This document shows, piece by piece, positions 1-64,000 of a stretch of 64,000 bases of DNA. The notes under the pieces are model-generated. The model saw only the letters and a list, made by a program, of their open reading frames with translations. It made no database searches and was not told the DNA's origin. Both the position numbers and the translations under genes were made by a program. Origin of the DNA: Chlorobaculum limnaeum (GTDB taxonomy: Bacteria > Bacteroidota > Chlorobiia > Chlorobiales > Chlorobiaceae); NCBI RefSeq assembly GCF_001747405.1, contig NZ_CP017305.1:1010001-1074000 (forward strand), read 5' to 3'. Each line of letters opens with the position of its first letter. Position 1 is the first letter of the stretch.

Positions 1-18
1 CCTATCCCCTCGCTACTC

Positions 19-1125
19 TCAGATTCTCGTTCTCATGCAGTGGTTATACCGGTCTTTCACGCGGTTGGCGAACCATTTGGTGGAGAGGTTCTTGCTCACG
101 AATTTCGGGCTGTTCAGCGAAATGTCGGGCAGCACGGCGTAGATCGGGCGACCATATCTCTTTTTATAGAGCTCAGCCAGCTTTTTGTACGACCAGCTCT
201 CCTCGAATTCGTAGCTTTTCTCCTTCGAGAAATCCTTCATCACCTGCTTTTCGTCGAATTCGATCTCCTTTTTCTTCAGGAAATTGATGAAGGTCACGTA
301 CGTGACCGACGGGGCGATGTCGCCGTTTTCGTAGTTCATCAGGTCGCCGTCCGTGTCGACCTGCCTGCGCGTCAGCCTGCCCAGCATCTTCTGGAATCCG
401 GCATTGCGGCTTGAGTAGTGGCCCGCGTTGAAATCGGCGAAGACATACTTCCAGTCGTCGTAGTTGTGCTTGAAGTCGAGCAGATAGGCGGCTCCGTAGA
501 ATACGCCGCCCTTGCAGGTGTAGAGCATGTCGCGCACGCTGCCGCCACCGGCGTTTTTGGGTTTTTTCGGGTACTCTTCGGCGAACTTCACCGACACCTG
601 CATCGAACCTGCCGTCGTGATCAGATCGCTCGCATCCTTGTTGAGCACCAGCAGGATCGGCTTGGTTATTTTGGCGGAGGTGAATTCGTCGTACCAGTTT
701 TCGAAATCGAGTTCGCTCGAAATCGAATCGATGTTCTCGCGGAAGCTCTTGCCGTTCGAGGCGGTCTGATCGAGCCTGGTCTCGATCAGGAGCCGCAGCA
801 TTTCGTTCGATTCGGCGGCCTCGATTTTCTTGCGCAGAATGCTCGCCATGCGTGAGTTTTTCGGCGAGATCGAAAAGGCGCTGACCTGCGAAATGACGGC
901 TGCCACGGCGCTGACATGCTCCTTGTCCACCGGCTGGCCAAGCTCTTCGAGGCTCTCCTTGATGGCTCTCGCCCAGATGTCCGGCGAAGGGTTGTTCGGC
1001 CTGGCGGCCCGGACTATTTTTTCGATCTGCTTTTCCGACAGCCCGGAATCCTGGATGCCCGAGCAGGCCGACAGGAAGAGGGCGAAAATCAGGGTGATGA
1101 GTGTAAAGCGTTTTGCTCTAAGCAT
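19..1125 (-). CDS. Hypothetical lipoprotein
   Basis: About 368 residues. The chosen ATG (1123-1125) places a lysine/arginine start, a hydrophobic stretch and a lipobox (LSAC) at the N-terminus, so the product is probably a lipid-anchored envelope protein. An upstream in-frame start would add 18 residues ahead of the signal and is less likely. The mature part is charged and mostly helical in appearance, with paired aromatic/lysine segments near the C-terminus; I recognise no catalytic motif or named domain. It is transcribed alone, leftward, with guaB upstream in the same direction. The function is unknown; the lipoprotein assignment is the only firm inference. Confidence 0.75.
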   Translation of the reverse strand: MLRAKRFTLITLIFALFLSACSGIQDSGLSEKQIEKIVRAARPNNPSPDIWARAIKESLEELGQPVDKEHVSAVAAVISQVSAFSISPKNSRMASILRKKIEAAESNEMLRLLIETRLDQTASNGKSFRENIDSISSELDFENWYDEFTSAKITKPILLVLNKDASDLITTAGSMQVSVKFAEEYPKKPKNAGGGSVRDMLYTCKGGVFYGAAYLLDFKHNYDDWKYVFADFNAGHYSSRNAGFQKMLGRLTRRQVDTDGDLMNYENGDIAPSVTYVTFINFLKKKEIEFDEKQVMKDFSKEKSYEFEESWSYKKLAELYKKRYGRPIYAVLPDISLNSPKFVSKNLSTKWFANRVKDRYNHCMRTRI

Positions 1126-1280
1126 GGTACGTAATGCTTGCCTGGAGGATGTTGGGGGAAAATCGGCTTTCGCTGCCACGCCGAAAAGGCGTTACCTATC
1201 TTAAAATAATCATTTTTTCCGATTCGTCTGATCCGTCCGGTCAGACATATTCGTCCGATTTCTCCCATTTCCCCAAAACA

Positions 1281-1312
1281 CGAAAACCCCGGGGGTGAAT
1301 CCGGGGTTTTCG
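1281..1312 (-). terminator. Rho-independent terminator after guaB
   Basis: A GC-rich hairpin (AAAACCCCGG / CCGGGGTTTT) flanked by A and T runs lies 21 bases past the guaB stop codon. It is near-symmetric and could work in both directions. Confidence 0.8.
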
Positions 1313-1333
1313 CGGGTGTGGTGCGTGAAAATG

Positions 1334-2818
1334 TTATGCCGAGGTCGAGTAGTTCGGTGCCTCCTTGGTGATCATCACGTCGTGCGGGTGGCTTTCGCGG
1401 AGGCCCGCCGTGGTGATGCGCACGAAGCGGGTGTTCTCCTTCAGTTCCGTGATGGTTCTTACGCCGCAGTAACCCATCGAGGACTTCAGGCCACCGATGA
1501 GCTGGTAGACCACCTCGTCGAGCTTGCCCTTGGCCGGAATGCGCCCCTCGATGCCTTCGGGTACGTACTTTTTGGTCTCCGCCGAAGCGTCCTGGAAGTA
1601 GCGGTCGCTGCTGCCCTCCGGTTCAGACATCGCGCCGAGCGAACCCATGCCGCGGTACGCCTTGAAGCGGCGGCCTTCGTAGAGGATCGTCTCGCCGGGG
1701 CTTTCGTCGGTACCCGCGAAGATGCTGCCCATCATGACCGAATCCGCGCCAGCCGCGAGCGCCTTGGCGATGTCGCCGCTGTACTTGATGCCTCCGTCCG
1801 CGATGACCGGAATGCCGGTTTTTTTCGCCTCTTCGGCGCACTTCATGACGGCGGTGAGCTGCGGCATGCCGACACCCGCCACGATGCGCGTCGTGCAGAT
1901 GCTGCCCGGCCCGATGCCGACCTTCACCGCGTCGGCTCCGGCCTTGACCAGATCGCGCACGGCCTCCGGCGTCGCCACGTTACCGGCGATCACCTGCAAT
2001 TCGGGATATTTCTGCTTGATGGTGGAGACCATGTCGAGCACCGCCTGGCTGTGGCCGTGCGCCGTATCGACCGCCACGACGTCAACGCCCGCCGCCACCA
2101 GAGCATCGACGCGCGACATCGTGTTGGCGCGAATGCCGACCGCCGCGCCCGCGCGGAGCCGGCCCTGCGTATCCTTGCAGGCGTCGGGGCACTGCTTGCG
2201 CTTCTGGATGTCCTTGAAGGTGATGAGACCCTTGAGGTAGCCGTCGTCGTCAATGACGAGCAGCTTTTCGATCTTGTTCCGCATGAGAATCTCCTCGGCG
2301 GCCAGAAGGTCGATCTCCTCTTTGGCCGTGACGAGGCTGGTCGTCATGATGGTGGTGATCTTTTCGTTGGACGACGCGGTCATGCGCAGGTCACGGTTGG
2401 TGACGATGCCTTTCAGCCGGAGGCAGCCTTCAGGGGTCGGATGCTCGACCACCGGAATACCCGAAATGGAGTGTCGGATCATCAGCTCGATGGCATCCTG
2501 GATGGTCGCGTCCTCGAACAGGTGGATGGGATTGCGGATGATGCCGCTCTCGAAGCGCTTGACTTTTGCAACCTGCCGGGCCTGTTCGTCTATGGAGAGA
2601 TTCTTGTGGATGATACCGATGCCGCCCGCGCGAGCGAGAGCGATGGCCAGTTCGGCTTCGGTGACGGTGTCCATGGCCGCGCTCACCAGCGGGATGTTGA
2701 CCTCGATCTGCCGGGTAAGGCGCGATTTGACGACGGTCTCCTTGGGCAGAACGTTGGAATATGAGGGAACGAGCAACACGTCATCGAAAGTCAGCGCATC
2801 ATAGAGAATTTTGTCCAT
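1334..2818 (-). CDS. guaB: IMP dehydrogenase
   Basis: Inosine-5'-monophosphate dehydrogenase (494 aa, normal length) oxidises IMP to XMP with NAD+, the committed step of GMP synthesis in the cytosol. The N-terminus ([15 protein letters not shown]) is the family signature. Two CBS domains (about residues 95-215) are inserted in the TIM barrel. The catalytic loop [15 protein letters not shown] carries the active-site cysteine, and the flap region ([10 protein letters not shown]) is present. It is monocistronic with its own terminator. Nothing is odd about it. Confidence 0.97.
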
Positions 2819-2996
2819 AGGAGGCCAGGTTAAGAGATTGCGGCAAAAAATGAATCCGCCAATTTACGAAAGTGAGCACGGAATGACAACGGCGCGAAGC
2901 ATCCGGGCGGCGCTGGAGGCGTTTTTTCTTTGCCCGAAAATTTAGAATGAAGTTTTAAAAATCGAAAACGAGTTGTACATTACAAGCCTTGTAAAC

Positions 2997-3087
2997 GGAG
3001 AGGTCGCATAGTTGGTCTAGTGCGCTCGCCTGGAAAGCGGGTAGGGTGTAACAGCCCTCGAGGGTTCGAATCCCTCCCTCTCCGCCA
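2997..3087 (+). tRNA. tRNA-Ser(GGA)
   Basis: Seven-base acceptor stem GGAGAGG/CCTCTCC, anticodon loop CTGGAAA (anticodon GGA), a long class II variable arm, T-loop TTCGAAT, discriminator G and an encoded CCA. First of three serine tRNAs in tandem. Confidence 0.95.
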
Positions 3088-3167
3088 GGAAAAACAGGGA
3101 AAGCGATTTTTTGCTAGCAATTTTCGGGTAAATCGCTATCTTTTGACCCGTTCTTTACATACCAGAT

Positions 3168-3250
3168 GGAGGATTAGCCTAATTGGTAAGGCAGCAGTCT
3201 TGAAAACTGCCGGGTTTGCGCCCTTGGGGGTTCGAGTCCCTCATCCTCCG
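3168..3250 (+). tRNA. tRNA-Ser(UGA)
   Basis: Acceptor stem GGAGGAT/ATCCTCC, anticodon stem GCAGT/ACTGC with loop CTTGAAA (anticodon TGA), a class II variable arm with a GGG/CCC stem, T-loop TTCGAGT, discriminator G. A correct CCA is not encoded immediately after the discriminator (CGCCA follows). Confidence 0.9.
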
Positions 3251-3262
3251 CGCCAAAGTTCA

Positions 3263-3352
3263 GGAGAGGTGGCCGAGCGGCTGAAGGCACCGGTTTGCTA
3301 AACCGACGTAGTTCGATTAGAGCTACCGAGGGTTCGAATCCCTCCCTCTCCG
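3263..3352 (+). tRNA. tRNA-Ser(GCU)
   Basis: Acceptor stem GGAGAGG/CCTCTCC, anticodon loop TTGCTAA (anticodon GCT), a long variable arm and T-loop TTCGAAT. It starts only 12 bases after the preceding tRNA. CCA is not encoded. Confidence 0.93.
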
Positions 3353-3360
3353 CGACGAAG

Positions 3361-3392
3361 AAAAAGCTTCCGGCAACACCGGGAGCTTTTTT
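3361..3392 (+). terminator. Terminator of the serine tRNA cluster
   Basis: AAAAAGCTTCCGG, a short loop, CCGGGAGCTTTTTT: a strong hairpin followed by a T run, 8 bases after the last tRNA. A near-identical hairpin follows the next gene (4751-4784). Confidence 0.88.
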
Positions 3393-3452
3393 CGTTTATT
3401 GTTTACTATGTATGAGCTGATGGATATCTAACGAAACATATCGAGGTTTAAC

Positions 3453-4733
3453 ATGCTTGTATATGAGCTTCGGGTGTCGCTTCTGGGGGCTGAACCGGCG
3501 GTCTGGCGCCGGGTTCGGGTGCCTGGGGATACGCATTTGCGTCTGGTTCATCTTGTGCTTCAGATGGCGATGGGGTGGGAGAACCGTCATTTGCACGAGT
3601 TTGTGTCGGCTGACCGGAAAAGATATGTTGATTTTGACGGCAGTGAGCCGCAAGCCGATGAGCTGGATGAAAATATGTACACGCTGAAAGACCTCGTCAG
3701 CAAACCGGGTGACCGTTGTTTGTATCTCTACGATTTCGGCGATGACTGGACGCACGAGATCGTACTGGAAACGGTGTCGGAAGTCGAGGTCGATCCAGCC
3801 GAACAGTTCAGGTGTCTTGCGGGCCAGGGCGCTTGCCCGCCGGAGGATTGCGGTGGCGTTCCGGGCTATCTCGAACTGCTCGAAAAGTTCAATGACCTCG
3901 ATGCCGTGGACCATGACGAGGCGGTCGTGCAGCTTGGCGAGGTGTTCGATCCCGAAGCGTTCGATTGCGCCTTTTTCAATGAAAGGGTAAGCGCAATGTT
4001 TGCGAGCCATGAGGAGATGCCACCGTCCGGGGAGGTGGACGAGGAGATGGGGGCGCTCATGCAGCTCCAGGATTTTCTCGCGTCGGAGGAGCTGCCTGAC
4101 AGCTCGATGTCGATTGTCGTGCTCGACGGTTTTTTCGCGGCGCTGGCGATCCATCCGGTCCCGATCATGCCAAGCGCGTGGCTGCCCCTCGTGTGGGATA
4201 TGTCGGGTGCTGGCCATCAACCGGAGTTCGCGTCCCGGAAGGAGGCGGAAAAAGTGACGGGGTTGTTGTTCAGCTACATGAATTCTGTGACGCAGTCGCT
4301 GGCTGATGGGAGCGCCGATTATGAGACGTTGTTCGAGATTCTCGAGATCGAGTCAGGTGAAGAACGGATGCTTGCCGCCGAGGACTGGGCGACAGGCTTT
4401 GTGGCGGGAGCGATGATCGATCAGGAGATGTGGACGCGAACTGTTTCCGATGAGGCGGGCGGCGAGCTTCTTTGGCCATTCGTCATCATGTCGGGCTTAT
4501 CAGACGAACAGTCCGGCATTTCCGAGGAAAAGCTGGCTGAAATCAGAGCGACTCTGATCGATGATCTGAATGAGTGCGTACTCGATTTGCGGGATTTCTG
4601 GGCGGAGTGGAGGCGAGAATATCTGCCGAAGCCAGGCGCTGGCCGGACGGCGAAAGCGCCACCTCGCGTCGGGCGTAACGAACCTTGCCCGTGCGGCAGC
4701 GGCAAGAAGTACAAGCAGTGCTGCGGGAAGTAG
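3453..4733 (+). CDS. pRiA4b ORF-3-like / UPF0149 / SEC-C protein
   Basis: A 426-residue multidomain protein. Residues ~1-180 match the plasmid pRiA4b ORF-3-like fold ([20 protein letters not shown], HDEFxx-type acidic/aromatic core, DWTHEIVLE). The middle part (~200-390) resembles the UPF0149/YecA domain ([19 protein letters not shown]). The C-terminus ends in a SEC-C zinc motif, [18 protein letters not shown], as in SecA. SEC-C usually binds zinc and contacts protein or ribosome-associated partners. The combination is known in bacteria but its function is not established. The gene stands alone between two near-identical terminators. Confidence 0.8.
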
Positions 4734-4750
4734 TCAGAGCGATAAAGCAA

Positions 4751-4784
4751 AAAAAGCTTCCGGAAACACCGGGAGCTTTTTTTG
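4751..4784 (+). terminator. Rho-independent terminator
   Basis: AAAAAGCTTCCGG, loop, CCGGGAGCTTTTTTT, starting 18 bases past the stop codon. It differs from the terminator at 3361-3392 by only about one base in the loop, so the two are copies. Confidence 0.88.
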
Positions 4785-4855
4785 CATGCGGTTCGAATCG
4801 GGCCAGGATCGTTGCCGGACGATAAACCGGGGGAAGGGCGTCGCAAACGATTGGA

Positions 4856-5653
4856 TTACAGCCTGTTCGCATTGTAACCGGCTGCAAAGTCCATGACGCA
4901 CATAACGTTGTAGCGGCGGTGCGCCCCGATCGAAATACCGATACGATCGAGCTTGATGTTCAGCAGGTTGAGTCTGTGCGCCCGGTCGTATACGCCATCG
5001 TCGATAAGCAGCGTGACGACGATCTCTCCGGGATTATGGTATCCATATGAGATGTTTTCAGCAAGAGTACTGCGCCAATTGCCGTGCCGAAGAATCCTCT
5101 CCAGCATTGTGGAGCCGCTGCATCCAACGTGACCGGTCTGTGTAGTCGCGCCCTGGTCTTGTGTCATTTCGCGGGCGGCGAGCGTCAGCGCCTCGGAGGG
5201 CGAGAAGCGTGGCATCGGTTTGGTGTTTTTCAGTACGCGGATACATTCGTCGAGGGCCTTGACTCCTTCGCGGGTCCAAACGGGGCGGACGCTGCTGCCG
5301 GAGGGAAAGAAGCGTTTGCCCTGGTACTGGCTTCTGAGCGGCTCAAGGCGAAGAGCGGCATAACTTGCGGGGTCGCTTCTCATCAGATTTATTTCCGCCA
5401 GAACTTCGAGTTCGTCCGGCGTCAGGTAGCGCGCATGGCCGCTCCGGGTATCCGGCGCCTCGTCGTCATCGGAGCTTGATTCCCAGCTCTGCCGGGTTCT
5501 GGCGTGATCAAGATATGCCCAGGCGGGCAAATGATCTCCATGCGCCTGTTCGGAGAAAAGCGCCAGTACGAGCAGCGCAATTGTGAATGTCGCCTTACGA
5601 CAGCAAGGCACAGTGCGGATCGACGGGGTGTTTGCCGTTTCAGAATCAGCCAT
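4856..5653 (-). CDS. CAP-domain (SCP-like) secreted protein 1
   Basis: 265 residues with an N-terminal hydrophobic segment (IALLVLALFSEQAHG, ~24-40) that looks like an export signal or anchor. The rest is a CAP (SCP/PR-1-like) domain: EINLMRSDPASYA start helix, LTLAAREM, QTGHVGCSGS, AENISYGYHNP, and LIDDGVYDRAHRLNLL, which carries the usual His/Glu/His pocket positions. CAP proteins are extracellular and their bacterial roles are mostly unknown. A paralogue lies immediately upstream in the same direction (6132-6887), clearly a tandem duplication; residue-level identity is high from EINLMRSDP onward. No partner gene is obvious. Confidence 0.85.
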   Translation of the reverse strand: MADSETANTPSIRTVPCCRKATFTIALLVLALFSEQAHGDHLPAWAYLDHARTRQSWESSSDDDEAPDTRSGHARYLTPDELEVLAEINLMRSDPASYAALRLEPLRSQYQGKRFFPSGSSVRPVWTREGVKALDECIRVLKNTKPMPRFSPSEALTLAAREMTQDQGATTQTGHVGCSGSTMLERILRHGNWRSTLAENISYGYHNPGEIVVTLLIDDGVYDRAHRLNLLNIKLDRIGISIGAHRRYNVMCVMDFAAGYNANRL

Positions 5654-6131
5654 GGATCAAGGCAAGGGCCACAAGAAAGTTAACCTCCGACAGGTTGCTC
5701 ATTCGCCATCGGGTTCGTGTCTCGCCTTGTGGGTATTGAAGTAAAAAAATAACTATATCAATTGTTGATAAAAATACGATATAAGCGATTGGTTTTTCAA
5801 TGTTCAGGCGCGGAAACCAATGTTTTTCGAGCCTTTAGCGGAGACTCATCCGACCTCGCTGCTATTTGTTTCGAGCCAGCCGGGGAAGACCGTCGAACGT
5901 GAATATCGCCTGTCAGATTTTCCGGAGGTGCACAGTGGGTTTTGACGGGATACCGTTACGGCGTCCATGCTGTTGACGAGTCAGTATGCTTTGCTGCTCG
6001 GGTGACGGAGTCTGGCTCCTGCAACCACGTTCAGCTTGGTGCGGCGTCGCATACCGGGTGATGTTGGAGAGGGGCGAATCAGAAAGGAATTTTTTTGATG
6101 CATGGCATCGAGTACCATGACAGAGCAATGG
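5654..6131. other. 478-bp gap between the two CAP genes
   Basis: No supported gene on either strand. An AT-rich stretch around 5740-5790 is the likely promoter region for the leftward CAP gene. I see no terminator-like hairpin for the upstream paralogue. Confidence 0.5.
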
Positions 6132-6887
6132 TTACGGTCTGTTCGTTTTGTATCCTGTGGCGAACTCCATGACGCACATGTGTCTGTACCGGCGGTGCGG
6201 GCCGATGGAGACGCCGATGCGATTGAGTTCCCAGTCCAGCAGTGTCACTCGATGCCCACGGTCTGGCACACCATCGTCGATGAGCAGAAAGGCGACAATG
6301 TCTTTGGGCTTGTTGAATCCGTACGAGATGTTTTCCGCAATCAACCCGTTCCATTCTCCGTAACGCTCGATCCGCTCAGGCATTGTGGATCCACTGCGTC
6401 CTGTGTGACCGGTGCTTCTGGTCGCTCCCTGTTCTTGCATCATTTCGCGGGCGGCGAGCGTCAGTCCTTCGGACGGAAAGAGCGCTGTCAAAGGCTTTGT
6501 GTTCTCCATAATGCGGATACACTCGTCGAGCGCCCTGACTCCTTCGATGGTCTGTATCGGAACGGGACTCCTGTCGGGATGAAAAAAGAGTTTGCTATGG
6601 TAATAGACCCTGAGCGGCTCGAGGCGAAGACGGGCGTATCCCGGCGGATCGCTTCTCATCAGGTTGATTTCCGCGATCACCTCGAGCTCGCTCCGGCTCA
6701 TGTAACTCGCATGACCGGCGCGTTCTTCGGGCGTAACGTCGTCATCGGCGCCACGCATCTCTTTTTTCCGCTCTCCGGCGCTCTCGGTATGCACGTTGTC
6801 TGGCATGACCACCTCTCTTGTCTGCCAGACGATAAGCGCCAGCAAGAGTACGACGAATAGCAATATTGTTTTACGATAGCGAGCCAT
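6132..6887 (-). CDS. CAP-domain (SCP-like) secreted protein 2
   Basis: 251 residues. An N-terminal membrane segment (TILLFVVLLLALIVWQ, ~7-22) precedes a charged linker and a CAP domain: EVIAEINLMRSDPPGYARLRLEP, LTLAAREMMQEQGA, STGHTGRSGSTMPERI, LIAENISYGFNKP, LIDDGVPDRGHRVTLL. It is a tandem paralogue of the 4856-5653 product. The lysine/arginine-rich first residues and uncleaved-looking segment suggest an anchored outward-facing protein. Function unknown. Confidence 0.85.
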   Translation of the reverse strand: MARYRKTILLFVVLLLALIVWQTREVVMPDNVHTESAGERKKEMRGADDDVTPEERAGHASYMSRSELEVIAEINLMRSDPPGYARLRLEPLRVYYHSKLFFHPDRSPVPIQTIEGVRALDECIRIMENTKPLTALFPSEGLTLAAREMMQEQGATRSTGHTGRSGSTMPERIERYGEWNGLIAENISYGFNKPKDIVAFLLIDDGVPDRGHRVTLLDWELNRIGVSIGPHRRYRHMCVMEFATGYKTNRP

Positions 6888-7200
6888 AGTGACGATAGAG
6901 AAGAATATATGCTCGTAAATACGTAATTATTCTGTGTGTCGAGAGAGCCATTTCATCAGGATTCTGAAAAATCCTGAAATTGGCCGGATGCGGGTGATCG
7001 AGCGACCGGATAGTCCTGCTTGTCGATGATGGTTGCTCGCGCCGTGAATCAGGGGTTTACTGTCATGAAATTCTGCTTTCGTTACGAAAACAGAAAAACT
7101 GCGGTAAAAGGTTTCCGGGGGAAATATATAAAACGAGTCCCTGGATTTCGAAATCTGTCAGAAAGACAATCCTGGTGTACGCAAGAGCGCGGTTAGCCCA
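6888..7200. other. 313-bp gap
   Basis: No coding potential I would support. It presumably holds the promoter of the leftward CAP gene (AT-rich near 6890-6940) and the 3' end of the pentapeptide/kinase transcript. Confidence 0.4.
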
Positions 7201-7782
7201 TCACTCGATTTCGATGCCATAAGCGTCGAGCAAGCCGCGCAAGCCGTCCAGTGAGAATTTCGCTTTTCGCAGCCGGTTCGATTCAGGCGGGATCGAGAAG
7301 TTGAAGGCGGTGCGGAAATCAGCCTTTTCGAGGTTGGTGTGAAAGAAGAGCGCCTGCCGAAGATCGCAGTCGTCAAAGAGAGCGCCGCTCAGGTTCGCCG
7401 CAGAGAAATCGGCCTCCTGCAAATCGCAGTTAGAGAAGCGAGTGTTCTTCAGGTCGAGACCGGAGAAGAGCGACAGCTTCATCATGCACCGCTCGAAGCT
7501 CATGTCGAGCAGGAGCTTGCGGCACTCGCTGAACTGCACGCCGAGCAGCTTGCAGCCGCTGAAGCGCACCTCCTGAAGCGATGTTCCGCCAAGCTTCACC
7601 ATGCTCAGGTCGCACTGCTCGAAAGCGCACTCCCGGAAAACAAGCTCGGAAAAAACGGCCTGCGCAAAGTTGCACTGCACGAAGCGGCAGCCTTCGAAAA
7701 CGCCCGCGCTTGTGTCGAAGACACGGGACGCCATCTTCTCGAACACCTTGCCGGTTACCGGTCCGATCGCTTTTCTCGTCAT
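7201..7782 (-). CDS. Pentapeptide-repeat protein
   Basis: 193 residues built of A(D/N)LXX-type pentapeptides: NFAQAVFSELVFRECAFEQ, DLQEADFSAANLSGALFDD, DLRQALFFHTNLEKADF. The family folds as a right-handed quadrilateral beta helix; some members mimic DNA and inhibit gyrase, most have no known role. The gene follows the histidine kinase by 18 bases in the same direction, so the two are likely cotranscribed. No membrane segment is visible. Assigning a gyrase-protective role would be speculation. Confidence 0.88.
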   Translation of the reverse strand: MTRKAIGPVTGKVFEKMASRVFDTSAGVFEGCRFVQCNFAQAVFSELVFRECAFEQCDLSMVKLGGTSLQEVRFSGCKLLGVQFSECRKLLLDMSFERCMMKLSLFSGLDLKNTRFSNCDLQEADFSAANLSGALFDDCDLRQALFFHTNLEKADFRTAFNFSIPPESNRLRKAKFSLDGLRGLLDAYGIEIE

Positions 7783-7800
7783 GAGGCGTGACGCGCCTGG

Positions 7801-9735
7801 TTACTTTTGCTGCATAACCTGGCGAACCATGTTCATGAACTCCGGAATGGTGAACGGTTTGCTGATAAAGTTCAAGGGCTTTGCCGTTTTGACGTTACTG
7901 CCAATATCCTCGAAAGCGAAACCCGACATGAAGAGCGATTGCAGCTCCGGAAAGCGGGCATGCATCTGTTTGCTCAGTTCGATGCCATTCATGCGGGGAA
8001 GGACGATATCGGTCGCCAGAAGATCGATCTGCTCTTTGCGCGTTCCGGCGAAGAGTATGGCGCTTTCGGCATCGAGCGCTTCGATAACCCTGAAGCCTTT
8101 GTCTTCGAGCGCCAGCTTGAGAATATTGAGGATATCGGGTTCGTCTTCGACCAGCAGCACCGTTTTCTTTTTGGGCTTGAGGCTTTGCATGGCTGTGTTG
8201 AGCAACGTTTCCAGCGCCTCTTTCCTGTACTTCGGGAGAAAAATAGTGAAAGTCGAACCCTTGCCCGGCGTGGCCTGGCAGTTGACAAAACCATTGTTTT
8301 GCCTGACGATGCCATAGACCGTCGAAAGGCCGAGGCCGGTGCCTTTGCCAATAGGCCTGGTCGTAAAGAACGGTTCGAAAATATGGGGCAGCACCGTGCT
8401 GTCGATGCCGTTTCCGGTATCGCTCACCGTGAGCACGGCATAATCGCCGGGAGTCTGGCAGGGATGCCCTTTCGCGCAATCTTCCTTTTCGACCTGCGCC
8501 GCGCCGGTCGATATGGTTATGGTTCCTGTTCCTGTTCCGGACTCTTCGATGGCGTCCCTGGCGTTGATGCAAAGATTGGTCAGAATCTGATCGAGCTGGG
8601 TAGGATCGATGAAAATCTCCGGCACATGGTCGCCCGGCAGCCAGACACACTTGATCTGTTCGCTGATCAGTGGTTTGAGCATCGGAATGAGGCTCTCCAT
8701 CTCCCGGTTCAGGGAGTGTTCTTTCGGAATCCGCATCTGTTTGCGGGCGAACCCCAGAAGCTGATGAGTCAGGTGCGCTGAATGCATGGCCGACTGACGG
8801 GCATCATTGAGGTTTTTTGTTACTGGATGCGACGGATCGATTTTGGTGAGGGCCAGTTCGATATTGCCGATGATGGCGGTCAGCGAGTTGTTGAAATCAT
8901 GCGCGATGCCTCCTGCGAGCTGGCCCAACAGCTCCATTTTCTGAAGGTGCTGCAACTGCGACTGTAACTCTTCGAGCTCAAGCGCCGCCAGTTTTTTCTC
9001 CGTGACATCGAGACTGATTCCGACAATATGCCGAGACTTGCCAGGTTTGGCGAACCGGAAGGTTCCGAGCAGATTGATCCAGCGAACTTCTCCGTTCACT
9101 TTTCGAATACGGAACTCCTCATTGAAATCAGACTGGTTCGCTATAATGGTTTCGAATATCCCCGTTACCATCGGGAGATCATCGGGATGAATATGACCAA
9201 AAAACCTTTCGATTTTCCAGTTTGGTACGAGCGTTTCGTAGCCGAAAATGCGATCGTGTTCCAGTGTTCTCAGGAGAACGTCCTTGTCGAGGTCGTACGA
9301 CCAGACGCTGACATGGCTGCTTTCAAGTGCGTAAGCCATCTTTGCCCGGAAATCTCCCATGTTAGTTTCGGCAAGTTTTTGCTGCGTTACGTTTTGCATA
9401 AAGAACAGCAGTTTTCCGATTTTTCCGTCGGCATCAAAAACCGGATAGATCGAAGTGCGCCAGCAGGTATCGTTTATCTGATCGTCGAAGGTATTATGTT
9501 TGCCAGACCGCAGCACTTCATCAGTCTTGTGCTTACGGTGAGCGACGATTTTCGGGGAGGCGTCGGTTTCGGCAAGTAGTTCGAATGCATTGTGCCCAAT
9601 GATGTGTTCATGCAGGCTTTCGAATCGGGCGGAAAAATAACGGTTTGCCGCGAGGATGGTGCCGTCGGGGGCCATGACAAAGACTGGTTCGGGGAAGTCT
9701 TTGAACAAATCAAAATGCACTTCGCTCATTAACAT
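7801..9735 (-). CDS. PAS-PAS hybrid histidine kinase with receiver
   Basis: 644 residues, no transmembrane segment. Two PAS domains (about 5-125 and 130-250, the second with the PAC-type end [12 protein letters not shown]) lead into HisKA with the phospho-acceptor in [11 protein letters not shown] (His279). A HATPase_c domain follows ([31 protein letters not shown]). A receiver domain closes the protein ([10 protein letters not shown]; the phospho-acceptor Asp in LLATDIVLP, about 577). It is a cytosolic sensor, probably of redox or a small ligand. No response regulator with an output domain is adjacent, so the phosphorelay target is unknown. The pentapeptide gene downstream may share the transcript. 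Confidence 0.92.
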
Positions 9736-9883
9736 GGGGCTGCGGTATTAGGGTGATCCGTCAGAGCGTTCGATGATTGTCATAGAAGTGATTTATATCT
9801 AAAAGTACCTTAATACTTTCAGTTTTCATAGCGAAAAATGAACGAAGAGTTCTCATTCCGCATGGAGGAACGCTCTCCGGTTC

Positions 9884-10102
9884 TCAGCCTTCCTCCTCGA
9901 AATCGAACAGCCCGCCCGTGGTGGTAGTGGCTTTTTTCGGACTCCGCATAATCTCCGGAACGGCGGGGATTTCGCTGGCGCGGAAGCAGTCGCTGGCGAG
10001 GATGGCGTCGTTGTACTCGAACGTTTCGGGATAGCTGTCAGCGTCACCGGGGACGGCTTTGGTGTAGCGGGCCGTCGGGATTCGTTCACGATGACGGATT
10101 GG
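9884..10102 (-). pseudogene. Start-less gene remnant (3' end)
   Basis: Directly after the DUF4276 stop codon, and in the same frame, about 70 codons stay open and read like real protein: a proline/charged stretch (RIPTARYTKAVPGDADSYPE), an aromatic/acidic stretch, and an acidic end (GGLFDFEEEG). No ATG, GTG or TTG start exists in this frame before codon 55 or so. It therefore looks like the C-terminal stub of a lost gene or an extension cut off by the DUF4276 stop. I cannot name the parent family. Confidence 0.4.
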
Positions 10103-10777
10103 TCAGTGCGGAAGCTTTTCGAGTTGCGTTATCCAGTTGTCGAAGAGCGAGCAGGATTGACGCATTTTCGGGATGCCGATTGCCGTGGCGATGGCAATGC
10201 CGGTTGTGGTTTTTCTGAAGCGGTTCGAGAGCTTCTCCAGCCTTTTGGAGAGCGCGGTTGTCGGGTGATCGTTGATATTCTCAGGCTCGCTGCACTCGGC
10301 CAGAATTTGCTCGATTGACTTCAGCGGCGCTCCAGACTTTTCGGCCAGACAAGAAGGATCACTGAAATAGAGAGCTTCGATTTCGTACATGGAGATATAG
10401 GGAATAAAACGCGAAGCGGCATTGATATCTGGAAATAGTGCGTTGATTGCTTCGGTAGTATGCTGGATCATGATTTGCGCCTTCCGGGTATGCTCAGTCT
10501 GCTTTTTTGATTCTGCATATCCAGGCCAATCGCTGTCAATTCCGTAGTAATCGACAAAGAGCGTTATCCAGGTATTTCTTCTTTGTTTCAAATGTTTTCC
10601 GATGTCATTGCAGGCGCGCGCAAATTTAACATCGCCACCTTTTTCACCGGGCTTCTCCAGAATGACCGGTGTCAGATAAACCCTTTTTTGCGCCAGATAC
10701 GGTGCGAGCAACTGCTTGACGAAGAGCTGTTCTGTCGGCCCCTCTGAAAGCACAATCACCTCCGCATACTCATTCAT
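10103..10777 (-). CDS. DUF4276 family protein
   Basis: 224 residues from the ATG that overlaps the stop of the upstream ATPase gene (ATGAATGA, 8-base overlap), which argues for translational coupling; a longer in-frame start exists but would lie inside that gene. The N-terminus (VIVLSEGPTEQLFVKQLL) has the conserved glutamate of a TOPRIM-like fold, with FVDYYGIDSDWPGY and YISMYEIEALYFSD as further family blocks. DUF4276 proteins are commonly paired with AAA ATPases of the OLD/RecF-like group, and such ATPase-TOPRIM pairs often act as phage defence. Here the partner is frameshifted, so function is uncertain. Confidence 0.8.
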   Translation of the reverse strand: MNEYAEVIVLSEGPTEQLFVKQLLAPYLAQKRVYLTPVILEKPGEKGGDVKFARACNDIGKHLKQRRNTWITLFVDYYGIDSDWPGYAESKKQTEHTRKAQIMIQHTTEAINALFPDINAASRFIPYISMYEIEALYFSDPSCLAEKSGAPLKSIEQILAECSEPENINDHPTTALSKRLEKLSNRFRKTTTGIAIATAIGIPKMRQSCSLFDNWITQLEKLPH

Positions 10778-11914
10778 GGCTGGTGCCTCCGGCGATAATA
10801 TTTCTTGACCAGAGTTCACCGACAGAATAATCACTCAGCCATTCATCGAAATCGGCGCGTTGCAAGCGTTCAAATACCGATTGTCCTTTCCGGCGATTCA
10901 CCACGACAATATCTTCGATGGAGAACTGATCGAGCAATAGCGGTGATTGCGTTGCGACCATGATCTGCGTTCGTTTGGCCGCGTCTCGAATCAGCTCACC
11001 GAGAATTCTGATCGCTTCGGGATGCAGGCCAAGTTCCGGTTCATCTATGACAATCGCGGATGGAGGAATCGGCTGCAAAAGGGCCGTGGCGAGGCAGATG
11101 AAACGAATCGAGCCGTCGGAGAGGTGATAAGGTTGCATCGGAAAGTCAGAACCTTTCTGGCTCCAGCTTAACTTGACTTTTTCAACTTCACCCATTTTGA
11201 GTACATCGAGACGGAAATCGTCGAAAAACAGCATGACCAACCGAACGGCATTGATAATATCCTGATAATACGAACGATAACCGGTTTTCAATTTCAGCCG
11301 AAACGGGGCGATGTTACTGCCGTTGCGTCTGAGCTTTGCATTGTCTTCGATGATCTCGGAACGGCGCATAGGAGCTGTTGAACTGGTGTCATGGAAGTGA
11401 TAAACCATCCAGTTGGCTATGGACTGATAGACATAATATCCGACTCCGCGTCCTTTTCCGCTTGCAGAAGTTTCCTGGCGTTCATCTTCCAGTCGGCTTT
11501 CAAGTGATGGACGGCCATAAGAGCGCCAACTGGTCGTTGTATATTTCCGTTCTTCACTGACAATAAAGGTATCATCTACGGTAGGGATCAGTTAAAACGA
11601 TACGAGTTTGATCTTTGATTAACTGTCATATTAAATCCAACATAACTGCCGGACTCGAATTCAAACTCCATCAATATTGCGGGAGTGTTCCTGGGGCCAT
11701 TGTAGAGAAAATTGTCAGCGCCTCCATTTTCCAGGACAAACTTCTGCAATCCTTTGCGGGGCATCGCCATCAGCATCTGAAAGACCTGCACGAGGTTGCT
11801 TTTGCCGGAGCCATTGGCCCCGATGATGACGTTCAGGTCTTGGAGTTCAAAGTCCCGCAGCTCACGAATCGATTTGAACCCGTTGATGCTGATTTTTTTG
11901 ATAGCTCCTTTCAT
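10770..11914 (-). pseudogene. AAA (OLD/RecF-like) ATPase, frameshifted
   Basis: Two pieces of one ~381-residue ATPase. The 5' piece (11588-11914) has the start MKGAIKKISINGFKSIREL and a Walker A motif, GANGSGKSN. It stops at TGA 11588-11590. The downstream frame is open from 11600 or so (LIPTVDDTFIVSEERKYTT...) and runs without interruption to 10770, carrying the ABC-like signature region (LSDGSIRFICLA), Walker B (AIVIDEPELGLHP) and the H-motif region (TQIMVATQSP). Adding one A at the AA near 11590-11593 would restore the frame (RFKLIPTVDD). The break is either a true mutation or a sequencing error. The partner is the overlapping DUF4276 gene. Confidence 0.82.
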
Positions 11915-12346
11915 GCCGAGTAGTTGGAGAGGTGGTTCAATAGTGGTTTTTCTGCTTATTCATGAAGCCGCCGCTTCCTTGTCGTTTGTCTTGACACGAA
12001 AGGTAACGAAACGCATCGATAATCGTTTGAATTTGCAGGTGTTCCTTGATGAGGATGGTTGGTATTGTTGTCTTTTTACGCCACTTTGCTTCTTGTGGCA
12101 ACAACGGTTCTTAGCGCACAACACTTTGCTGTTAATCGGGCCGACCGAGCCGGTCAGGCAGCGGCGAACGCTTGCAGCGCTTTCTGGATCGAATTGATAC
12201 TTGTCATGCCATTGCAAAGCTTGGGGATTTGTCTGCGACGCTTGCTTCTGCTTGTTCTGTATAAATATACCGGTTTTCCCGCCATTTTCCGCTCTTGCAC
12301 TGCTCGAATCAGCGAGATGGAGCGCTGCCAAGGCCAGCAAGTTTCG
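11915..12346. other. 432-bp gap
   Basis: Open frames exist on both strands but none shows recognisable protein character. The leftward promoter of the ATPase gene presumably lies at its left edge. I see no hairpin, repeat or RNA gene. Confidence 0.4.
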
Positions 12347-13201
12347 TCACCCCGCGATGAGCCTGATGCCAATCAGCGCCAGCAGCATGGCGGTTCCGGC
12401 GAGGTAGATGCGGCGGATGTAGCGGAGTTTCCGGGGTGTCCGGGGGTCGAGCAGCCGCCAGACTGACCAGGCGACGACGGCGTCGAAGGCGATGATCGGC
12501 GGCAGGTAAGGCCAGCCGAACCATCCGGCAACGAACGGTGCGGCGCTTCCCGCGATCACCAGCGCGAAAACGGCGGCGGCGATGCGCATCGCCTTGCCGG
12601 AGCCGAGCACGACGGCGAGCGAGCGGGATCCTGATTGACGGTCGCCCTCGACGTCGAGCGCGTCCGCCGCGATCTCCTCGCCGAGATCGACGAACATGGT
12701 CATCGCGGCAAGGAAGAGCACCACCGGTTCGAACGGATTCCCGCCAGCGATGCCGCCGAAGATGAAGCTCATGCCAACCGAGCATCCCACGAACAGATTG
12801 CCGACAAGCCCGTAGCGCTTGAGCTTCCAGTCGTACAGCACGCCAAGCAGCAGCATCGCGCAGGCGGCGACGAAGGCGCTGAATCCGATCATCGCCGCCG
12901 AAGCGCACCCGGCGAGCGCGGCGGCACCCGACAACGCGAGCGCCTCGCGCTTCGTCACCAGCCCCGCAGGCAGTGGGCGCGACGGCGCGTTGATGCGGTC
13001 GGTCTCGATGTCGAACACATCGTTCAGCGCCAGCACCGACGCCGCGATGCTGAAAACGCTGAGAAATCCTAAGATCCCCAGCCGCAACGTCGGCCAACCC
13101 CCAAGCGCCAGTACCTCGGCCAGCACCACGCAGGCCCCCGCCGCAAACGACAGCTCGACTCGCAACAGCCGGAACAGCCCGCGAAGTTTTGAATTATTCA
13201 T
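12347..13201 (-). CDS. UbiA-family prenyltransferase
   Basis: 284 residues, about eight or nine transmembrane segments. The first Asp-rich motif is NDVFDIETDRINAPSRPLPAG, which binds the prenyl diphosphate via Mg2+; a second aspartate cluster is less sharp (AADALDVEGDRQSGSRSL). The family transfers prenyl chains to aromatic rings, glycerol phosphates or porphyrin alcohols. The DxxDxxxDxxNxPxRPxPxG form resembles geranylgeranylglyceryl-phosphate/chlorophyll synthase relatives rather than MenA, but I cannot fix the substrate. It is divergent from the SDR gene at 13286. Confidence 0.85.
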   Translation of the reverse strand: MNNSKLRGLFRLLRVELSFAAGACVVLAEVLALGGWPTLRLGILGFLSVFSIAASVLALNDVFDIETDRINAPSRPLPAGLVTKREALALSGAAALAGCASAAMIGFSAFVAACAMLLLGVLYDWKLKRYGLVGNLFVGCSVGMSFIFGGIAGGNPFEPVVLFLAAMTMFVDLGEEIAADALDVEGDRQSGSRSLAVVLGSGKAMRIAAAVFALVIAGSAAPFVAGWFGWPYLPPIIAFDAVVAWSVWRLLDPRTPRKLRYIRRIYLAGTAMLLALIGIRLIAG

Positions 13202-13285
13202 TGGTTAACGGATGAAAGACCATAGCCCGTCAATGTTCTGTTCGATATATTTCAATGGTACAACGAAATCTCAAAATTCACGGAT

Positions 13286-14029
13286 ATGAAAAACAAAGTC
13301 GCATTGGTAACTGGCGCGAGCCGGGGGATTGGACGGGCTACGGCGAAGCTGCTTGCCGCCGAGGGGGCGGCGGTGGCGGTCAATTGGTTTCAGAGCGAAA
13401 GCGCGGCTCGCGCCCTCGTCGATGAGATCACGCAGGCTGGCGGCAGGGCGCTGGCCGTGCGGGCGGACGTGCGCGATGAGGCGCAGGTGCGGGCGATGGT
13501 CGCGGAGGTCGAGCAAAGCCTCGGGTCGGTCGATCTGCTCGTTGGCAACGCCGCGATCGGTTTTCCGGTCAAGCCATTCACCGAATTCACCTGGGACGAG
13601 TTCGAAGCCAAGCTCACCGGCGAGCTGAAGTCGATCTTTTTCTGCTGCCAGGCGGTGCTGCCGGGCATGATCGAACGGAAATCGGGCAGCATCATCGCCA
13701 TATCGAGCACCCTCTCGCGCCACTCCTCGCCGGGATTCATCGTTCACTCCACCGCCAAATCGGGCCTCGACGCCTTCGTCCGCTCGCTTGCCGAGGAGGT
13801 CGGCCCCTTCGGCGTTCGCGTCAACGTGGTCGCCCCCGGTCTCACGCTCACCGACGCCACCGCCTGGCTGCCCGAAGAGCAGAAAGCGATGATTGGCGAA
13901 ATGGCCCCGCTCAAGCGCGTCGCCCTCCCGGAAGACATCGCCGGAGTGGTGCTCGCCGTAGCCTCCAGCCACAGCCGTTTCGTGACCGGCTGCTACATCC
14001 CGGTCTCGGGCGGGTTGCTGATGCTGTGA
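13286..14029 (+). CDS. SDR oxidoreductase (FabG-like) with altered catalytic Tyr
   Basis: 247 residues, classical short-chain dehydrogenase. It has the nucleotide motif TGASRGIG (10-17), the NAA-type motif GNAAIG, and catalytic Ser in IAISST. The YxxxK motif reads HSTAK: aligned from the conserved Ser, the residue that should be Tyr is His (codon CAC, near 13744). The Lys is kept. The C-terminus (VTGCYIPVSGGLLML) is normal. Family members reduce 3-oxoacyl or related carbonyls with NAD(P)H; whether His supports catalysis here is open. It stands alone downstream of a divergent UbiA gene. Confidence 0.88.
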   Translation: MKNKVALVTGASRGIGRATAKLLAAEGAAVAVNWFQSESAARALVDEITQAGGRALAVRADVRDEAQVRAMVAEVEQSLGSVDLLVGNAAIGFPVKPFTEFTWDEFEAKLTGELKSIFFCCQAVLPGMIERKSGSIIAISSTLSRHSSPGFIVHSTAKSGLDAFVRSLAEEVGPFGVRVNVVAPGLTLTDATAWLPEEQKAMIGEMAPLKRVALPEDIAGVVLAVASSHSRFVTGCYIPVSGGLLML

Positions 14030-14065
14030 CGATGGAACTGGCCGGTTCGTTAATCTGTTGAGATT

Positions 14066-14096
14066 TGTACATTATGATGTAACACGAAAAGTACAG
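14066..14096 (+). promoter_or_regulatory. Operator of the yefM-yoeB pair
   Basis: Three TGTACA-like sites, TGTACA (14066-14071), TGTAAC (14078-14083) and AGTACA (14090-14095), lie at exact 12-base centre-to-centre spacing just before the antitoxin start. E. coli YefM-YoeB is known to bind TGTACA core motifs, so this is a likely autoregulatory operator. Confidence 0.65.
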
Positions 14097-14100
14097 TATC

Positions 14101-14358
14101 ATGATCGCGATAAGCACAACCGAACTGCGGAGAAATCTGCGGAAGTATCTGAACCTTGCCCAGAAGGAACGAGTCATCATCCAGTGCGGGAAAAGCGAAA
14201 CCTATGAAATCATTCCCGCCCGCAAGATTAGTGACCATGACGACTACTTCTCAAGCCCGGAACTGCTCGCCGCTCTGAAAGAAGCGGAGGAGGACATTGC
14301 CGGGGGGCGCGTCCGTGAGGTCAAGGACAGCAAGGACTTATGGGAAAATATTCCATAA
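14101..14358 (+). CDS. Type II antitoxin, Phd/YefM family
   Basis: 85 residues. The start [17 protein letters not shown] is the DNA-binding Phd/YefM N-terminus; the acidic C-terminal tail ([15 protein letters not shown]...) is the toxin-neutralising part. It overlaps the toxin start by 19 bases, the standard antitoxin-first order. The TGTACA repeats directly upstream fit autorepression by the complex. Confidence 0.92.
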
Positions 14359-14621
14359 TCGTAACCCGGCGCGCGGACAAAGACCTGAAGTTCTGGCTTC
14401 AGAACGGGGACAAGTCCATTCAGCGCAAAATTGAGAAAATCTTCGATGAACTACGGGAACATCCGGCAAGCGGAACCGGAAAGCCGGAACAACTCAAAGG
14501 CGACCTGTCGAAATACTGGTCGAGAAGGCTGAACAAAAAAGATCGCATCATCTATAGCATAGATGACGCAGTCGTGATTGTCTACGTTCTTTCCTTGCGT
14601 GGACATTACGGGGATAGCTGA
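14340..14621 (+). CDS. Txe/YoeB-family mRNA interferase toxin
   Basis: 93 residues, usual length. Family features are present: [14 protein letters not shown], the central [21 protein letters not shown] stretch and [25 protein letters not shown], ending near the catalytic His-Tyr. YoeB toxins bind the ribosome and cut mRNA in the A site. It is paired with the overlapping YefM-type antitoxin; the locus looks intact. Confidence 0.92.
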
Positions 14622-14652
14622 CAATCTGTTGCTGATCTGAAAATTCTCACCC

Positions 14653-15144
14653 ATGCCTAACACCACAACTTTCGAATTCACCTCCTTCGCCTGCCGCCGG
14701 ACGCCCGTCGGACTCGTCGGCATCGGCGAGAGCGGAGGCCTTGTGACGCGGCTTCTGTTCATGCAGGACGATGCCGCGCCGGTCGTCACCTCTTCCTCAT
14801 CGCTTCTCGACGAGGCGTTACGGCAGCTCGATGCGTGGTTTTCGGGGCGGCTCCGGGAGTTTTCTTTGCCGCTCGTCGAGCCCCGAACGGCTTTCGAGCG
14901 GCGGGTGCGCGAGGCGATGCTCCGCATTCCGTACGGCGCGACAGCGTCGTATGGCGAGCTGGCGGCGGCGATTGGTTCGCCGGGGGCGGCTCGGGCGGTC
15001 GGGACGGCGTGCGGACGGAATCCGCTGCCGCTCATCGTGCCGTGCCATCGGGTCGTTGCTGCCGGAGGGCGGATTGGGGGTTTTCTGGGTGGTATTGAAA
15101 TGAAACGGTGGCTGCTTGATTTCGAGCGCAGGAATGGCTGCTAA
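14653..15144 (+). CDS. ogt: Methylated-DNA-protein-cysteine methyltransferase
   Basis: 163 residues. The active site IVPCHRVVAAGG holds the acceptor cysteine that takes the alkyl group from O6-alkylguanine in a suicide reaction. The helix-turn-helix/arginine-finger region (IPYGATASYGELAAAIGSPGAARAVGTA) and the C-terminal GFLGGIEMKRWLL are typical. It lies 31 bases after the toxin gene, but probably has its own promoter. It is an Ogt/AdaC-type protein without the AdaA regulatory domain. Confidence 0.93.
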   Translation: MPNTTTFEFTSFACRRTPVGLVGIGESGGLVTRLLFMQDDAAPVVTSSSSLLDEALRQLDAWFSGRLREFSLPLVEPRTAFERRVREAMLRIPYGATASYGELAAAIGSPGAARAVGTACGRNPLPLIVPCHRVVAAGGRIGGFLGGIEMKRWLLDFERRNGC

Positions 15145-15282
15145 GTGACGTCGAATCAATGATTTTGCAGGGTGGAAACATCTCGGTTATTTTTTTTACG
15201 GGCGTTCAGTCATCTTGTGATTTTTCGTTATATAGAATCAACAGTTACCGTTTAAAGCATTTTTTCAGTCATTCGCTACTCC

Positions 15283-16455
15283 ATGAACACGATCTCCGCA
15301 CTTTGTAATCGTTTTTCCAAACTGGCCTTTGGCGCGCTTCTCGGTTCTTTCCTGCTCCTGCCCGGCTGCGGCAAGAAGCAGGATGAGCAGAAGCAGATGA
15401 CGCCCGCCCTGCCCGTGATGAAGGTTCAACTTTCGCCTGCCTCTGTTTCCAGCGAATATTCCGTCAGGCTCGAAGGTTTGGCCGACGCGGAGATTCGTCC
15501 GCAGGTGGATGGAATGCTTCAGGCCATTCTGGTCAGGGAGGGGGAGAAGGTCAAAAAAGGGCAGCCGCTTTTCAGGATCGACGATTCGGCGTATCGCGAG
15601 CAGTACAACACGGCGCTCGCCGCGCAACGCGCCGCTGAGGCGCAGGCTGCCGTGGCGAGGGTGAACGCCGAAAAGCTGTTGCCGCTCGTCGAGAACAAGG
15701 TGATTGCGCCGGTGCAGCTCACCACCGCCAAAGCGCAGGAGGCTGCGGCCCGGGCGCAGGCGGCGCAGGCGGCGGCTTCGGCCCGGTCGGCGGCGATCAA
15801 TCTCGACTATACGGTGGTCAAGGCCCCGGTGGCCGGTTATATCGGTCGCATCCCGTTCCGCCAGGGCAATCTGCTCACCAGAAACCAGGCGCAGGCGCTG
15901 ACCACGGTGTCGGATGTCGGCAAGATGTACGCGGTCTTCAGCATCAGCGAGGCCGGTTTCGCGACCTTCAAGAAAGTCTATCCCGGCGAGACGCTGCAAC
16001 AGAAGATCGACGCCGTGCCGCCGGTCAAACTGACGCTCTCGGACGGCACAGTCTACAATCATGACGGCAAGCTCGAATCGATCAGTGGAGGCTTCGACGC
16101 CTCGACCGGCTCGATCGGCCTGCGCGTTGCGTTCCTGAATCCCGAAGGCTTCCTGCGTAGCGGCAACTCCGGCACGGTGAGCCTCAGCTCCAGCTACGAC
16201 AAGGTGATTCTCGTGCCGCAGTCGGCCACGGTCGAACTTCAGGACAAGGTGCTGGTCACGCTGCTGACGGCGGGCAACAAGGTCGCCAAAAGGGTGATCA
16301 CCGTGGCGGGCCGGAGCGAAGAGAACTACATTGTCAGCGACGGCCTCAAGCCGGGCGACGTGATCGTGACCGCAGGCATCGAAAAGTTGCAGGACGGCAT
16401 GGTCATCAAGCCGATGCCCGCCGCGCCGCCGATACAGACTCCGAACGCTCGTTAA
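15283..16455 (+). CDS. RND efflux periplasmic adaptor (MexA/AcrA type)
   Basis: 390 residues. A signal with lipobox (LLLPGC) makes it a lipoprotein of the inner membrane facing the periplasm. Then follow a biotinyl-lipoyl half (EIRPQVDGMLQAILVREGEKVKKGQPLF), an alpha-helical hairpin rich in alanine (~100-165), the second lipoyl half (VKAPVAGYIGRIPFRQGNL) and beta-barrel/membrane-proximal domains. It bridges the RND pump and the outer-membrane channel encoded by the next two genes (12 bases to the pump). No TetR- or MarR-type regulator lies beside the operon. Confidence 0.94.
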   Translation: MNTISALCNRFSKLAFGALLGSFLLLPGCGKKQDEQKQMTPALPVMKVQLSPASVSSEYSVRLEGLADAEIRPQVDGMLQAILVREGEKVKKGQPLFRIDDSAYREQYNTALAAQRAAEAQAAVARVNAEKLLPLVENKVIAPVQLTTAKAQEAAARAQAAQAAASARSAAINLDYTVVKAPVAGYIGRIPFRQGNLLTRNQAQALTTVSDVGKMYAVFSISEAGFATFKKVYPGETLQQKIDAVPPVKLTLSDGTVYNHDGKLESISGGFDASTGSIGLRVAFLNPEGFLRSGNSGTVSLSSSYDKVILVPQSATVELQDKVLVTLLTAGNKVAKRVITVAGRSEENYIVSDGLKPGDVIVTAGIEKLQDGMVIKPMPAAPPIQTPNAR

Positions 16456-16467
16456 ACCGCAGGGCTT

Positions 16468-19400
16468 ATGTTTGAACGTTTCATCTCCCGCCCTGTACTG
16501 GCCACCGTCATTTCGGTCATTCTCGTGATTCTCGGACTGGTCAGCATGTCGCAGCTCTCGATCACCCGCTTTCCCGACATCGCCCCGCCGAGCGTTTCGG
16601 TGACGGCCAGCTATCCCGGCGCGAACGCCGAAACCGTCGGGCGCACGGTAGCTCCGCCGCTCGAAGAGGCGATCAACGGCGTCGAGAATATGACCTACAT
16701 GACCTCCACGTCGTCGAACGACGGCTCGCTCTCCATCAACGTCTTCTTCAAGCAGGGCACCAATGCCGACCAGGCGGCGGTGAACGTGCAGAACCGCGTG
16801 GCGCAGGCCACCAGCCGCCTGCCCGCCGAGGTGAACCAGATCGGCGTTTCGACCATCAAGCGGCAGAACAGCCAGATCATACTGATCAACCTGTCGAGCA
16901 GCGTCAAGGCGTTCGATGCGACTTTTTTGCAGAACTACGCCAAGATCAATATTGTCGATGACCTGTCGAGGGTGCCGGGCGTCGGCCAAGTGTCGGTCTA
17001 TGGCAAGATGGATTACTCCATGCGCGTCTGGCTGCGTCCGGCGCAGATGGCTGCTTACGGCCTGTCACCGCAGGAGGTGTCGGCGGCGATCCAGAGCCAG
17101 AACCTCGAAGCCGCGCCGGGCGAGTTCGGGCAGATGAGCGGCGAGGCGATGCAGTACGTCATGAAGTATCGCGGCAAGTTCGAGCGCCCGGAGGAGTTCG
17201 AGAATATCGTCGTCCGCGCAAATCCCGACGGCTCGCTGCTTCGGCTCAAGGACATCGCCCGCGTCGAGTTCGGCGCGTACAGCTATACGGTCAACTCCAA
17301 GGCCAACGGCAAGCCGGGCGTGGTGATGGCGGTCTATCAGGCCCCTGGCTCCAACGCCAACGAGGTCGAGACCGGGCTGCGCAAGGTGCTCGAAAAGGCA
17401 TCGCGAAGCTTTCCGACCGGCATCGAATACTCGATTCCGTTCAGCTCCAAAAAGGTGGTGGACGAGTCGATCGAGCAGGTGCAGCACACGCTCATTGAGG
17501 CGTTCCTGCTGGTGTTCCTCGTGGTGTTTCTCTTTTTGCAGGATTTCCGTTCGACGCTCATTCCGGCCATCGCCGTGCCGGTGGCGATTATCGGCACCTT
17601 CTTTTTCATGAACCTGTTCGGCTTTTCGATCAACGTGCTGACGCTCTTCGGTCTGGTGCTGGCCATCGGCATCGTGGTTGACGACGCCATCGTGGTGGTG
17701 GAGGCGGTGCACGCCAAGATCGAGGAGAAGCACTGGCCCGCGAAAATCGCCACGGTTTCGGCGATGCGCGAGATAACGACGGCCATCGTCACGATCACGC
17801 TTGTCATGGCCTCGGTGTTCCTGCCGGTGGGGTTCCTCGAAGGTTCGACCGGCGTGTTCTACCGCCAGTTCGCCTTCACGCTCGCCATCGCGATCCTCAT
17901 CTCCGCGGTCAACGCGCTGACCCTCAGTCCGGCGCTCTGCGCGATTTTCCTGACCGACCTGCACAAGCACTCCAGGGAAAAGCACTCGCGTTTCGGTGGT
18001 TTTGGCGGGCGGTTCGTCAAGGGGTTCAACGCCGGATTCGACGCGGTTCGCCAGCGCTACACCGGCATTCTCGACTACTTCATGCGTCACCGGATGGTGG
18101 CGTTCATCGGCCTCGCACTGGTGACCGCCGTGTCGTTCTGGATGTTCAAAACCACGCCGACCGGCTTCATCCCCGACGAGGATAACGGCTTCGTGATCGT
18201 CTCGGTCTCCACGCCGCCCGGCGCGTCGATGGCCCGTACGCAGGCGCTGATGGATCGGGCGGACAAAATTCTGCGCACCATGCCCGCCATCAAGAAGGTG
18301 ATTTCGGTGACCGGCATCAACATTCTCACCCGCAGCTCATCGCCCTCGGCGGGACTGATGTTCATTCAGCTCAACGACCTCGAAGAGCGCGGGGCGGTGC
18401 GTGACGTGAAGGAGATTCTCGGGCAGGTCAACCAGAAGCTGGGCCCGATCAAGGAGGCGAACTTCTTCGCACTCTCGATGCCGACGGTGCCCGGTTTCGG
18501 CACGGTGAGCGGCCTCGAAATGGTGCTGCAAGACCGCAGCGGCGGCGACCTGCACAAGTTCGAGGAGGTGGCCAAAGGCTTCATCGGTGCACTGATGCAA
18601 CGGCCCGAAATCGCCGTGGCCTTCACCACCTTCAAGGCGACCTATCCGCAGTACGAGCTGGTGGTCGATAATGTCAAGGCCGCCGACCTCGGCGTGAACG
18701 TCAAAGAGCTGATGACGGTCTTGCAGGCCTACTACGGCAGTCAGCAGGCCTCCGATTTCAACCGTTTCGGCAAGTATTTCCGCGTCGTGATGCAGGCCGA
18801 GCCGAACGACCGCCGCACGCCCGATTCGCTCAACGGCATCTTCGTCAAGAACGCCAGCGGCGAAATGGTGCCAGTCAGCGCGATCATCACGCTCAAGCGG
18901 GTCTATGGCCCGGATGCGGTCGATCACTTCAACCTCTTCAACGCCATCTCGGTCAACGCCACCGTCGCGCCCGGCTACAGCACCGGCCAGGCGATCCAGG
19001 CGGTGGACGAGGTGTCGCGCACGAGCCTGCCGCCGGGCTTCACCTACGACTGGAAAGGGCAGAGCCGCGAGGAGATCGAGTCTTCCGGCGGCCTTTTCTT
19101 CATCTTCCTGCTCTCGGTGGTGTTCGTCTATTTCCTGCTCTCGGCGCTTTACGAGAGCTACCTGTTGCCGCTGGCGGTGATGTTCTCCATTCCGACGGGG
19201 CTGCTTGGCGTGTTCCTCGGCATCAAGCTGGCGGGAATCGAGAACAACATCTACGTGCAGGTGGCGATCATCATGCTGATCGGTCTTTTGGCGAAGAACG
19301 CGATTCTGATCGTGGAGTTCGCGCTTCAGCGGCGCGTCTCCGGCATGTCGCTCGTCGATGCGGCGATGGAGGGGGCGAGGGCCAGGTTGCGGCCGATCCT

Positions 19401-19659
19401 GATGACCTCGCTCGCCTTCGTGGCGGGTCTGTTGCCGCTGCTCTTCGTCACCGGCCCGGCGGCGATGGGCAACCACTCGATTGGCGCGTCGGCCATCGGC
19501 GGCATGTTCGTCGGCATGGTGCTCGGCATTCTCGTGGTGCCGGTGCTCTTCGTCGCTTTCCAGGGGTTGCAGGAGCGCTTCACCGGCCCGGCGGCGGAGA
19601 TTGTCGAAGCCGGAACCTTGCTCGAAGAGCAGATGAAAAAGGAGGGTTCGCACGAATGA
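16468..19659 (+). CDS. RND multidrug efflux pump (AcrB/HAE1 type)
   Basis: 1063 residues, full length for the HAE1 family. The N-terminus (MFERFISRPVLATVISVILVILGLVSM) is the first transmembrane helix. The proton-relay pair is in TM4 (GIVVDDAIVVVEAV), and the family signatures FIPDEDNGF, PSAGLMFIQL and the C-terminal KNAILIVEFA block are present. Two large periplasmic loops hold the drug-binding porter domain. It forms a trimer that extrudes hydrophobic compounds using proton motive force. It sits in the middle of a three-gene operon and overlaps the channel gene by 4 bases. Confidence 0.95.
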   Translation: MFERFISRPVLATVISVILVILGLVSMSQLSITRFPDIAPPSVSVTASYPGANAETVGRTVAPPLEEAINGVENMTYMTSTSSNDGSLSINVFFKQGTNADQAAVNVQNRVAQATSRLPAEVNQIGVSTIKRQNSQIILINLSSSVKAFDATFLQNYAKINIVDDLSRVPGVGQVSVYGKMDYSMRVWLRPAQMAAYGLSPQEVSAAIQSQNLEAAPGEFGQMSGEAMQYVMKYRGKFERPEEFENIVVRANPDGSLLRLKDIARVEFGAYSYTVNSKANGKPGVVMAVYQAPGSNANEVETGLRKVLEKASRSFPTGIEYSIPFSSKKVVDESIEQVQHTLIEAFLLVFLVVFLFLQDFRSTLIPAIAVPVAIIGTFFFMNLFGFSINVLTLFGLVLAIGIVVDDAIVVVEAVHAKIEEKHWPAKIATVSAMREITTAIVTITLVMASVFLPVGFLEGSTGVFYRQFAFTLAIAILISAVNALTLSPALCAIFLTDLHKHSREKHSRFGGFGGRFVKGFNAGFDAVRQRYTGILDYFMRHRMVAFIGLALVTAVSFWMFKTTPTGFIPDEDNGFVIVSVSTPPGASMARTQALMDRADKILRTMPAIKKVISVTGINILTRSSSPSAGLMFIQLNDLEERGAVRDVKEILGQVNQKLGPIKEANFFALSMPTVPGFGTVSGLEMVLQDRSGGDLHKFEEVAKGFIGALMQRPEIAVAFTTFKATYPQYELVVDNVKAADLGVNVKELMTVLQAYYGSQQASDFNRFGKYFRVVMQAEPNDRRTPDSLNGIFVKNASGEMVPVSAIITLKRVYGPDAVDHFNLFNAISVNATVAPGYSTGQAIQAVDEVSRTSLPPGFTYDWKGQSREEIESSGGLFFIFLLSVVFVYFLLSALYESYLLPLAVMFSIPTGLLGVFLGIKLAGIENNIYVQVAIIMLIGLLAKNAILIVEFALQRRVSGMSLVDAAMEGARARLRPILMTSLAFVAGLLPLLFVTGPAAMGNHSIGASAIGGMFVGMVLGILVVPVLFVAFQGLQERFTGPAAEIVEAGTLLEEQMKKEGSHE

Positions 19660-21083
19660 AAAACCGGAATCAAGGCATGAAACGAGCGCTGCCGCTCTCC
19701 TCTCTCACACTTCTCGCCACCATCGGCCTGTCGGCGTGCAGCCCGGTGAAGGAGTACCGTCGCCCCGAAGTGCAGCTTCCGGCAGCATATCCGGGGCCGG
19801 AGAGCGCGGGCAAGGAGATGGCCACCGTGCCCTACCGACAGTTCTTCGCCGATCCCGATCTCGTCGAGCTGATCGACAGCGCCGTGGCGAGCAACCACGA
19901 CCTGCTCATCGCGATGAAGAATATCGATTACGCGGGCAAATCGCTCGACGTGGCGAAGTTGTGGTTCCTGCCAGCGGTGGATTTCAGCGCGACGGAGAGC
20001 TATTCGCGGGCGTCGGAAAACAGCTCGGCAGCGTCGAAAGGGCAGGAGCGCACCAGCCGGAGCTACACGGCGGAGCTGAACGTCTCCTGGGAGGCGGACA
20101 TCTGGGCGAAGCTGCGCAACTCCAAAAAGGCCGCCGTAGCCGGGTATCTCCGCAGTACCGAGGCGGCGCGGGCCGTGCGCACGACGCTCGTCTCGAATGT
20201 GGCGCAGGGGTACTGGAACCTCCGGATGCTCGACGAACAGATCGAGATCGCCCGTCGCAACATCGCGCTTGCCGAGACGACGCTCACGATGATGCGCTTG
20301 CAGTTCGATGCGGGCAACGTCACGAGCCTCGCTGTCGATCAGCAGGAGTCGCAGTTGCTCTCGGCGCAGCTCACCCTGCCGAAGCTGGAGGCGTCGCGCA
20401 CCGCACAGGAGAACGCGCTCTCGATCCTTGCCGGACGGATGCCCGGCACGCCCGTCAAGCGCAGCCGCGGAGCCGCGCCCTTCGTGATGCCCGACGGCCT
20501 CGGCGCGGGCGTGCCGCTCGCGTTGCTCTCGAACCGCCCCGACGTGCGAGCCGCCGAAGCGTCGCTCATGGAGGCGCACGCCATGACCGGCGTCACCAGG
20601 GCGATGATGTATCCGTCGCTCACGGTGACGGCGCAGGGCGGGCTGAACGCCATCGAGTCGAGCAAGTGGTTCTCGACGCCCGGCTCGCTTTTCGACGCGA
20701 TTCAGGGTTCGCTCACGCAACCGATCTTCCGCCACGGCCAGCTCAAGGCGCAGTACGAACAGTCGAAAATCCGCCGCGACCAGGCCGAACTGACCTTCCG
20801 CCAGACGCTCCTCAATGCGGTCGGCGAGGTCTCCAACGCGCTCGTTCAGGTGGAGAAAACCGGCGACGAAGAGAAGATCGCCGCCGGGCGCGTGGCCGCG
20901 CTGCGCAAGGCGGCGGGCAATTCGCGCCTGCTCTTCCAGAGCGGCATGGCGACCTACCTCGAAGTGATCGCCGCCGACAGCTCGCTGCTCCAGTCGGAAC
21001 TCGATCTTGCCGACGTGCAGCGCCGCCGCCTCTCCGCAATTGCCGATCTCTACCGTGCGGTCGGCGGCGGCTGGCGCGAGTGA
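19656..21083 (+). CDS. Outer-membrane efflux lipoprotein (NodT/OprM type)
   Basis: 475 residues; the start ATGA overlaps the stop of the pump gene. A signal peptide with lipobox (LSAC) is followed by SPVKEYRRPEVQLPAAYP, the NodT-family start. Two OEP repeats form the TolC-like barrel and helical tunnel; GQERTSRSYTAELNVSWEADIWAK and ALLSNRPDVRAAEASLMEAHA are characteristic. It completes a MexA-MexB-OprM-like system, so all three layers are encoded together. Confidence 0.94.
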   Translation: MKNRNQGMKRALPLSSLTLLATIGLSACSPVKEYRRPEVQLPAAYPGPESAGKEMATVPYRQFFADPDLVELIDSAVASNHDLLIAMKNIDYAGKSLDVAKLWFLPAVDFSATESYSRASENSSAASKGQERTSRSYTAELNVSWEADIWAKLRNSKKAAVAGYLRSTEAARAVRTTLVSNVAQGYWNLRMLDEQIEIARRNIALAETTLTMMRLQFDAGNVTSLAVDQQESQLLSAQLTLPKLEASRTAQENALSILAGRMPGTPVKRSRGAAPFVMPDGLGAGVPLALLSNRPDVRAAEASLMEAHAMTGVTRAMMYPSLTVTAQGGLNAIESSKWFSTPGSLFDAIQGSLTQPIFRHGQLKAQYEQSKIRRDQAELTFRQTLLNAVGEVSNALVQVEKTGDEEKIAAGRVAALRKAAGNSRLLFQSGMATYLEVIAADSSLLQSELDLADVQRRRLSAIADLYRAVGGGWRE

Positions 21084-21096
21084 AGGGCGCGGAGGC

Positions 21097-22341
21097 TCAG
21101 GGAAGCAGGAGGAGAAACAGCCCGTAAATCGCCGTTTGCACGGCGGTGATGATCGCGCCCGGAATGGCGAATTCGAGGAAGCCGAGGCTGTGCTCGCAGC
21201 GTGATTCGGCGCTCTGGAGGATGATCACGTTGCTGGCCGCCCCGAAAATCAGCAGGTTCCCGGCGATGGTGCTCCCGGCGGCAAGCGCCATCAGCAGCTT
21301 CACCGGAACCTCCGGGCCGTGCAGCAGCGGCAGGAAGAGCGCCACGAGCGGCACGTTCGAAATGAGCTGGCTCAGGAAGATGCTCACGACGAGAATCGTC
21401 CCCGTGTCGAAGAGGTCAATGCCCGCCGCCGCGAAGGCGTGCTGAAAAAATCCGGTGTTCCAGACGCTCTCCATCAACACGAACATCGCGGCGAAAAAGA
21501 GAAGCGTCGGCCAGTCGAGCGTTCGCACAAGTCTTGCTCGTCCCGGACTCAGGAGCAGCACCGGCAGCCCCGCTCCGGCGGCAATCCAGCAGATCGGCAG
21601 CGCCTCGCCTTTGCCCGCCGCCGTCATGACGATCTTGATGACGGTCAGCGCGAGGAGCAACAGGAGCGACCATTTCGCCACCGCGGCCATCTTCGGGTCA
21701 CGCAGTTCCGCTTTTTCATGAACGAGCTCCTGCCCGGCGAAGTGTTCGCGGAAAAAGAGCTTCAGGATCAGGAAGGTCGCCGCGAGGCTCAGGATGGTCG
21801 GGATGACGAGGTAGCGACCGAACGCCGCGAATGCGCTGGCGGGAAGCGCGTCGAGGGCGATCAGCAGATTCTGCGGATTGCCGATCGGGCTCATCACGCT
21901 GCCGGTCGTCACCGAAAAGGCCAGCGCGAGCAGGAGCGGCTTTGCGTGAATGCCGTGCTGACGCGCCAGCAGCAGCATCACCGGCGTGCCGACGATGGCG
22001 ATGGTGTCGTTCATCAGCAGGGCGGAGAAGAGGCCGCATCCCGAGACGACCAGGAAGAGCAGGCCGCTCGTCGTCGAGGCGCGGCTGAAGAGATCGCAGG
22101 CGAGCTGTTCGAGGTAGCCGCTCGTTTCGAGGGCGCGGTCAAGCAGGAACATCCAGAACAGAAACGCCATGATCTCCGGATCGATCGCCCGCAGCGCCAC
22201 GGCAGGCTCGATCTGCCCCGTCGCGACCACGGCAGCGGCTCCGGCGAGCATGATCTGCCACACCGGCAACCGGGCAGGGGTGACCTGCCGCACGGCGATG
22301 GCGACAAAGACGAGCAGAAGAACGATGAGCGGAATGTTCAT
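21097..22341 (-). CDS. SLC13/ArsB-like membrane transporter
   Basis: About 414 residues from the ATG at 22339-22341, which puts a membrane helix (IPLIVLLLVFVAIAVRQ) at the start. Roughly eleven transmembrane segments. The repeated half motifs FSALLMNDTIAIVGTPVMLLLA and SQLISNVPLVALFLPLL, plus SVMSPIGNPQNLLI, match the citrate/arsenite/Na+-symporter (ion transporter) superfamily, where the NDT/SNxP hairpins line the substrate site. The ion is not identifiable from sequence. It converges on the RND operon (14 bases apart) and is divergent from the SRPBCC gene. Confidence 0.85.
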   Translation of the reverse strand: MNIPLIVLLLVFVAIAVRQVTPARLPVWQIMLAGAAAVVATGQIEPAVALRAIDPEIMAFLFWMFLLDRALETSGYLEQLACDLFSRASTTSGLLFLVVSGCGLFSALLMNDTIAIVGTPVMLLLARQHGIHAKPLLLALAFSVTTGSVMSPIGNPQNLLIALDALPASAFAAFGRYLVIPTILSLAATFLILKLFFREHFAGQELVHEKAELRDPKMAAVAKWSLLLLLALTVIKIVMTAAGKGEALPICWIAAGAGLPVLLLSPGRARLVRTLDWPTLLFFAAMFVLMESVWNTGFFQHAFAAAGIDLFDTGTILVVSIFLSQLISNVPLVALFLPLLHGPEVPVKLLMALAAGSTIAGNLLIFGAASNVIILQSAESRCEHSLGFLEFAIPGAIITAVQTAIYGLFLLLLP

Positions 22342-22426
22342 CGGCTTGACAAAGGATGAGTTCTCGAAACGCCCGAATGATAACGAATTCCCGAAGACAA
22401 TTTCAGTGACGGCAGGAGGCAAAATC

Positions 22427-22861
22427 ATGGAGAGGACAGTGCGAACCGGAATCGTCATCGACGCGCCGCCGGAGCGGGTATGGGCAGCGCTCGTCGGTTT
22501 CGGCGGCCATGCTGCGTGGAACCCGTGCCTCCGCAGAATCGACGGCCAGGCAAAGCCGAATCACTCGCTTCGCATCACCATCAGGTTTGGATGGCTGCCG
22601 CCAATCCGGTTCAGGGCGCGCATCGACCGCTTCAGCCGGAACGAAATTCTCGGCTGGCGGGCAGCATTTTTCCTCGGACTTCTGACGGGACGCCACTGGT
22701 TCGAGCTGCAACCGCTCGATGCCGGAAAGACGCTTTTCATCCACGCCGAAACCTTCAGCGGCGCGCTCTCGTCCCCGTTTCTTGCGCTGCTTTCAGGCAT
22801 TATCCGCCAGAGCTACGACGCGATGAACCGCGCGTTGAAAGTCATTGTTGAGCAAAAGTAA
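22427..22861 (+). CDS. SRPBCC (START-like) domain protein
   Basis: 144 residues from an ATG with a good ribosome site (GGCAGGAGGC) upstream. The pattern RTGIVIDAPPERVWAALVGF ... AAWNPCLRRIDG ... FELQPLDAGKTLFIHAETFSGAL is the SRPBCC/polyketide-cyclase-like fold, a small hydrophobic ligand-binding barrel. Ligand unknown. It is divergent from the SLC13-like transporter and transcribed alone. Confidence 0.83.
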   Translation: MERTVRTGIVIDAPPERVWAALVGFGGHAAWNPCLRRIDGQAKPNHSLRITIRFGWLPPIRFRARIDRFSRNEILGWRAAFFLGLLTGRHWFELQPLDAGKTLFIHAETFSGALSSPFLALLSGIIRQSYDAMNRALKVIVEQK

Positions 22862-22969
22862 CCTGCCGCGCTTGCAATCGATGGCTGATTTTGTGTTATA
22901 TTTTATTCAATGCAAGTGTAAAAATGCGGTTTATTGTTGCTACCAAACGAAATCAAAAACTGCACTGAA

Positions 22970-23185
22970 ATGATAAAGCAAACTGTCGGCGCTGTCGGAA
23001 CAGCGCTTATGCTGACGCCATTCGGCATGCCGCTCGTCGCACACGGCGTCGCGGGGCTGCTTGTCGGAACCGTGGGCCTGAACCTGCTCAACGGCGTGAT
23101 CAACGATGTCAAGGGAGCCGGAGACCTCCTGCAAAAGGAGATGATCAAACCCAGCGACCGCCAGCAGGATGAAGCGCCGGAATAA
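22970..23185 (+). CDS. Small glycine-rich hydrophobic protein 1
   Basis: 71 residues from the first ATG; an upstream TTG would add 12 residues. A central hydrophobic, glycine-rich region (VGAVGTALMLTPFGMPLVAHG, then GLLVGTVGLNLLNGVI) may form one or two membrane helices, followed by a charged tail. A similar small protein is at 23879-24112, on the other side of tRNA-Val. Function unknown. Confidence 0.55.
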   Translation: MIKQTVGAVGTALMLTPFGMPLVAHGVAGLLVGTVGLNLLNGVINDVKGAGDLLQKEMIKPSDRQQDEAPE

Positions 23186-23630
23186 GCCTGCGACCCTCGT
23201 TTCCATTTAGGCCTCTTATTCCTGAAGAGGTCGTTGAAGCATCGTTCCCTTCCGATTTCCCGGCGGCCAGAGCGTTTGCCGGGTGTTTTAAATGCACGGC
23301 TATAATTTTGACTTGCTGAACGAAGCGAGTTGAGCCTTGATCGCCATTTCAGTTTTCCTGTCATTCCGAGAGAAGCGAAGAATCCTCCATCGATCATTAC
23401 GGTTGCCCGCATGTTTCACAGGGCTTTGCGATTCTGTCGTATCGTTCCTCGACAAGAGCTATTTTCCTTTGGCGGAGGGTTTTTTCGTTATATTTGAAAA
23501 AATTACGGAGAGTGTGACTCGAGCGGATTCTTTCCCGATACTTGTCGGGACTGTTGCTCGGCGGAGCTGAATCAGAATCACTCAAAGAAGCGTGGAGCGT
23601 TGAGATCGGGTAAAAAAAGTCGGGGAGAAG
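23186..23630. other. 445-bp gap with a partial dispersed repeat
   Basis: Contains GTCATTCCGAGAGAAGCGAA then GAATCC (about 23360-23386), one half of the palindromic family seen complete at 31611-31742. No supported gene. Confidence 0.5.
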
Positions 23631-23707
23631 TGGTGGACAATGTAGGATTCGAACCTACGACCTCTCGCGTGTGAAGCGAACGCTCTAACCAACTGAGCTA
23701 ATTGTCC
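23631..23707 (-). tRNA. tRNA-Val(CAC)
   Basis: Acceptor stem GGACAAT/ATTGTCC, D-arm GCTCAGTTGGTTAGAGC, anticodon stem TTCGC/GCGAG with loop TTCACAC (anticodon CAC), T-loop TTCGAAT, discriminator A and encoded CCA. All cloverleaf arms pair. Confidence 0.95.
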
Positions 23708-23878
23708 TCAAAAATGAGGAGGTAATGTAGGATTTGGCGGTCATATTTGCAAAGGATTGTGTGGTTTTTTGTGTTGATTCCTGCCGGTTCTTTTGCCGGT
23801 TCTCCAGATGCCGCTGACTTCAGGACGAGAAAGAAGAGTATTTCACTATTCCAACGTAAACAACCAAACCATTCAGAT

Positions 23879-24112
23879 ATGGAAAAGGAACCTATCCAGG
23901 GTAATGTGCTGAAGACCGCCGCGACCGTCGCGGGGGCCGGGGCGTTGTTGTCACCGGTGGGTCTGCCGATTTTGCAGGGACTTGCCGGTGTCGCCGTTGT
24001 CGGTCTTGGCATCTTCGCCGCCGGAACAACCGTGATGAAGGTCGGCGAGATGATCTCCGGCGGGTTCGGTCAATCCAAAACACAGCAGGAGGAGGACTCT
24101 CCTTTCCTCTGA
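23879..24112 (+). CDS. Small glycine-rich hydrophobic protein 2
   Basis: 77 residues. A glycine/alanine-rich hydrophobic core (AATVAGAGALLSPVGLPILQ, then GLAGVAVVGLGIFAAG) and an acidic/glutamine tail. The layout (short polar start, LxPxGxP motif, GLAG/GLLVG segment, charged end) repeats that of 22970-23185, so the two are probably distant paralogues. A longer reading from further upstream includes a signal-like sequence but lacks support. Function unknown. Confidence 0.55.
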   Translation: MEKEPIQGNVLKTAATVAGAGALLSPVGLPILQGLAGVAVVGLGIFAAGTTVMKVGEMISGGFGQSKTQQEEDSPFL

Positions 24113-24116
24113 TTTT

Positions 24117-26249
<2,133 letters not shown>

Positions 26250-26429
26250 GACCGGCGGGTTTGGTTGCGTTCATTGTTTGTACAACGCGAGTTCTTCTCC
26301 TGAGCGTTCACACGCCGGAAACAATATGCAGCGCGGCGAGGTTTAAGAGAATTATGAAGTATGACTGAGAATAGTGGTTTGGTGACTCGTCCGCGTCGTC
26401 CACTCTGTCCACTGCATTTTTTAAAAATC

Positions 26430-27398
26430 ATGTCGTTCAGAATCGTTTCCATCATTCTGGTTTTCTTGCTGGCGAGTTGTGGGGCCAGGCCGGTGGATAC
26501 GGCTGCGCCCCGTGCGGAAACGGCTGTAAAGAAGGAGGGCTCAATGACCTACAAAGAACTTACCCCTGAAGAGAAGTGGGTGATCATCGACAAGGGAACC
26601 GAAAGGCCCTTCAGCGGGCAGTATTATCTCAACAAGGAGAAGGGCGTTTACCAGTGCAAGCAGTGCGGCGCAGCGCTGTTCCGGTCGGACGCCAAGTTTG
26701 ATTCGGGCACCGGCTGGCCGAGTTTCGACGACGCCATTCCGGGCGCGGTGAGGCAGGAGACCGATCGCGACGGGCTTCGCATCGAGATTCTGTGCGCCAA
26801 TTGCGGCGGGCACCTGGGCCATGTGTTTTACAATGAAGGATTTACCTCCAAAAATGCCCGCTACTGCGTCAACTCGATTTCGCTTTCCTTCGATCCTGCC
26901 GACAAGCCCGCCACGACGACCGAGAAAGCGGTGTTCGCGGGCGGATGCTTCTGGGGCGTGGAATACCATTTCAAAAAGACGAAGGGGGTGCTCTCGACCA
27001 CGGTCGGTTACACGGGAGGCAAAACCGCGCATCCGACCTACGAGCAGGTGTGCACGGGCCGTACCGGTCATGCCGAAGCGATCGAGGTGGAGTTCGATCC
27101 CTCCGTGGTCAGCTACGAGGAGCTGGCGAAGCTCTTTTTCGAGATTCACGACCCGACGCAGGTTGACCGCCAAGGCCCAGATGTTGGCGAGCAGTATCGC
27201 TCCGCGGTTTTTTACCAGAACGAGCAGCAGCAGAAAATCGCCGAAGCGCTGATCGGGCAGCTCAAAAACCGCGGCTACGAGGTGGTGACCACCGTGGAGA
27301 AGGGCGGCGAATTCTGGCCAGCCGAGCTGTACCATCAGGACTACTACGAAAAAACCGGCCATCGCCCGTACTGCCACATCTATCAGAAGCGGTTTTGA
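26430..27398 (+). CDS. msrBA: Exported MsrB-MsrA methionine sulfoxide reductase fusion
   Basis: 322 residues from the ATG that starts a lipoprotein signal (MSFRIVSIILVFLLASCGA, lipobox LASC), so the enzyme is probably anchored outside the cytoplasm. The MsrB half comes first: zinc CxxC pairs (YQCKQCG, CANCGGHLGH) and the catalytic RYCVNSISL. The MsrA half has GGCFWGVEYHF and YTGGKTAHPTYEQVCTGRTGHAEA. It repairs both epimers of methionine sulfoxide in envelope proteins. The B-then-A order is the less common fusion order. A reducing partner is not encoded nearby, although the divergent YyaL-like gene has a CxxC. Confidence 0.93.
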   Translation: MSFRIVSIILVFLLASCGARPVDTAAPRAETAVKKEGSMTYKELTPEEKWVIIDKGTERPFSGQYYLNKEKGVYQCKQCGAALFRSDAKFDSGTGWPSFDDAIPGAVRQETDRDGLRIEILCANCGGHLGHVFYNEGFTSKNARYCVNSISLSFDPADKPATTTEKAVFAGGCFWGVEYHFKKTKGVLSTTVGYTGGKTAHPTYEQVCTGRTGHAEAIEVEFDPSVVSYEELAKLFFEIHDPTQVDRQGPDVGEQYRSAVFYQNEQQQKIAEALIGQLKNRGYEVVTTVEKGGEFWPAELYHQDYYEKTGHRPYCHIYQKRF

Positions 27399-27429
27399 GG
27401 GGAAAAGATTGCCTGGGTTCAAAATCTGT

Positions 27430-27496
27430 CCCCGGCTTGAAAGCCGGGGCAACAATAATGTAAGAATCCGGAATGTCCGGAGGGCTGAAACCCTCC
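27430..27496. repeat. Twin-hairpin intergenic repeat, copy 1
   Basis: CCCCGGCTTGAAAGCCGGGG followed by a small CCGG hairpin and GGAGGGCTGAAACCCTCC. The same two-hairpin plan recurs at 36163-36222 and inverted at 52433-52495. Confidence 0.6.
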
Positions 27497-27525
27497 TGAG
27501 TGTAAGACAGGTATTTGCGGGGTGC

Positions 27526-27554
27526 TTGACATCCCGCTTTTTTATTGTTATGTT
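27526..27554 (+). promoter_or_regulatory. Sigma-70-type promoter of the DUF134 gene
   Basis: TTGACA (27526-27531), a 17-base spacer and TATGTT (27549-27554). The palindromic GCATATGC just downstream could be an operator. Confidence 0.55.
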
Positions 27555-27588
27555 ATTGGCATATGCTAATAAATGCTGACGAAAAAAG

Positions 27589-28164
27589 ATGCCGAGACCG
27601 ATGAAATGCCGGGCTATCGCCCAGGATCCGGAGCATCGCGAATTCGGGCCGTTTTGTGCCGGAAACCGCGATGCGGAGCCGCTGGTGATGAGCTTCGATG
27701 AGTTCGAGGCGATCCGGCTGGCCGATGTGGAGGGGCTGTATCAGGAGGAGGCTGCCCGGCAGATGCAGGTTTCGCGGCAGACCTTCGGCAATATCCTCGC
27801 TTCGGCGCGGAAAAAGCTGGGCGAGATGCTCGTGCTTGGCAGAATGTTAAACGTAACAGGAGGAAATATCATGGTTTCACAAGAAGAGAGAGCCTTTGGA
27901 TGCGCCGCCTGCGGCCACCAGTGGTCGCTGCCATTTGGCGTTGCGCGTCCGGCGGAATGCCCGTCGTGTTCGAGTCAGAACATCCATCGCATGTCGCCCG
28001 GCGGCGGCTTCGGCGGCGGACGGCGTGGCGGCGGACGATGCCGCGGGTTCCGCACCGGGCTTCAGAAGCGCGAAGGCTCCGGAGATCGGTGCTGCCAGAC
28101 TGGCGGACAGGGCAATGGACAGGGCCGGATGCGTCGCAATCAGCAAGAGGGAGGTGAGGCATGA
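27589..28164 (+). CDS. DUF134 DNA-binding protein with zinc ribbon
   Basis: 191 residues. The DUF134 part (MPRPMKCRAIAQDPEHREFG, then EPLVMSFDEFEAIRLADVEGL) contains a helix-turn-helix (YQEEAARQMQVSRQTFGNIL). A zinc ribbon follows (GCAACGHQW ... CPSC) and then a Gly/Arg-rich tail (GGFGGGRRGGGRCRG). It overlaps the NifX-like gene by 4 bases, a pairing that is common for DUF134. It is likely a regulator in iron-sulfur or molybdenum metabolism, by association only. Confidence 0.87.
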   Translation: MPRPMKCRAIAQDPEHREFGPFCAGNRDAEPLVMSFDEFEAIRLADVEGLYQEEAARQMQVSRQTFGNILASARKKLGEMLVLGRMLNVTGGNIMVSQEERAFGCAACGHQWSLPFGVARPAECPSCSSQNIHRMSPGGGFGGGRRGGGRCRGFRTGLQKREGSGDRCCQTGGQGNGQGRMRRNQQEGGEA

Positions 28165-28529
28165 AGATCATCATTCCCCTCGACGAGTACAGCGGGCCGG
28201 GTTCGCTGGTGTGCGACCATTTTGGCAGCGCGCCCTTTTTCGCGACAGTCGATATGGTTGGTGGTGAGGTCAAAATCATCGACAACAACAACATGCACCA
28301 CGATCACGGCCAGTGCGCTCCGGCGGACAGTTTTGCGGATATGGGAGCCGACGCCATTGTGGTAAAGGGTATTGGCGCGCGTGCGGCGGCAAAAATGCAG
28401 AGTCTCGGCATCGCAATTTACATGGCCGGGTCAGCACAGAGGCTGATCGATGTGATCGAACAGTTCGGCAGCGGCATCCTCAAAAAACTCGACGCCCAGC
28501 AAGCCTGCCAGGGCCACGGATGCCACTGA
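28161..28529 (+). CDS. NifX/NifB-like (dinitrogenase cofactor domain) protein
   Basis: 122 residues, one dinitrogenase iron-molybdenum cofactor domain: MKIIIPLDEYSGPGSLVCDHFGSAPFFATVD, then DAIVVKGIGARAAAKMQSLGI. A His-rich stretch (NNNMHHDHGQC) and a Cys/His tail (QACQGHGCH) suggest metal binding. Such stand-alone proteins are not proof of nitrogen fixation genes nearby. Translationally coupled to DUF134. Confidence 0.88.
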   Translation: MKIIIPLDEYSGPGSLVCDHFGSAPFFATVDMVGGEVKIIDNNNMHHDHGQCAPADSFADMGADAIVVKGIGARAAAKMQSLGIAIYMAGSAQRLIDVIEQFGSGILKKLDAQQACQGHGCH

Positions 28530-28655
28530 AGAGAATTATGAATTATGAATGTTGAATGATGAATTGAAGAGTTGAATCGGGCGGGGAAATTTCCGTTTTC
28601 CCGTCCACTTCGTCCACAACGTCCACATTCCTCTCAAAAAACAGGAGCGCCGACC

Positions 28656-29681
28656 ATGAACGCCATGCTGCTGGAGCGGGTTGCCGATCTTTCCCATGAA
28701 ACGCAGCCGCTGGCTCGGCGCTCACTGCCCGTGCCCGAGCCTGGGGCGGGGGAGATTCTGCTGCGGGTCGGCGCGTGCGGCGTCTGCCACACGGAGCTTG
28801 ACGAGATCGAGGGGCGTACGCCGCCGCCGCGATTTCCGGTCATTCCGGGCCATCAGGTCGTCGGGAGCATGGTCGCTTGCGGCGCGGGTGTCACGGGCAT
28901 CGAAACCGGTAGTCGGCGCGGCGTGGCGTGGATCTACTCTTCCTGCGGCCACTGCGATCTCTGCCTCTCCGGCCACGAGAATCTCTGCGCTGATTTCCGC
29001 GCGACGGGCCGCGACACCGACGGCGGCTACGCGGAGTACATGGTCGCTCCGGCAGCTTTCACCTATCCGATTCCCGATCTCTTTACCGACGCCGAAGCCG
29101 CGCCGCTCCTCTGCGGAGGCGCGATCGGCTACCGCTCGCTCATGCTGGCCGGTCTCAGGGACGGGCAGATTCTCGGCCTGACCGGCTTCGGCGCGTCGGG
29201 CCATCAGGTGCTCAAGCTCGCCCGATACCTCTATCCCGCCTCGCCCGTCTTCGTCTTCGCCCGAAGCGAAAAGGATCGCGACCTGGCTCGCTCGCTCGGC
29301 GCTGACTGGGCGGGCGACACCACGGACGCGCCGCCGGAGCTGTGTGCCTCGATCATCGACACGACTCCCGCCTGGCTGCCGGTGCTCGCCGCTCTCGAAC
29401 GGCTTCGCCCCGGCGGACGGCTCGTCATCAACGCCATCCGCAAGGAGAACCGCGACCGCGAGCTGCTTGCCGGAATTTCATACGAGCGGCACCTCTGGAT
29501 GGAGAAGGAGATCAAGAGCGTGGCCAACATCACGCGAGCCGATGTATCGACTTTCCTCGACATCGCCGCCCGCATGGAGCTGAGGCCCGAGGTTCGCTGC
29601 TATCCCCTCGGCGAGGCCAACCGCGTGCTGCTCGACCTGCGCCACGGCAGAGTGACCGGCGCGGCGGTGCTGGTTCCGTGA
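28656..29681 (+). CDS. Zinc-dependent alcohol dehydrogenase
   Basis: 341 residues. The catalytic zinc site is in CGVCHTELDEIEG and GHQVVG; the structural zinc site is CGHCDLCLSGHENLC. The Rossmann part has LTGFGASGHQVLKLA (GxGxxG-like). It belongs to the MDR superfamily, close to the AdhP/cinnamyl-alcohol group; the physiological substrate is unknown. The ATG follows an AGGAGC ribosome site at 28643. Confidence 0.9.
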   Translation: MNAMLLERVADLSHETQPLARRSLPVPEPGAGEILLRVGACGVCHTELDEIEGRTPPPRFPVIPGHQVVGSMVACGAGVTGIETGSRRGVAWIYSSCGHCDLCLSGHENLCADFRATGRDTDGGYAEYMVAPAAFTYPIPDLFTDAEAAPLLCGGAIGYRSLMLAGLRDGQILGLTGFGASGHQVLKLARYLYPASPVFVFARSEKDRDLARSLGADWAGDTTDAPPELCASIIDTTPAWLPVLAALERLRPGGRLVINAIRKENRDRELLAGISYERHLWMEKEIKSVANITRADVSTFLDIAARMELRPEVRCYPLGEANRVLLDLRHGRVTGAAVLVP

Positions 29682-30041
29682 TCAGGCCGTTTTGGCCATT
29701 TCCTGTCTGATGGTGTCGATGAGATCGTCGAGATTCGAAATCTTGTCGATTCGCTCTTTGTTCAGCAGAATCTCGATTTTATCGTTTTTCCGGAGAATGA
29801 CCGGGTAGTCGAACGCGAGATCGTACTTTCGCTCGAATTCATCCCGGTGAAAAAACTCCATCGGCAGGCCGATGCTTGTGCGGAACTCCCTCCAGCGCAC
29901 CTTTTCGCCGAGCGTGTCCTGCGTCAACTCGCAGAGGCTGCAATGGTAGGTCGATGGGCTGAGCGCTTTGTGCCCGGTATCGAGCAGTGCACTGGCCGTT
30001 CCGCTGTCGGTGCTATAGATGAAAATCAGTGAAGTCGTCAT
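29682..30041 (-). CDS. Conserved hypothetical protein
   Basis: 119 residues, no signal or membrane segment. It has a CSLC pair (YHCSLCELTQD) and a C-terminal charged region (LNKERIDKISNLDDLIDTIRQ). The N-terminus (TSLIFIYSTDSGTASALLDTGHKALSP) resembles the start of small thioredoxin-like or GTPase-related folds, but I would not assign it. It is convergent with the dehydrogenase; the stop codons nearly touch. Confidence 0.65.
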   Translation of the reverse strand: MTTSLIFIYSTDSGTASALLDTGHKALSPSTYHCSLCELTQDTLGEKVRWREFRTSIGLPMEFFHRDEFERKYDLAFDYPVILRKNDKIEILLNKERIDKISNLDDLIDTIRQEMAKTA

Positions 30042-30315
30042 GTGATGTCTATGCAGTTGCAGCAGTTCGCATTTTTTTGGTCACTCTTTTCAGGTAACGC
30101 CTGTGTTTATGGAAACGATTCTTTAAGGAGAGATTTCGAATCTGCATTGAAACACCTGAAGTGTCGATGCGTATCGGTTGAACATCGCGTTTCGGATATA
30201 AAAGGTAAATCTGTATTTTCGTGAAAATGCCGTACCAGATGGTATTTGCGGTACAGCTTTTTCTGACCCGGTTTTCTGTTCGCGATAGCATTTCAACCCT
30301 TTAGCTTCTATCGTT

Positions 30316-31560
30316 ATGAAACCCATCCGCATTGACGATTATTGCTTCGACCGCATTCATCTCTGGTTGCAGTACGATGCCTGCGTTCCGCAGTTCATCG
30401 AAATGGTGGTCGAGGTGTTCTATCCGGCCAACCGCAAGGCCAACGGTCTTGTGATGTTCGACCACGGCTTCCTGATCGGCAATGACCTGCTCTGGTATCC
30501 AAAAAAGATCGCTGGAATGCTGCTCGACGACAATCCGCTCTTCGGCATCAATCCTTCCGATTACTACAACTACAGCTCAGCGCTTGTCGAGAAAAACTGG
30601 GCGATGGCGTTTGTCAGCGCCAGCCACGCGCAGGTTGACTGGATGCCGTGGACCGACATCGGCGGCAATCCGCGGGTGGGTCAGGAGGCGTATGCCGCCG
30701 CTTCGTACCTCATCAAATACGGCATGACCAACTTTTTCTGGCTGGTCGAAGCCGAAGGTCACAACAGCCGGAGCTTCGATGCGGAGCTTGCCAGCAAGGC
30801 GAAGTTCCTGATTTCCAACAACGTCATATTCGCCGGGCACTCGGTTGGCGGAGCGCATGCGCAGGCTGCGGCGTGCGGGTTCGATACCCTCCGGCAGATC
30901 GGCGCGAATCAGTGTCGTCCCTTCAATCCGGTGATCTACAACCGGGAGTTTTTGCCTGCATTCAGTATGCCGATGGCGAGCTGGAAAGAGGAGCATCGGG
31001 CCAATCCGGTCGGTCTCTTGATGCTTTCGCCGGTTGACCAGTCAGTTCCGCTGTTCATCCCCGGCATGAGCGACTATCGCGCTGCGCTCGCATCCCGCCC
31101 GATGCCGATGGCGATGATCACCGGCCAGTGCGATTGCGCGTGCCTCGACATGTCCCAGCCGCCAGCCTGGTCGGATAACGGCACCGAAAGCCAGTTCAGC
31201 CAGCTCACCGGCGGCGGCAAAGGCTCCTGGGTTGTGGCTTCGCAGGTGGAACGCGGCAGCCACTGCGGTTACCTGACCGACAAGAGTCCGCTGTGCAGCG
31301 TGGCCGACATGCCGAGCGAGTGCAAGCGCTGTCCCGAAGGTACAGCGTACAAGCCGATGGGTGCCGAAGCTGTTTTCACTTCGGAGATGTTCAGGAAGTT
31401 CATCGGCATCTATCCCGACGGCGGCGGATTCCAGGGCGGCTTCAGCGACTGGATCCAGAGCGATTTCATTACCTGGCTGAACCAGAAGAGTCCGTGCTGC
31501 GATCTGAACCTGATGCAGATGCCCGGCGGCGGCTACATCGACAACGTCCCGCCGGTGTAG
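30316..31560 (+). CDS. Alpha/beta-hydrolase-fold protein
   Basis: 414 residues. The nucleophile elbow is GHSVGGAHAQAAA (GxSxG), preceded by NGLVMFDHGFLIGNDLLW, an oxyanion-type HG segment. This is an esterase/lipase or chlorophyllase-like arrangement. Many cysteines occur in the C-terminal half (CDCACLDMSQPP, CKRCPEG, SPCCDLNL). No signal peptide is seen. Substrate unknown. Transcribed alone. Confidence 0.7.
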   Translation: MKPIRIDDYCFDRIHLWLQYDACVPQFIEMVVEVFYPANRKANGLVMFDHGFLIGNDLLWYPKKIAGMLLDDNPLFGINPSDYYNYSSALVEKNWAMAFVSASHAQVDWMPWTDIGGNPRVGQEAYAAASYLIKYGMTNFFWLVEAEGHNSRSFDAELASKAKFLISNNVIFAGHSVGGAHAQAAACGFDTLRQIGANQCRPFNPVIYNREFLPAFSMPMASWKEEHRANPVGLLMLSPVDQSVPLFIPGMSDYRAALASRPMPMAMITGQCDCACLDMSQPPAWSDNGTESQFSQLTGGGKGSWVVASQVERGSHCGYLTDKSPLCSVADMPSECKRCPEGTAYKPMGAEAVFTSEMFRKFIGIYPDGGGFQGGFSDWIQSDFITWLNQKSPCCDLNLMQMPGGGYIDNVPPV

Positions 31561-31610
31561 GGAAAAGGAGATTGTTGTCTCGAAACGAAAGAGAGGTGCG
31601 TTTTTCTCGT

Positions 31611-31742
31611 GTCATTCTGAGTCCGTCCCGACCGCTGTCGGGGCGGGCAAAGAATCCGGAAAAGCCACGTAAAATATATTAAATCAGTCAATTATCGAGC
31701 TATTTGAAAAAAGGCTGGATTCTTCACTTCGTTCAGAATGAC
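31611..31742. repeat. Long palindromic intergenic repeat (GTCATTCTGA family)
   Basis: The outer arms GTCATTCTGA...AAGAATCC and GGATTCTTC...TCAGAATGAC pair with each other; the centre holds a further GC hairpin (CCCGACCGCTGTCGGGG). Related arms occur at 23360 and 40096-40177. Confidence 0.6.
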
Positions 31743-31861
31743 AGGAATACGCAAGATCAAAATGCTGTTGTGAATCTCTTTTAAGACCTTCATTTATGCC
31801 AAAGCGTCTGTCTCGATCATGATCTCGGGACAGACGCTTTTTTTTGTCGTGCCGAATCGCC

Positions 31862-32416
31862 TCAAACGCTGGCGTTGTGGCGGTCGATGAGCGCGAGCGC
31901 CTCTTCGGCGGAGTCGCAAACGTCGTAGAAGGCGCGGTAGCTCTCTCCAACCATCTTTTCCTTGGCGATGCGTTCGAAGAATTGCAGGAGCTGATCCCAG
32001 AAGCCGTCCACGTTCAGGAGAATGATCGGCTTCTCGTGGTGGCCGAGGTGCTTCCAGGTGAGGATTTCGAGGAACTCGTCGAGGGTGCCGAAGCCGCCCG
32101 GCAGGATCACGAAGGCGTCCGCCCAGCCGGTGAGCAGCATTTTGCGCTCGTGCATCGTTTCGACGACGCGCAGCTCGGTCAGCCCGTAGTGGGCGACCTC
32201 GCGCTCTTCGAGAAAGCGCGGAATGACGCCCCGCACCTGCCCGCCACAGCGCATGACGGCGTCGGCGGCGCACCCCATGAGGCCGACGTGCCCGCCGCCA
32301 AAGACCATGCCGATCTTTCGTTCGGCAAGTCCCCGGCCCAGCGCCTCCGCTTCGTTGAAATAGGGGTCCGGCGCGCGGTTGCTGGAGCTGCAATAGACGG
32401 TGACTGAACGGATCAT
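31862..32416 (-). CDS. LOG-family / TIGR00730 Rossmann protein
   Basis: 184 residues from ATG 32414-32416, which overlaps the upstream glycosyltransferase by 4 bases. It has GGGHVGLMG and the diagnostic PGGFGTLDEFLE. The family includes cytokinin-activating phosphoribohydrolases and nucleotide 5'-monophosphate nucleosidases. Last gene of the leftward operon with GT2, YjbQ and the chlorophyll synthase. Confidence 0.9.
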   Translation of the reverse strand: MIRSVTVYCSSSNRAPDPYFNEAEALGRGLAERKIGMVFGGGHVGLMGCAADAVMRCGGQVRGVIPRFLEEREVAHYGLTELRVVETMHERKMLLTGWADAFVILPGGFGTLDEFLEILTWKHLGHHEKPIILLNVDGFWDQLLQFFERIAKEKMVGESYRAFYDVCDSAEEALALIDRHNASV

Positions 32417-33066
32417 GATGGGGTCTGTTTGTAGGTTCTGGTGATGCTGTCGGGCGAGCGGCGGTAGATGTAGCTCTCCGGCTGGTCGATTTTCAGGACG
32501 CGGAATCGCTGTGATGCGCGCTCCCAGAGGTCGGTGTCCTCGGCGTAGTCGAGCGCCTGGAATCCGCCAAGCTCCATGAACAGCTCGCGCCGCCCGAACA
32601 TTGTCGCTCCGGCGATGCACTCGCGGACGTGAATCCATTGCCCCGGATCGTTACGATCCCGAACCCACGGATCGCCCTCGCAGACGAATCCGCCCGACAG
32701 CAGCGTGGTTTCCGGCATCGCCTCCAACATGCGGAAGCGCGATTCGAGGTGCTCCGGCAGGTAAAGGTCGTCGCTGTCGAGAAAGGTGACGTAGCGCCCG
32801 AACGAGGCCTGGATGCCCGCATTGCGCGACAGGGCGGCCTTGCGGTTCCGGTGCTTCATGTAGCGGATGTTGCCGTGCTGGCGGAGGAACGCATCGACCA
32901 CCGCGAAGGTGTCGTCCGAACTGCCGTCGTCCACGACGATCAGCTCCCACTCCGCGAAGCTCTGGGCGACGACGCTTTCGATGGCGTGAGCGAGCAGCGG
33001 GGCGCGGTCGAAGGTCGGCAGGATGACCGAGATGGCCGGGCGGAGGTCGAAGTGTGGCGTCTGCAT
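32413..33066 (-). CDS. Family 2 glycosyltransferase
   Basis: 217 residues. ISVILPTFDRAPLLAHAIESVVAQSF is the GT2 start; VDDGSSDDT and the DxD-like FLDSDDLYLPEH bind the sugar nucleotide and metal. It inverts configuration; acceptor unknown. No membrane segments are present, so it is cytosolic or peripheral. Position: second from the end in the bchG/K-type operon. Confidence 0.9.
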   Translation of the reverse strand: MQTPHFDLRPAISVILPTFDRAPLLAHAIESVVAQSFAEWELIVVDDGSSDDTFAVVDAFLRQHGNIRYMKHRNRKAALSRNAGIQASFGRYVTFLDSDDLYLPEHLESRFRMLEAMPETTLLSGGFVCEGDPWVRDRNDPGQWIHVRECIAGATMFGRRELFMELGGFQALDYAEDTDLWERASQRFRVLKIDQPESYIYRRSPDSITRTYKQTPS

Positions 33067-33078
33067 GGGCGCGGCTCT

Positions 33079-33498
33079 TCAGGGTTCGCCGACAAGCTGC
33101 ATGAAAATCTCGCGGCTGCGGGGGCGGTTGTCGTGGTCGATGAAGACGATCTGCTGCCACGTGCCGAGTACCGGTTCACCGCCGCTGACCGGCAGCGTGA
33201 CGGCAGGCCCCATGAACGAGGCGCGCATGTGCGAAAAGCCGTTGTCGTCGCCCCAGGTCTCCGAATGGCGGCTGCGCTCCGTGCTCGGGAAGAGCTGCTG
33301 GAGCTTCTCGCGGAAATCCTCCACCAGCGCCGGTTCGAACTCCATTGTCGTCACCGATGCGGTCGAGCCGATGGCCGAAATGGTGACGATGCCGCTCCTG
33401 ACGCCCGACTTCGCGACGATCCGGCGCACCTCCGGCGTGATGTCGTGGATCTCCGAAAAGCCCCGCGATTCGAGGCTTATCGTGTCGCCGCAGGTCAC
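33079..33498 (-). CDS. YjbQ / UPF0047 protein
   Basis: 139 residues from a GTG that overlaps the stop of the chlorophyll synthase gene (GTGA). The family blocks are VTISAIGSTASVTTMEFEP and GTWQQIVFIDHDNRPRSREI. Members form trimers with a bound metal and have weak thiamine-phosphate synthase activity in vitro; the true role is unclear. The overlap indicates translational coupling. Confidence 0.88.
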   Translation of the reverse strand: MTCGDTISLESRGFSEIHDITPEVRRIVAKSGVRSGIVTISAIGSTASVTTMEFEPALVEDFREKLQQLFPSTERSRHSETWGDDNGFSHMRASFMGPAVTLPVSGGEPVLGTWQQIVFIDHDNRPRSREIFMQLVGEP

Positions 33499-34493
33499 GG
33501 CTCGATCGATTTGATGGCGAAGGCGCACACCATCATGCCCGCGACGAGGAAGTTCTGCGCGATGGCGTTGTAGCGCACGTCCCACGTTCGCGGCGAGCGC
33601 ACGAGGCTGAATTGCAGCAGGAACTGCGGTACGACGAGCAGCGCCGTCACCCATCCGTAGGTCGGCTCGCCGATCATGAACATGTAGCCCGCCGCCATGA
33701 GCTGGCCGAGGTCGATCATCACCGCCGCGATGAGCGCCGCCTTGCGTTCGCCGAAGACCGCCGGAAGGGTGTGGATGCCCACCTGCCGGTCGCCCTCGAT
33801 GGACTTGAAGTCGTTGATGGTCATGGTGCCGGTGCTCGCGATGGTGTAGAGCGCGGCCACGATGAGCGACGGGGTGATGGCCTGAAGCGAGAAGTCAGGC
33901 CGGTAGGCGATTTCGCCCGCCACCCACGGAATGATGAGATACGAAACCGCGACAATGATATTGCCCGCCCAGAGCCGTTTTTTGAGCTTGATCGGGTTGG
34001 CGCTGTAGAGGTGCGCGTTGATGATGCCGATGACGACGTAGAGCGCGATGAGCGGATGCACCAGCCAGCCGACGAGCACCGAGAGCACCGACCAGAGGGC
34101 GATGAGCATCGTGGCGCTACGGAGCGAAATCGCGCCGCCGGGAATCGGGCGGTTTGGTTCGTTGATCTCGTCGAGGTCGCGGTCGAAGTAGTCGTTGAGC
34201 ATCTGGCAGGTGCCGGTAGCGAGCGGCCCGGTGAGTAGCACGGCAAGCAGGAACTTGACGCTACCGACCTCCCGCCACCCGAAAGCGCCGCTCGCCACCG
34301 CGCCGCAGACGAAGCTCCAGACCACCGGAATCCAGGTGACTGGCTTGAGGAAGCGGACGAACAGACGGAGGCTCGTGAGGGGTTCGGAGGAACGGTTCTG
34401 CGGAGGAACCATCTTGCGAACGTTCAGCGCGCCCTTTTCGCCGTTAGCAGCTTTGCCCGATTCCTGACGCTCTTGAGTTTCCGCTCCGGCCAC
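33495..34493 (-). CDS. (Bacterio)chlorophyll synthase, UbiA family
   Basis: 332 residues from GTG 34491-34493; an internal ATG at 34412 would give 305 residues and may be the true start. About eight transmembrane helices. RFLKPVTWIPVVWSFVCGAV and the Asp motif NDYFDRDLDEINEPNRPIPGG are typical of ChlG/BchG/BchK enzymes, which esterify chlorophyllides with a geranylgeranyl, phytyl or farnesyl tail in the membrane. Green sulfur bacteria have separate synthases for Chl a, BChl a and BChl c/d/e; I cannot tell which this is. First gene of a four-gene leftward operon. Confidence 0.85.
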   Translation of the reverse strand: MAGAETQERQESGKAANGEKGALNVRKMVPPQNRSSEPLTSLRLFVRFLKPVTWIPVVWSFVCGAVASGAFGWREVGSVKFLLAVLLTGPLATGTCQMLNDYFDRDLDEINEPNRPIPGGAISLRSATMLIALWSVLSVLVGWLVHPLIALYVVIGIINAHLYSANPIKLKKRLWAGNIIVAVSYLIIPWVAGEIAYRPDFSLQAITPSLIVAALYTIASTGTMTINDFKSIEGDRQVGIHTLPAVFGERKAALIAAVMIDLGQLMAAGYMFMIGEPTYGWVTALLVVPQFLLQFSLVRSPRTWDVRYNAIAQNFLVAGMMVCAFAIKSIEP

Positions 34494-34789
34494 GCTTGTT
34501 TGTACTAAATGGTGATGAAAAGAGTTACGGCGTCAAAAATAACACCATAAAACGAAACAACAGCACACTTGCCGGTAAAAAATCAGCGCGACGTGATAGC
34601 CGGAACCTGCACGGAGTACCGTCCGTACCGCCTGCCGGTATGAATGTCGAGACCTCAGGAAATGCAAAGAGGAAATATGCGGGTTTTCAGCGGTAACGTT
34701 ATGGCAATAAAGCAGTTATGGCGTTCTGACGTGGAGCCTGAGCCTTCGATGTTGTTTATCTCGTTTCTTTTCAGTAAGATAGGGGTGAT
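34494..34789. other. Gap between chlorophyll synthase and CRISPR leader
   Basis: About 300 bases with no supported gene; it should contain the leftward operon promoter and possibly the distal part of the CRISPR leader. Confidence 0.4.
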
Positions 34790-34895
34790 GTTCAGTAGTA
34801 CAATCAGACCATTGTCCCTTGGCATCGCTGATTTTTCCTCGAGCCTTTGATTTCGCTCCCGCAGCTCTTGCCAGTCAAGCGTTTCCGGGGGTACT
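34790..34895 (+). promoter_or_regulatory. Leader of CRISPR array 1
   Basis: This ~106-base segment, beginning GTTCAGTAGTACAATCAGAC and ending GTTTCCGGGGGTACT, abuts the first repeat and is almost repeated before array 2 (38624-38729). About ten mismatches are concentrated in the middle. Conservation next to the first repeat is expected of a leader that promotes transcription and spacer integration. Confidence 0.8.
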
Positions 34896-35749
34896 CTTTA
34901 TAGCTTATTGCACTCGCAGAGGATTGAAACTAATCATGTTTTGGAGCCTTGCTCCAGTAATCTACATCAACTTTATAGCTTATTGCACTCGCAGAGGATT
35001 GAAACCGGGAACGCATCTCCTACAATTTCAGCTATCCCCGCATCTTTATAGCTTATTGCACTCGCAGAGGATTGAAACTTCAGAGATAATAAATATCTTT
35101 TTAAACATTATACTTCTTTATAGCTTATTGCACTCGCAGAGGATTGAAACTTGTAGATTAGCCACCATTCTTGATAGATCAGACGTCCGTTTTTTTCCTT
35201 TATAGCTTATTGCACTCGCAGAGGATTGAAACTCAAGTATCTCCTCGTATGTACCCACAATATCACTTCTTTATAGCTTATTGCACTCGCAGAGGATTGA
35301 AACGAAATTCTCTTGCATCTTTTACTGTAAAGTTTCTATTAGCAGCTTTATAGCTTATTGCACTCGCAGAGGATTGAAACGGCTTGCGTTCCCACGTTTT
35401 CAGCGACCATGGCATATGACTTTATAGCTTATTGCACTCGCAGAGGATTGAAACCAAGCGCATTCCGCGTCTGTCCATGGGCCATACGTGAATCCTTTAT
35501 AGCTTATTGCACTCGCAGAGGATTGAAACGGTCGTATGACGAAAAGTCTTCCGAAGTCCGGTAAGATTCTTTATAGCTTATTGCACTCGCAGAGGATTGA
35601 AACTTTTTCCTGACTGTCACGCTTCGTGCAATACAGCGCGGCCTTTATAGCTTATTGCACTCGCAGAGGATTGAAACTTTTTTCCCGATCCTCGGTACGA
35701 TCCGCGACCAGCTCCTTTATAGCTTATTGCACTCGCAGAGGATTTTCGT
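34896..35749 (+). CRISPR. CRISPR array 1 (12 repeats, 11 spacers)
   Basis: The 35-base repeat begins CTTTATAGCTTATTGCACTC and ends GCAGAGGATTGAAAC. Copies start at 34896, 34971, 35044, 35116, 35198, 35269, 35346, 35420, 35495, 35569, 35643 and 35715. The last copy loses its final GAAAC, which marks the leader-distal end and fixes the orientation as rightward. Spacers are 36-47 bases, as in many type III arrays. Cas6 processing would leave the usual 8-base ATTGAAAC tag. All spacers differ. Confidence 0.98.
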
Positions 35750-35813
35750 TTTTGGCTTGGTTATGGAAAAATTGGCGGATTGTGTTATTTAACTTCATAT
35801 CTTTCAGCCCTTC

Positions 35814-36098
35814 ATGCAATTCATTCTTGTGACCTATGACATCGAGAACGACCGGCGGCGGACGAAAATCCACAAGGTGCTCGAAGGGTATGGGGTTGCC
35901 GTGCAGTACAGTGTGTTCGAATGTTTCCTTTCCGATCAGGATTATGCCACGCTTCGTCACCGGCTGCGGAAACTGATGGATTCAAAACATCCGCTCGACA
36001 GCATTCGCTACTATCGCCTTTGCCGATCATGCGTTGAAAAGGTCGATACCGACGGGAACCGCCCGTTCGCGGTTGCCAGTCCGTTCATTATTGCCTGA
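35814..36098 (+). CDS. cas2: Cas2
   Basis: 94 residues, typical length. FILVTYDIENDRRRTKIHKVLEGYG has the Cas2 ferredoxin-like start and conserved Asp; VQYSVFECFLSDQDY and SIRYYRLCRSC follow. Cas2 dimers bridge two Cas1 dimers in the spacer integrase. It lies between array 1 and the RT-Cas1 gene, all pointing rightward. Confidence 0.95.
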   Translation: MQFILVTYDIENDRRRTKIHKVLEGYGVAVQYSVFECFLSDQDYATLRHRLRKLMDSKHPLDSIRYYRLCRSCVEKVDTDGNRPFAVASPFIIA

Positions 36099-36162
36099 AA
36101 ACGTTGCATCCCTTTTCACCATGTTCATTTATTGCTCCGGCCATTACAACTCATAAACAATT

Positions 36163-36222
36163 GCCCCGGACTTTAGTCCGGGGTATGTGGATAAAACAAA
36201 ATAAATCAGGGCTTTAGCCCAA
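36163..36222. repeat. Twin-hairpin intergenic repeat, copy 2
   Basis: CCCCGGACTTTAGTCCGGGG (36164-36183) and GGGCTTTAGCCC (36209-36220), between cas2 and RT-cas1. It is the same element as 52433-52495, in opposite orientation. Confidence 0.65.
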
Positions 36223-36283
36223 TATCTTTCAAGGGCGGCAATTGCAATTTTTTGTTGCCGGAGTAATAACACCTGTTGCCGTT

Positions 36284-38479
36284 ATGGGATGGCTTTACAA
36301 TCAGATGGCGTTGCCTGAAACCATCTTTCAGGCGTGGTACAAAGTGGCGGCAAACGATGGCCGACCCGGTTGGGATAACAAATCCATCGACGATTATTCC
36401 CTTCGGCTCGACGAGAACCTCGCTTCGCTCTCAAAAGCGCTCCTCTCTGGTTCCTACCAGCCCGGCCCGCTGCTGAAACTCGTGATGCTCAAGCCCGACG
36501 GCAACGAGCGGGCGCTGCTCATCCCCGGCGTGATGGATCGGGTAGCGCAAACGGCGGCGGCAATGGTGCTGTCACCGCTTATCGAGGCGGAACTTGGTTC
36601 GAGCACCTTTGCCTACCGGCCCGGTATCTCTCGCCAGGGCGCGGCTCGCGAAATCGAGCGGCTGCACCGCGAAGGCTACCAGTGGGTGCTCGATGCCGAT
36701 ATTCGCAACTTTTTCGATAGCGTCCGCCATGACCTGCTTTTCCAGCGCCTGGCCTCGCTGATTGACGACCGGGAACTGCTTTCGATTCTGCACCGCTGGC
36801 TCACTGCTGAAATCGTCGATGGCGCAACCCCTCGTCGCCGCAATACCATCGGGCTGCCGCAAGGATGCCCCATTTCACCGGCGCTTGCCAACCTCTACCT
36901 CGACCGCTTTGATGAGGCGCTTGAAGGCGAAGGGTTCAAGCTGGTGCGTTTTGCCGACGACTTTCTGGTGCTCTGCAAAACCCGCCCGAAAGCCGAGGCC
37001 GCCCTGAAGCTTTCGGAAAGCGTTCTCGGTGACCTCAAACTCGAACTCAACAGCGAGAAAACCCGCATCACTACGTTTGCCGACGGGTTCAAGTACCTCG
37101 GCTACCTGTTTATCCGGTCGCTGGTGATTCCCACCAAAATGCACCCCGAAGAGTGGTACGACAAGCTTGGCAAGTTCAGGTTGCGCAGGAAAAGTCAGCA
37201 CCTTGTTCCTCCCGACCCCGACGCCATGAGCGACGAACGGGCGCAATTCGAGCTTGAAACCGGCGAGGGCGAACCCATTCAGCTCTCGAAGGCGGACTTG
37301 CTGCAAACCGAGTTTGGCGCGCGGTTGCTCGAAAGCCTCGAGAAAGAGCAGGTGAGCGTTGACGATTTTCTCGACAAGATCGCCCGGCAGGATGAGGAGC
37401 GGCTGCGCGAAAAGCGCGAAGCGTTGAAAAAACTCTACTCCCCGTTCCTCAATACGCTTTATCTGCAAGAGCAGGGGAGCGTCATGCGCAAGGATGGTGA
37501 ACGGTTCAGCATCGAGAAGGAGGGGACGGTGGTCAGCGAGGTCATTGTGCGTCATATCGAGCAGGTGGTGGTGTTCGGAAATGTGGCGCTGACCACGCCG
37601 GTGATGCAGTACTGCCTGCAAAACGAAATCCCCGTCACCTTTCTATCGCAGCATGGCAGCTACTTCGGCAGGCTGGAAGCGACCATGGCCGACAATGCCG
37701 AAATGCAGCGCTTCCAGTTTTTGCGTTCCATCGACGAACCCTTCGCGCTCGAAACCGCCAGAGCCATTGTGGTGGCGAAAATCACCAACAGCCGCACGAT
37801 GATCCGCCGCAGAACGTCAGCAATCCGGGAGCGGGATGGCGAGGTTTACGGCAGGATACAGACGCATCTCGCTCTTATGGGCGACCTTGCCGCAAAGGCG
37901 GAAACCTGCGATGAAATCGACGGGCTTCGTGGTTTTGAAGGCAAGGCATCCGCGCTCTATTTCGAGTGTTACGGTTTGCTGTTTAGCAAGAATCTGCCAT
38001 TTCATACGCCGTCGTTCCAGCGGGTGCGGCGTCCGCCGACCGATCCGGTCAACAGCCTTCTGAGTTTCGGCTACTCGATGCTGCACAATAACGTTTTTTC
38101 GATGGTTCGCCTGTGCGGCATGAACCCGTACATCGGGTTTCTGCACGCCGAACGAAAGGGCAATCCCGGGTTGGTCAACGACCTGGTCGAGGAGTTCCGC
38201 ACGGTGATCGATTCGCTGGTGCTCTACACGCTCAACCGGGGTTTGCTGAAGGAAAACGACTTTTACTGCCGCAAGGATCAGCCCGGTTGTTTTCTCTCGA
38301 ATGACGCCCGAAAACGGTACATCAAGATTTTCGAGGAGCGGATGTGGCAGGAATCGCGCGATGGCAGCACCGGCAAAACGCTGAACTTCCGGCGGCAGAT
38401 GGAAAAACAGGTCAGGATGATGCGCGACGTGATCGCCGGAACTCGTACGCAGTACGATCCGTACCGGTTGAAATGGTAA
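36284..38479 (+). CDS. Reverse transcriptase-Cas1 fusion
   Basis: 731 residues from ATG 36284 (a TTG at 36242 would add 14). Residues ~10-290 are a group II intron-like reverse transcriptase: DADIRNFFDSV, GLPQGCPISPALANLYLD and the polymerase box FADD (223-226). A charged linker (~305-405) leads to Cas1, whose catalytic triad is visible as E552 (GFEGKAS), H621 (GFLHAE) and D633 (NDLVEE). The 69- and 12-residue spacing matches Cas1. No Cas6 domain is fused at the N-terminus; cas6 is separate at 50440. RT-Cas1 proteins of type III systems are known to acquire spacers from RNA. All active-site residues are kept, so adaptation could be functional. Confidence 0.97.
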   Translation: MGWLYNQMALPETIFQAWYKVAANDGRPGWDNKSIDDYSLRLDENLASLSKALLSGSYQPGPLLKLVMLKPDGNERALLIPGVMDRVAQTAAAMVLSPLIEAELGSSTFAYRPGISRQGAAREIERLHREGYQWVLDADIRNFFDSVRHDLLFQRLASLIDDRELLSILHRWLTAEIVDGATPRRRNTIGLPQGCPISPALANLYLDRFDEALEGEGFKLVRFADDFLVLCKTRPKAEAALKLSESVLGDLKLELNSEKTRITTFADGFKYLGYLFIRSLVIPTKMHPEEWYDKLGKFRLRRKSQHLVPPDPDAMSDERAQFELETGEGEPIQLSKADLLQTEFGARLLESLEKEQVSVDDFLDKIARQDEERLREKREALKKLYSPFLNTLYLQEQGSVMRKDGERFSIEKEGTVVSEVIVRHIEQVVVFGNVALTTPVMQYCLQNEIPVTFLSQHGSYFGRLEATMADNAEMQRFQFLRSIDEPFALETARAIVVAKITNSRTMIRRRTSAIRERDGEVYGRIQTHLALMGDLAAKAETCDEIDGLRGFEGKASALYFECYGLLFSKNLPFHTPSFQRVRRPPTDPVNSLLSFGYSMLHNNVFSMVRLCGMNPYIGFLHAERKGNPGLVNDLVEEFRTVIDSLVLYTLNRGLLKENDFYCRKDQPGCFLSNDARKRYIKIFEERMWQESRDGSTGKTLNFRRQMEKQVRMMRDVIAGTRTQYDPYRLKW

Positions 38480-38623
38480 AACCGCAGCTCAAATTTTCGG
38501 ATGGTTAAAAATGCCAGAAAAGGGCATTAACTGCTTGTGGAATAACGGGTAATGGGAGATAATCGTAATCCGTGAGCTGCGGTGCTTGCATAACTCATTG
38601 AAATTGCATAACCTACAGAGGTA

Positions 38624-38729
38624 GTTCAGTAGTACAATCAGACCATTGTCCCTTGGCATCGCTGATTTTTCCATGAGCTGCGGTTTTGGCTCCCGCAGCC
38701 CTTGCCAGTAAAGCGTTTCCGGGGGTACT
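38624..38729 (+). promoter_or_regulatory. Leader of CRISPR array 2
   Basis: Near-identical copy of 34790-34895, ending GTTTCCGGGGGTACT directly before the first repeat. It lies downstream of RT-cas1, so a new leader-driven transcript begins here. Confidence 0.8.
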
Positions 38730-39136
38730 CTTTATAGCTTATTGCACTCGCAGAGGATTGAAACCTACCACAACTGACATGTTTTTAAAAATAGAGGGTT
38801 TAAAAACTTTATAGCTTATTGCACTCGCAGAGGATTGAAACTGAAAATAATTGTCCATGCCCCTTTTGGGATACGACGTGTCTTTATAGCTTATTGCACT
38901 CGCAGAGGATTGAAACGAACGAAAATACATTATTTACTTTATACAAAGAACTCTTTATAGCTTATTGCACTCGCAGAGGATTGAAACTCATGAGATGAGC
39001 CAGAAAAGGACGTTCTAACAAATGCTTTATAGCTTATTGCACTCGCAGAGGATTGAAACACACGAATGTCCGTTGTTGCTTCTCAAAACATCAAAATACC
39101 TCTTTATAGCTTATTGCGCTCGCAGAGGATTGAGTA
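38730..39136 (+). CRISPR. CRISPR array 2 (6 repeats, 5 spacers)
   Basis: The repeat is the same as in array 1. Copies start at 38730, 38807, 38882, 38953, 39025 and 39102; the last is degenerate (TTGCGCTCG, end GAGTA instead of GAAAC). Spacers are 36-42 bases and differ from those of array 1. The next gene starts 17 bases after the last repeat, so array and effector genes may share a transcript. Confidence 0.97.
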
Positions 39137-39152
39137 ATAAACATCTATTGAA

Positions 39153-40016
39153 ATGGCTATCAACCCTATCCAAAAGAAAATAAAGGCACAGCAAGCCATT
39201 AAGAAGTTTGCAGAGACTGTTGTGGGGAATAAAAATATAGGCTGGTTATCAGTTTTGTGCCTTTGCTTGTTTTTTATTGCGTCAGGCTGGTTTTCGGACG
39301 GATTGGCTGAATATATTGACTACCTGCTTGGTGGTCTCGGGCCTGCCGTGATCAATTATAAATTATTAATATCAATATTTATTATTTTATTGTTTTGGTT
39401 TTTTGTGGTTAATGTTGTGCATGGCGATAAGGATAAAATAATAGTCAATAATGACCAGTCTTTGCCGACTAAAGAGTTGGTTTTGTTTTTAAGTAATTTC
39501 AGGAATATAGCCAGCAAAGAGTCTTCGATAAATGCTGGTGAGTTGGTTAGTAAAGAGTATCTCGAGCAAAAATATGCAGAAAACGCATTTCATTTTGATT
39601 TGCTTCTTGACACAACCTGGGAAATGCCGTTTCGTGCAATTCAGTATCATGTCTCTAAATTACAGCATGTAGTATTAGTTACCTCATCAGGAGGTAAAAA
39701 GTCGAGTTTAGAGAGTGATTTGTTTGTTAAACTTGCTCATGTTCTATACCCAAATATTCGTATTGAAGAACATGTAGTTGATTTTGAAAATCTTGAACAG
39801 ATTTTTGATTTAATCAATCATGTATATGAAAAAGCGAAGCAATCAGGTTTGAGAGAAGATGATGTTCTTGTAGATATAACAGGAGGACAAAAAACAAATA
39901 CTATTGCGGCGGCAATAGCAACCCTTGCAATTGGACGGCAATTTGAGTACATAACTACTGGAGAGAAAATTGTGCGTAGTTACGATGTTGGATATTTTTC
40001 TCGCGATGCGTCTTGA
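39153..40016 (+). CDS. Two-helix membrane protein with CARF-type domain
   Basis: 287 residues. Two hydrophobic helices lie at ~29-47 (IGWLSVLCLCLFFIASGWF) and ~70-91 (KLLISIFIILLFWFFVVNVV). The cytosolic part has the CARF-like pattern: strand-loop HVVLVTSSGGKKSSLESDL (171-189) and DITGGQKTNTIAAAIATLAI (241-260). The DxTGG(Q/K)K motif is the conserved ligand loop of Csm6/Csx1-type CARF domains that bind cyclic oligoadenylate. A membrane effector opened or regulated by cOA is the natural prediction, comparable to Cam1, but the size and helix count differ. Low GC compared with neighbours. Confidence 0.75.
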   Translation: MAINPIQKKIKAQQAIKKFAETVVGNKNIGWLSVLCLCLFFIASGWFSDGLAEYIDYLLGGLGPAVINYKLLISIFIILLFWFFVVNVVHGDKDKIIVNNDQSLPTKELVLFLSNFRNIASKESSINAGELVSKEYLEQKYAENAFHFDLLLDTTWEMPFRAIQYHVSKLQHVVLVTSSGGKKSSLESDLFVKLAHVLYPNIRIEEHVVDFENLEQIFDLINHVYEKAKQSGLREDDVLVDITGGQKTNTIAAAIATLAIGRQFEYITTGEKIVRSYDVGYFSRDAS

Positions 40017-40095
40017 TTTATTCAAGTCCTGTGATCAGCCTGTCGGACTTATAGGAAAAAAGCACATTATTCACACGGAGTGCGCTCCAACCCTT

Positions 40096-40177
40096 CGTCA
40101 TTGCGAGCGAAGCGAAGCAATCCATACGTAAAACCGGCAAGATGGATTGCCACGTCGCTACGCTCCTCGCAATGACG
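40096..40177. repeat. Palindromic intergenic repeat (CGTCATTGCGAG family)
   Basis: CGTCATTGCGAGCGAAGCGA...CAATCCAT pairs with ATGGATTGCCACGTCGCTAC...CTCGCAATGACG. A mobile-looking hairpin element in the gap between the CARF and Csx15-like genes. Confidence 0.6.
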
Positions 40178-40245
40178 ATGGACAACATGGTTCGAGCAGC
40201 AGAGAGGGATTTTACGTTTACTAATAAGTTAAATATTACGACGAT

Positions 40246-40644
40246 ATGGCTATTCAGCCATTGATCCTCAACTTTTCAGGCCATCCGGTGTCGCCCGGCC
40301 AGCAGCAGGCAATCGAAAAGCACATGCACTGGCCATCCTCCAGCGTGGTGGATGTGCGATTGGGGAATGTTCCGGAAGACAACAACTTTGCAGCCGCAAT
40401 CACCAAAGCCATCGAACGCGCCGGACTCTCGCGCGAGGAGTGGCAAACGACTCCAATCGTGGCCGTGCCCGCCGGTTATCCGGCAGTCTGGTCGGTCATC
40501 CTCGCCGAACTGCACGGACGACTCGGCCACTTCCCCGACGTCGCCCGCCTCCGCCCAACCCAGCCAGGCGCAAGTGAAAAGTACGAAGTGGCGGAAATCC
40601 TCAACCTCCGCGAACTCCGGCACGCCTCTCGCAGCAAGCGCTAA
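40246..40644 (+). CDS. Csx15-like CRISPR-associated protein
   Basis: 132 residues. QPLILNFSGHPVSPGQQQAI (start) and TPIVAVPAGYPAVWSVILAE, then ELHGRLGHFPDVARLRP, are how I recognise the Csx15 family, small proteins found in type III loci. I recall recent proposals that Csx15-type proteins bind or degrade cyclic oligoadenylate (ring-nuclease-like); this is recollection and not shown by the sequence. High GC, unlike the flanking CARF gene. Transcribed towards cas10. Confidence 0.7.
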   Translation: MAIQPLILNFSGHPVSPGQQQAIEKHMHWPSSSVVDVRLGNVPEDNNFAAAITKAIERAGLSREEWQTTPIVAVPAGYPAVWSVILAELHGRLGHFPDVARLRPTQPGASEKYEVAEILNLRELRHASRSKR

Positions 40645-40993
40645 AACTCCCAAAAATATTCCCCAAAAAGACAGGTTTTTTCCCGAAAAATCTTGGATTA
40701 AGCGAAGAAGATACGTAACATATATATGCAACGATGTCAATGATGCAGACCCGCTTGTAAGCCAAAGAATTCCATATCTAAGCTCACGTCTCGAAGCCTT
40801 GTTCCATCGAGCCATCAGCTTGATGCGACCCACGTTCTTGTTGTTCGGCAGTTCAGTTGTTTCGGAATAACCAAAACTCAGAACCCATGCCCGCTCAGCA
40901 GTACCGCTTTTTACTCGTGCCCTTCTTCAGGGAGCATTCTTTACCCAAGGTGATTTCTCATAACCACTGCATTACTATGCCGTTCAACATGAA
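40645..40993. other. Gap upstream of cas10
   Basis: About 350 bases. A 36-codon frame starts at 40887 (MPAQQYRFLLVPFFREH) but resembles nothing I know. The cas10 frame itself is closed by TAA at 40961-40963, so no missing N-terminal HD domain is hidden here in frame. I saw no HD-like motif in the other frames. Confidence 0.45.
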
Positions 40994-43288
40994 TTGAAAT
41001 CACAGCTCATGGCGCGTTCAGGTCAAGATATTATCGAGTTCGGCATTACTCTTTTGCGGGAGCACCTCTGGAATGTTTCTGCGGATGTTGCTGAAGCATT
41101 CAGGCTTGCTGGCGTTCGGGAAAGCGAGTTGACGCTTGCCGCGCTGAAATCTCCTTTCGGCGGCGACATGTATTTCAAGCCTGCTCAACTATCAGTAACA
41201 GCAATGAACTATCCTGATAGTGAAGCACCCCCTGATTTTTCGTGCGTTGAACCAGGTGAAGATGAGCATGGGTTAACCGCGCTCGAAAAGTACGGATCGT
41301 TTGTGGCGACCAATGCAAACGAGAGTCTTCCCGTCTGTCATCTGTTCAAAACGGCTGCCGCCATACAGGATTGTTTGCTCGCTGACGGTGACAGTGAAAA
41401 ACCGTTCCTGCTCGTCAGCGCCGATTTTTCCGGCATTCAGGATACGGTATATACCATCTCCTCAAAAGGAGCGCTCAAGACCCTGCGAGCGCGTTCCTTT
41501 ATGCTGGAGCTGCTGACCGAGCACATTGTTTACGAGATTTTGCACTCATGCCAGGCGGAGCGCCAAGCCATTATCTATTCCGGCGGCGGAGGGTTCAGTT
41601 TGCTGCTACCGAACAGAGCTGGCGTTGTCACGGCAATCGAGGGTTATCGTGAAGTGCTGAACCGATGGGCATTACAGGAGTTTTCAGGAAAGTTTTTCAT
41701 CGCATTGGATGCGACGCCGTGCAATGCAGCATCGCTTGAGAGTGAGGCAGATTTTACAGCACTACGGCAATGCCAGTCAGAGAGCTTAGACAAGCTCAAA
41801 CGCCAGAAGTTCCTGAAACAGCTCGACGAGCTGTTCACCCCAACAATGCCAAAACAGTTAACCACCCGAACCGAATGCCAGATCACCAGACGGGATGATT
41901 TATTGCCTGAAAAAATGCGTGATCGCGAAAAAGGTACATTCATGAGTTCTGTTCCTCATGAGCGACGAGATGACGACTGCTATACCTGGCTTTCCGAAAG
42001 TTGTTTCCATCAGTTCAGGTTGGGTGACAAGCTTATCGATGCAAAGAAGGTATATCGGTATGAAGAAAAGCCTGATAAAGATAAAATTGGATATCTGACG
42101 CTTAAAGGTATAAACGATCAGGATGTTTACTACAGCATAGATAAAATTGTGCAGAAAGATGCTGATGTCTGGCAGATCAATTCATGGGAATCGACCAGCC
42201 CGACTGTGCTTTATGCACAGTATGTCCGCAAGCATGGTGAGCTTTCGGATTTCGCAAAAGAGGCCGAAAGAGAATCCATTGAATCCGTTGAGGGTCGAAC
42301 GCCAAAAAATGACGATACAGCCACTTTTGAAGGGCTGGCTTCAAGTTCATGCGGTGCCGATCTCATCGGTGCGTTGCGAATGGATGTCGATGACATGGGT
42401 AAAATGTTCAGCAAAATAGCTTCACTACCTGAGCTATCGGTAAAGTCGCGGATGTTGAACCTGTTTTTCAAGGTTTATCTGAACGAGATATGCGCGGGAA
42501 ATTTGGGCAAAGAAGAAAAACCGACTGATATTGTCGGTAAAAATTATCAGGAAAAGAATCCTGATGGAACAAACAAAGGCCGAAATGTATCCGTGGTTTA
42601 CGTCGGAGGCGATGACCTCTTTATACTCGGAGCCTGGGACGAAACCGCAGAGCTCGCCTTCGACATTCAACGCTGCTTTGCCTGTTTCACCGGAGGCTCA
42701 TTCGACAGCGAGAAAAAAGGTTGCGGAATCTCAGGCGGCCTAACCCTGCACCAGCCAAAGTTCCCACTCTACCAAATGGCCCAAAAATCCGGCGAAGCAG
42801 AGCACGTAGCGAAGAATGATAAAGATACGATCTATGGAGATATAGAAAAAAACAGAATTGCTCTTTTCTACGATGATTCAAAATATCAGCGTAGATTGAA
42901 AATGAAAACGCCTGAACGCTATCGATATATGCTTTCCATGACATGGAATTTGAGTGGCGATTTTCTGATTCCATTGATGAAAACATATTGCGAATGCGGA
43001 AGCCTGAAATCACAAGATGGACGACTGGTACTGGAAATTGATAAATTCAGTTATCAGACCATTGAAAAGTGGTTTGCCGTCATTGAAAAATATCAGGAAA
43101 GCTACATGCTCTATCTCCCGACAATGGCAAGAGTAATGAAACAGGTTGAAGAGGGTAAAAATATGAATGCTGATTTATTTAAAAAATTGTTTAGCTATCT
43201 TTATACAAATGAAGAGAGTAAGAAAAACTGGATTTCACATTTACATATAGCACTTAACTGGCTTTCATTCTTGAGGAGGACAAAATAA
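40994..43288 (+). CDS. cas10: Cas10 (Csm1-type) without HD domain
   Basis: 764 residues from TTG 40994; the first ATG is at 41009. The first Palm block is LLVSADFSGIQDTVYTISSKGALKTLRARSF, typical of Csm1. The second Palm domain holds VVYVGGDDLFILG, with GGDD at 538-541, required for cyclic oligoadenylate synthesis. GALRMDVDDMGKMF is the companion metal-binding motif. No N-terminal HD nuclease motif is seen, so single-stranded DNA cutting is probably absent. A long variable insertion lies at ~260-430. A strong ribosome site for csm2 (GAGGAGGA) is inside its 3' end; the genes overlap by 1 base. Confidence 0.93.
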   Translation: MKSQLMARSGQDIIEFGITLLREHLWNVSADVAEAFRLAGVRESELTLAALKSPFGGDMYFKPAQLSVTAMNYPDSEAPPDFSCVEPGEDEHGLTALEKYGSFVATNANESLPVCHLFKTAAAIQDCLLADGDSEKPFLLVSADFSGIQDTVYTISSKGALKTLRARSFMLELLTEHIVYEILHSCQAERQAIIYSGGGGFSLLLPNRAGVVTAIEGYREVLNRWALQEFSGKFFIALDATPCNAASLESEADFTALRQCQSESLDKLKRQKFLKQLDELFTPTMPKQLTTRTECQITRRDDLLPEKMRDREKGTFMSSVPHERRDDDCYTWLSESCFHQFRLGDKLIDAKKVYRYEEKPDKDKIGYLTLKGINDQDVYYSIDKIVQKDADVWQINSWESTSPTVLYAQYVRKHGELSDFAKEAERESIESVEGRTPKNDDTATFEGLASSSCGADLIGALRMDVDDMGKMFSKIASLPELSVKSRMLNLFFKVYLNEICAGNLGKEEKPTDIVGKNYQEKNPDGTNKGRNVSVVYVGGDDLFILGAWDETAELAFDIQRCFACFTGGSFDSEKKGCGISGGLTLHQPKFPLYQMAQKSGEAEHVAKNDKDTIYGDIEKNRIALFYDDSKYQRRLKMKTPERYRYMLSMTWNLSGDFLIPLMKTYCECGSLKSQDGRLVLEIDKFSYQTIEKWFAVIEKYQESYMLYLPTMARVMKQVEEGKNMNADLFKKLFSYLYTNEESKKNWISHLHIALNWLSFLRRTK

Positions 43289-43763
43289 TGGGATATGATT
43301 TCACGGAGATATATCAAAAAGATAATAAATTTGATATAGATATCAAAGGAATAAAGGAGAAAATCAGTTTGTTTCGCAATTTTAGTTCGATTCCTGAAGA
43401 TGAATTAGAATATTTGCCTAAATATGCTGCTGTTATTGCAACGGCAATGATAAAAAGAAAAAAACAGTTACACCAAACCAGCTTCGTCGCTTTTATACAT
43501 ATATCAAATCAATTGATCTGGCGAACCGGCAAACGGAAGAATCTGTAGTTAATTTTAAAGACAAATACAAGCTTAAATTCATATTGCCAAAAATTGCCGG
43601 AAGTTCTGAACGCGAAAGTCTCGAAGATCTTTATGAAGTTCTCAATGCATGTATTAAGGATAATAAAATCAATTCAGTAAAAGACTTTCGGATATTTATG
43701 GAGTTTTTCGAAGCGATACTCGATTATCATTCTACATTTAAATCTCAAAAACAAGATAACTAA
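43288..43763 (+). pseudogene. csm2: csm2, frameshifted at an A run
   Basis: The first frame (LEYLPKYAAVIATAMIKRKK) matches the Csm2 N-terminal helices but ends early at 43546-43548 after junk residues. From the A7 run at 43458-43464 the next frame reads TVTPNQLRRFYTYIKSIDLA, the hallmark Csm2 segment, and runs to TAA 43761-43763. One more A, or a -1 shift on A-AAA-AAA-C, would join them into a normal ~158-residue Csm2. Csm2 forms the inner filament of the complex. It could be a mutation, sequencing error or true slippage. Confidence 0.88.
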
Positions 43764-43775
43764 GGAGCATATCCA

Positions 43776-44624
43776 ATGTCAGATGTAGAAAGAATGATTA
43801 AACTTCTCGGTTATATTAAAATCACTGGCGAAATTGAAGCCTTGACCGGGTTGCATATCGGTGGTACAGCAGATTCAATCGATAAAGGAGGGATTGATAA
43901 TCCTGTTATAAAAAATCCTGTGACTAATGAACCATACATTCCAGGGAGTTCTCTGCGCGGAAGAATACGCTCTCTTCTGGAGAAAAAAACAGCCCAGATT
44001 CTTTCGCCAATGACCAATAATAAAGAGATTTGGATGGAGATTTATAAATCTGATGATGATAAATATAAAGGCAACAAGGCGCAATCCACAATAGATGCAA
44101 TGAATTCCGCAGTTTGTCGTATTTTTGGCAATTCAGCTTCTTATGAAAATGTGCCTTCAGTGCTGATTGTGAGGGACGCTCTTTACACAGATAAGACACG
44201 AGACCAATATATGCAAGGAGGTAAAGGCGGTTTGCCAATTACAGAAGCAAAAATGGAAATCGCAGTCGATAGAATCACAGCCCATGCCTTACCGCGAACC
44301 ATTGAACGTGTACCTGCTGGAGCAAAGTTTTTATTTGAAATTGTTTATAAAATCCAATCTACATCATTTATCTCAATGATTGATGAAAATGGTATAGTTA
44401 AAAAAATAAATAAATATATCGCAGATGATAAAGTGATTAAAAAGGATATTGAGAATCTTTTGTGGGCATTAAAGCAAATCGAAGAACACGATGGACTTGG
44501 TGGAAATACCTCTCGCGGACATGGTCAGGTCAAGTTTTCTGTTAGTCCTTTAAATTGCGAGGTATTTGAAAGTGAATATAAACCGAAAATTGAGGATATT
44601 GTCAATGAAATCAACAATAAATGA
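43776..44624 (+). CDS. csm3: Csm3
   Basis: 282 residues, RAMP (Cas7) backbone subunit. GEIEALTGLHIGGTADSIDK, then GIDNPVIKNPVTNEPYIPGS and SLRGRIRSLLEKK, are the family core. Asp33 (IGGTAD) occupies the position of the target-RNA-cleaving Asp of Csm3. The glycine-rich loop GGNTSRGHGQVKF is near the C-terminus. Preceded by AAGGAG. AT-rich relative to the left half of the locus. Confidence 0.95.
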   Translation: MSDVERMIKLLGYIKITGEIEALTGLHIGGTADSIDKGGIDNPVIKNPVTNEPYIPGSSLRGRIRSLLEKKTAQILSPMTNNKEIWMEIYKSDDDKYKGNKAQSTIDAMNSAVCRIFGNSASYENVPSVLIVRDALYTDKTRDQYMQGGKGGLPITEAKMEIAVDRITAHALPRTIERVPAGAKFLFEIVYKIQSTSFISMIDENGIVKKINKYIADDKVIKKDIENLLWALKQIEEHDGLGGNTSRGHGQVKFSVSPLNCEVFESEYKPKIEDIVNEINNK

Positions 44625-44645
44625 AATCGGCTTAATTGCTGTGAT

Positions 44646-45701
44646 ATGAAAACATATATTGTTCATCTCTACTTTAAGAACGCTTTGCGTGTTGGCGCGG
44701 CTAATGCAAGCATTGATATTGAGGCAACTCAGGATTTTATTCATTCTGATACGCTCTGGGCGGCTATTGCTAATCATTGGGCGATCTTGGGTAACGTGAA
44801 TGGTATTTCTTTTGATGAGTTTTTAAGTGGTTTTGGCTCAAAGGAAGGTGAGCCAAAAAGCGATCCACTTTTTCTTCTTTCATCAGCGTTTCCTCTAACG
44901 GAAAATGGTATTAAGTATTGGCTTCCAAAACCATTATCAGTTCCGATGGCCTTTTCAAAAAGTAATACGAATGATCCCGAACATCAACGTGAAACGTATG
45001 GAAAAAAGGTAAAACAGGAAAAGTTTATTCCACTCAATGTCTTCAAAGATTGGATAAACTTTGAAAAAAATGCAAGTGATGTTGGAAGTTTAGAACGAAA
45101 CGGGATTTCTGGCGGTCAAATACGACCTCATGCTACTCTCGATAGAATTTCAATGCAAGCACAACTGTTTCACTCTGGTATAACATATTTTGATAAGTTT
45201 GAAGAGCGCGTTGGCCTTTATTTTCTTGTTCGCTGCAATGAGAACACAAAAACTTCACTTGAGAAAATTTTTGAAGTGATTTATAATGCTGGCGCTATTG
45301 GCGGTGACAGGAGCATTGGTCTCGGTGCACTGGCTGAAAAACCATTTTTTATAGAAGCTACTGCATTTGATGATCTTTTCAGTACAGAAAACAGCAACGC
45401 TCATTGCCTATTATCACTTTCTTGTCCTAATAATGATGAGATACCAAAAGACCAAGATGTAATTGCTTATAATACCATATTGCGTAAAGGATGGACAGGT
45501 TCTCTCTCAATCGGATTGCAGCGAAAACGTCAAACAATATACATGTTCTCCGAAGGTAGCGTATTTAGAAAACCAATAAAAGGTAGCTTAGTAGATATAA
45601 CTCCTGACCGAAGTATTACGCCTGAATGGAATGGAATGCACAATGTCTATCGCTACGGTTATGCATTGAGTGTGCCGGTTAAAATTGATTTAAATGATTG
45701 A
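44646..45701 (+). CDS. csm4: Csm4
   Basis: 351 residues, Cas5-like RAMP that caps the crRNA 5' tag. HLYFKNALRVGAANASIDIE and FIHSDTLWAAIANHW are diagnostic (the SDTL motif). NGISGGQIRPHATLDRISMQ and the G-rich GAIGGDRSIGLGAL follow. It overlaps csm5 by 8 bases. Intact. Confidence 0.93.
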   Translation: MKTYIVHLYFKNALRVGAANASIDIEATQDFIHSDTLWAAIANHWAILGNVNGISFDEFLSGFGSKEGEPKSDPLFLLSSAFPLTENGIKYWLPKPLSVPMAFSKSNTNDPEHQRETYGKKVKQEKFIPLNVFKDWINFEKNASDVGSLERNGISGGQIRPHATLDRISMQAQLFHSGITYFDKFEERVGLYFLVRCNENTKTSLEKIFEVIYNAGAIGGDRSIGLGALAEKPFFIEATAFDDLFSTENSNAHCLLSLSCPNNDEIPKDQDVIAYNTILRKGWTGSLSIGLQRKRQTIYMFSEGSVFRKPIKGSLVDITPDRSITPEWNGMHNVYRYGYALSVPVKIDLND

Positions 45702-47577
45702 AAATATGATAAGTAAAATCATTGAACTTGAAACACTTACCCCTCTTTTTATAAAAGGGAAAGAAGAAAAGTATGGTGAGGGATTTATCAGAATTGGTGA
45801 AGAATTGTTTTCTGTTGATAACGATAAACTCTGCGAATTCATTTATAACAACACATATGATATAGTAGGGAATAAAACAATAGGCAAGCCGGATTATGTC
45901 GAGTTCTACAGTGATTTTTTATTAAAAGAGCAAAACAATGAAAAGCTCTCTTGCTATAATAAATTTGCAAGAGAATTTGGATTTGATGAAAAAAATGATT
46001 ACAGAAAAATTCCGGAGAGATATAAGGAAAAATCGATCCAGTATTTTTTATTGAGCACAAGACTTCTTCAAGGAAATAACGTAGATAAAAAAAGGGTTAT
46101 GATTGAGCATAAAATTGCTAAAGGAATAACCCGTTTAGAGCAAAGTAATAGAAGTGGAAACAGATTTATACAAAATGGTAATAACAGGCGCTATATTCCT
46201 GGAAGTTCTATTAAAGGTGCAATTCGAAATGCGGTTCTGTGGAAAATCTTATCGGAATACTCAAAAAAAGTATGGCTCCAATCATTTGTTAAATACCATC
46301 TTTCTGTAGTAGATGTTTTATCAAAAGTTTCAGATTTGATTGATCAACGAGAATTTCACCAAGCGCAAATACTGATCAATCAAAATGCGGTATTAAGTCA
46401 AGCTCATTTAATAAATGGTAATAGAATCGATAAAGAAAAGTTAAGTGAATTAAAAAAGAAATACGCGGAGTTTTTCTCTGATAAACAAGATACTGAGCAA
46501 CAAACGATGAAGTCTATTAGTTTCACTGAGTTTACTCCTAGTATTCTTATATCTGATTCGTTTGTTGATGATTATAATAAATATTTAGATAGTTATAATA
46601 AAAGATGGAATGATGCTAATGATACCTTGCGTGACTTCTTTAGACTTGTAAAAGTAAGCGATGCGAATTTTGTTCAGGATTGTAATTTGAAAGCCGAAAA
46701 CGGCGAAGGCCGTCTGCAAAGATACATCTGGTACCCCTCAAAGAAACCAAACTTACCAAAAAAAATTTGATATAAAAATTGAATGTGTTCCCAAGGCGAT
46801 AAAAGCACAATTCAAAATATCCATTGATACTGAACTGGCAAAAGCATTTTTCCCTGATGGTGCTCCTTCTTACTTACAAGATATTGACCAGCTATTAAAA
46901 GTAGTTGATGAATTTTTCAGAGCCATTGTAAAATATGAAGATGTAAATTATTATCAGGGAGCGACATCTATTCCCGAGGATATAAATCCTGAAGACAACA
47001 GAAAGGCAAAACTCAGAGTCAATACATCTGATGTTTGGCAATTGTATAAATCAATATTCGGACTTCAGTCAGATGAGATATTGTTTCGAACTGGTTGGGG
47101 TGGAGGATATATGAGCAAAACGCAGTTTTTACACTTGAAAAACCCCGACAAGGTGCGTGTTAGAGATATGATTCATCCCAATGGTAGCTCCATTGCCCCA
47201 AAATCGCGTTGCCTGATAGTTGAAGGGCAAAATGCAACAGAACCACTTGGCTGGTGCAAGCTCAGGGTTTTGGGAGACGCAAAAGATATGCCACGTCCAA
47301 GTATTGATACGGCAACAATAAAAACAGAGTTAATAACCAAGCAAAATATGCAAAACGCAAAAGGTAATTATATAAATTCAGGAAAACCCTTAACAGAAAG
47401 AGAAGTTCAGAAGTCAAATGCTACAGCAAAAGCTATTTTAAAACAAGCCGAGAAAAAAAATACAAACGCTACTCATATCAAATATAAAGTAGGGCAAACA
47501 GTTTATGCTACAGTGGAAGAATGTGTTCCATTGACTTCGCTTAAAGTGATAATTGGTGATCAAGTACTAAACATTAA

Positions 47578-48935
47578 GGCTCTTCGCAGAATTTAATGGG
47601 CTGGTAGTAAAAATGAGTGGCTTGGTGTAATTTATCCAAGAACGCCAAAACACTAACCCCAACGTATGCCGAGCCTCATTACCCATTACCAGCAGTTATT
47701 AGGATTACCAGAAACATGGAAGGTGTCTGATGTCCGGCTGTCGACGTCCGGCCCCCGGATAGAAATCCATCTGGAGTATATCGGACCCAAAGTCGAATGC
47801 CCTGAATGCGGCAAGGCCGGACGAATTTATGACCTGGCGCCAGAACAACGGTGGCGGCATCTGGATACCATGGAGTACGAGACGCATCTGATAGCCAGGG
47901 TGCCTCGGTGTGAGTGCAAAGAGCACAGGATCAAGACAATTCAAGTTCCGTGGGCAACGCGCTATTCGCGCTACACCCTGAAGTTTGAAGCGCTTGCTGT
48001 CGAGTTGCTTCAGGAGTGTTCAAGCATTCAGTCGGCATCGAGGCTCTTGCGATTGAACTGGCATGCAACCAACGAGATCATGAACCGTGCAGTTAAGCGA
48101 GGCCTGAGCCGCCGGAATAAGGAGGCGATTGCTCATCTTGGTCTTGATGAAAAGAGCTTCCGGGCAGGCCATCAGTATGTGACGATCCTGAACGACCTGA
48201 AAGGTGGCCGGGTACTTGAGGTGGTCCAGAGCCGAACGACCGATGGAGCAGAAGCGCTACTCCTCAGCTTTGAAGCATCGCAACGCCAGGGTGTGAAATC
48301 GATCTCGATGGATATGTGGAAACCCTTCGCGATTGCTGCCAAAAAGCATCTGCCGCAGGCCGATATTGTGCATGACCGTTTCCATATCAGCAAATATCTG
48401 AACGAGGCGGTCGACACGGTTCGTCGCCAAGAGTCCCGTCAACTTCATCATGCAGGGGACAGGACTCTGATTGGCTCGAAATTCACCTGGCTGCGCAATC
48501 CGGAGAACATGACGGAAAGCCAGCGGACAAGCTTTGATCAATTGATGGCCTGTGAGCTGAAAACCGGAAAAGCCTGGTCGATGAAGAACATGTTTCGGGA
48601 GTTCTGGCGGCTGGGTTGTCGAGAGAGTGCAAGCTTCTTTTTCGATTACTGGTCTGAACGCGTTGACCAGTTAGCGTTGAAACCCATGATCAAGGTCAAA
48701 GAGCTGCTGAAGCGGCATCTCGACAACATCCTGAACTATTTCGAGCACGAAATGACCAACGCAGTTTCCGAAGGTCTGAACAGCAAGATCCAGTTGTACA
48801 AAGCATCGGCCCGTGGGTTCCACAGCTTTCACAGCTACCGCATAAGGATTTTGTTTTACTGTGGAAAGCTCAACATGGCTATTACCGGTTGACGTAATTG
48901 CTGACGAGCGTTACCATTAAATCTTACGAAGAACC
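47578..48935 (+). mobile_element. ISL3-family insertion sequence in csm5
   Basis: 1358 bases. The left end begins GGCTCTTCGCAGAATTTAAT and the right end, reverse-complemented, begins GGTTCTTCGTAAGATTTAAT (16 of 20 identical). Both flanks carry AACATTAA (47570-47577 and 48936-48943), an 8-base target duplication as expected for ISL3. Higher GC than the surrounding csm genes. The perfect duplication suggests a fairly recent insertion. Confidence 0.96.
47666..48892 (+). CDS. ISL3-family transposase
   Basis: 408 residues, full length. An N-terminal zinc finger (CPECGKAGRIYD ... CEC) precedes the DDE domain: GLDEKSFRAGHQYVTIL, SMDMWKPFAIAAKKHLP, and VSEGLNSKIQLYKASARGF hold the Asp, Asp and Glu. 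It appears intact and lies in the same direction as the csm genes, so read-through from it could still reach csm6 and cas6. Confidence 0.95.
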   Translation: MPSLITHYQQLLGLPETWKVSDVRLSTSGPRIEIHLEYIGPKVECPECGKAGRIYDLAPEQRWRHLDTMEYETHLIARVPRCECKEHRIKTIQVPWATRYSRYTLKFEALAVELLQECSSIQSASRLLRLNWHATNEIMNRAVKRGLSRRNKEAIAHLGLDEKSFRAGHQYVTILNDLKGGRVLEVVQSRTTDGAEALLLSFEASQRQGVKSISMDMWKPFAIAAKKHLPQADIVHDRFHISKYLNEAVDTVRRQESRQLHHAGDRTLIGSKFTWLRNPENMTESQRTSFDQLMACELKTGKAWSMKNMFREFWRLGCRESASFFFDYWSERVDQLALKPMIKVKELLKRHLDNILNYFEHEMTNAVSEGLNSKIQLYKASARGFHSFHSYRIRILFYCGKLNMAITG

Positions 48936-49033
48936 AACATTAATAAGGGTGTAATAAAACAAAAAGGAGAAACTGTTCAAATTCAAATAACTGAAATTGA
49001 AAACGGGAAAATTCTGGCAGCAAAACTTTTCTG

Positions 49034-56218: not shown

Positions 56219-57521
56219 GGGCGTCTCTAAAAAGTCAAATGTGCTATAAGCTATTATAAAAAAGCAATATAGTGCATCGACATCAGACCAATATTCCGTA
56301 TTTTATGGCAGAACCTCATCGCTCATTTCCTCTGCCATGAAGAACATCAATCCTCTGGGTTTTTTCGACGAGCATTTTCTCTTGGAACGCCTGACCAAGC
56401 TGAAAGATCCGCTGGTCATGCTTGAAACACATATCGACTGGGCTCTCTTTCAGCCTGTCCTTGAGATCGCGTTCTCCAAGCCGGCCAACAAAAGCAAGAT
56501 GGGACGTCCCCCGTTTGATCGCACCATGATGTTCAAGATTCTCATTCTGCAAAGCCTCTACAGCCTTTCGGACGACCAGATGGAGTACCAGATTACCGAT
56601 CGTTTGAGTTTCAAGCGCTTTCTCGGGCTGAAATCGAGTGACAAGGTTCCCGATGCCAAAACCATCTGGCATTTCCGTGAAACCCTGATCCGGGAAGGGC
56701 TCATCGAGGCACTGTTTGCACGCTTCAATCAAGCCCTTGACGACCAGTGCATCTTTGCAAACACGGGTCAGATTGTTGATGCCAGTTTCGTTGAAGTACC
56801 CCGTCAGCGCAACAGTCGTGATGAAAACCAGCAGATCAAGCAGGGCCAGACCCCTGAGGCTTGGAAAGCTAATCCCAACAAGCTTCGTCAAAAAGACCGT
56901 GACGCCCGTTGGGCCAAGAAAAACAAGATGAACTTCTACGGCTACAAGAACCATATCAAGGTTGATAAAGGAACCAAGCTTATCAGCGACTACACGGTAA
57001 CCGATGCGTCAGTCCATGACTCCCAGGAACTCGAGACGCTTCTCGATCAAACTGATGCTGGACAGCCGCTGTACGCTGACGCAGCCTCTATCGGCCAGGA
57101 AGCAAGCATCGAACAGTGCGGCATGACCAATAACGTCCATGAGAAAGCCAACAAACACCATAAGCTTACCGAGACCCAGAAAGCCTCAAATCAAGAAAAA
57201 ACTCGTCATCGTGCCCGAGTGGAGCATATCTTCGGTTTTCTGACCAATTCGATGAAAGCCATGTACATCAGAACCATCGGCTACGTTAGGGCAACGGCAA
57301 AGATTGGCTTGGCCAATCTGACCTACAACATGATGCGTTGTGTGCAGCTCAACAAAAAGGTTTACAACGTGTTTCTCTGGGGATAAGTGCGCCCAGTATG
57401 ACCAAATCCTGGGTTTGTAGACTCAAATCTGTCAAAGAACGTTCATTGGTGCCCGCTAGCCTGGCATGTACCAACTTTGCTGGCAAGAGAATATTTCAAA
57501 TCCCTTTTTTTCGAGGTGCCC
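56219..57521 (+). mobile_element. IS5-family insertion sequence
   Basis: 1303 bases. The ends are GGGCGTCTCTAAAAAG and, inverted, GGGCACCTCGAAAAAA. Both flanks carry TATA (56215-56218 and 57522-57525), a 4-base duplication typical of IS5. It lies between the Dabb gene and the ferredoxin terminator and interrupts no visible gene. Confidence 0.9.
56337..57386 (+). CDS. IS5-family transposase
   Basis: 349 residues, apparently intact. KMGRPPFDRTMMFKILILQSLYSLSDDQMEYQ is the IS5-type N-terminal domain. The DDE residues are in QIVDASFVEVP, YADAASIGQ and RARVEHIFGFL. The conserved KNKMNFYGYKNHIKVD lies between. Confidence 0.95.
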   Translation: MKNINPLGFFDEHFLLERLTKLKDPLVMLETHIDWALFQPVLEIAFSKPANKSKMGRPPFDRTMMFKILILQSLYSLSDDQMEYQITDRLSFKRFLGLKSSDKVPDAKTIWHFRETLIREGLIEALFARFNQALDDQCIFANTGQIVDASFVEVPRQRNSRDENQQIKQGQTPEAWKANPNKLRQKDRDARWAKKNKMNFYGYKNHIKVDKGTKLISDYTVTDASVHDSQELETLLDQTDAGQPLYADAASIGQEASIEQCGMTNNVHEKANKHHKLTETQKASNQEKTRHRARVEHIFGFLTNSMKAMYIRTIGYVRATAKIGLANLTYNMMRCVQLNKKVYNVFLWG

Positions 57522-57576
57522 TATAGGACTTATAAGAGGAATACCAGTAAAGAATTGGTTCTATCTTGCCAGCAAT

Positions 57577-57610
57577 AAAAAAAGAGGCCGGTTGAAAGGC
57601 CTCTTTTTTA
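57577..57610. terminator. Bidirectional terminator
   Basis: AAAAAAAGAGGCC, loop GGTTGAAA, GGCCTCTTTTTT. It serves the leftward ferredoxin gene (stop at 57633) and can also stop rightward transcripts. Confidence 0.85.
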
Positions 57611-57632
57611 TCTGGGAAACAGGGAGTCTGAA

Positions 57633-57821
57633 TCAGCCCTGAACGATGCACTCTGCCGGGCAGACTGCGACGCATGCCGGAGCATCGGCAAAGCCTACGC
57701 ACTCGGTGCAGCCAGCTGCATCGATGACATAGATCTCGCTGCCAGCGGAGATTGCGTTGGTCGGGCATTCGGGTTCGCAAGCACCGCAGTAGGTGCATTC
57801 TTCAGTGATATACAGTGCCAT
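57633..57821 (-). CDS. 2[4Fe-4S] ferredoxin (Chlorobium type) A
   Basis: 62 residues. The two clusters are held by CTYCGACEPECP and, after a longer Chlorobium-type insert, CTECVGFADAPACVAVCP. ALYITEECTYCGACEPECP is almost the N-terminus of known green sulfur bacterial ferredoxins. These low-potential proteins accept electrons from the type I reaction centre and feed CO2 fixation (pyruvate and 2-oxoglutarate synthases). A paralogue is just upstream. Confidence 0.95.
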   Translation of the reverse strand: MALYITEECTYCGACEPECPTNAISAGSEIYVIDAAGCTECVGFADAPACVAVCPAECIVQG

Positions 57822-57966
57822 ATTGACAACGTGCTTTGGTAGTTATAAGAAAAAAAGAACAATTTCGATCAATTCTGACAATATAAGCTTTTTTCAGACC
57901 CGAAAACAAATAAGTGGCAATTATTTGAAGAATGGAGCACAGGCAGAAAGGCATTTCAGATCAGGC

Positions 57967-58002
57967 CCGCCGGTCAGAAGGGGGTTTGTGCCTGACCGGC
58001 GG
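57967..58002 (-). terminator. Hairpin after ferredoxin B
   Basis: CCGCCGGTCAG and CTGACCGGCGG pair perfectly around a 14-base loop, 18 bases past the ferredoxin B stop. There is no T run, so it may only stabilise the transcript. Confidence 0.4.
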
Positions 58003-58019
58003 ACTCTGACAGGGGGCGA

Positions 58020-58208
58020 CTACACCTTGAAAATGCAGTCAACCGGACAGACGGCCACACAGGCGGGTTCGTCGTGATAGCCGACACAATCCACGCATAC
58101 CTCTTCATCGATAACGTACATGGAGTCGCCAGGGGAGATTGCGCTGACCGGGCATTCGGGTTCACAGGCTGCGCAGCAGGTGCATTCATCGGTAATACGG
58201 TGTGCCAT
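58020..58208 (-). CDS. 2[4Fe-4S] ferredoxin (Chlorobium type) B
   Basis: 62 residues, cluster motifs CTCCAACEPECP and CVDCVGYHDEPACVAVCP. A paralogue of ferredoxin A, about 200 bases away in the same direction with its own 3' hairpin, so the two can be transcribed separately. Differences near the first cluster (CCAACEP for YCGACEP) may shift redox potential. Confidence 0.95.
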   Translation of the reverse strand: MAHRITDECTCCAACEPECPVSAISPGDSMYVIDEEVCVDCVGYHDEPACVAVCPVDCIFKV

Positions 58209-58341
58209 GGTATCTCGGGTTTTAATGTATGGAAAAACTTCGCGTAATGAATCAGAGTCAGTGTTCCTGTTTGTTCTTCGTGAAAAAGAACGATCATCTT
58301 GGAGGCGCGACTCTACCTATCAACAAACCTGAGCGCCAAGA

Positions 58342-59331
58342 TCAAAGTTCCTCTGCTTTCGGAGCGCCGTGCTGGCGACCTTCTTCGTGTTGTTCGTAGG
58401 CGTTGATGATGTCTTTGACGAGTCGATGGCGCACCACATCCGATTTGTCGAGAAAAACGAAGCTGATACCCTTGATACCCTTGAGTATTTTTTGCGCGTT
58501 CATCAGTCCCGACTCCATCTCCTTCGGCAGATCGACCTGGGTAACGTCGCCCGTGATGATAGCCTTGGAGTTGACGCCGAGCCTGGTCAGGCACATCATC
58601 ATCTGCTTGCTCGATGCGTTCTGGGCTTCGTCGAGGATGATGAAGGAGTTGTTCAGCGTGCGGCCGCGCATGTAGGCGAGCGGCACGATTTCGATGACAC
58701 GGCGCTCGGTGAGGAACTTGAGCTTTTCGGCGGTGAGCATGTCCTGAAGCGCGTCGTAGAGTGGTCTCAAGTAGGGGTCGATCTTCTGGGCGAGGTCGCC
58801 GGGCAGGAAGCCGAGGCTTTCGCCCGCCTCGACCGCCGGGCGGGCAAGCACGATGCGCTTGATGGTCTTCGCCTTCCACGCAGCCACCGCGATGGCGACC
58901 GCCGTGTAGGTCTTGCCGGTGCCCGCCGGGCCGATGGCGAAGACGATGTCGTTGGTTCGCGCTTCGGCGACCATCCGCCGCTGGCCGTCGGTTTTGGCTT
59001 TGACGACGTAGTCCTTCGTTTCGACGATTACGTCTTTATCACCTGCCTGGGTGATCGAAGGACGGGAGACCGGTGAGAGTGCCAGGCTGACGAGGGCGTT
59101 GACGTCGTTTTCGAGCACTTCACCGTGCTGGTCGGCCAGGAAGATCATCTCCCTGAAAATCTTTTCGATGGCGGTCAGATCGGGTTCGTCGCCGCCGATC
59201 GTGATTTTCGCGCCGCGTGCGTTGATTCGAATGTCGGGGAAGGCTTCACGGACTTTTTTCAGATAGCTGTCGTAAGGCCCGAAAATGATGACGGGTTCGA
59301 TCCCTTCGAATTCGATCGTTTTTTCAGTCAA
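58342..59331 (-). CDS. phoH: PhoH-like ATPase
   Basis: 329 residues. An N-terminal KH-like segment (NARGAKITIGGDEP) precedes the PhoH domain: Walker A GPAGTGKTY, RIVLARPAVEAGESLGFLPG, Walker B SFIILDEAQNAS, and ITGDVTQVDLP. Associated with RNA metabolism in bacteria; often next to ybeY, which is not the case here. Confidence 0.94.
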   Translation of the reverse strand: MTEKTIEFEGIEPVIIFGPYDSYLKKVREAFPDIRINARGAKITIGGDEPDLTAIEKIFREMIFLADQHGEVLENDVNALVSLALSPVSRPSITQAGDKDVIVETKDYVVKAKTDGQRRMVAEARTNDIVFAIGPAGTGKTYTAVAIAVAAWKAKTIKRIVLARPAVEAGESLGFLPGDLAQKIDPYLRPLYDALQDMLTAEKLKFLTERRVIEIVPLAYMRGRTLNNSFIILDEAQNASSKQMMMCLTRLGVNSKAIITGDVTQVDLPKEMESGLMNAQKILKGIKGISFVFLDKSDVVRHRLVKDIINAYEQHEEGRQHGAPKAEEL

Positions 59332-59356
59332 AGGTTTTCCTTATTTGATATTACAG

Positions 59357-60346
59357 TCAGAGCGCCGAGGTATCCAGATGCGGGGCCGTTTTGCCCAGGT
59401 AGTTCTGCACGTAATCCCTCACCCCCTCTTCGAGCGGAGTCATTCTCCCGGTGTAGCCTGCCTGCCTGAGATGGTCACACTCTGCACAGGTATAATACTG
59501 GTATTTGTCCCGAATCGTTTCGGGCATATCGATAAACTCTATACTGACAGGCCGCTCCATCGCGTCGAAGGTCGCCGTCACCAGCTCCCTGAAGCTGCGC
59601 GCCTGGCCGGTGCCGATGTTGAAGAGGCCCGTTGCCGACGGAGTTTCGATCAGCCACTGCATGATTTTCGTGCAATCCTTCACATAGACGAAGTCGCGCA
59701 TCTGCTCGCCATTGGCGTAATCCGGATTGTGCGACCGGAAGAGCCGCACCGAGCCGTTGTCGCCAATCTGGTTGAACGCCTTGAAGACGACGCTGGTCAT
59801 CTCCTCCTTGTGGTATTCGTTCGGGCCGTAGACGTTGAAGAACTTGAGTCCCGCCGCTTTGTCGAGGAGGCCATCGCGCAACATCCAGCAGTCGAAAAGG
59901 TGCTTCGAGTAGCCGTACATGTTCAGCGGCCTGAGCCGGTCGAGCGCCTCGATGCCGTCGCGGTACCCCTCGGAGCCGTCGCCGAAGGTGGCCGCGCTGG
60001 AGGCGTAGATGAAGCGCGTCTCCTTTCTGGCGCACCACATGGCGAGCATCTTGGAGTATTCGTAGTTGTTGCGCAGAAGGAGGTTGGCGTCCTGTTCGGT
60101 GGTGGAGCTGATGGCCCCCATGTGGATCACGGCATCGATCTGCGGAAGCCGGTCATGTTCGAGCAACGCGGGCAGATCGTCCTTGTGGATGAAGTCTGCG
60201 TAGCGGAGGCCCCGGAGATTGAGCCATTTCCCCTCGGAGGCTTTGCCGAGGTCGTCGACGACGAGCACCTCATCGGCGCCGTTGCGGTTGAGTTCCCAGA
60301 GCATGGCGCTGCCGATGAACCCCGCGCCGCCGGTAATGATGATCAT
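59357..60346 (-). CDS. hldD: ADP-L-glycero-D-manno-heptose-6-epimerase
   Basis: 329 residues from the ATG at 60344-60346, which starts MIIITGGAGFIGSAML (the NADP-binding GxxGxxG); a longer reading would add 10 unlikely residues. The SDR catalytic pair is YASSAATFG and YGYSKHLFD. RPLNMYGYSKHLFDCW and FFNVYGPNEYHKEEMTSV are typical of HldD/RfaD. Makes the heptose of the lipopolysaccharide core. Confidence 0.93.
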   Translation of the reverse strand: MIIITGGAGFIGSAMLWELNRNGADEVLVVDDLGKASEGKWLNLRGLRYADFIHKDDLPALLEHDRLPQIDAVIHMGAISSTTEQDANLLLRNNYEYSKMLAMWCARKETRFIYASSAATFGDGSEGYRDGIEALDRLRPLNMYGYSKHLFDCWMLRDGLLDKAAGLKFFNVYGPNEYHKEEMTSVVFKAFNQIGDNGSVRLFRSHNPDYANGEQMRDFVYVKDCTKIMQWLIETPSATGLFNIGTGQARSFRELVTATFDAMERPVSIEFIDMPETIRDKYQYYTCAECDHLRQAGYTGRMTPLEEGVRDYVQNYLGKTAPHLDTSAL

Positions 60347-60408
60347 GAAAAAAAGGTCAAATGGTTGACAGGCCAAAAAATATACCTCCGCGTCGCGGGA
60401 AAAGCAAA

Positions 60409-60436
60409 AGGCCAGTCCCTCCCAAGACTGGCCCTT
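60409..60436 (-). terminator. Terminator of the sigma-like gene
   Basis: GGCCAGTC / GACTGGCC stem with a 9-10-base loop, followed on the minus strand by TTTTGCTTTT. Confidence 0.75.
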
Positions 60437-60460
60437 TACCGAAGAGTATGTGTCGTTCTG

Positions 60461-60880
60461 TCAGGCGGACGCTCTCATGAGATTGTCGTGCGCGAAGAAC
60501 TTGCGGCCCCAGAAGAGCCAGAGCCTGACTGTTTCGACAGGCTTGCCGATGATATCTGAAATCTGCGCGTGCCTCATGCCGGTCAGCTCTGACAGGAGAA
60601 CCGAAAGCTTGATATCGGCTGTCCATTGCCTCAGCGATTCGACCAGGCCGCCACTCTGCTCCGTGGTTTCGTGCATGTCGAGATCGGCGTTCTGTCCGTA
60701 CGTATCGAGATAACATTCGCGGAAGGTCTTGAGCACTTCGGTTTCAGGCGCTTTCAGATCGGCGTTAAGGCATGTGGTGCTCACCAGTTCGCTCGATGCC
60801 TTCTCATTGCCTGTCATCCAGTAGGCAAGGCTGTATATGTCATCGATCAGGTCCATAGGTGTTTTCTTGATCTCTATCAT
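60461..60880 (-). CDS. Sigma-factor region-4-like protein
   Basis: 139 residues from ATG 60878-60880. The N-terminal half (PMDLIDDIYSLAYWMTGNEKASSELV) resembles sigma region 2 of ECF factors, and LLSELTGMRHAQISDIIGKPVETVRLWLFWGRKFF resembles region 4 with its helix-turn-helix. It is short and lacks clear -10 recognition residues, so it may be a degenerate or specialised ECF factor rather than an active sigma. It has an upstream AAGGAG site and its own terminator. Confidence 0.65.
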   Translation of the reverse strand: MIEIKKTPMDLIDDIYSLAYWMTGNEKASSELVSTTCLNADLKAPETEVLKTFRECYLDTYGQNADLDMHETTEQSGGLVESLRQWTADIKLSVLLSELTGMRHAQISDIIGKPVETVRLWLFWGRKFFAHDNLMRASA

Positions 60881-61063
60881 GATAGCTCCTTGTTGTTTTG
60901 GATAAAGAGGATAATTTTTGTCCTGTTTTAATGTAGTGAAAAAAAATTCCCTGTCCAGTTTTTTTTTACGAAAAATGCAAAAAATCGTTTCTTGGATGGT
61001 GTCGAGGTCAGTGTTATACTGGCAACCATTCATATGACGTCGAAAACCGGTAAATCAAGCATC

Positions 61064-62131
61064 ATGAAAAGAGATTTCAGGGCCATGCTCAATCCTGCCC
61101 TGGAGCAGATCGAGACCTACAGAGTCGAGGGTGGCCAGGAGGCCGAGGTCAAGCTGAACCAGAACGAGAACCCCTTCGATCTGCCCGGATGGCTCAAGGA
61201 GAAGATTCTCGACCAGTTCCGCCAGGAGCCCTGGAACCGCTACCCGGACATTCTGCCCTATCGCGGCATGACGGCGTATGCGTCGTTTCTCGGCGTGTCG
61301 CCGGAGTCGGTGATCATGAGCAACGGCTCGAACGAGATGCTCTACACCATCTTCATGGCGTGCCTCGGCGCTGGCCGCAAGGTGCTCATTCCCGAACCCT
61401 CGTTCTCGCTCTACGACAAGCTCGCCCGTCTTCAGCAGGCCGAGGTGGTCGAGGTGCTGACGCATCATGACCTTTCGTTCGACGTCGAGGCGATCATCGA
61501 GGCCGCTCAGCGCGAAACGGTCGATTTCATCGTGCTCTCCACGCCGAACAATCCGACCAGCAAGTCGCTGTCGCACGACGAAATCGAGCGCATCGTCGAT
61601 GCTGCCGACGCCATCGTGTTGGTGGATGAAGCCTATATCGAGTTTTCGCGTGAGCGTTCGGCGCTCGACCTGATCGACCGCCATCCTAATCTGATCGTTC
61701 TGCGCACCATGTCCAAGGCGCTGGCTCTCGCCGGTATGCGCATCGGCTTCGCGATTGCCAATCCCGTGCTTCTGGCTGAAATCTCCAAGCCGAAGATTCC
61801 CTTCGCATCGGGCAGGCTGGCCGAAATCACGCTTCTCGAAGTGCTCGAAAACTACTCGCTCGTGACTGACGCCGTGAAATATATTCTCGCCGAGCGGCAG
61901 CGCATCGAGACCGAGCTGGCCGGAATTCCTGGCGTCCATACCTTCGAGAGCGACACCAACTTCCTCATCATCCGCGTTCCGAACGCCAACGAGGTGTTCA
62001 GAAAACTCAAAGATGCCGGAGTGCTGGTGCGCAATGTCTCCGGCTATCCGCTCATGGAAAACTGCCTCCGCTTCAACGTCGGTCTCAAGGAGGAGAACGA
62101 CCGCCTGCTGGAGCTGCTGAAAACTCTCTGA
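61064..62131 (+). CDS. hisC: Histidinol-phosphate aminotransferase
   Basis: 355 residues from ATG 61064. LNQNENPFDLP is the HisC start; STPNNPTSKSL and VLVDEAYIEF position the pyridoxal phosphate; the Schiff-base lysine is in TMSKALALAGMRIGF; LRFNVG near the end holds the substrate arginine. Transaminates imidazole-acetol phosphate in histidine synthesis. The rRNA/tRNA methyltransferase gene begins 2 bases after the stop. Confidence 0.93.
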   Translation: MKRDFRAMLNPALEQIETYRVEGGQEAEVKLNQNENPFDLPGWLKEKILDQFRQEPWNRYPDILPYRGMTAYASFLGVSPESVIMSNGSNEMLYTIFMACLGAGRKVLIPEPSFSLYDKLARLQQAEVVEVLTHHDLSFDVEAIIEAAQRETVDFIVLSTPNNPTSKSLSHDEIERIVDAADAIVLVDEAYIEFSRERSALDLIDRHPNLIVLRTMSKALALAGMRIGFAIANPVLLAEISKPKIPFASGRLAEITLLEVLENYSLVTDAVKYILAERQRIETELAGIPGVHTFESDTNFLIIRVPNANEVFRKLKDAGVLVRNVSGYPLMENCLRFNVGLKEENDRLLELLKTL

Positions 62132-62132
62132 T

Positions 62133-62675
62133 ATGGCGGTTTTCAGGCAGTTGGCGGGCGACGAGATGGGTCGGCTCGCGCCCGACGCCTACACGAATTC
62201 GGTGCGTCATCCGGTGACACTCATGCTGCACAACATTCGCAGCATGTGGAACGTCGGCGCGATGTTCCGGACAGCCGACGCGGCGGGCATCGATGAAATT
62301 GTCATCACCGGCTACACGGCCACGCCGCCGCGCAAGGAGATCGAAAAGACCGCCCTCGGCGCGCAGGAGAGCGTGCCGTGGCGACATTTCGCCGATCCGG
62401 TCGAGGCGATCGCGGCGCTGAAAGAGGAGGGTAAGAAGATTTTCGGCCTCGAAATCGCCGAGAACAGCCGGGCCTACACCTCGCTGACACCATATGATTT
62501 TCCCCTCGCGCTGATCGTCGGTAACGAGGTCGAGGGGATCGGAGACGCACTGCTCGGCCACTGCGATGGCGTCATCGAAATTCCGCAGTATGGCGTGAAG
62601 CATTCGCTGAACGTGGCCGTGGCGGCGGGGGTGGCGCTTTTCGAATGCGTCAGGGCCTTCAGGGAAAACCGGTGA
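62133..62675 (+). CDS. SpoU/TrmH-family RNA 2'-O-methyltransferase
   Basis: 180 residues with the knotted SPOUT fold: motif 1 LHNIRSMWNVGAMFRTADA, motif 2 ALIVGNEVEGI, motif 3 IEIPQYGVKHSLNVAVAAGVAL. Uses S-adenosylmethionine to methylate a ribose in tRNA or rRNA. It is tightly linked to hisC (operon by spacing, no functional link known). Confidence 0.93.
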   Translation: MAVFRQLAGDEMGRLAPDAYTNSVRHPVTLMLHNIRSMWNVGAMFRTADAAGIDEIVITGYTATPPRKEIEKTALGAQESVPWRHFADPVEAIAALKEEGKKIFGLEIAENSRAYTSLTPYDFPLALIVGNEVEGIGDALLGHCDGVIEIPQYGVKHSLNVAVAAGVALFECVRAFRENR

Positions 62676-62795
62676 ACTTTTACGACAGTAGCGGGTTTCT
62701 TCTCTCTAATTGTTGTATATTCAGGGCGGATTTTCGATCCGTCGATCATTTTACCGGTTCTGCCCTCATCACTGTTCCTTATCCGTTACCTTGCC

Positions 62796-63629
62796 ATGCT
62801 CCATTACAAAACACATGTGATTGCCGAAGACGCCCCGTGGGTAGTGTTCGTGCATGGCGCGGGAGGAAGCTCGTCGATCTGGTTTCTCCAGATCAAAGAG
62901 TTCGTCAAGCACTTCAATGTCCTGCTGGTCGATCTCCGCGGACATGGCCGCTCCAAGCAGATCACCACGTCAAAAGAGGAGCGCCGTTACAATTTTGAAG
63001 TCGTTACCCGCGACGTCATCGAGGTGCTCGACGCTCTGCAAATCCAGCGCGCGCACTTCATTGGCATCTCGCTCGGCACCATTCTCATCAGGAATCTCAG
63101 CGAGCTGGCCCCGGAGCGGGTGCAGTCGATGATTATGGGGGGCGCGATCATCCGGCTTAACGTGCGGGCCAAGGTGCTGGTGGCTATCGGCAATTTCTTC
63201 AAGAGTTTAGTGCCTTACATGTGGCTCTACACTTTTTTCGCCTGGATCATCATGCCGAAAGCCCGGCACCGCAAGTCCCGCGTCATGTTCGTGAACGAAG
63301 CCAAAAAGGTGGCGCAGAAGGAGTTCATGCGCTGGTTCACTCTCACCTACGAACTCAATCCGCTCCTGAAGTATTTCGAAGAGAAAGATACCGGCATTCC
63401 GACGCTCTACCTCATGGGCGAAGAAGATTACATGTTCCTGCCAGCGGTTGAGTATATCGTTAGCCACCACACCAACTCCTACCTCCAGGTGATCAGCAAT
63501 TCAGGCCACGTTTGCAACATCGACCAGCCTCACGAATTCAACTCCCGCGCTATCGACTTTCTTCGGAACATCTCCGCCAGGAGTCTGCCCCAAAACGTTG
63601 AGGCTGTGCCGCAGCTCGTCGCCATTTAA
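62796..63629 (+). CDS. Alpha/beta hydrolase
   Basis: 277 residues. VVFVHGAGGSSSIWFLQI has the oxyanion HG; the nucleophile elbow is GISLG; LYLMGEEDYMF offers the acid, and SGHVCNIDQPHEFN the histidine. LVDLRGHGRSKQ is typical of the family. No signal peptide. Substrate unknown. It converges on pth with stops overlapping. Confidence 0.88.
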   Translation: MLHYKTHVIAEDAPWVVFVHGAGGSSSIWFLQIKEFVKHFNVLLVDLRGHGRSKQITTSKEERRYNFEVVTRDVIEVLDALQIQRAHFIGISLGTILIRNLSELAPERVQSMIMGGAIIRLNVRAKVLVAIGNFFKSLVPYMWLYTFFAWIIMPKARHRKSRVMFVNEAKKVAQKEFMRWFTLTYELNPLLKYFEEKDTGIPTLYLMGEEDYMFLPAVEYIVSHHTNSYLQVISNSGHVCNIDQPHEFNSRAIDFLRNISARSLPQNVEAVPQLVAI

Positions 63630-64000
63630 CAGACCGTCCCGTTAAAACGGGTCATCGCGTGTTCGATGCCAAGCGAGGCGAAGTCGAGCACTGCGTCGGC
63701 GCAGACCGGAATCACCTTATCGACGCATTTCCGTTCCTCCGCGCTGAACTTCGACAGCACGAACGACGAGAGCGACACCGGCAGCGGCTCCACGCCAACG
63801 CCGACGCGCAGCCGCGCGAACTCCTCGCTGCCGAGGCTCTGGATGATGTGCTTCAGCCCGTTCTGCCCGCCCGCCGAACCTTTCGCCCGCATCCGCACGG
63901 TGCCCAGCGGAATGTTGACATCGTCGCAAATCACGAGCAACTCTTCCTTCTGGATTTTCCAGAAGTTCATCGCCGCCACCACGGCGTGGCCCGACAGATT
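63626..64000 (-). CDS. pth: Peptidyl-tRNA hydrolase (5' end outside window)
   Basis: The last ~124 residues of Pth: the substrate-gripping NLSGHAVVAAMNFW segment continues to the window edge, then LLVICDDVNIPLGTVRMRAKGSAGGQNGLKHII, the catalytic Asp and glycine-rich loop. It frees tRNA from stalled peptidyl-tRNA. The N-terminal third is beyond position 64000. Confidence 0.93.
   Translation of the reverse strand, partial: NLSGHAVVAAMNFWKIQKEELLVICDDVNIPLGTVRMRAKGSAGGQNGLKHIIQSLGSEEFARLRVGVGVEPLPVSLSSFVLSKFSAEERKCVDKVIPVCADAVLDFASLGIEHAMTRFNGTVC

Follow-up and report, generated by a model that had tools for sequence, protein, structure and literature searches.

Does the csm2 gene of the type III-A CRISPR-Cas locus of the green sulfur bacterium Chlorobaculum limnaeum, whose conserved domain is out of frame with its own start, yield protein by recoding, is it misread in the deposited sequence, or is it dead? 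A first-pass annotation had raised all three outcomes, and here they are weighed against the state of the rest of the locus. The window, i.e., the whole stretch of DNA that was analysed, is 64,000 nucleotides long (assembly GCF_001747405.1, contig NZ_CP017305.1, positions 1,010,001 to 1,074,000), and the parts of the locus described below lie on its + strand and are given in window positions.

The csm2 reading frame

The csm2 0-frame (43288-43548) begins with the ATG at 43288, passes through seven A's at 43458-43464 that are followed by a C (read in the sequence) and ends at the stop at 43548. The resulting 86-aa open reading frame has no match in Pfam or NCBIfam. Its residues 1-59 are a genuine Csm2 N-terminus (44% identical to residues 1-59 of Csm2 from G009, a genome of the same genus), and 27 out-of-frame residues and the stop follow. 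The conserved Csm2 domain sits in the -1 frame at 43464-43760, as the annotation had said of the Csm2 hallmark and as the profile matches bear out (Pfam PF03750, E 8.9e-22; NCBIfam TIGR01870, E 7.7e-11). This frame is without stops up to 43760 and has no in-frame start codon upstream of the domain. Internal re-initiation of the Csm2 core was considered and rejected, as the -1 frame contains no ATG, GTG or TTG between its stop at 43419 and a TTG at 43584 that is already inside the core.

The A7 run had been described as a classic slippery context. The 0-frame codons at the run are AGA AAA AAA CAG, so the heptamer that is in phase is A_AAA_AAA, but the canonical A_AAA_AAC is out of phase. The A7C motif is also unremarkable in number (six in the window versus 4.1 expected, with 21 of 100 shuffles having as many), and it is present in the intact cas10 (42846) and csm3 (43983) genes as well.

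The break had also been placed at the run itself. csm2 orthologs were gathered by a search of genomes, and six of them, including the syntenic G009 gene, had their frames read directly; csm2 is one open frame in all six, and none of their linkers contains an A7 run. In genome G070 the csm2 match is contained in an open frame of 177 aa. The linker that holds the A7 run and joins YAAVIA to VTPNQL is 26 nt long in C. limnaeum (43441-43466), 12 nt in two of the six orthologs and 18 nt in the other four. Thus, break and run are both present, but the break is not placeable exactly at the A7. Since either length difference (14 or 8 nt) leads to the -1 frame, csm2 may have undergone a larger change in A-rich sequence and not the loss of one A. 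A profile scan of genome contigs and viral contigs with the Csm2 alignment gave no confirmed relatives, and no second csm2 or cas6 copy was found in the whole genome (2,797,276 bases, one contig).

Other lesions in the locus

The window contains cas2, an RT-Cas1 fusion, two CRISPR arrays with an identical repeat and a type III-A operon (cas10, csm2, csm3, csm4, csm5, a CARF protein and cas6). Array 1 (12 repeats, 34897-35750), cas2 (35814-36098, intact, 91% aa identity to G009), the RT-cas1 fusion (36242-38479, intact) and array 2 (six repeats, 38731-39137) precede cas10/csm1 (40994-43288), which is open and, like the equally long G009 copy, is without an N-terminal HD domain. A 141-nt leader-like stretch is duplicated with 93% identity (34790-34930 and 38624-38764) at the starts of the two arrays, which flank cas2 and RT-cas1. 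Downstream of csm2 lie csm3 (43776-44624) and csm4 (44646-45701), both intact and 90% and 96% identical in aa sequence to G009, respectively. All of cas10/csm1 and csm2 through csm5 are recognised by Pfam or NCBIfam, csm2 and csm5 as split frames only. The effector subunits are not all open: csm2, csm5 and also cas6 are frame-broken, and csm5 is in addition interrupted by an insertion sequence.

The same locus is found at the corresponding chromosomal place in G009, with gene order and flanks conserved, and the G009 cas10, csm3, csm4, RT-cas1 and cas2 products are 90-96% identical in aa sequence to those of C. limnaeum. The difference between the two is in csm2, csm5 and cas6, which in G009 are single open frames of 149, 657 and 270 aa. 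Comparison with G009 locates the further lesions as follows: The csm5 N-terminal part is in the 0-frame (45694-46770; TIGR01899 positions 2-191) and its C-terminal part is in the +1 frame (46701-47577, as far as the insertion), and DNA alignment shows four A's at 46697-46700 where G009 has three. The A8 at 46758-46765 was rejected as the site of this break, since the intact G009 gene has the same A8 and differs upstream at A3/A4. About 30 codons before its end, csm5 contains an ISL3-family insertion sequence (47578-48935; transposase 47666-48892, NF033550 E 5e-101), delimited by the empty site in G009 and flanked by an 8 bp target duplication, AACATTAA (left copy 47570-47577, right copy 48936-48943), after which the csm5 tail codons resume to 49034. 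csm5 thus has two independent lesions, the A4/A3 indel and the ISL3 insertion. In cas6, the N-terminal ~225 codons are in frame (50440-51116), the alignment has a net one extra base relative to G009 at GGGGAACCCCC (51111-51121), and the C-terminal part is in the +1 frame (51122-51274). The broken cas6 frame reads without a stop into the downstream acetyltransferase open reading frame to 52377, making a chimeric 645-aa frame (50440-52377).

Twenty-seven copies of the ISL3 element, 99-100% identical, are present in the genome; their near-identity implies recent mobility, pointing to a recent burst. These copies were not used as an internal control of sequence accuracy, since a 454 assembly collapses repeats that exceed the read length. 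The CARF protein between csm5 and cas6 (49034-50443, Csm6/TIGR02710-like) is open; its first ~328 residues are 69% identical to G009 and its C-terminal part aligns with genome G043, not with G009, which suggests a swap of the effector domain.

How old are these lesions? The ratio dN/dS against G009 is 0.14-0.36 for most segments and 0.22 for csm2 after the break, and the out-of-frame segments have gained no secondary stops, so the lesions are either recent or not real. dS against G009 is a mosaic among neighbouring genes within 40994-45701, from 0.10 (csm4) to 0.77 (csm2), and this unevenness between adjacent csm genes suggests recombination.

Is the break a sequencing error?

The genome of strain DSM 1677T was determined from 454 GS FLX+ reads at >60x coverage, assembled with Newbler, with Sanger sequencing for gap closure only (PMC5473272). 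Sequencing by 454 alone makes a homopolymer miscall, with a true csm2 gene that is open, a serious rival, and the absence of additional stops in the -1 frame also fits it. The background rate of frame breaks was taken from the rest of the genome, sampled outside the window as 36 stretches of 20 kb (720 kb, 557 kb of it coding). A detector of frame breaks, a coding-potential HMM run with typical and AT-rich settings, made 26 calls in the 720 kb, and after removal of gene boundaries (many of the minus-strand calls) and weak calls about three credible breaks were left in the 557 kb: a glycosyltransferase at a T6 run (L087), cas7e at an A6 run (L091/L103) and a ComM-like gene (L082). Two of these are at six-base A/T runs, as a miscall would predict. 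The names other than cas7e were read by eye; the ComM-like and glycosyltransferase-like breaks are near L082 11017 and L087 18720. The cas7e gene belongs to a second CRISPR system, of type I-E, in which cas7e and cas5e share one 587-aa open frame (L103:6931-8694; genome 2,356,931-2,358,694); the usual Cas7e C-terminus is apparently in the +1 frame after the A6 run, and a real break, a 454 error and recoding are all candidate causes.

The detector found 65 of 144 simulated one-base losses (a sensitivity of 45%, weak in AT-rich genes). Scaled for this sensitivity, about 0.1 breaks are expected in the 9.6 kb of the locus versus three seen (P 7e-5 to 1e-3). When the test is restricted to A/T runs of at least seven and to csm2 alone it is not significant (P 0.19-0.34). 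Against a miscall, 45 of the 48 coding A/T runs of seven or more in the sample are in intact frames, and only one is near a frameshift call, which is explicable as a gene boundary. In addition, one more A in csm2 would give a linker of nine residues, longer than the four or six in the six orthologs. In csm5 the break falls at an A4, not at a long homopolymer, and the insertion there is structural, so sequencing error fails to explain the locus as a whole. A wrong base call, the annotation's third outcome, is thus conceivable for the csm2 A-run but does not account for the whole locus; we consider it improbable, perhaps one chance in six, as the explanation of csm2. Breakage of the locus as a whole is very probably genuine, and the exact base count of the csm2 A-run is less firm.

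Recoding and phase variation

Could programmed -1 ribosomal frameshifting, or transcript slippage, at A_AAA_AAA yield limited amounts of full-length Csm2, as had been proposed? The heptamer is in the right phase, a -1 slip at it enters the Csm2 frame directly, and that frame is open to the end of the domain. As in the A-rich heptamer of dnaX-type programmed frameshifting (A_AAA_AAG), the csm2 heptamer is in phase, but csm2 differs from dnaX in having no detected stimulatory structure and no conservation of the site, and its 0-frame product is not a known functional protein. The predicted RNA fold of the 81 nt downstream is that of shuffled sequences (z 0.00 in a plain, pseudoknot-free fold), and no Shine-Dalgarno-like stimulator was seen by eye upstream. 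All six orthologs have a single frame and no A7 in the linker, and the genome sample has A_AAA_AAA in phase at four sites in genes whose frames are intact. With csm5 and cas6 broken too, small regulated amounts of Csm2 would find no partners for assembly. A literature search on programmed frameshifting in cas genes found nothing. The proposal consequently does not hold up: programmed recoding of csm2 is unlikely, and we would give it only a few chances in a hundred, although the heptamer would be compatible with some slippage in vivo.

Reversible phase variation through replication slippage at the A-run is about as improbable. A homopolymer inside an interference gene speaks for it, but a contingency locus would be expected to have a longer run than seven A's, the orthologs do not conserve the run, and the csm5 and cas6 breaks have no comparable repeat. 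Single-A deletions are, on the other hand, common among laboratory CRISPR escapers (PMC3784566). Hardly credible is a living, dosage-limited system in which slippage at the A7 would supply a little complete Csm2, carrying an unusual basic linker, and the breaks in csm5 and cas6 would be sequencing errors or tolerated.

A probably decaying locus and its known parallels

We conclude with a probability of roughly three in four that csm2 has truly been inactivated by a change in length, and that this is one lesion among at least four in an RT-Cas1/type III-A locus in decay. In this reading the change, net -1 in frame, would have struck the short, A-rich linker that immediately precedes the conserved core of Csm2, and the csm5 indel, the insertion in csm5 and the cas6 indel would be further independent inactivating lesions in genes of the same pathway. 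Independent lesions of this kind are indeed found in these neighbours. Lacking intact forms of the small subunit, of Csm5 and of Cas6, the cell would not make the Csm interference complex, as the annotation had foreseen in its second outcome; with csm5 and cas6 also broken this is the best supported of the three, predicted from sequence. The adaptation genes for RT-Cas1 and Cas2 stay open. The A7 run would be incidental composition, and may have been a site of mutational rather than translational slippage. CRISPR biology should not be read from the deposited C. limnaeum genome until it has been resequenced.

Lesions of the same classes are known from the laboratory. Plasmid-escape mutants of the Staphylococcus epidermidis type III-A system include single-A deletion frameshifts in csm2, IS256 in csm5 and a single-A frameshift in cas6 (PMC3784566), and the same classes hit the same three genes in C. 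limnaeum. The differences are that C. limnaeum combines several lesions in one genome and that selection was not observed there. The match in lesion classes makes this an ordinary example of the loss of CRISPR interference: the csm2 case looks like a plain dead or dying defence locus, not a special translation trick. It adds another natural instance in which the interference module has been lost while the adaptation genes are still open, by lesion types already familiar from laboratory escapers.
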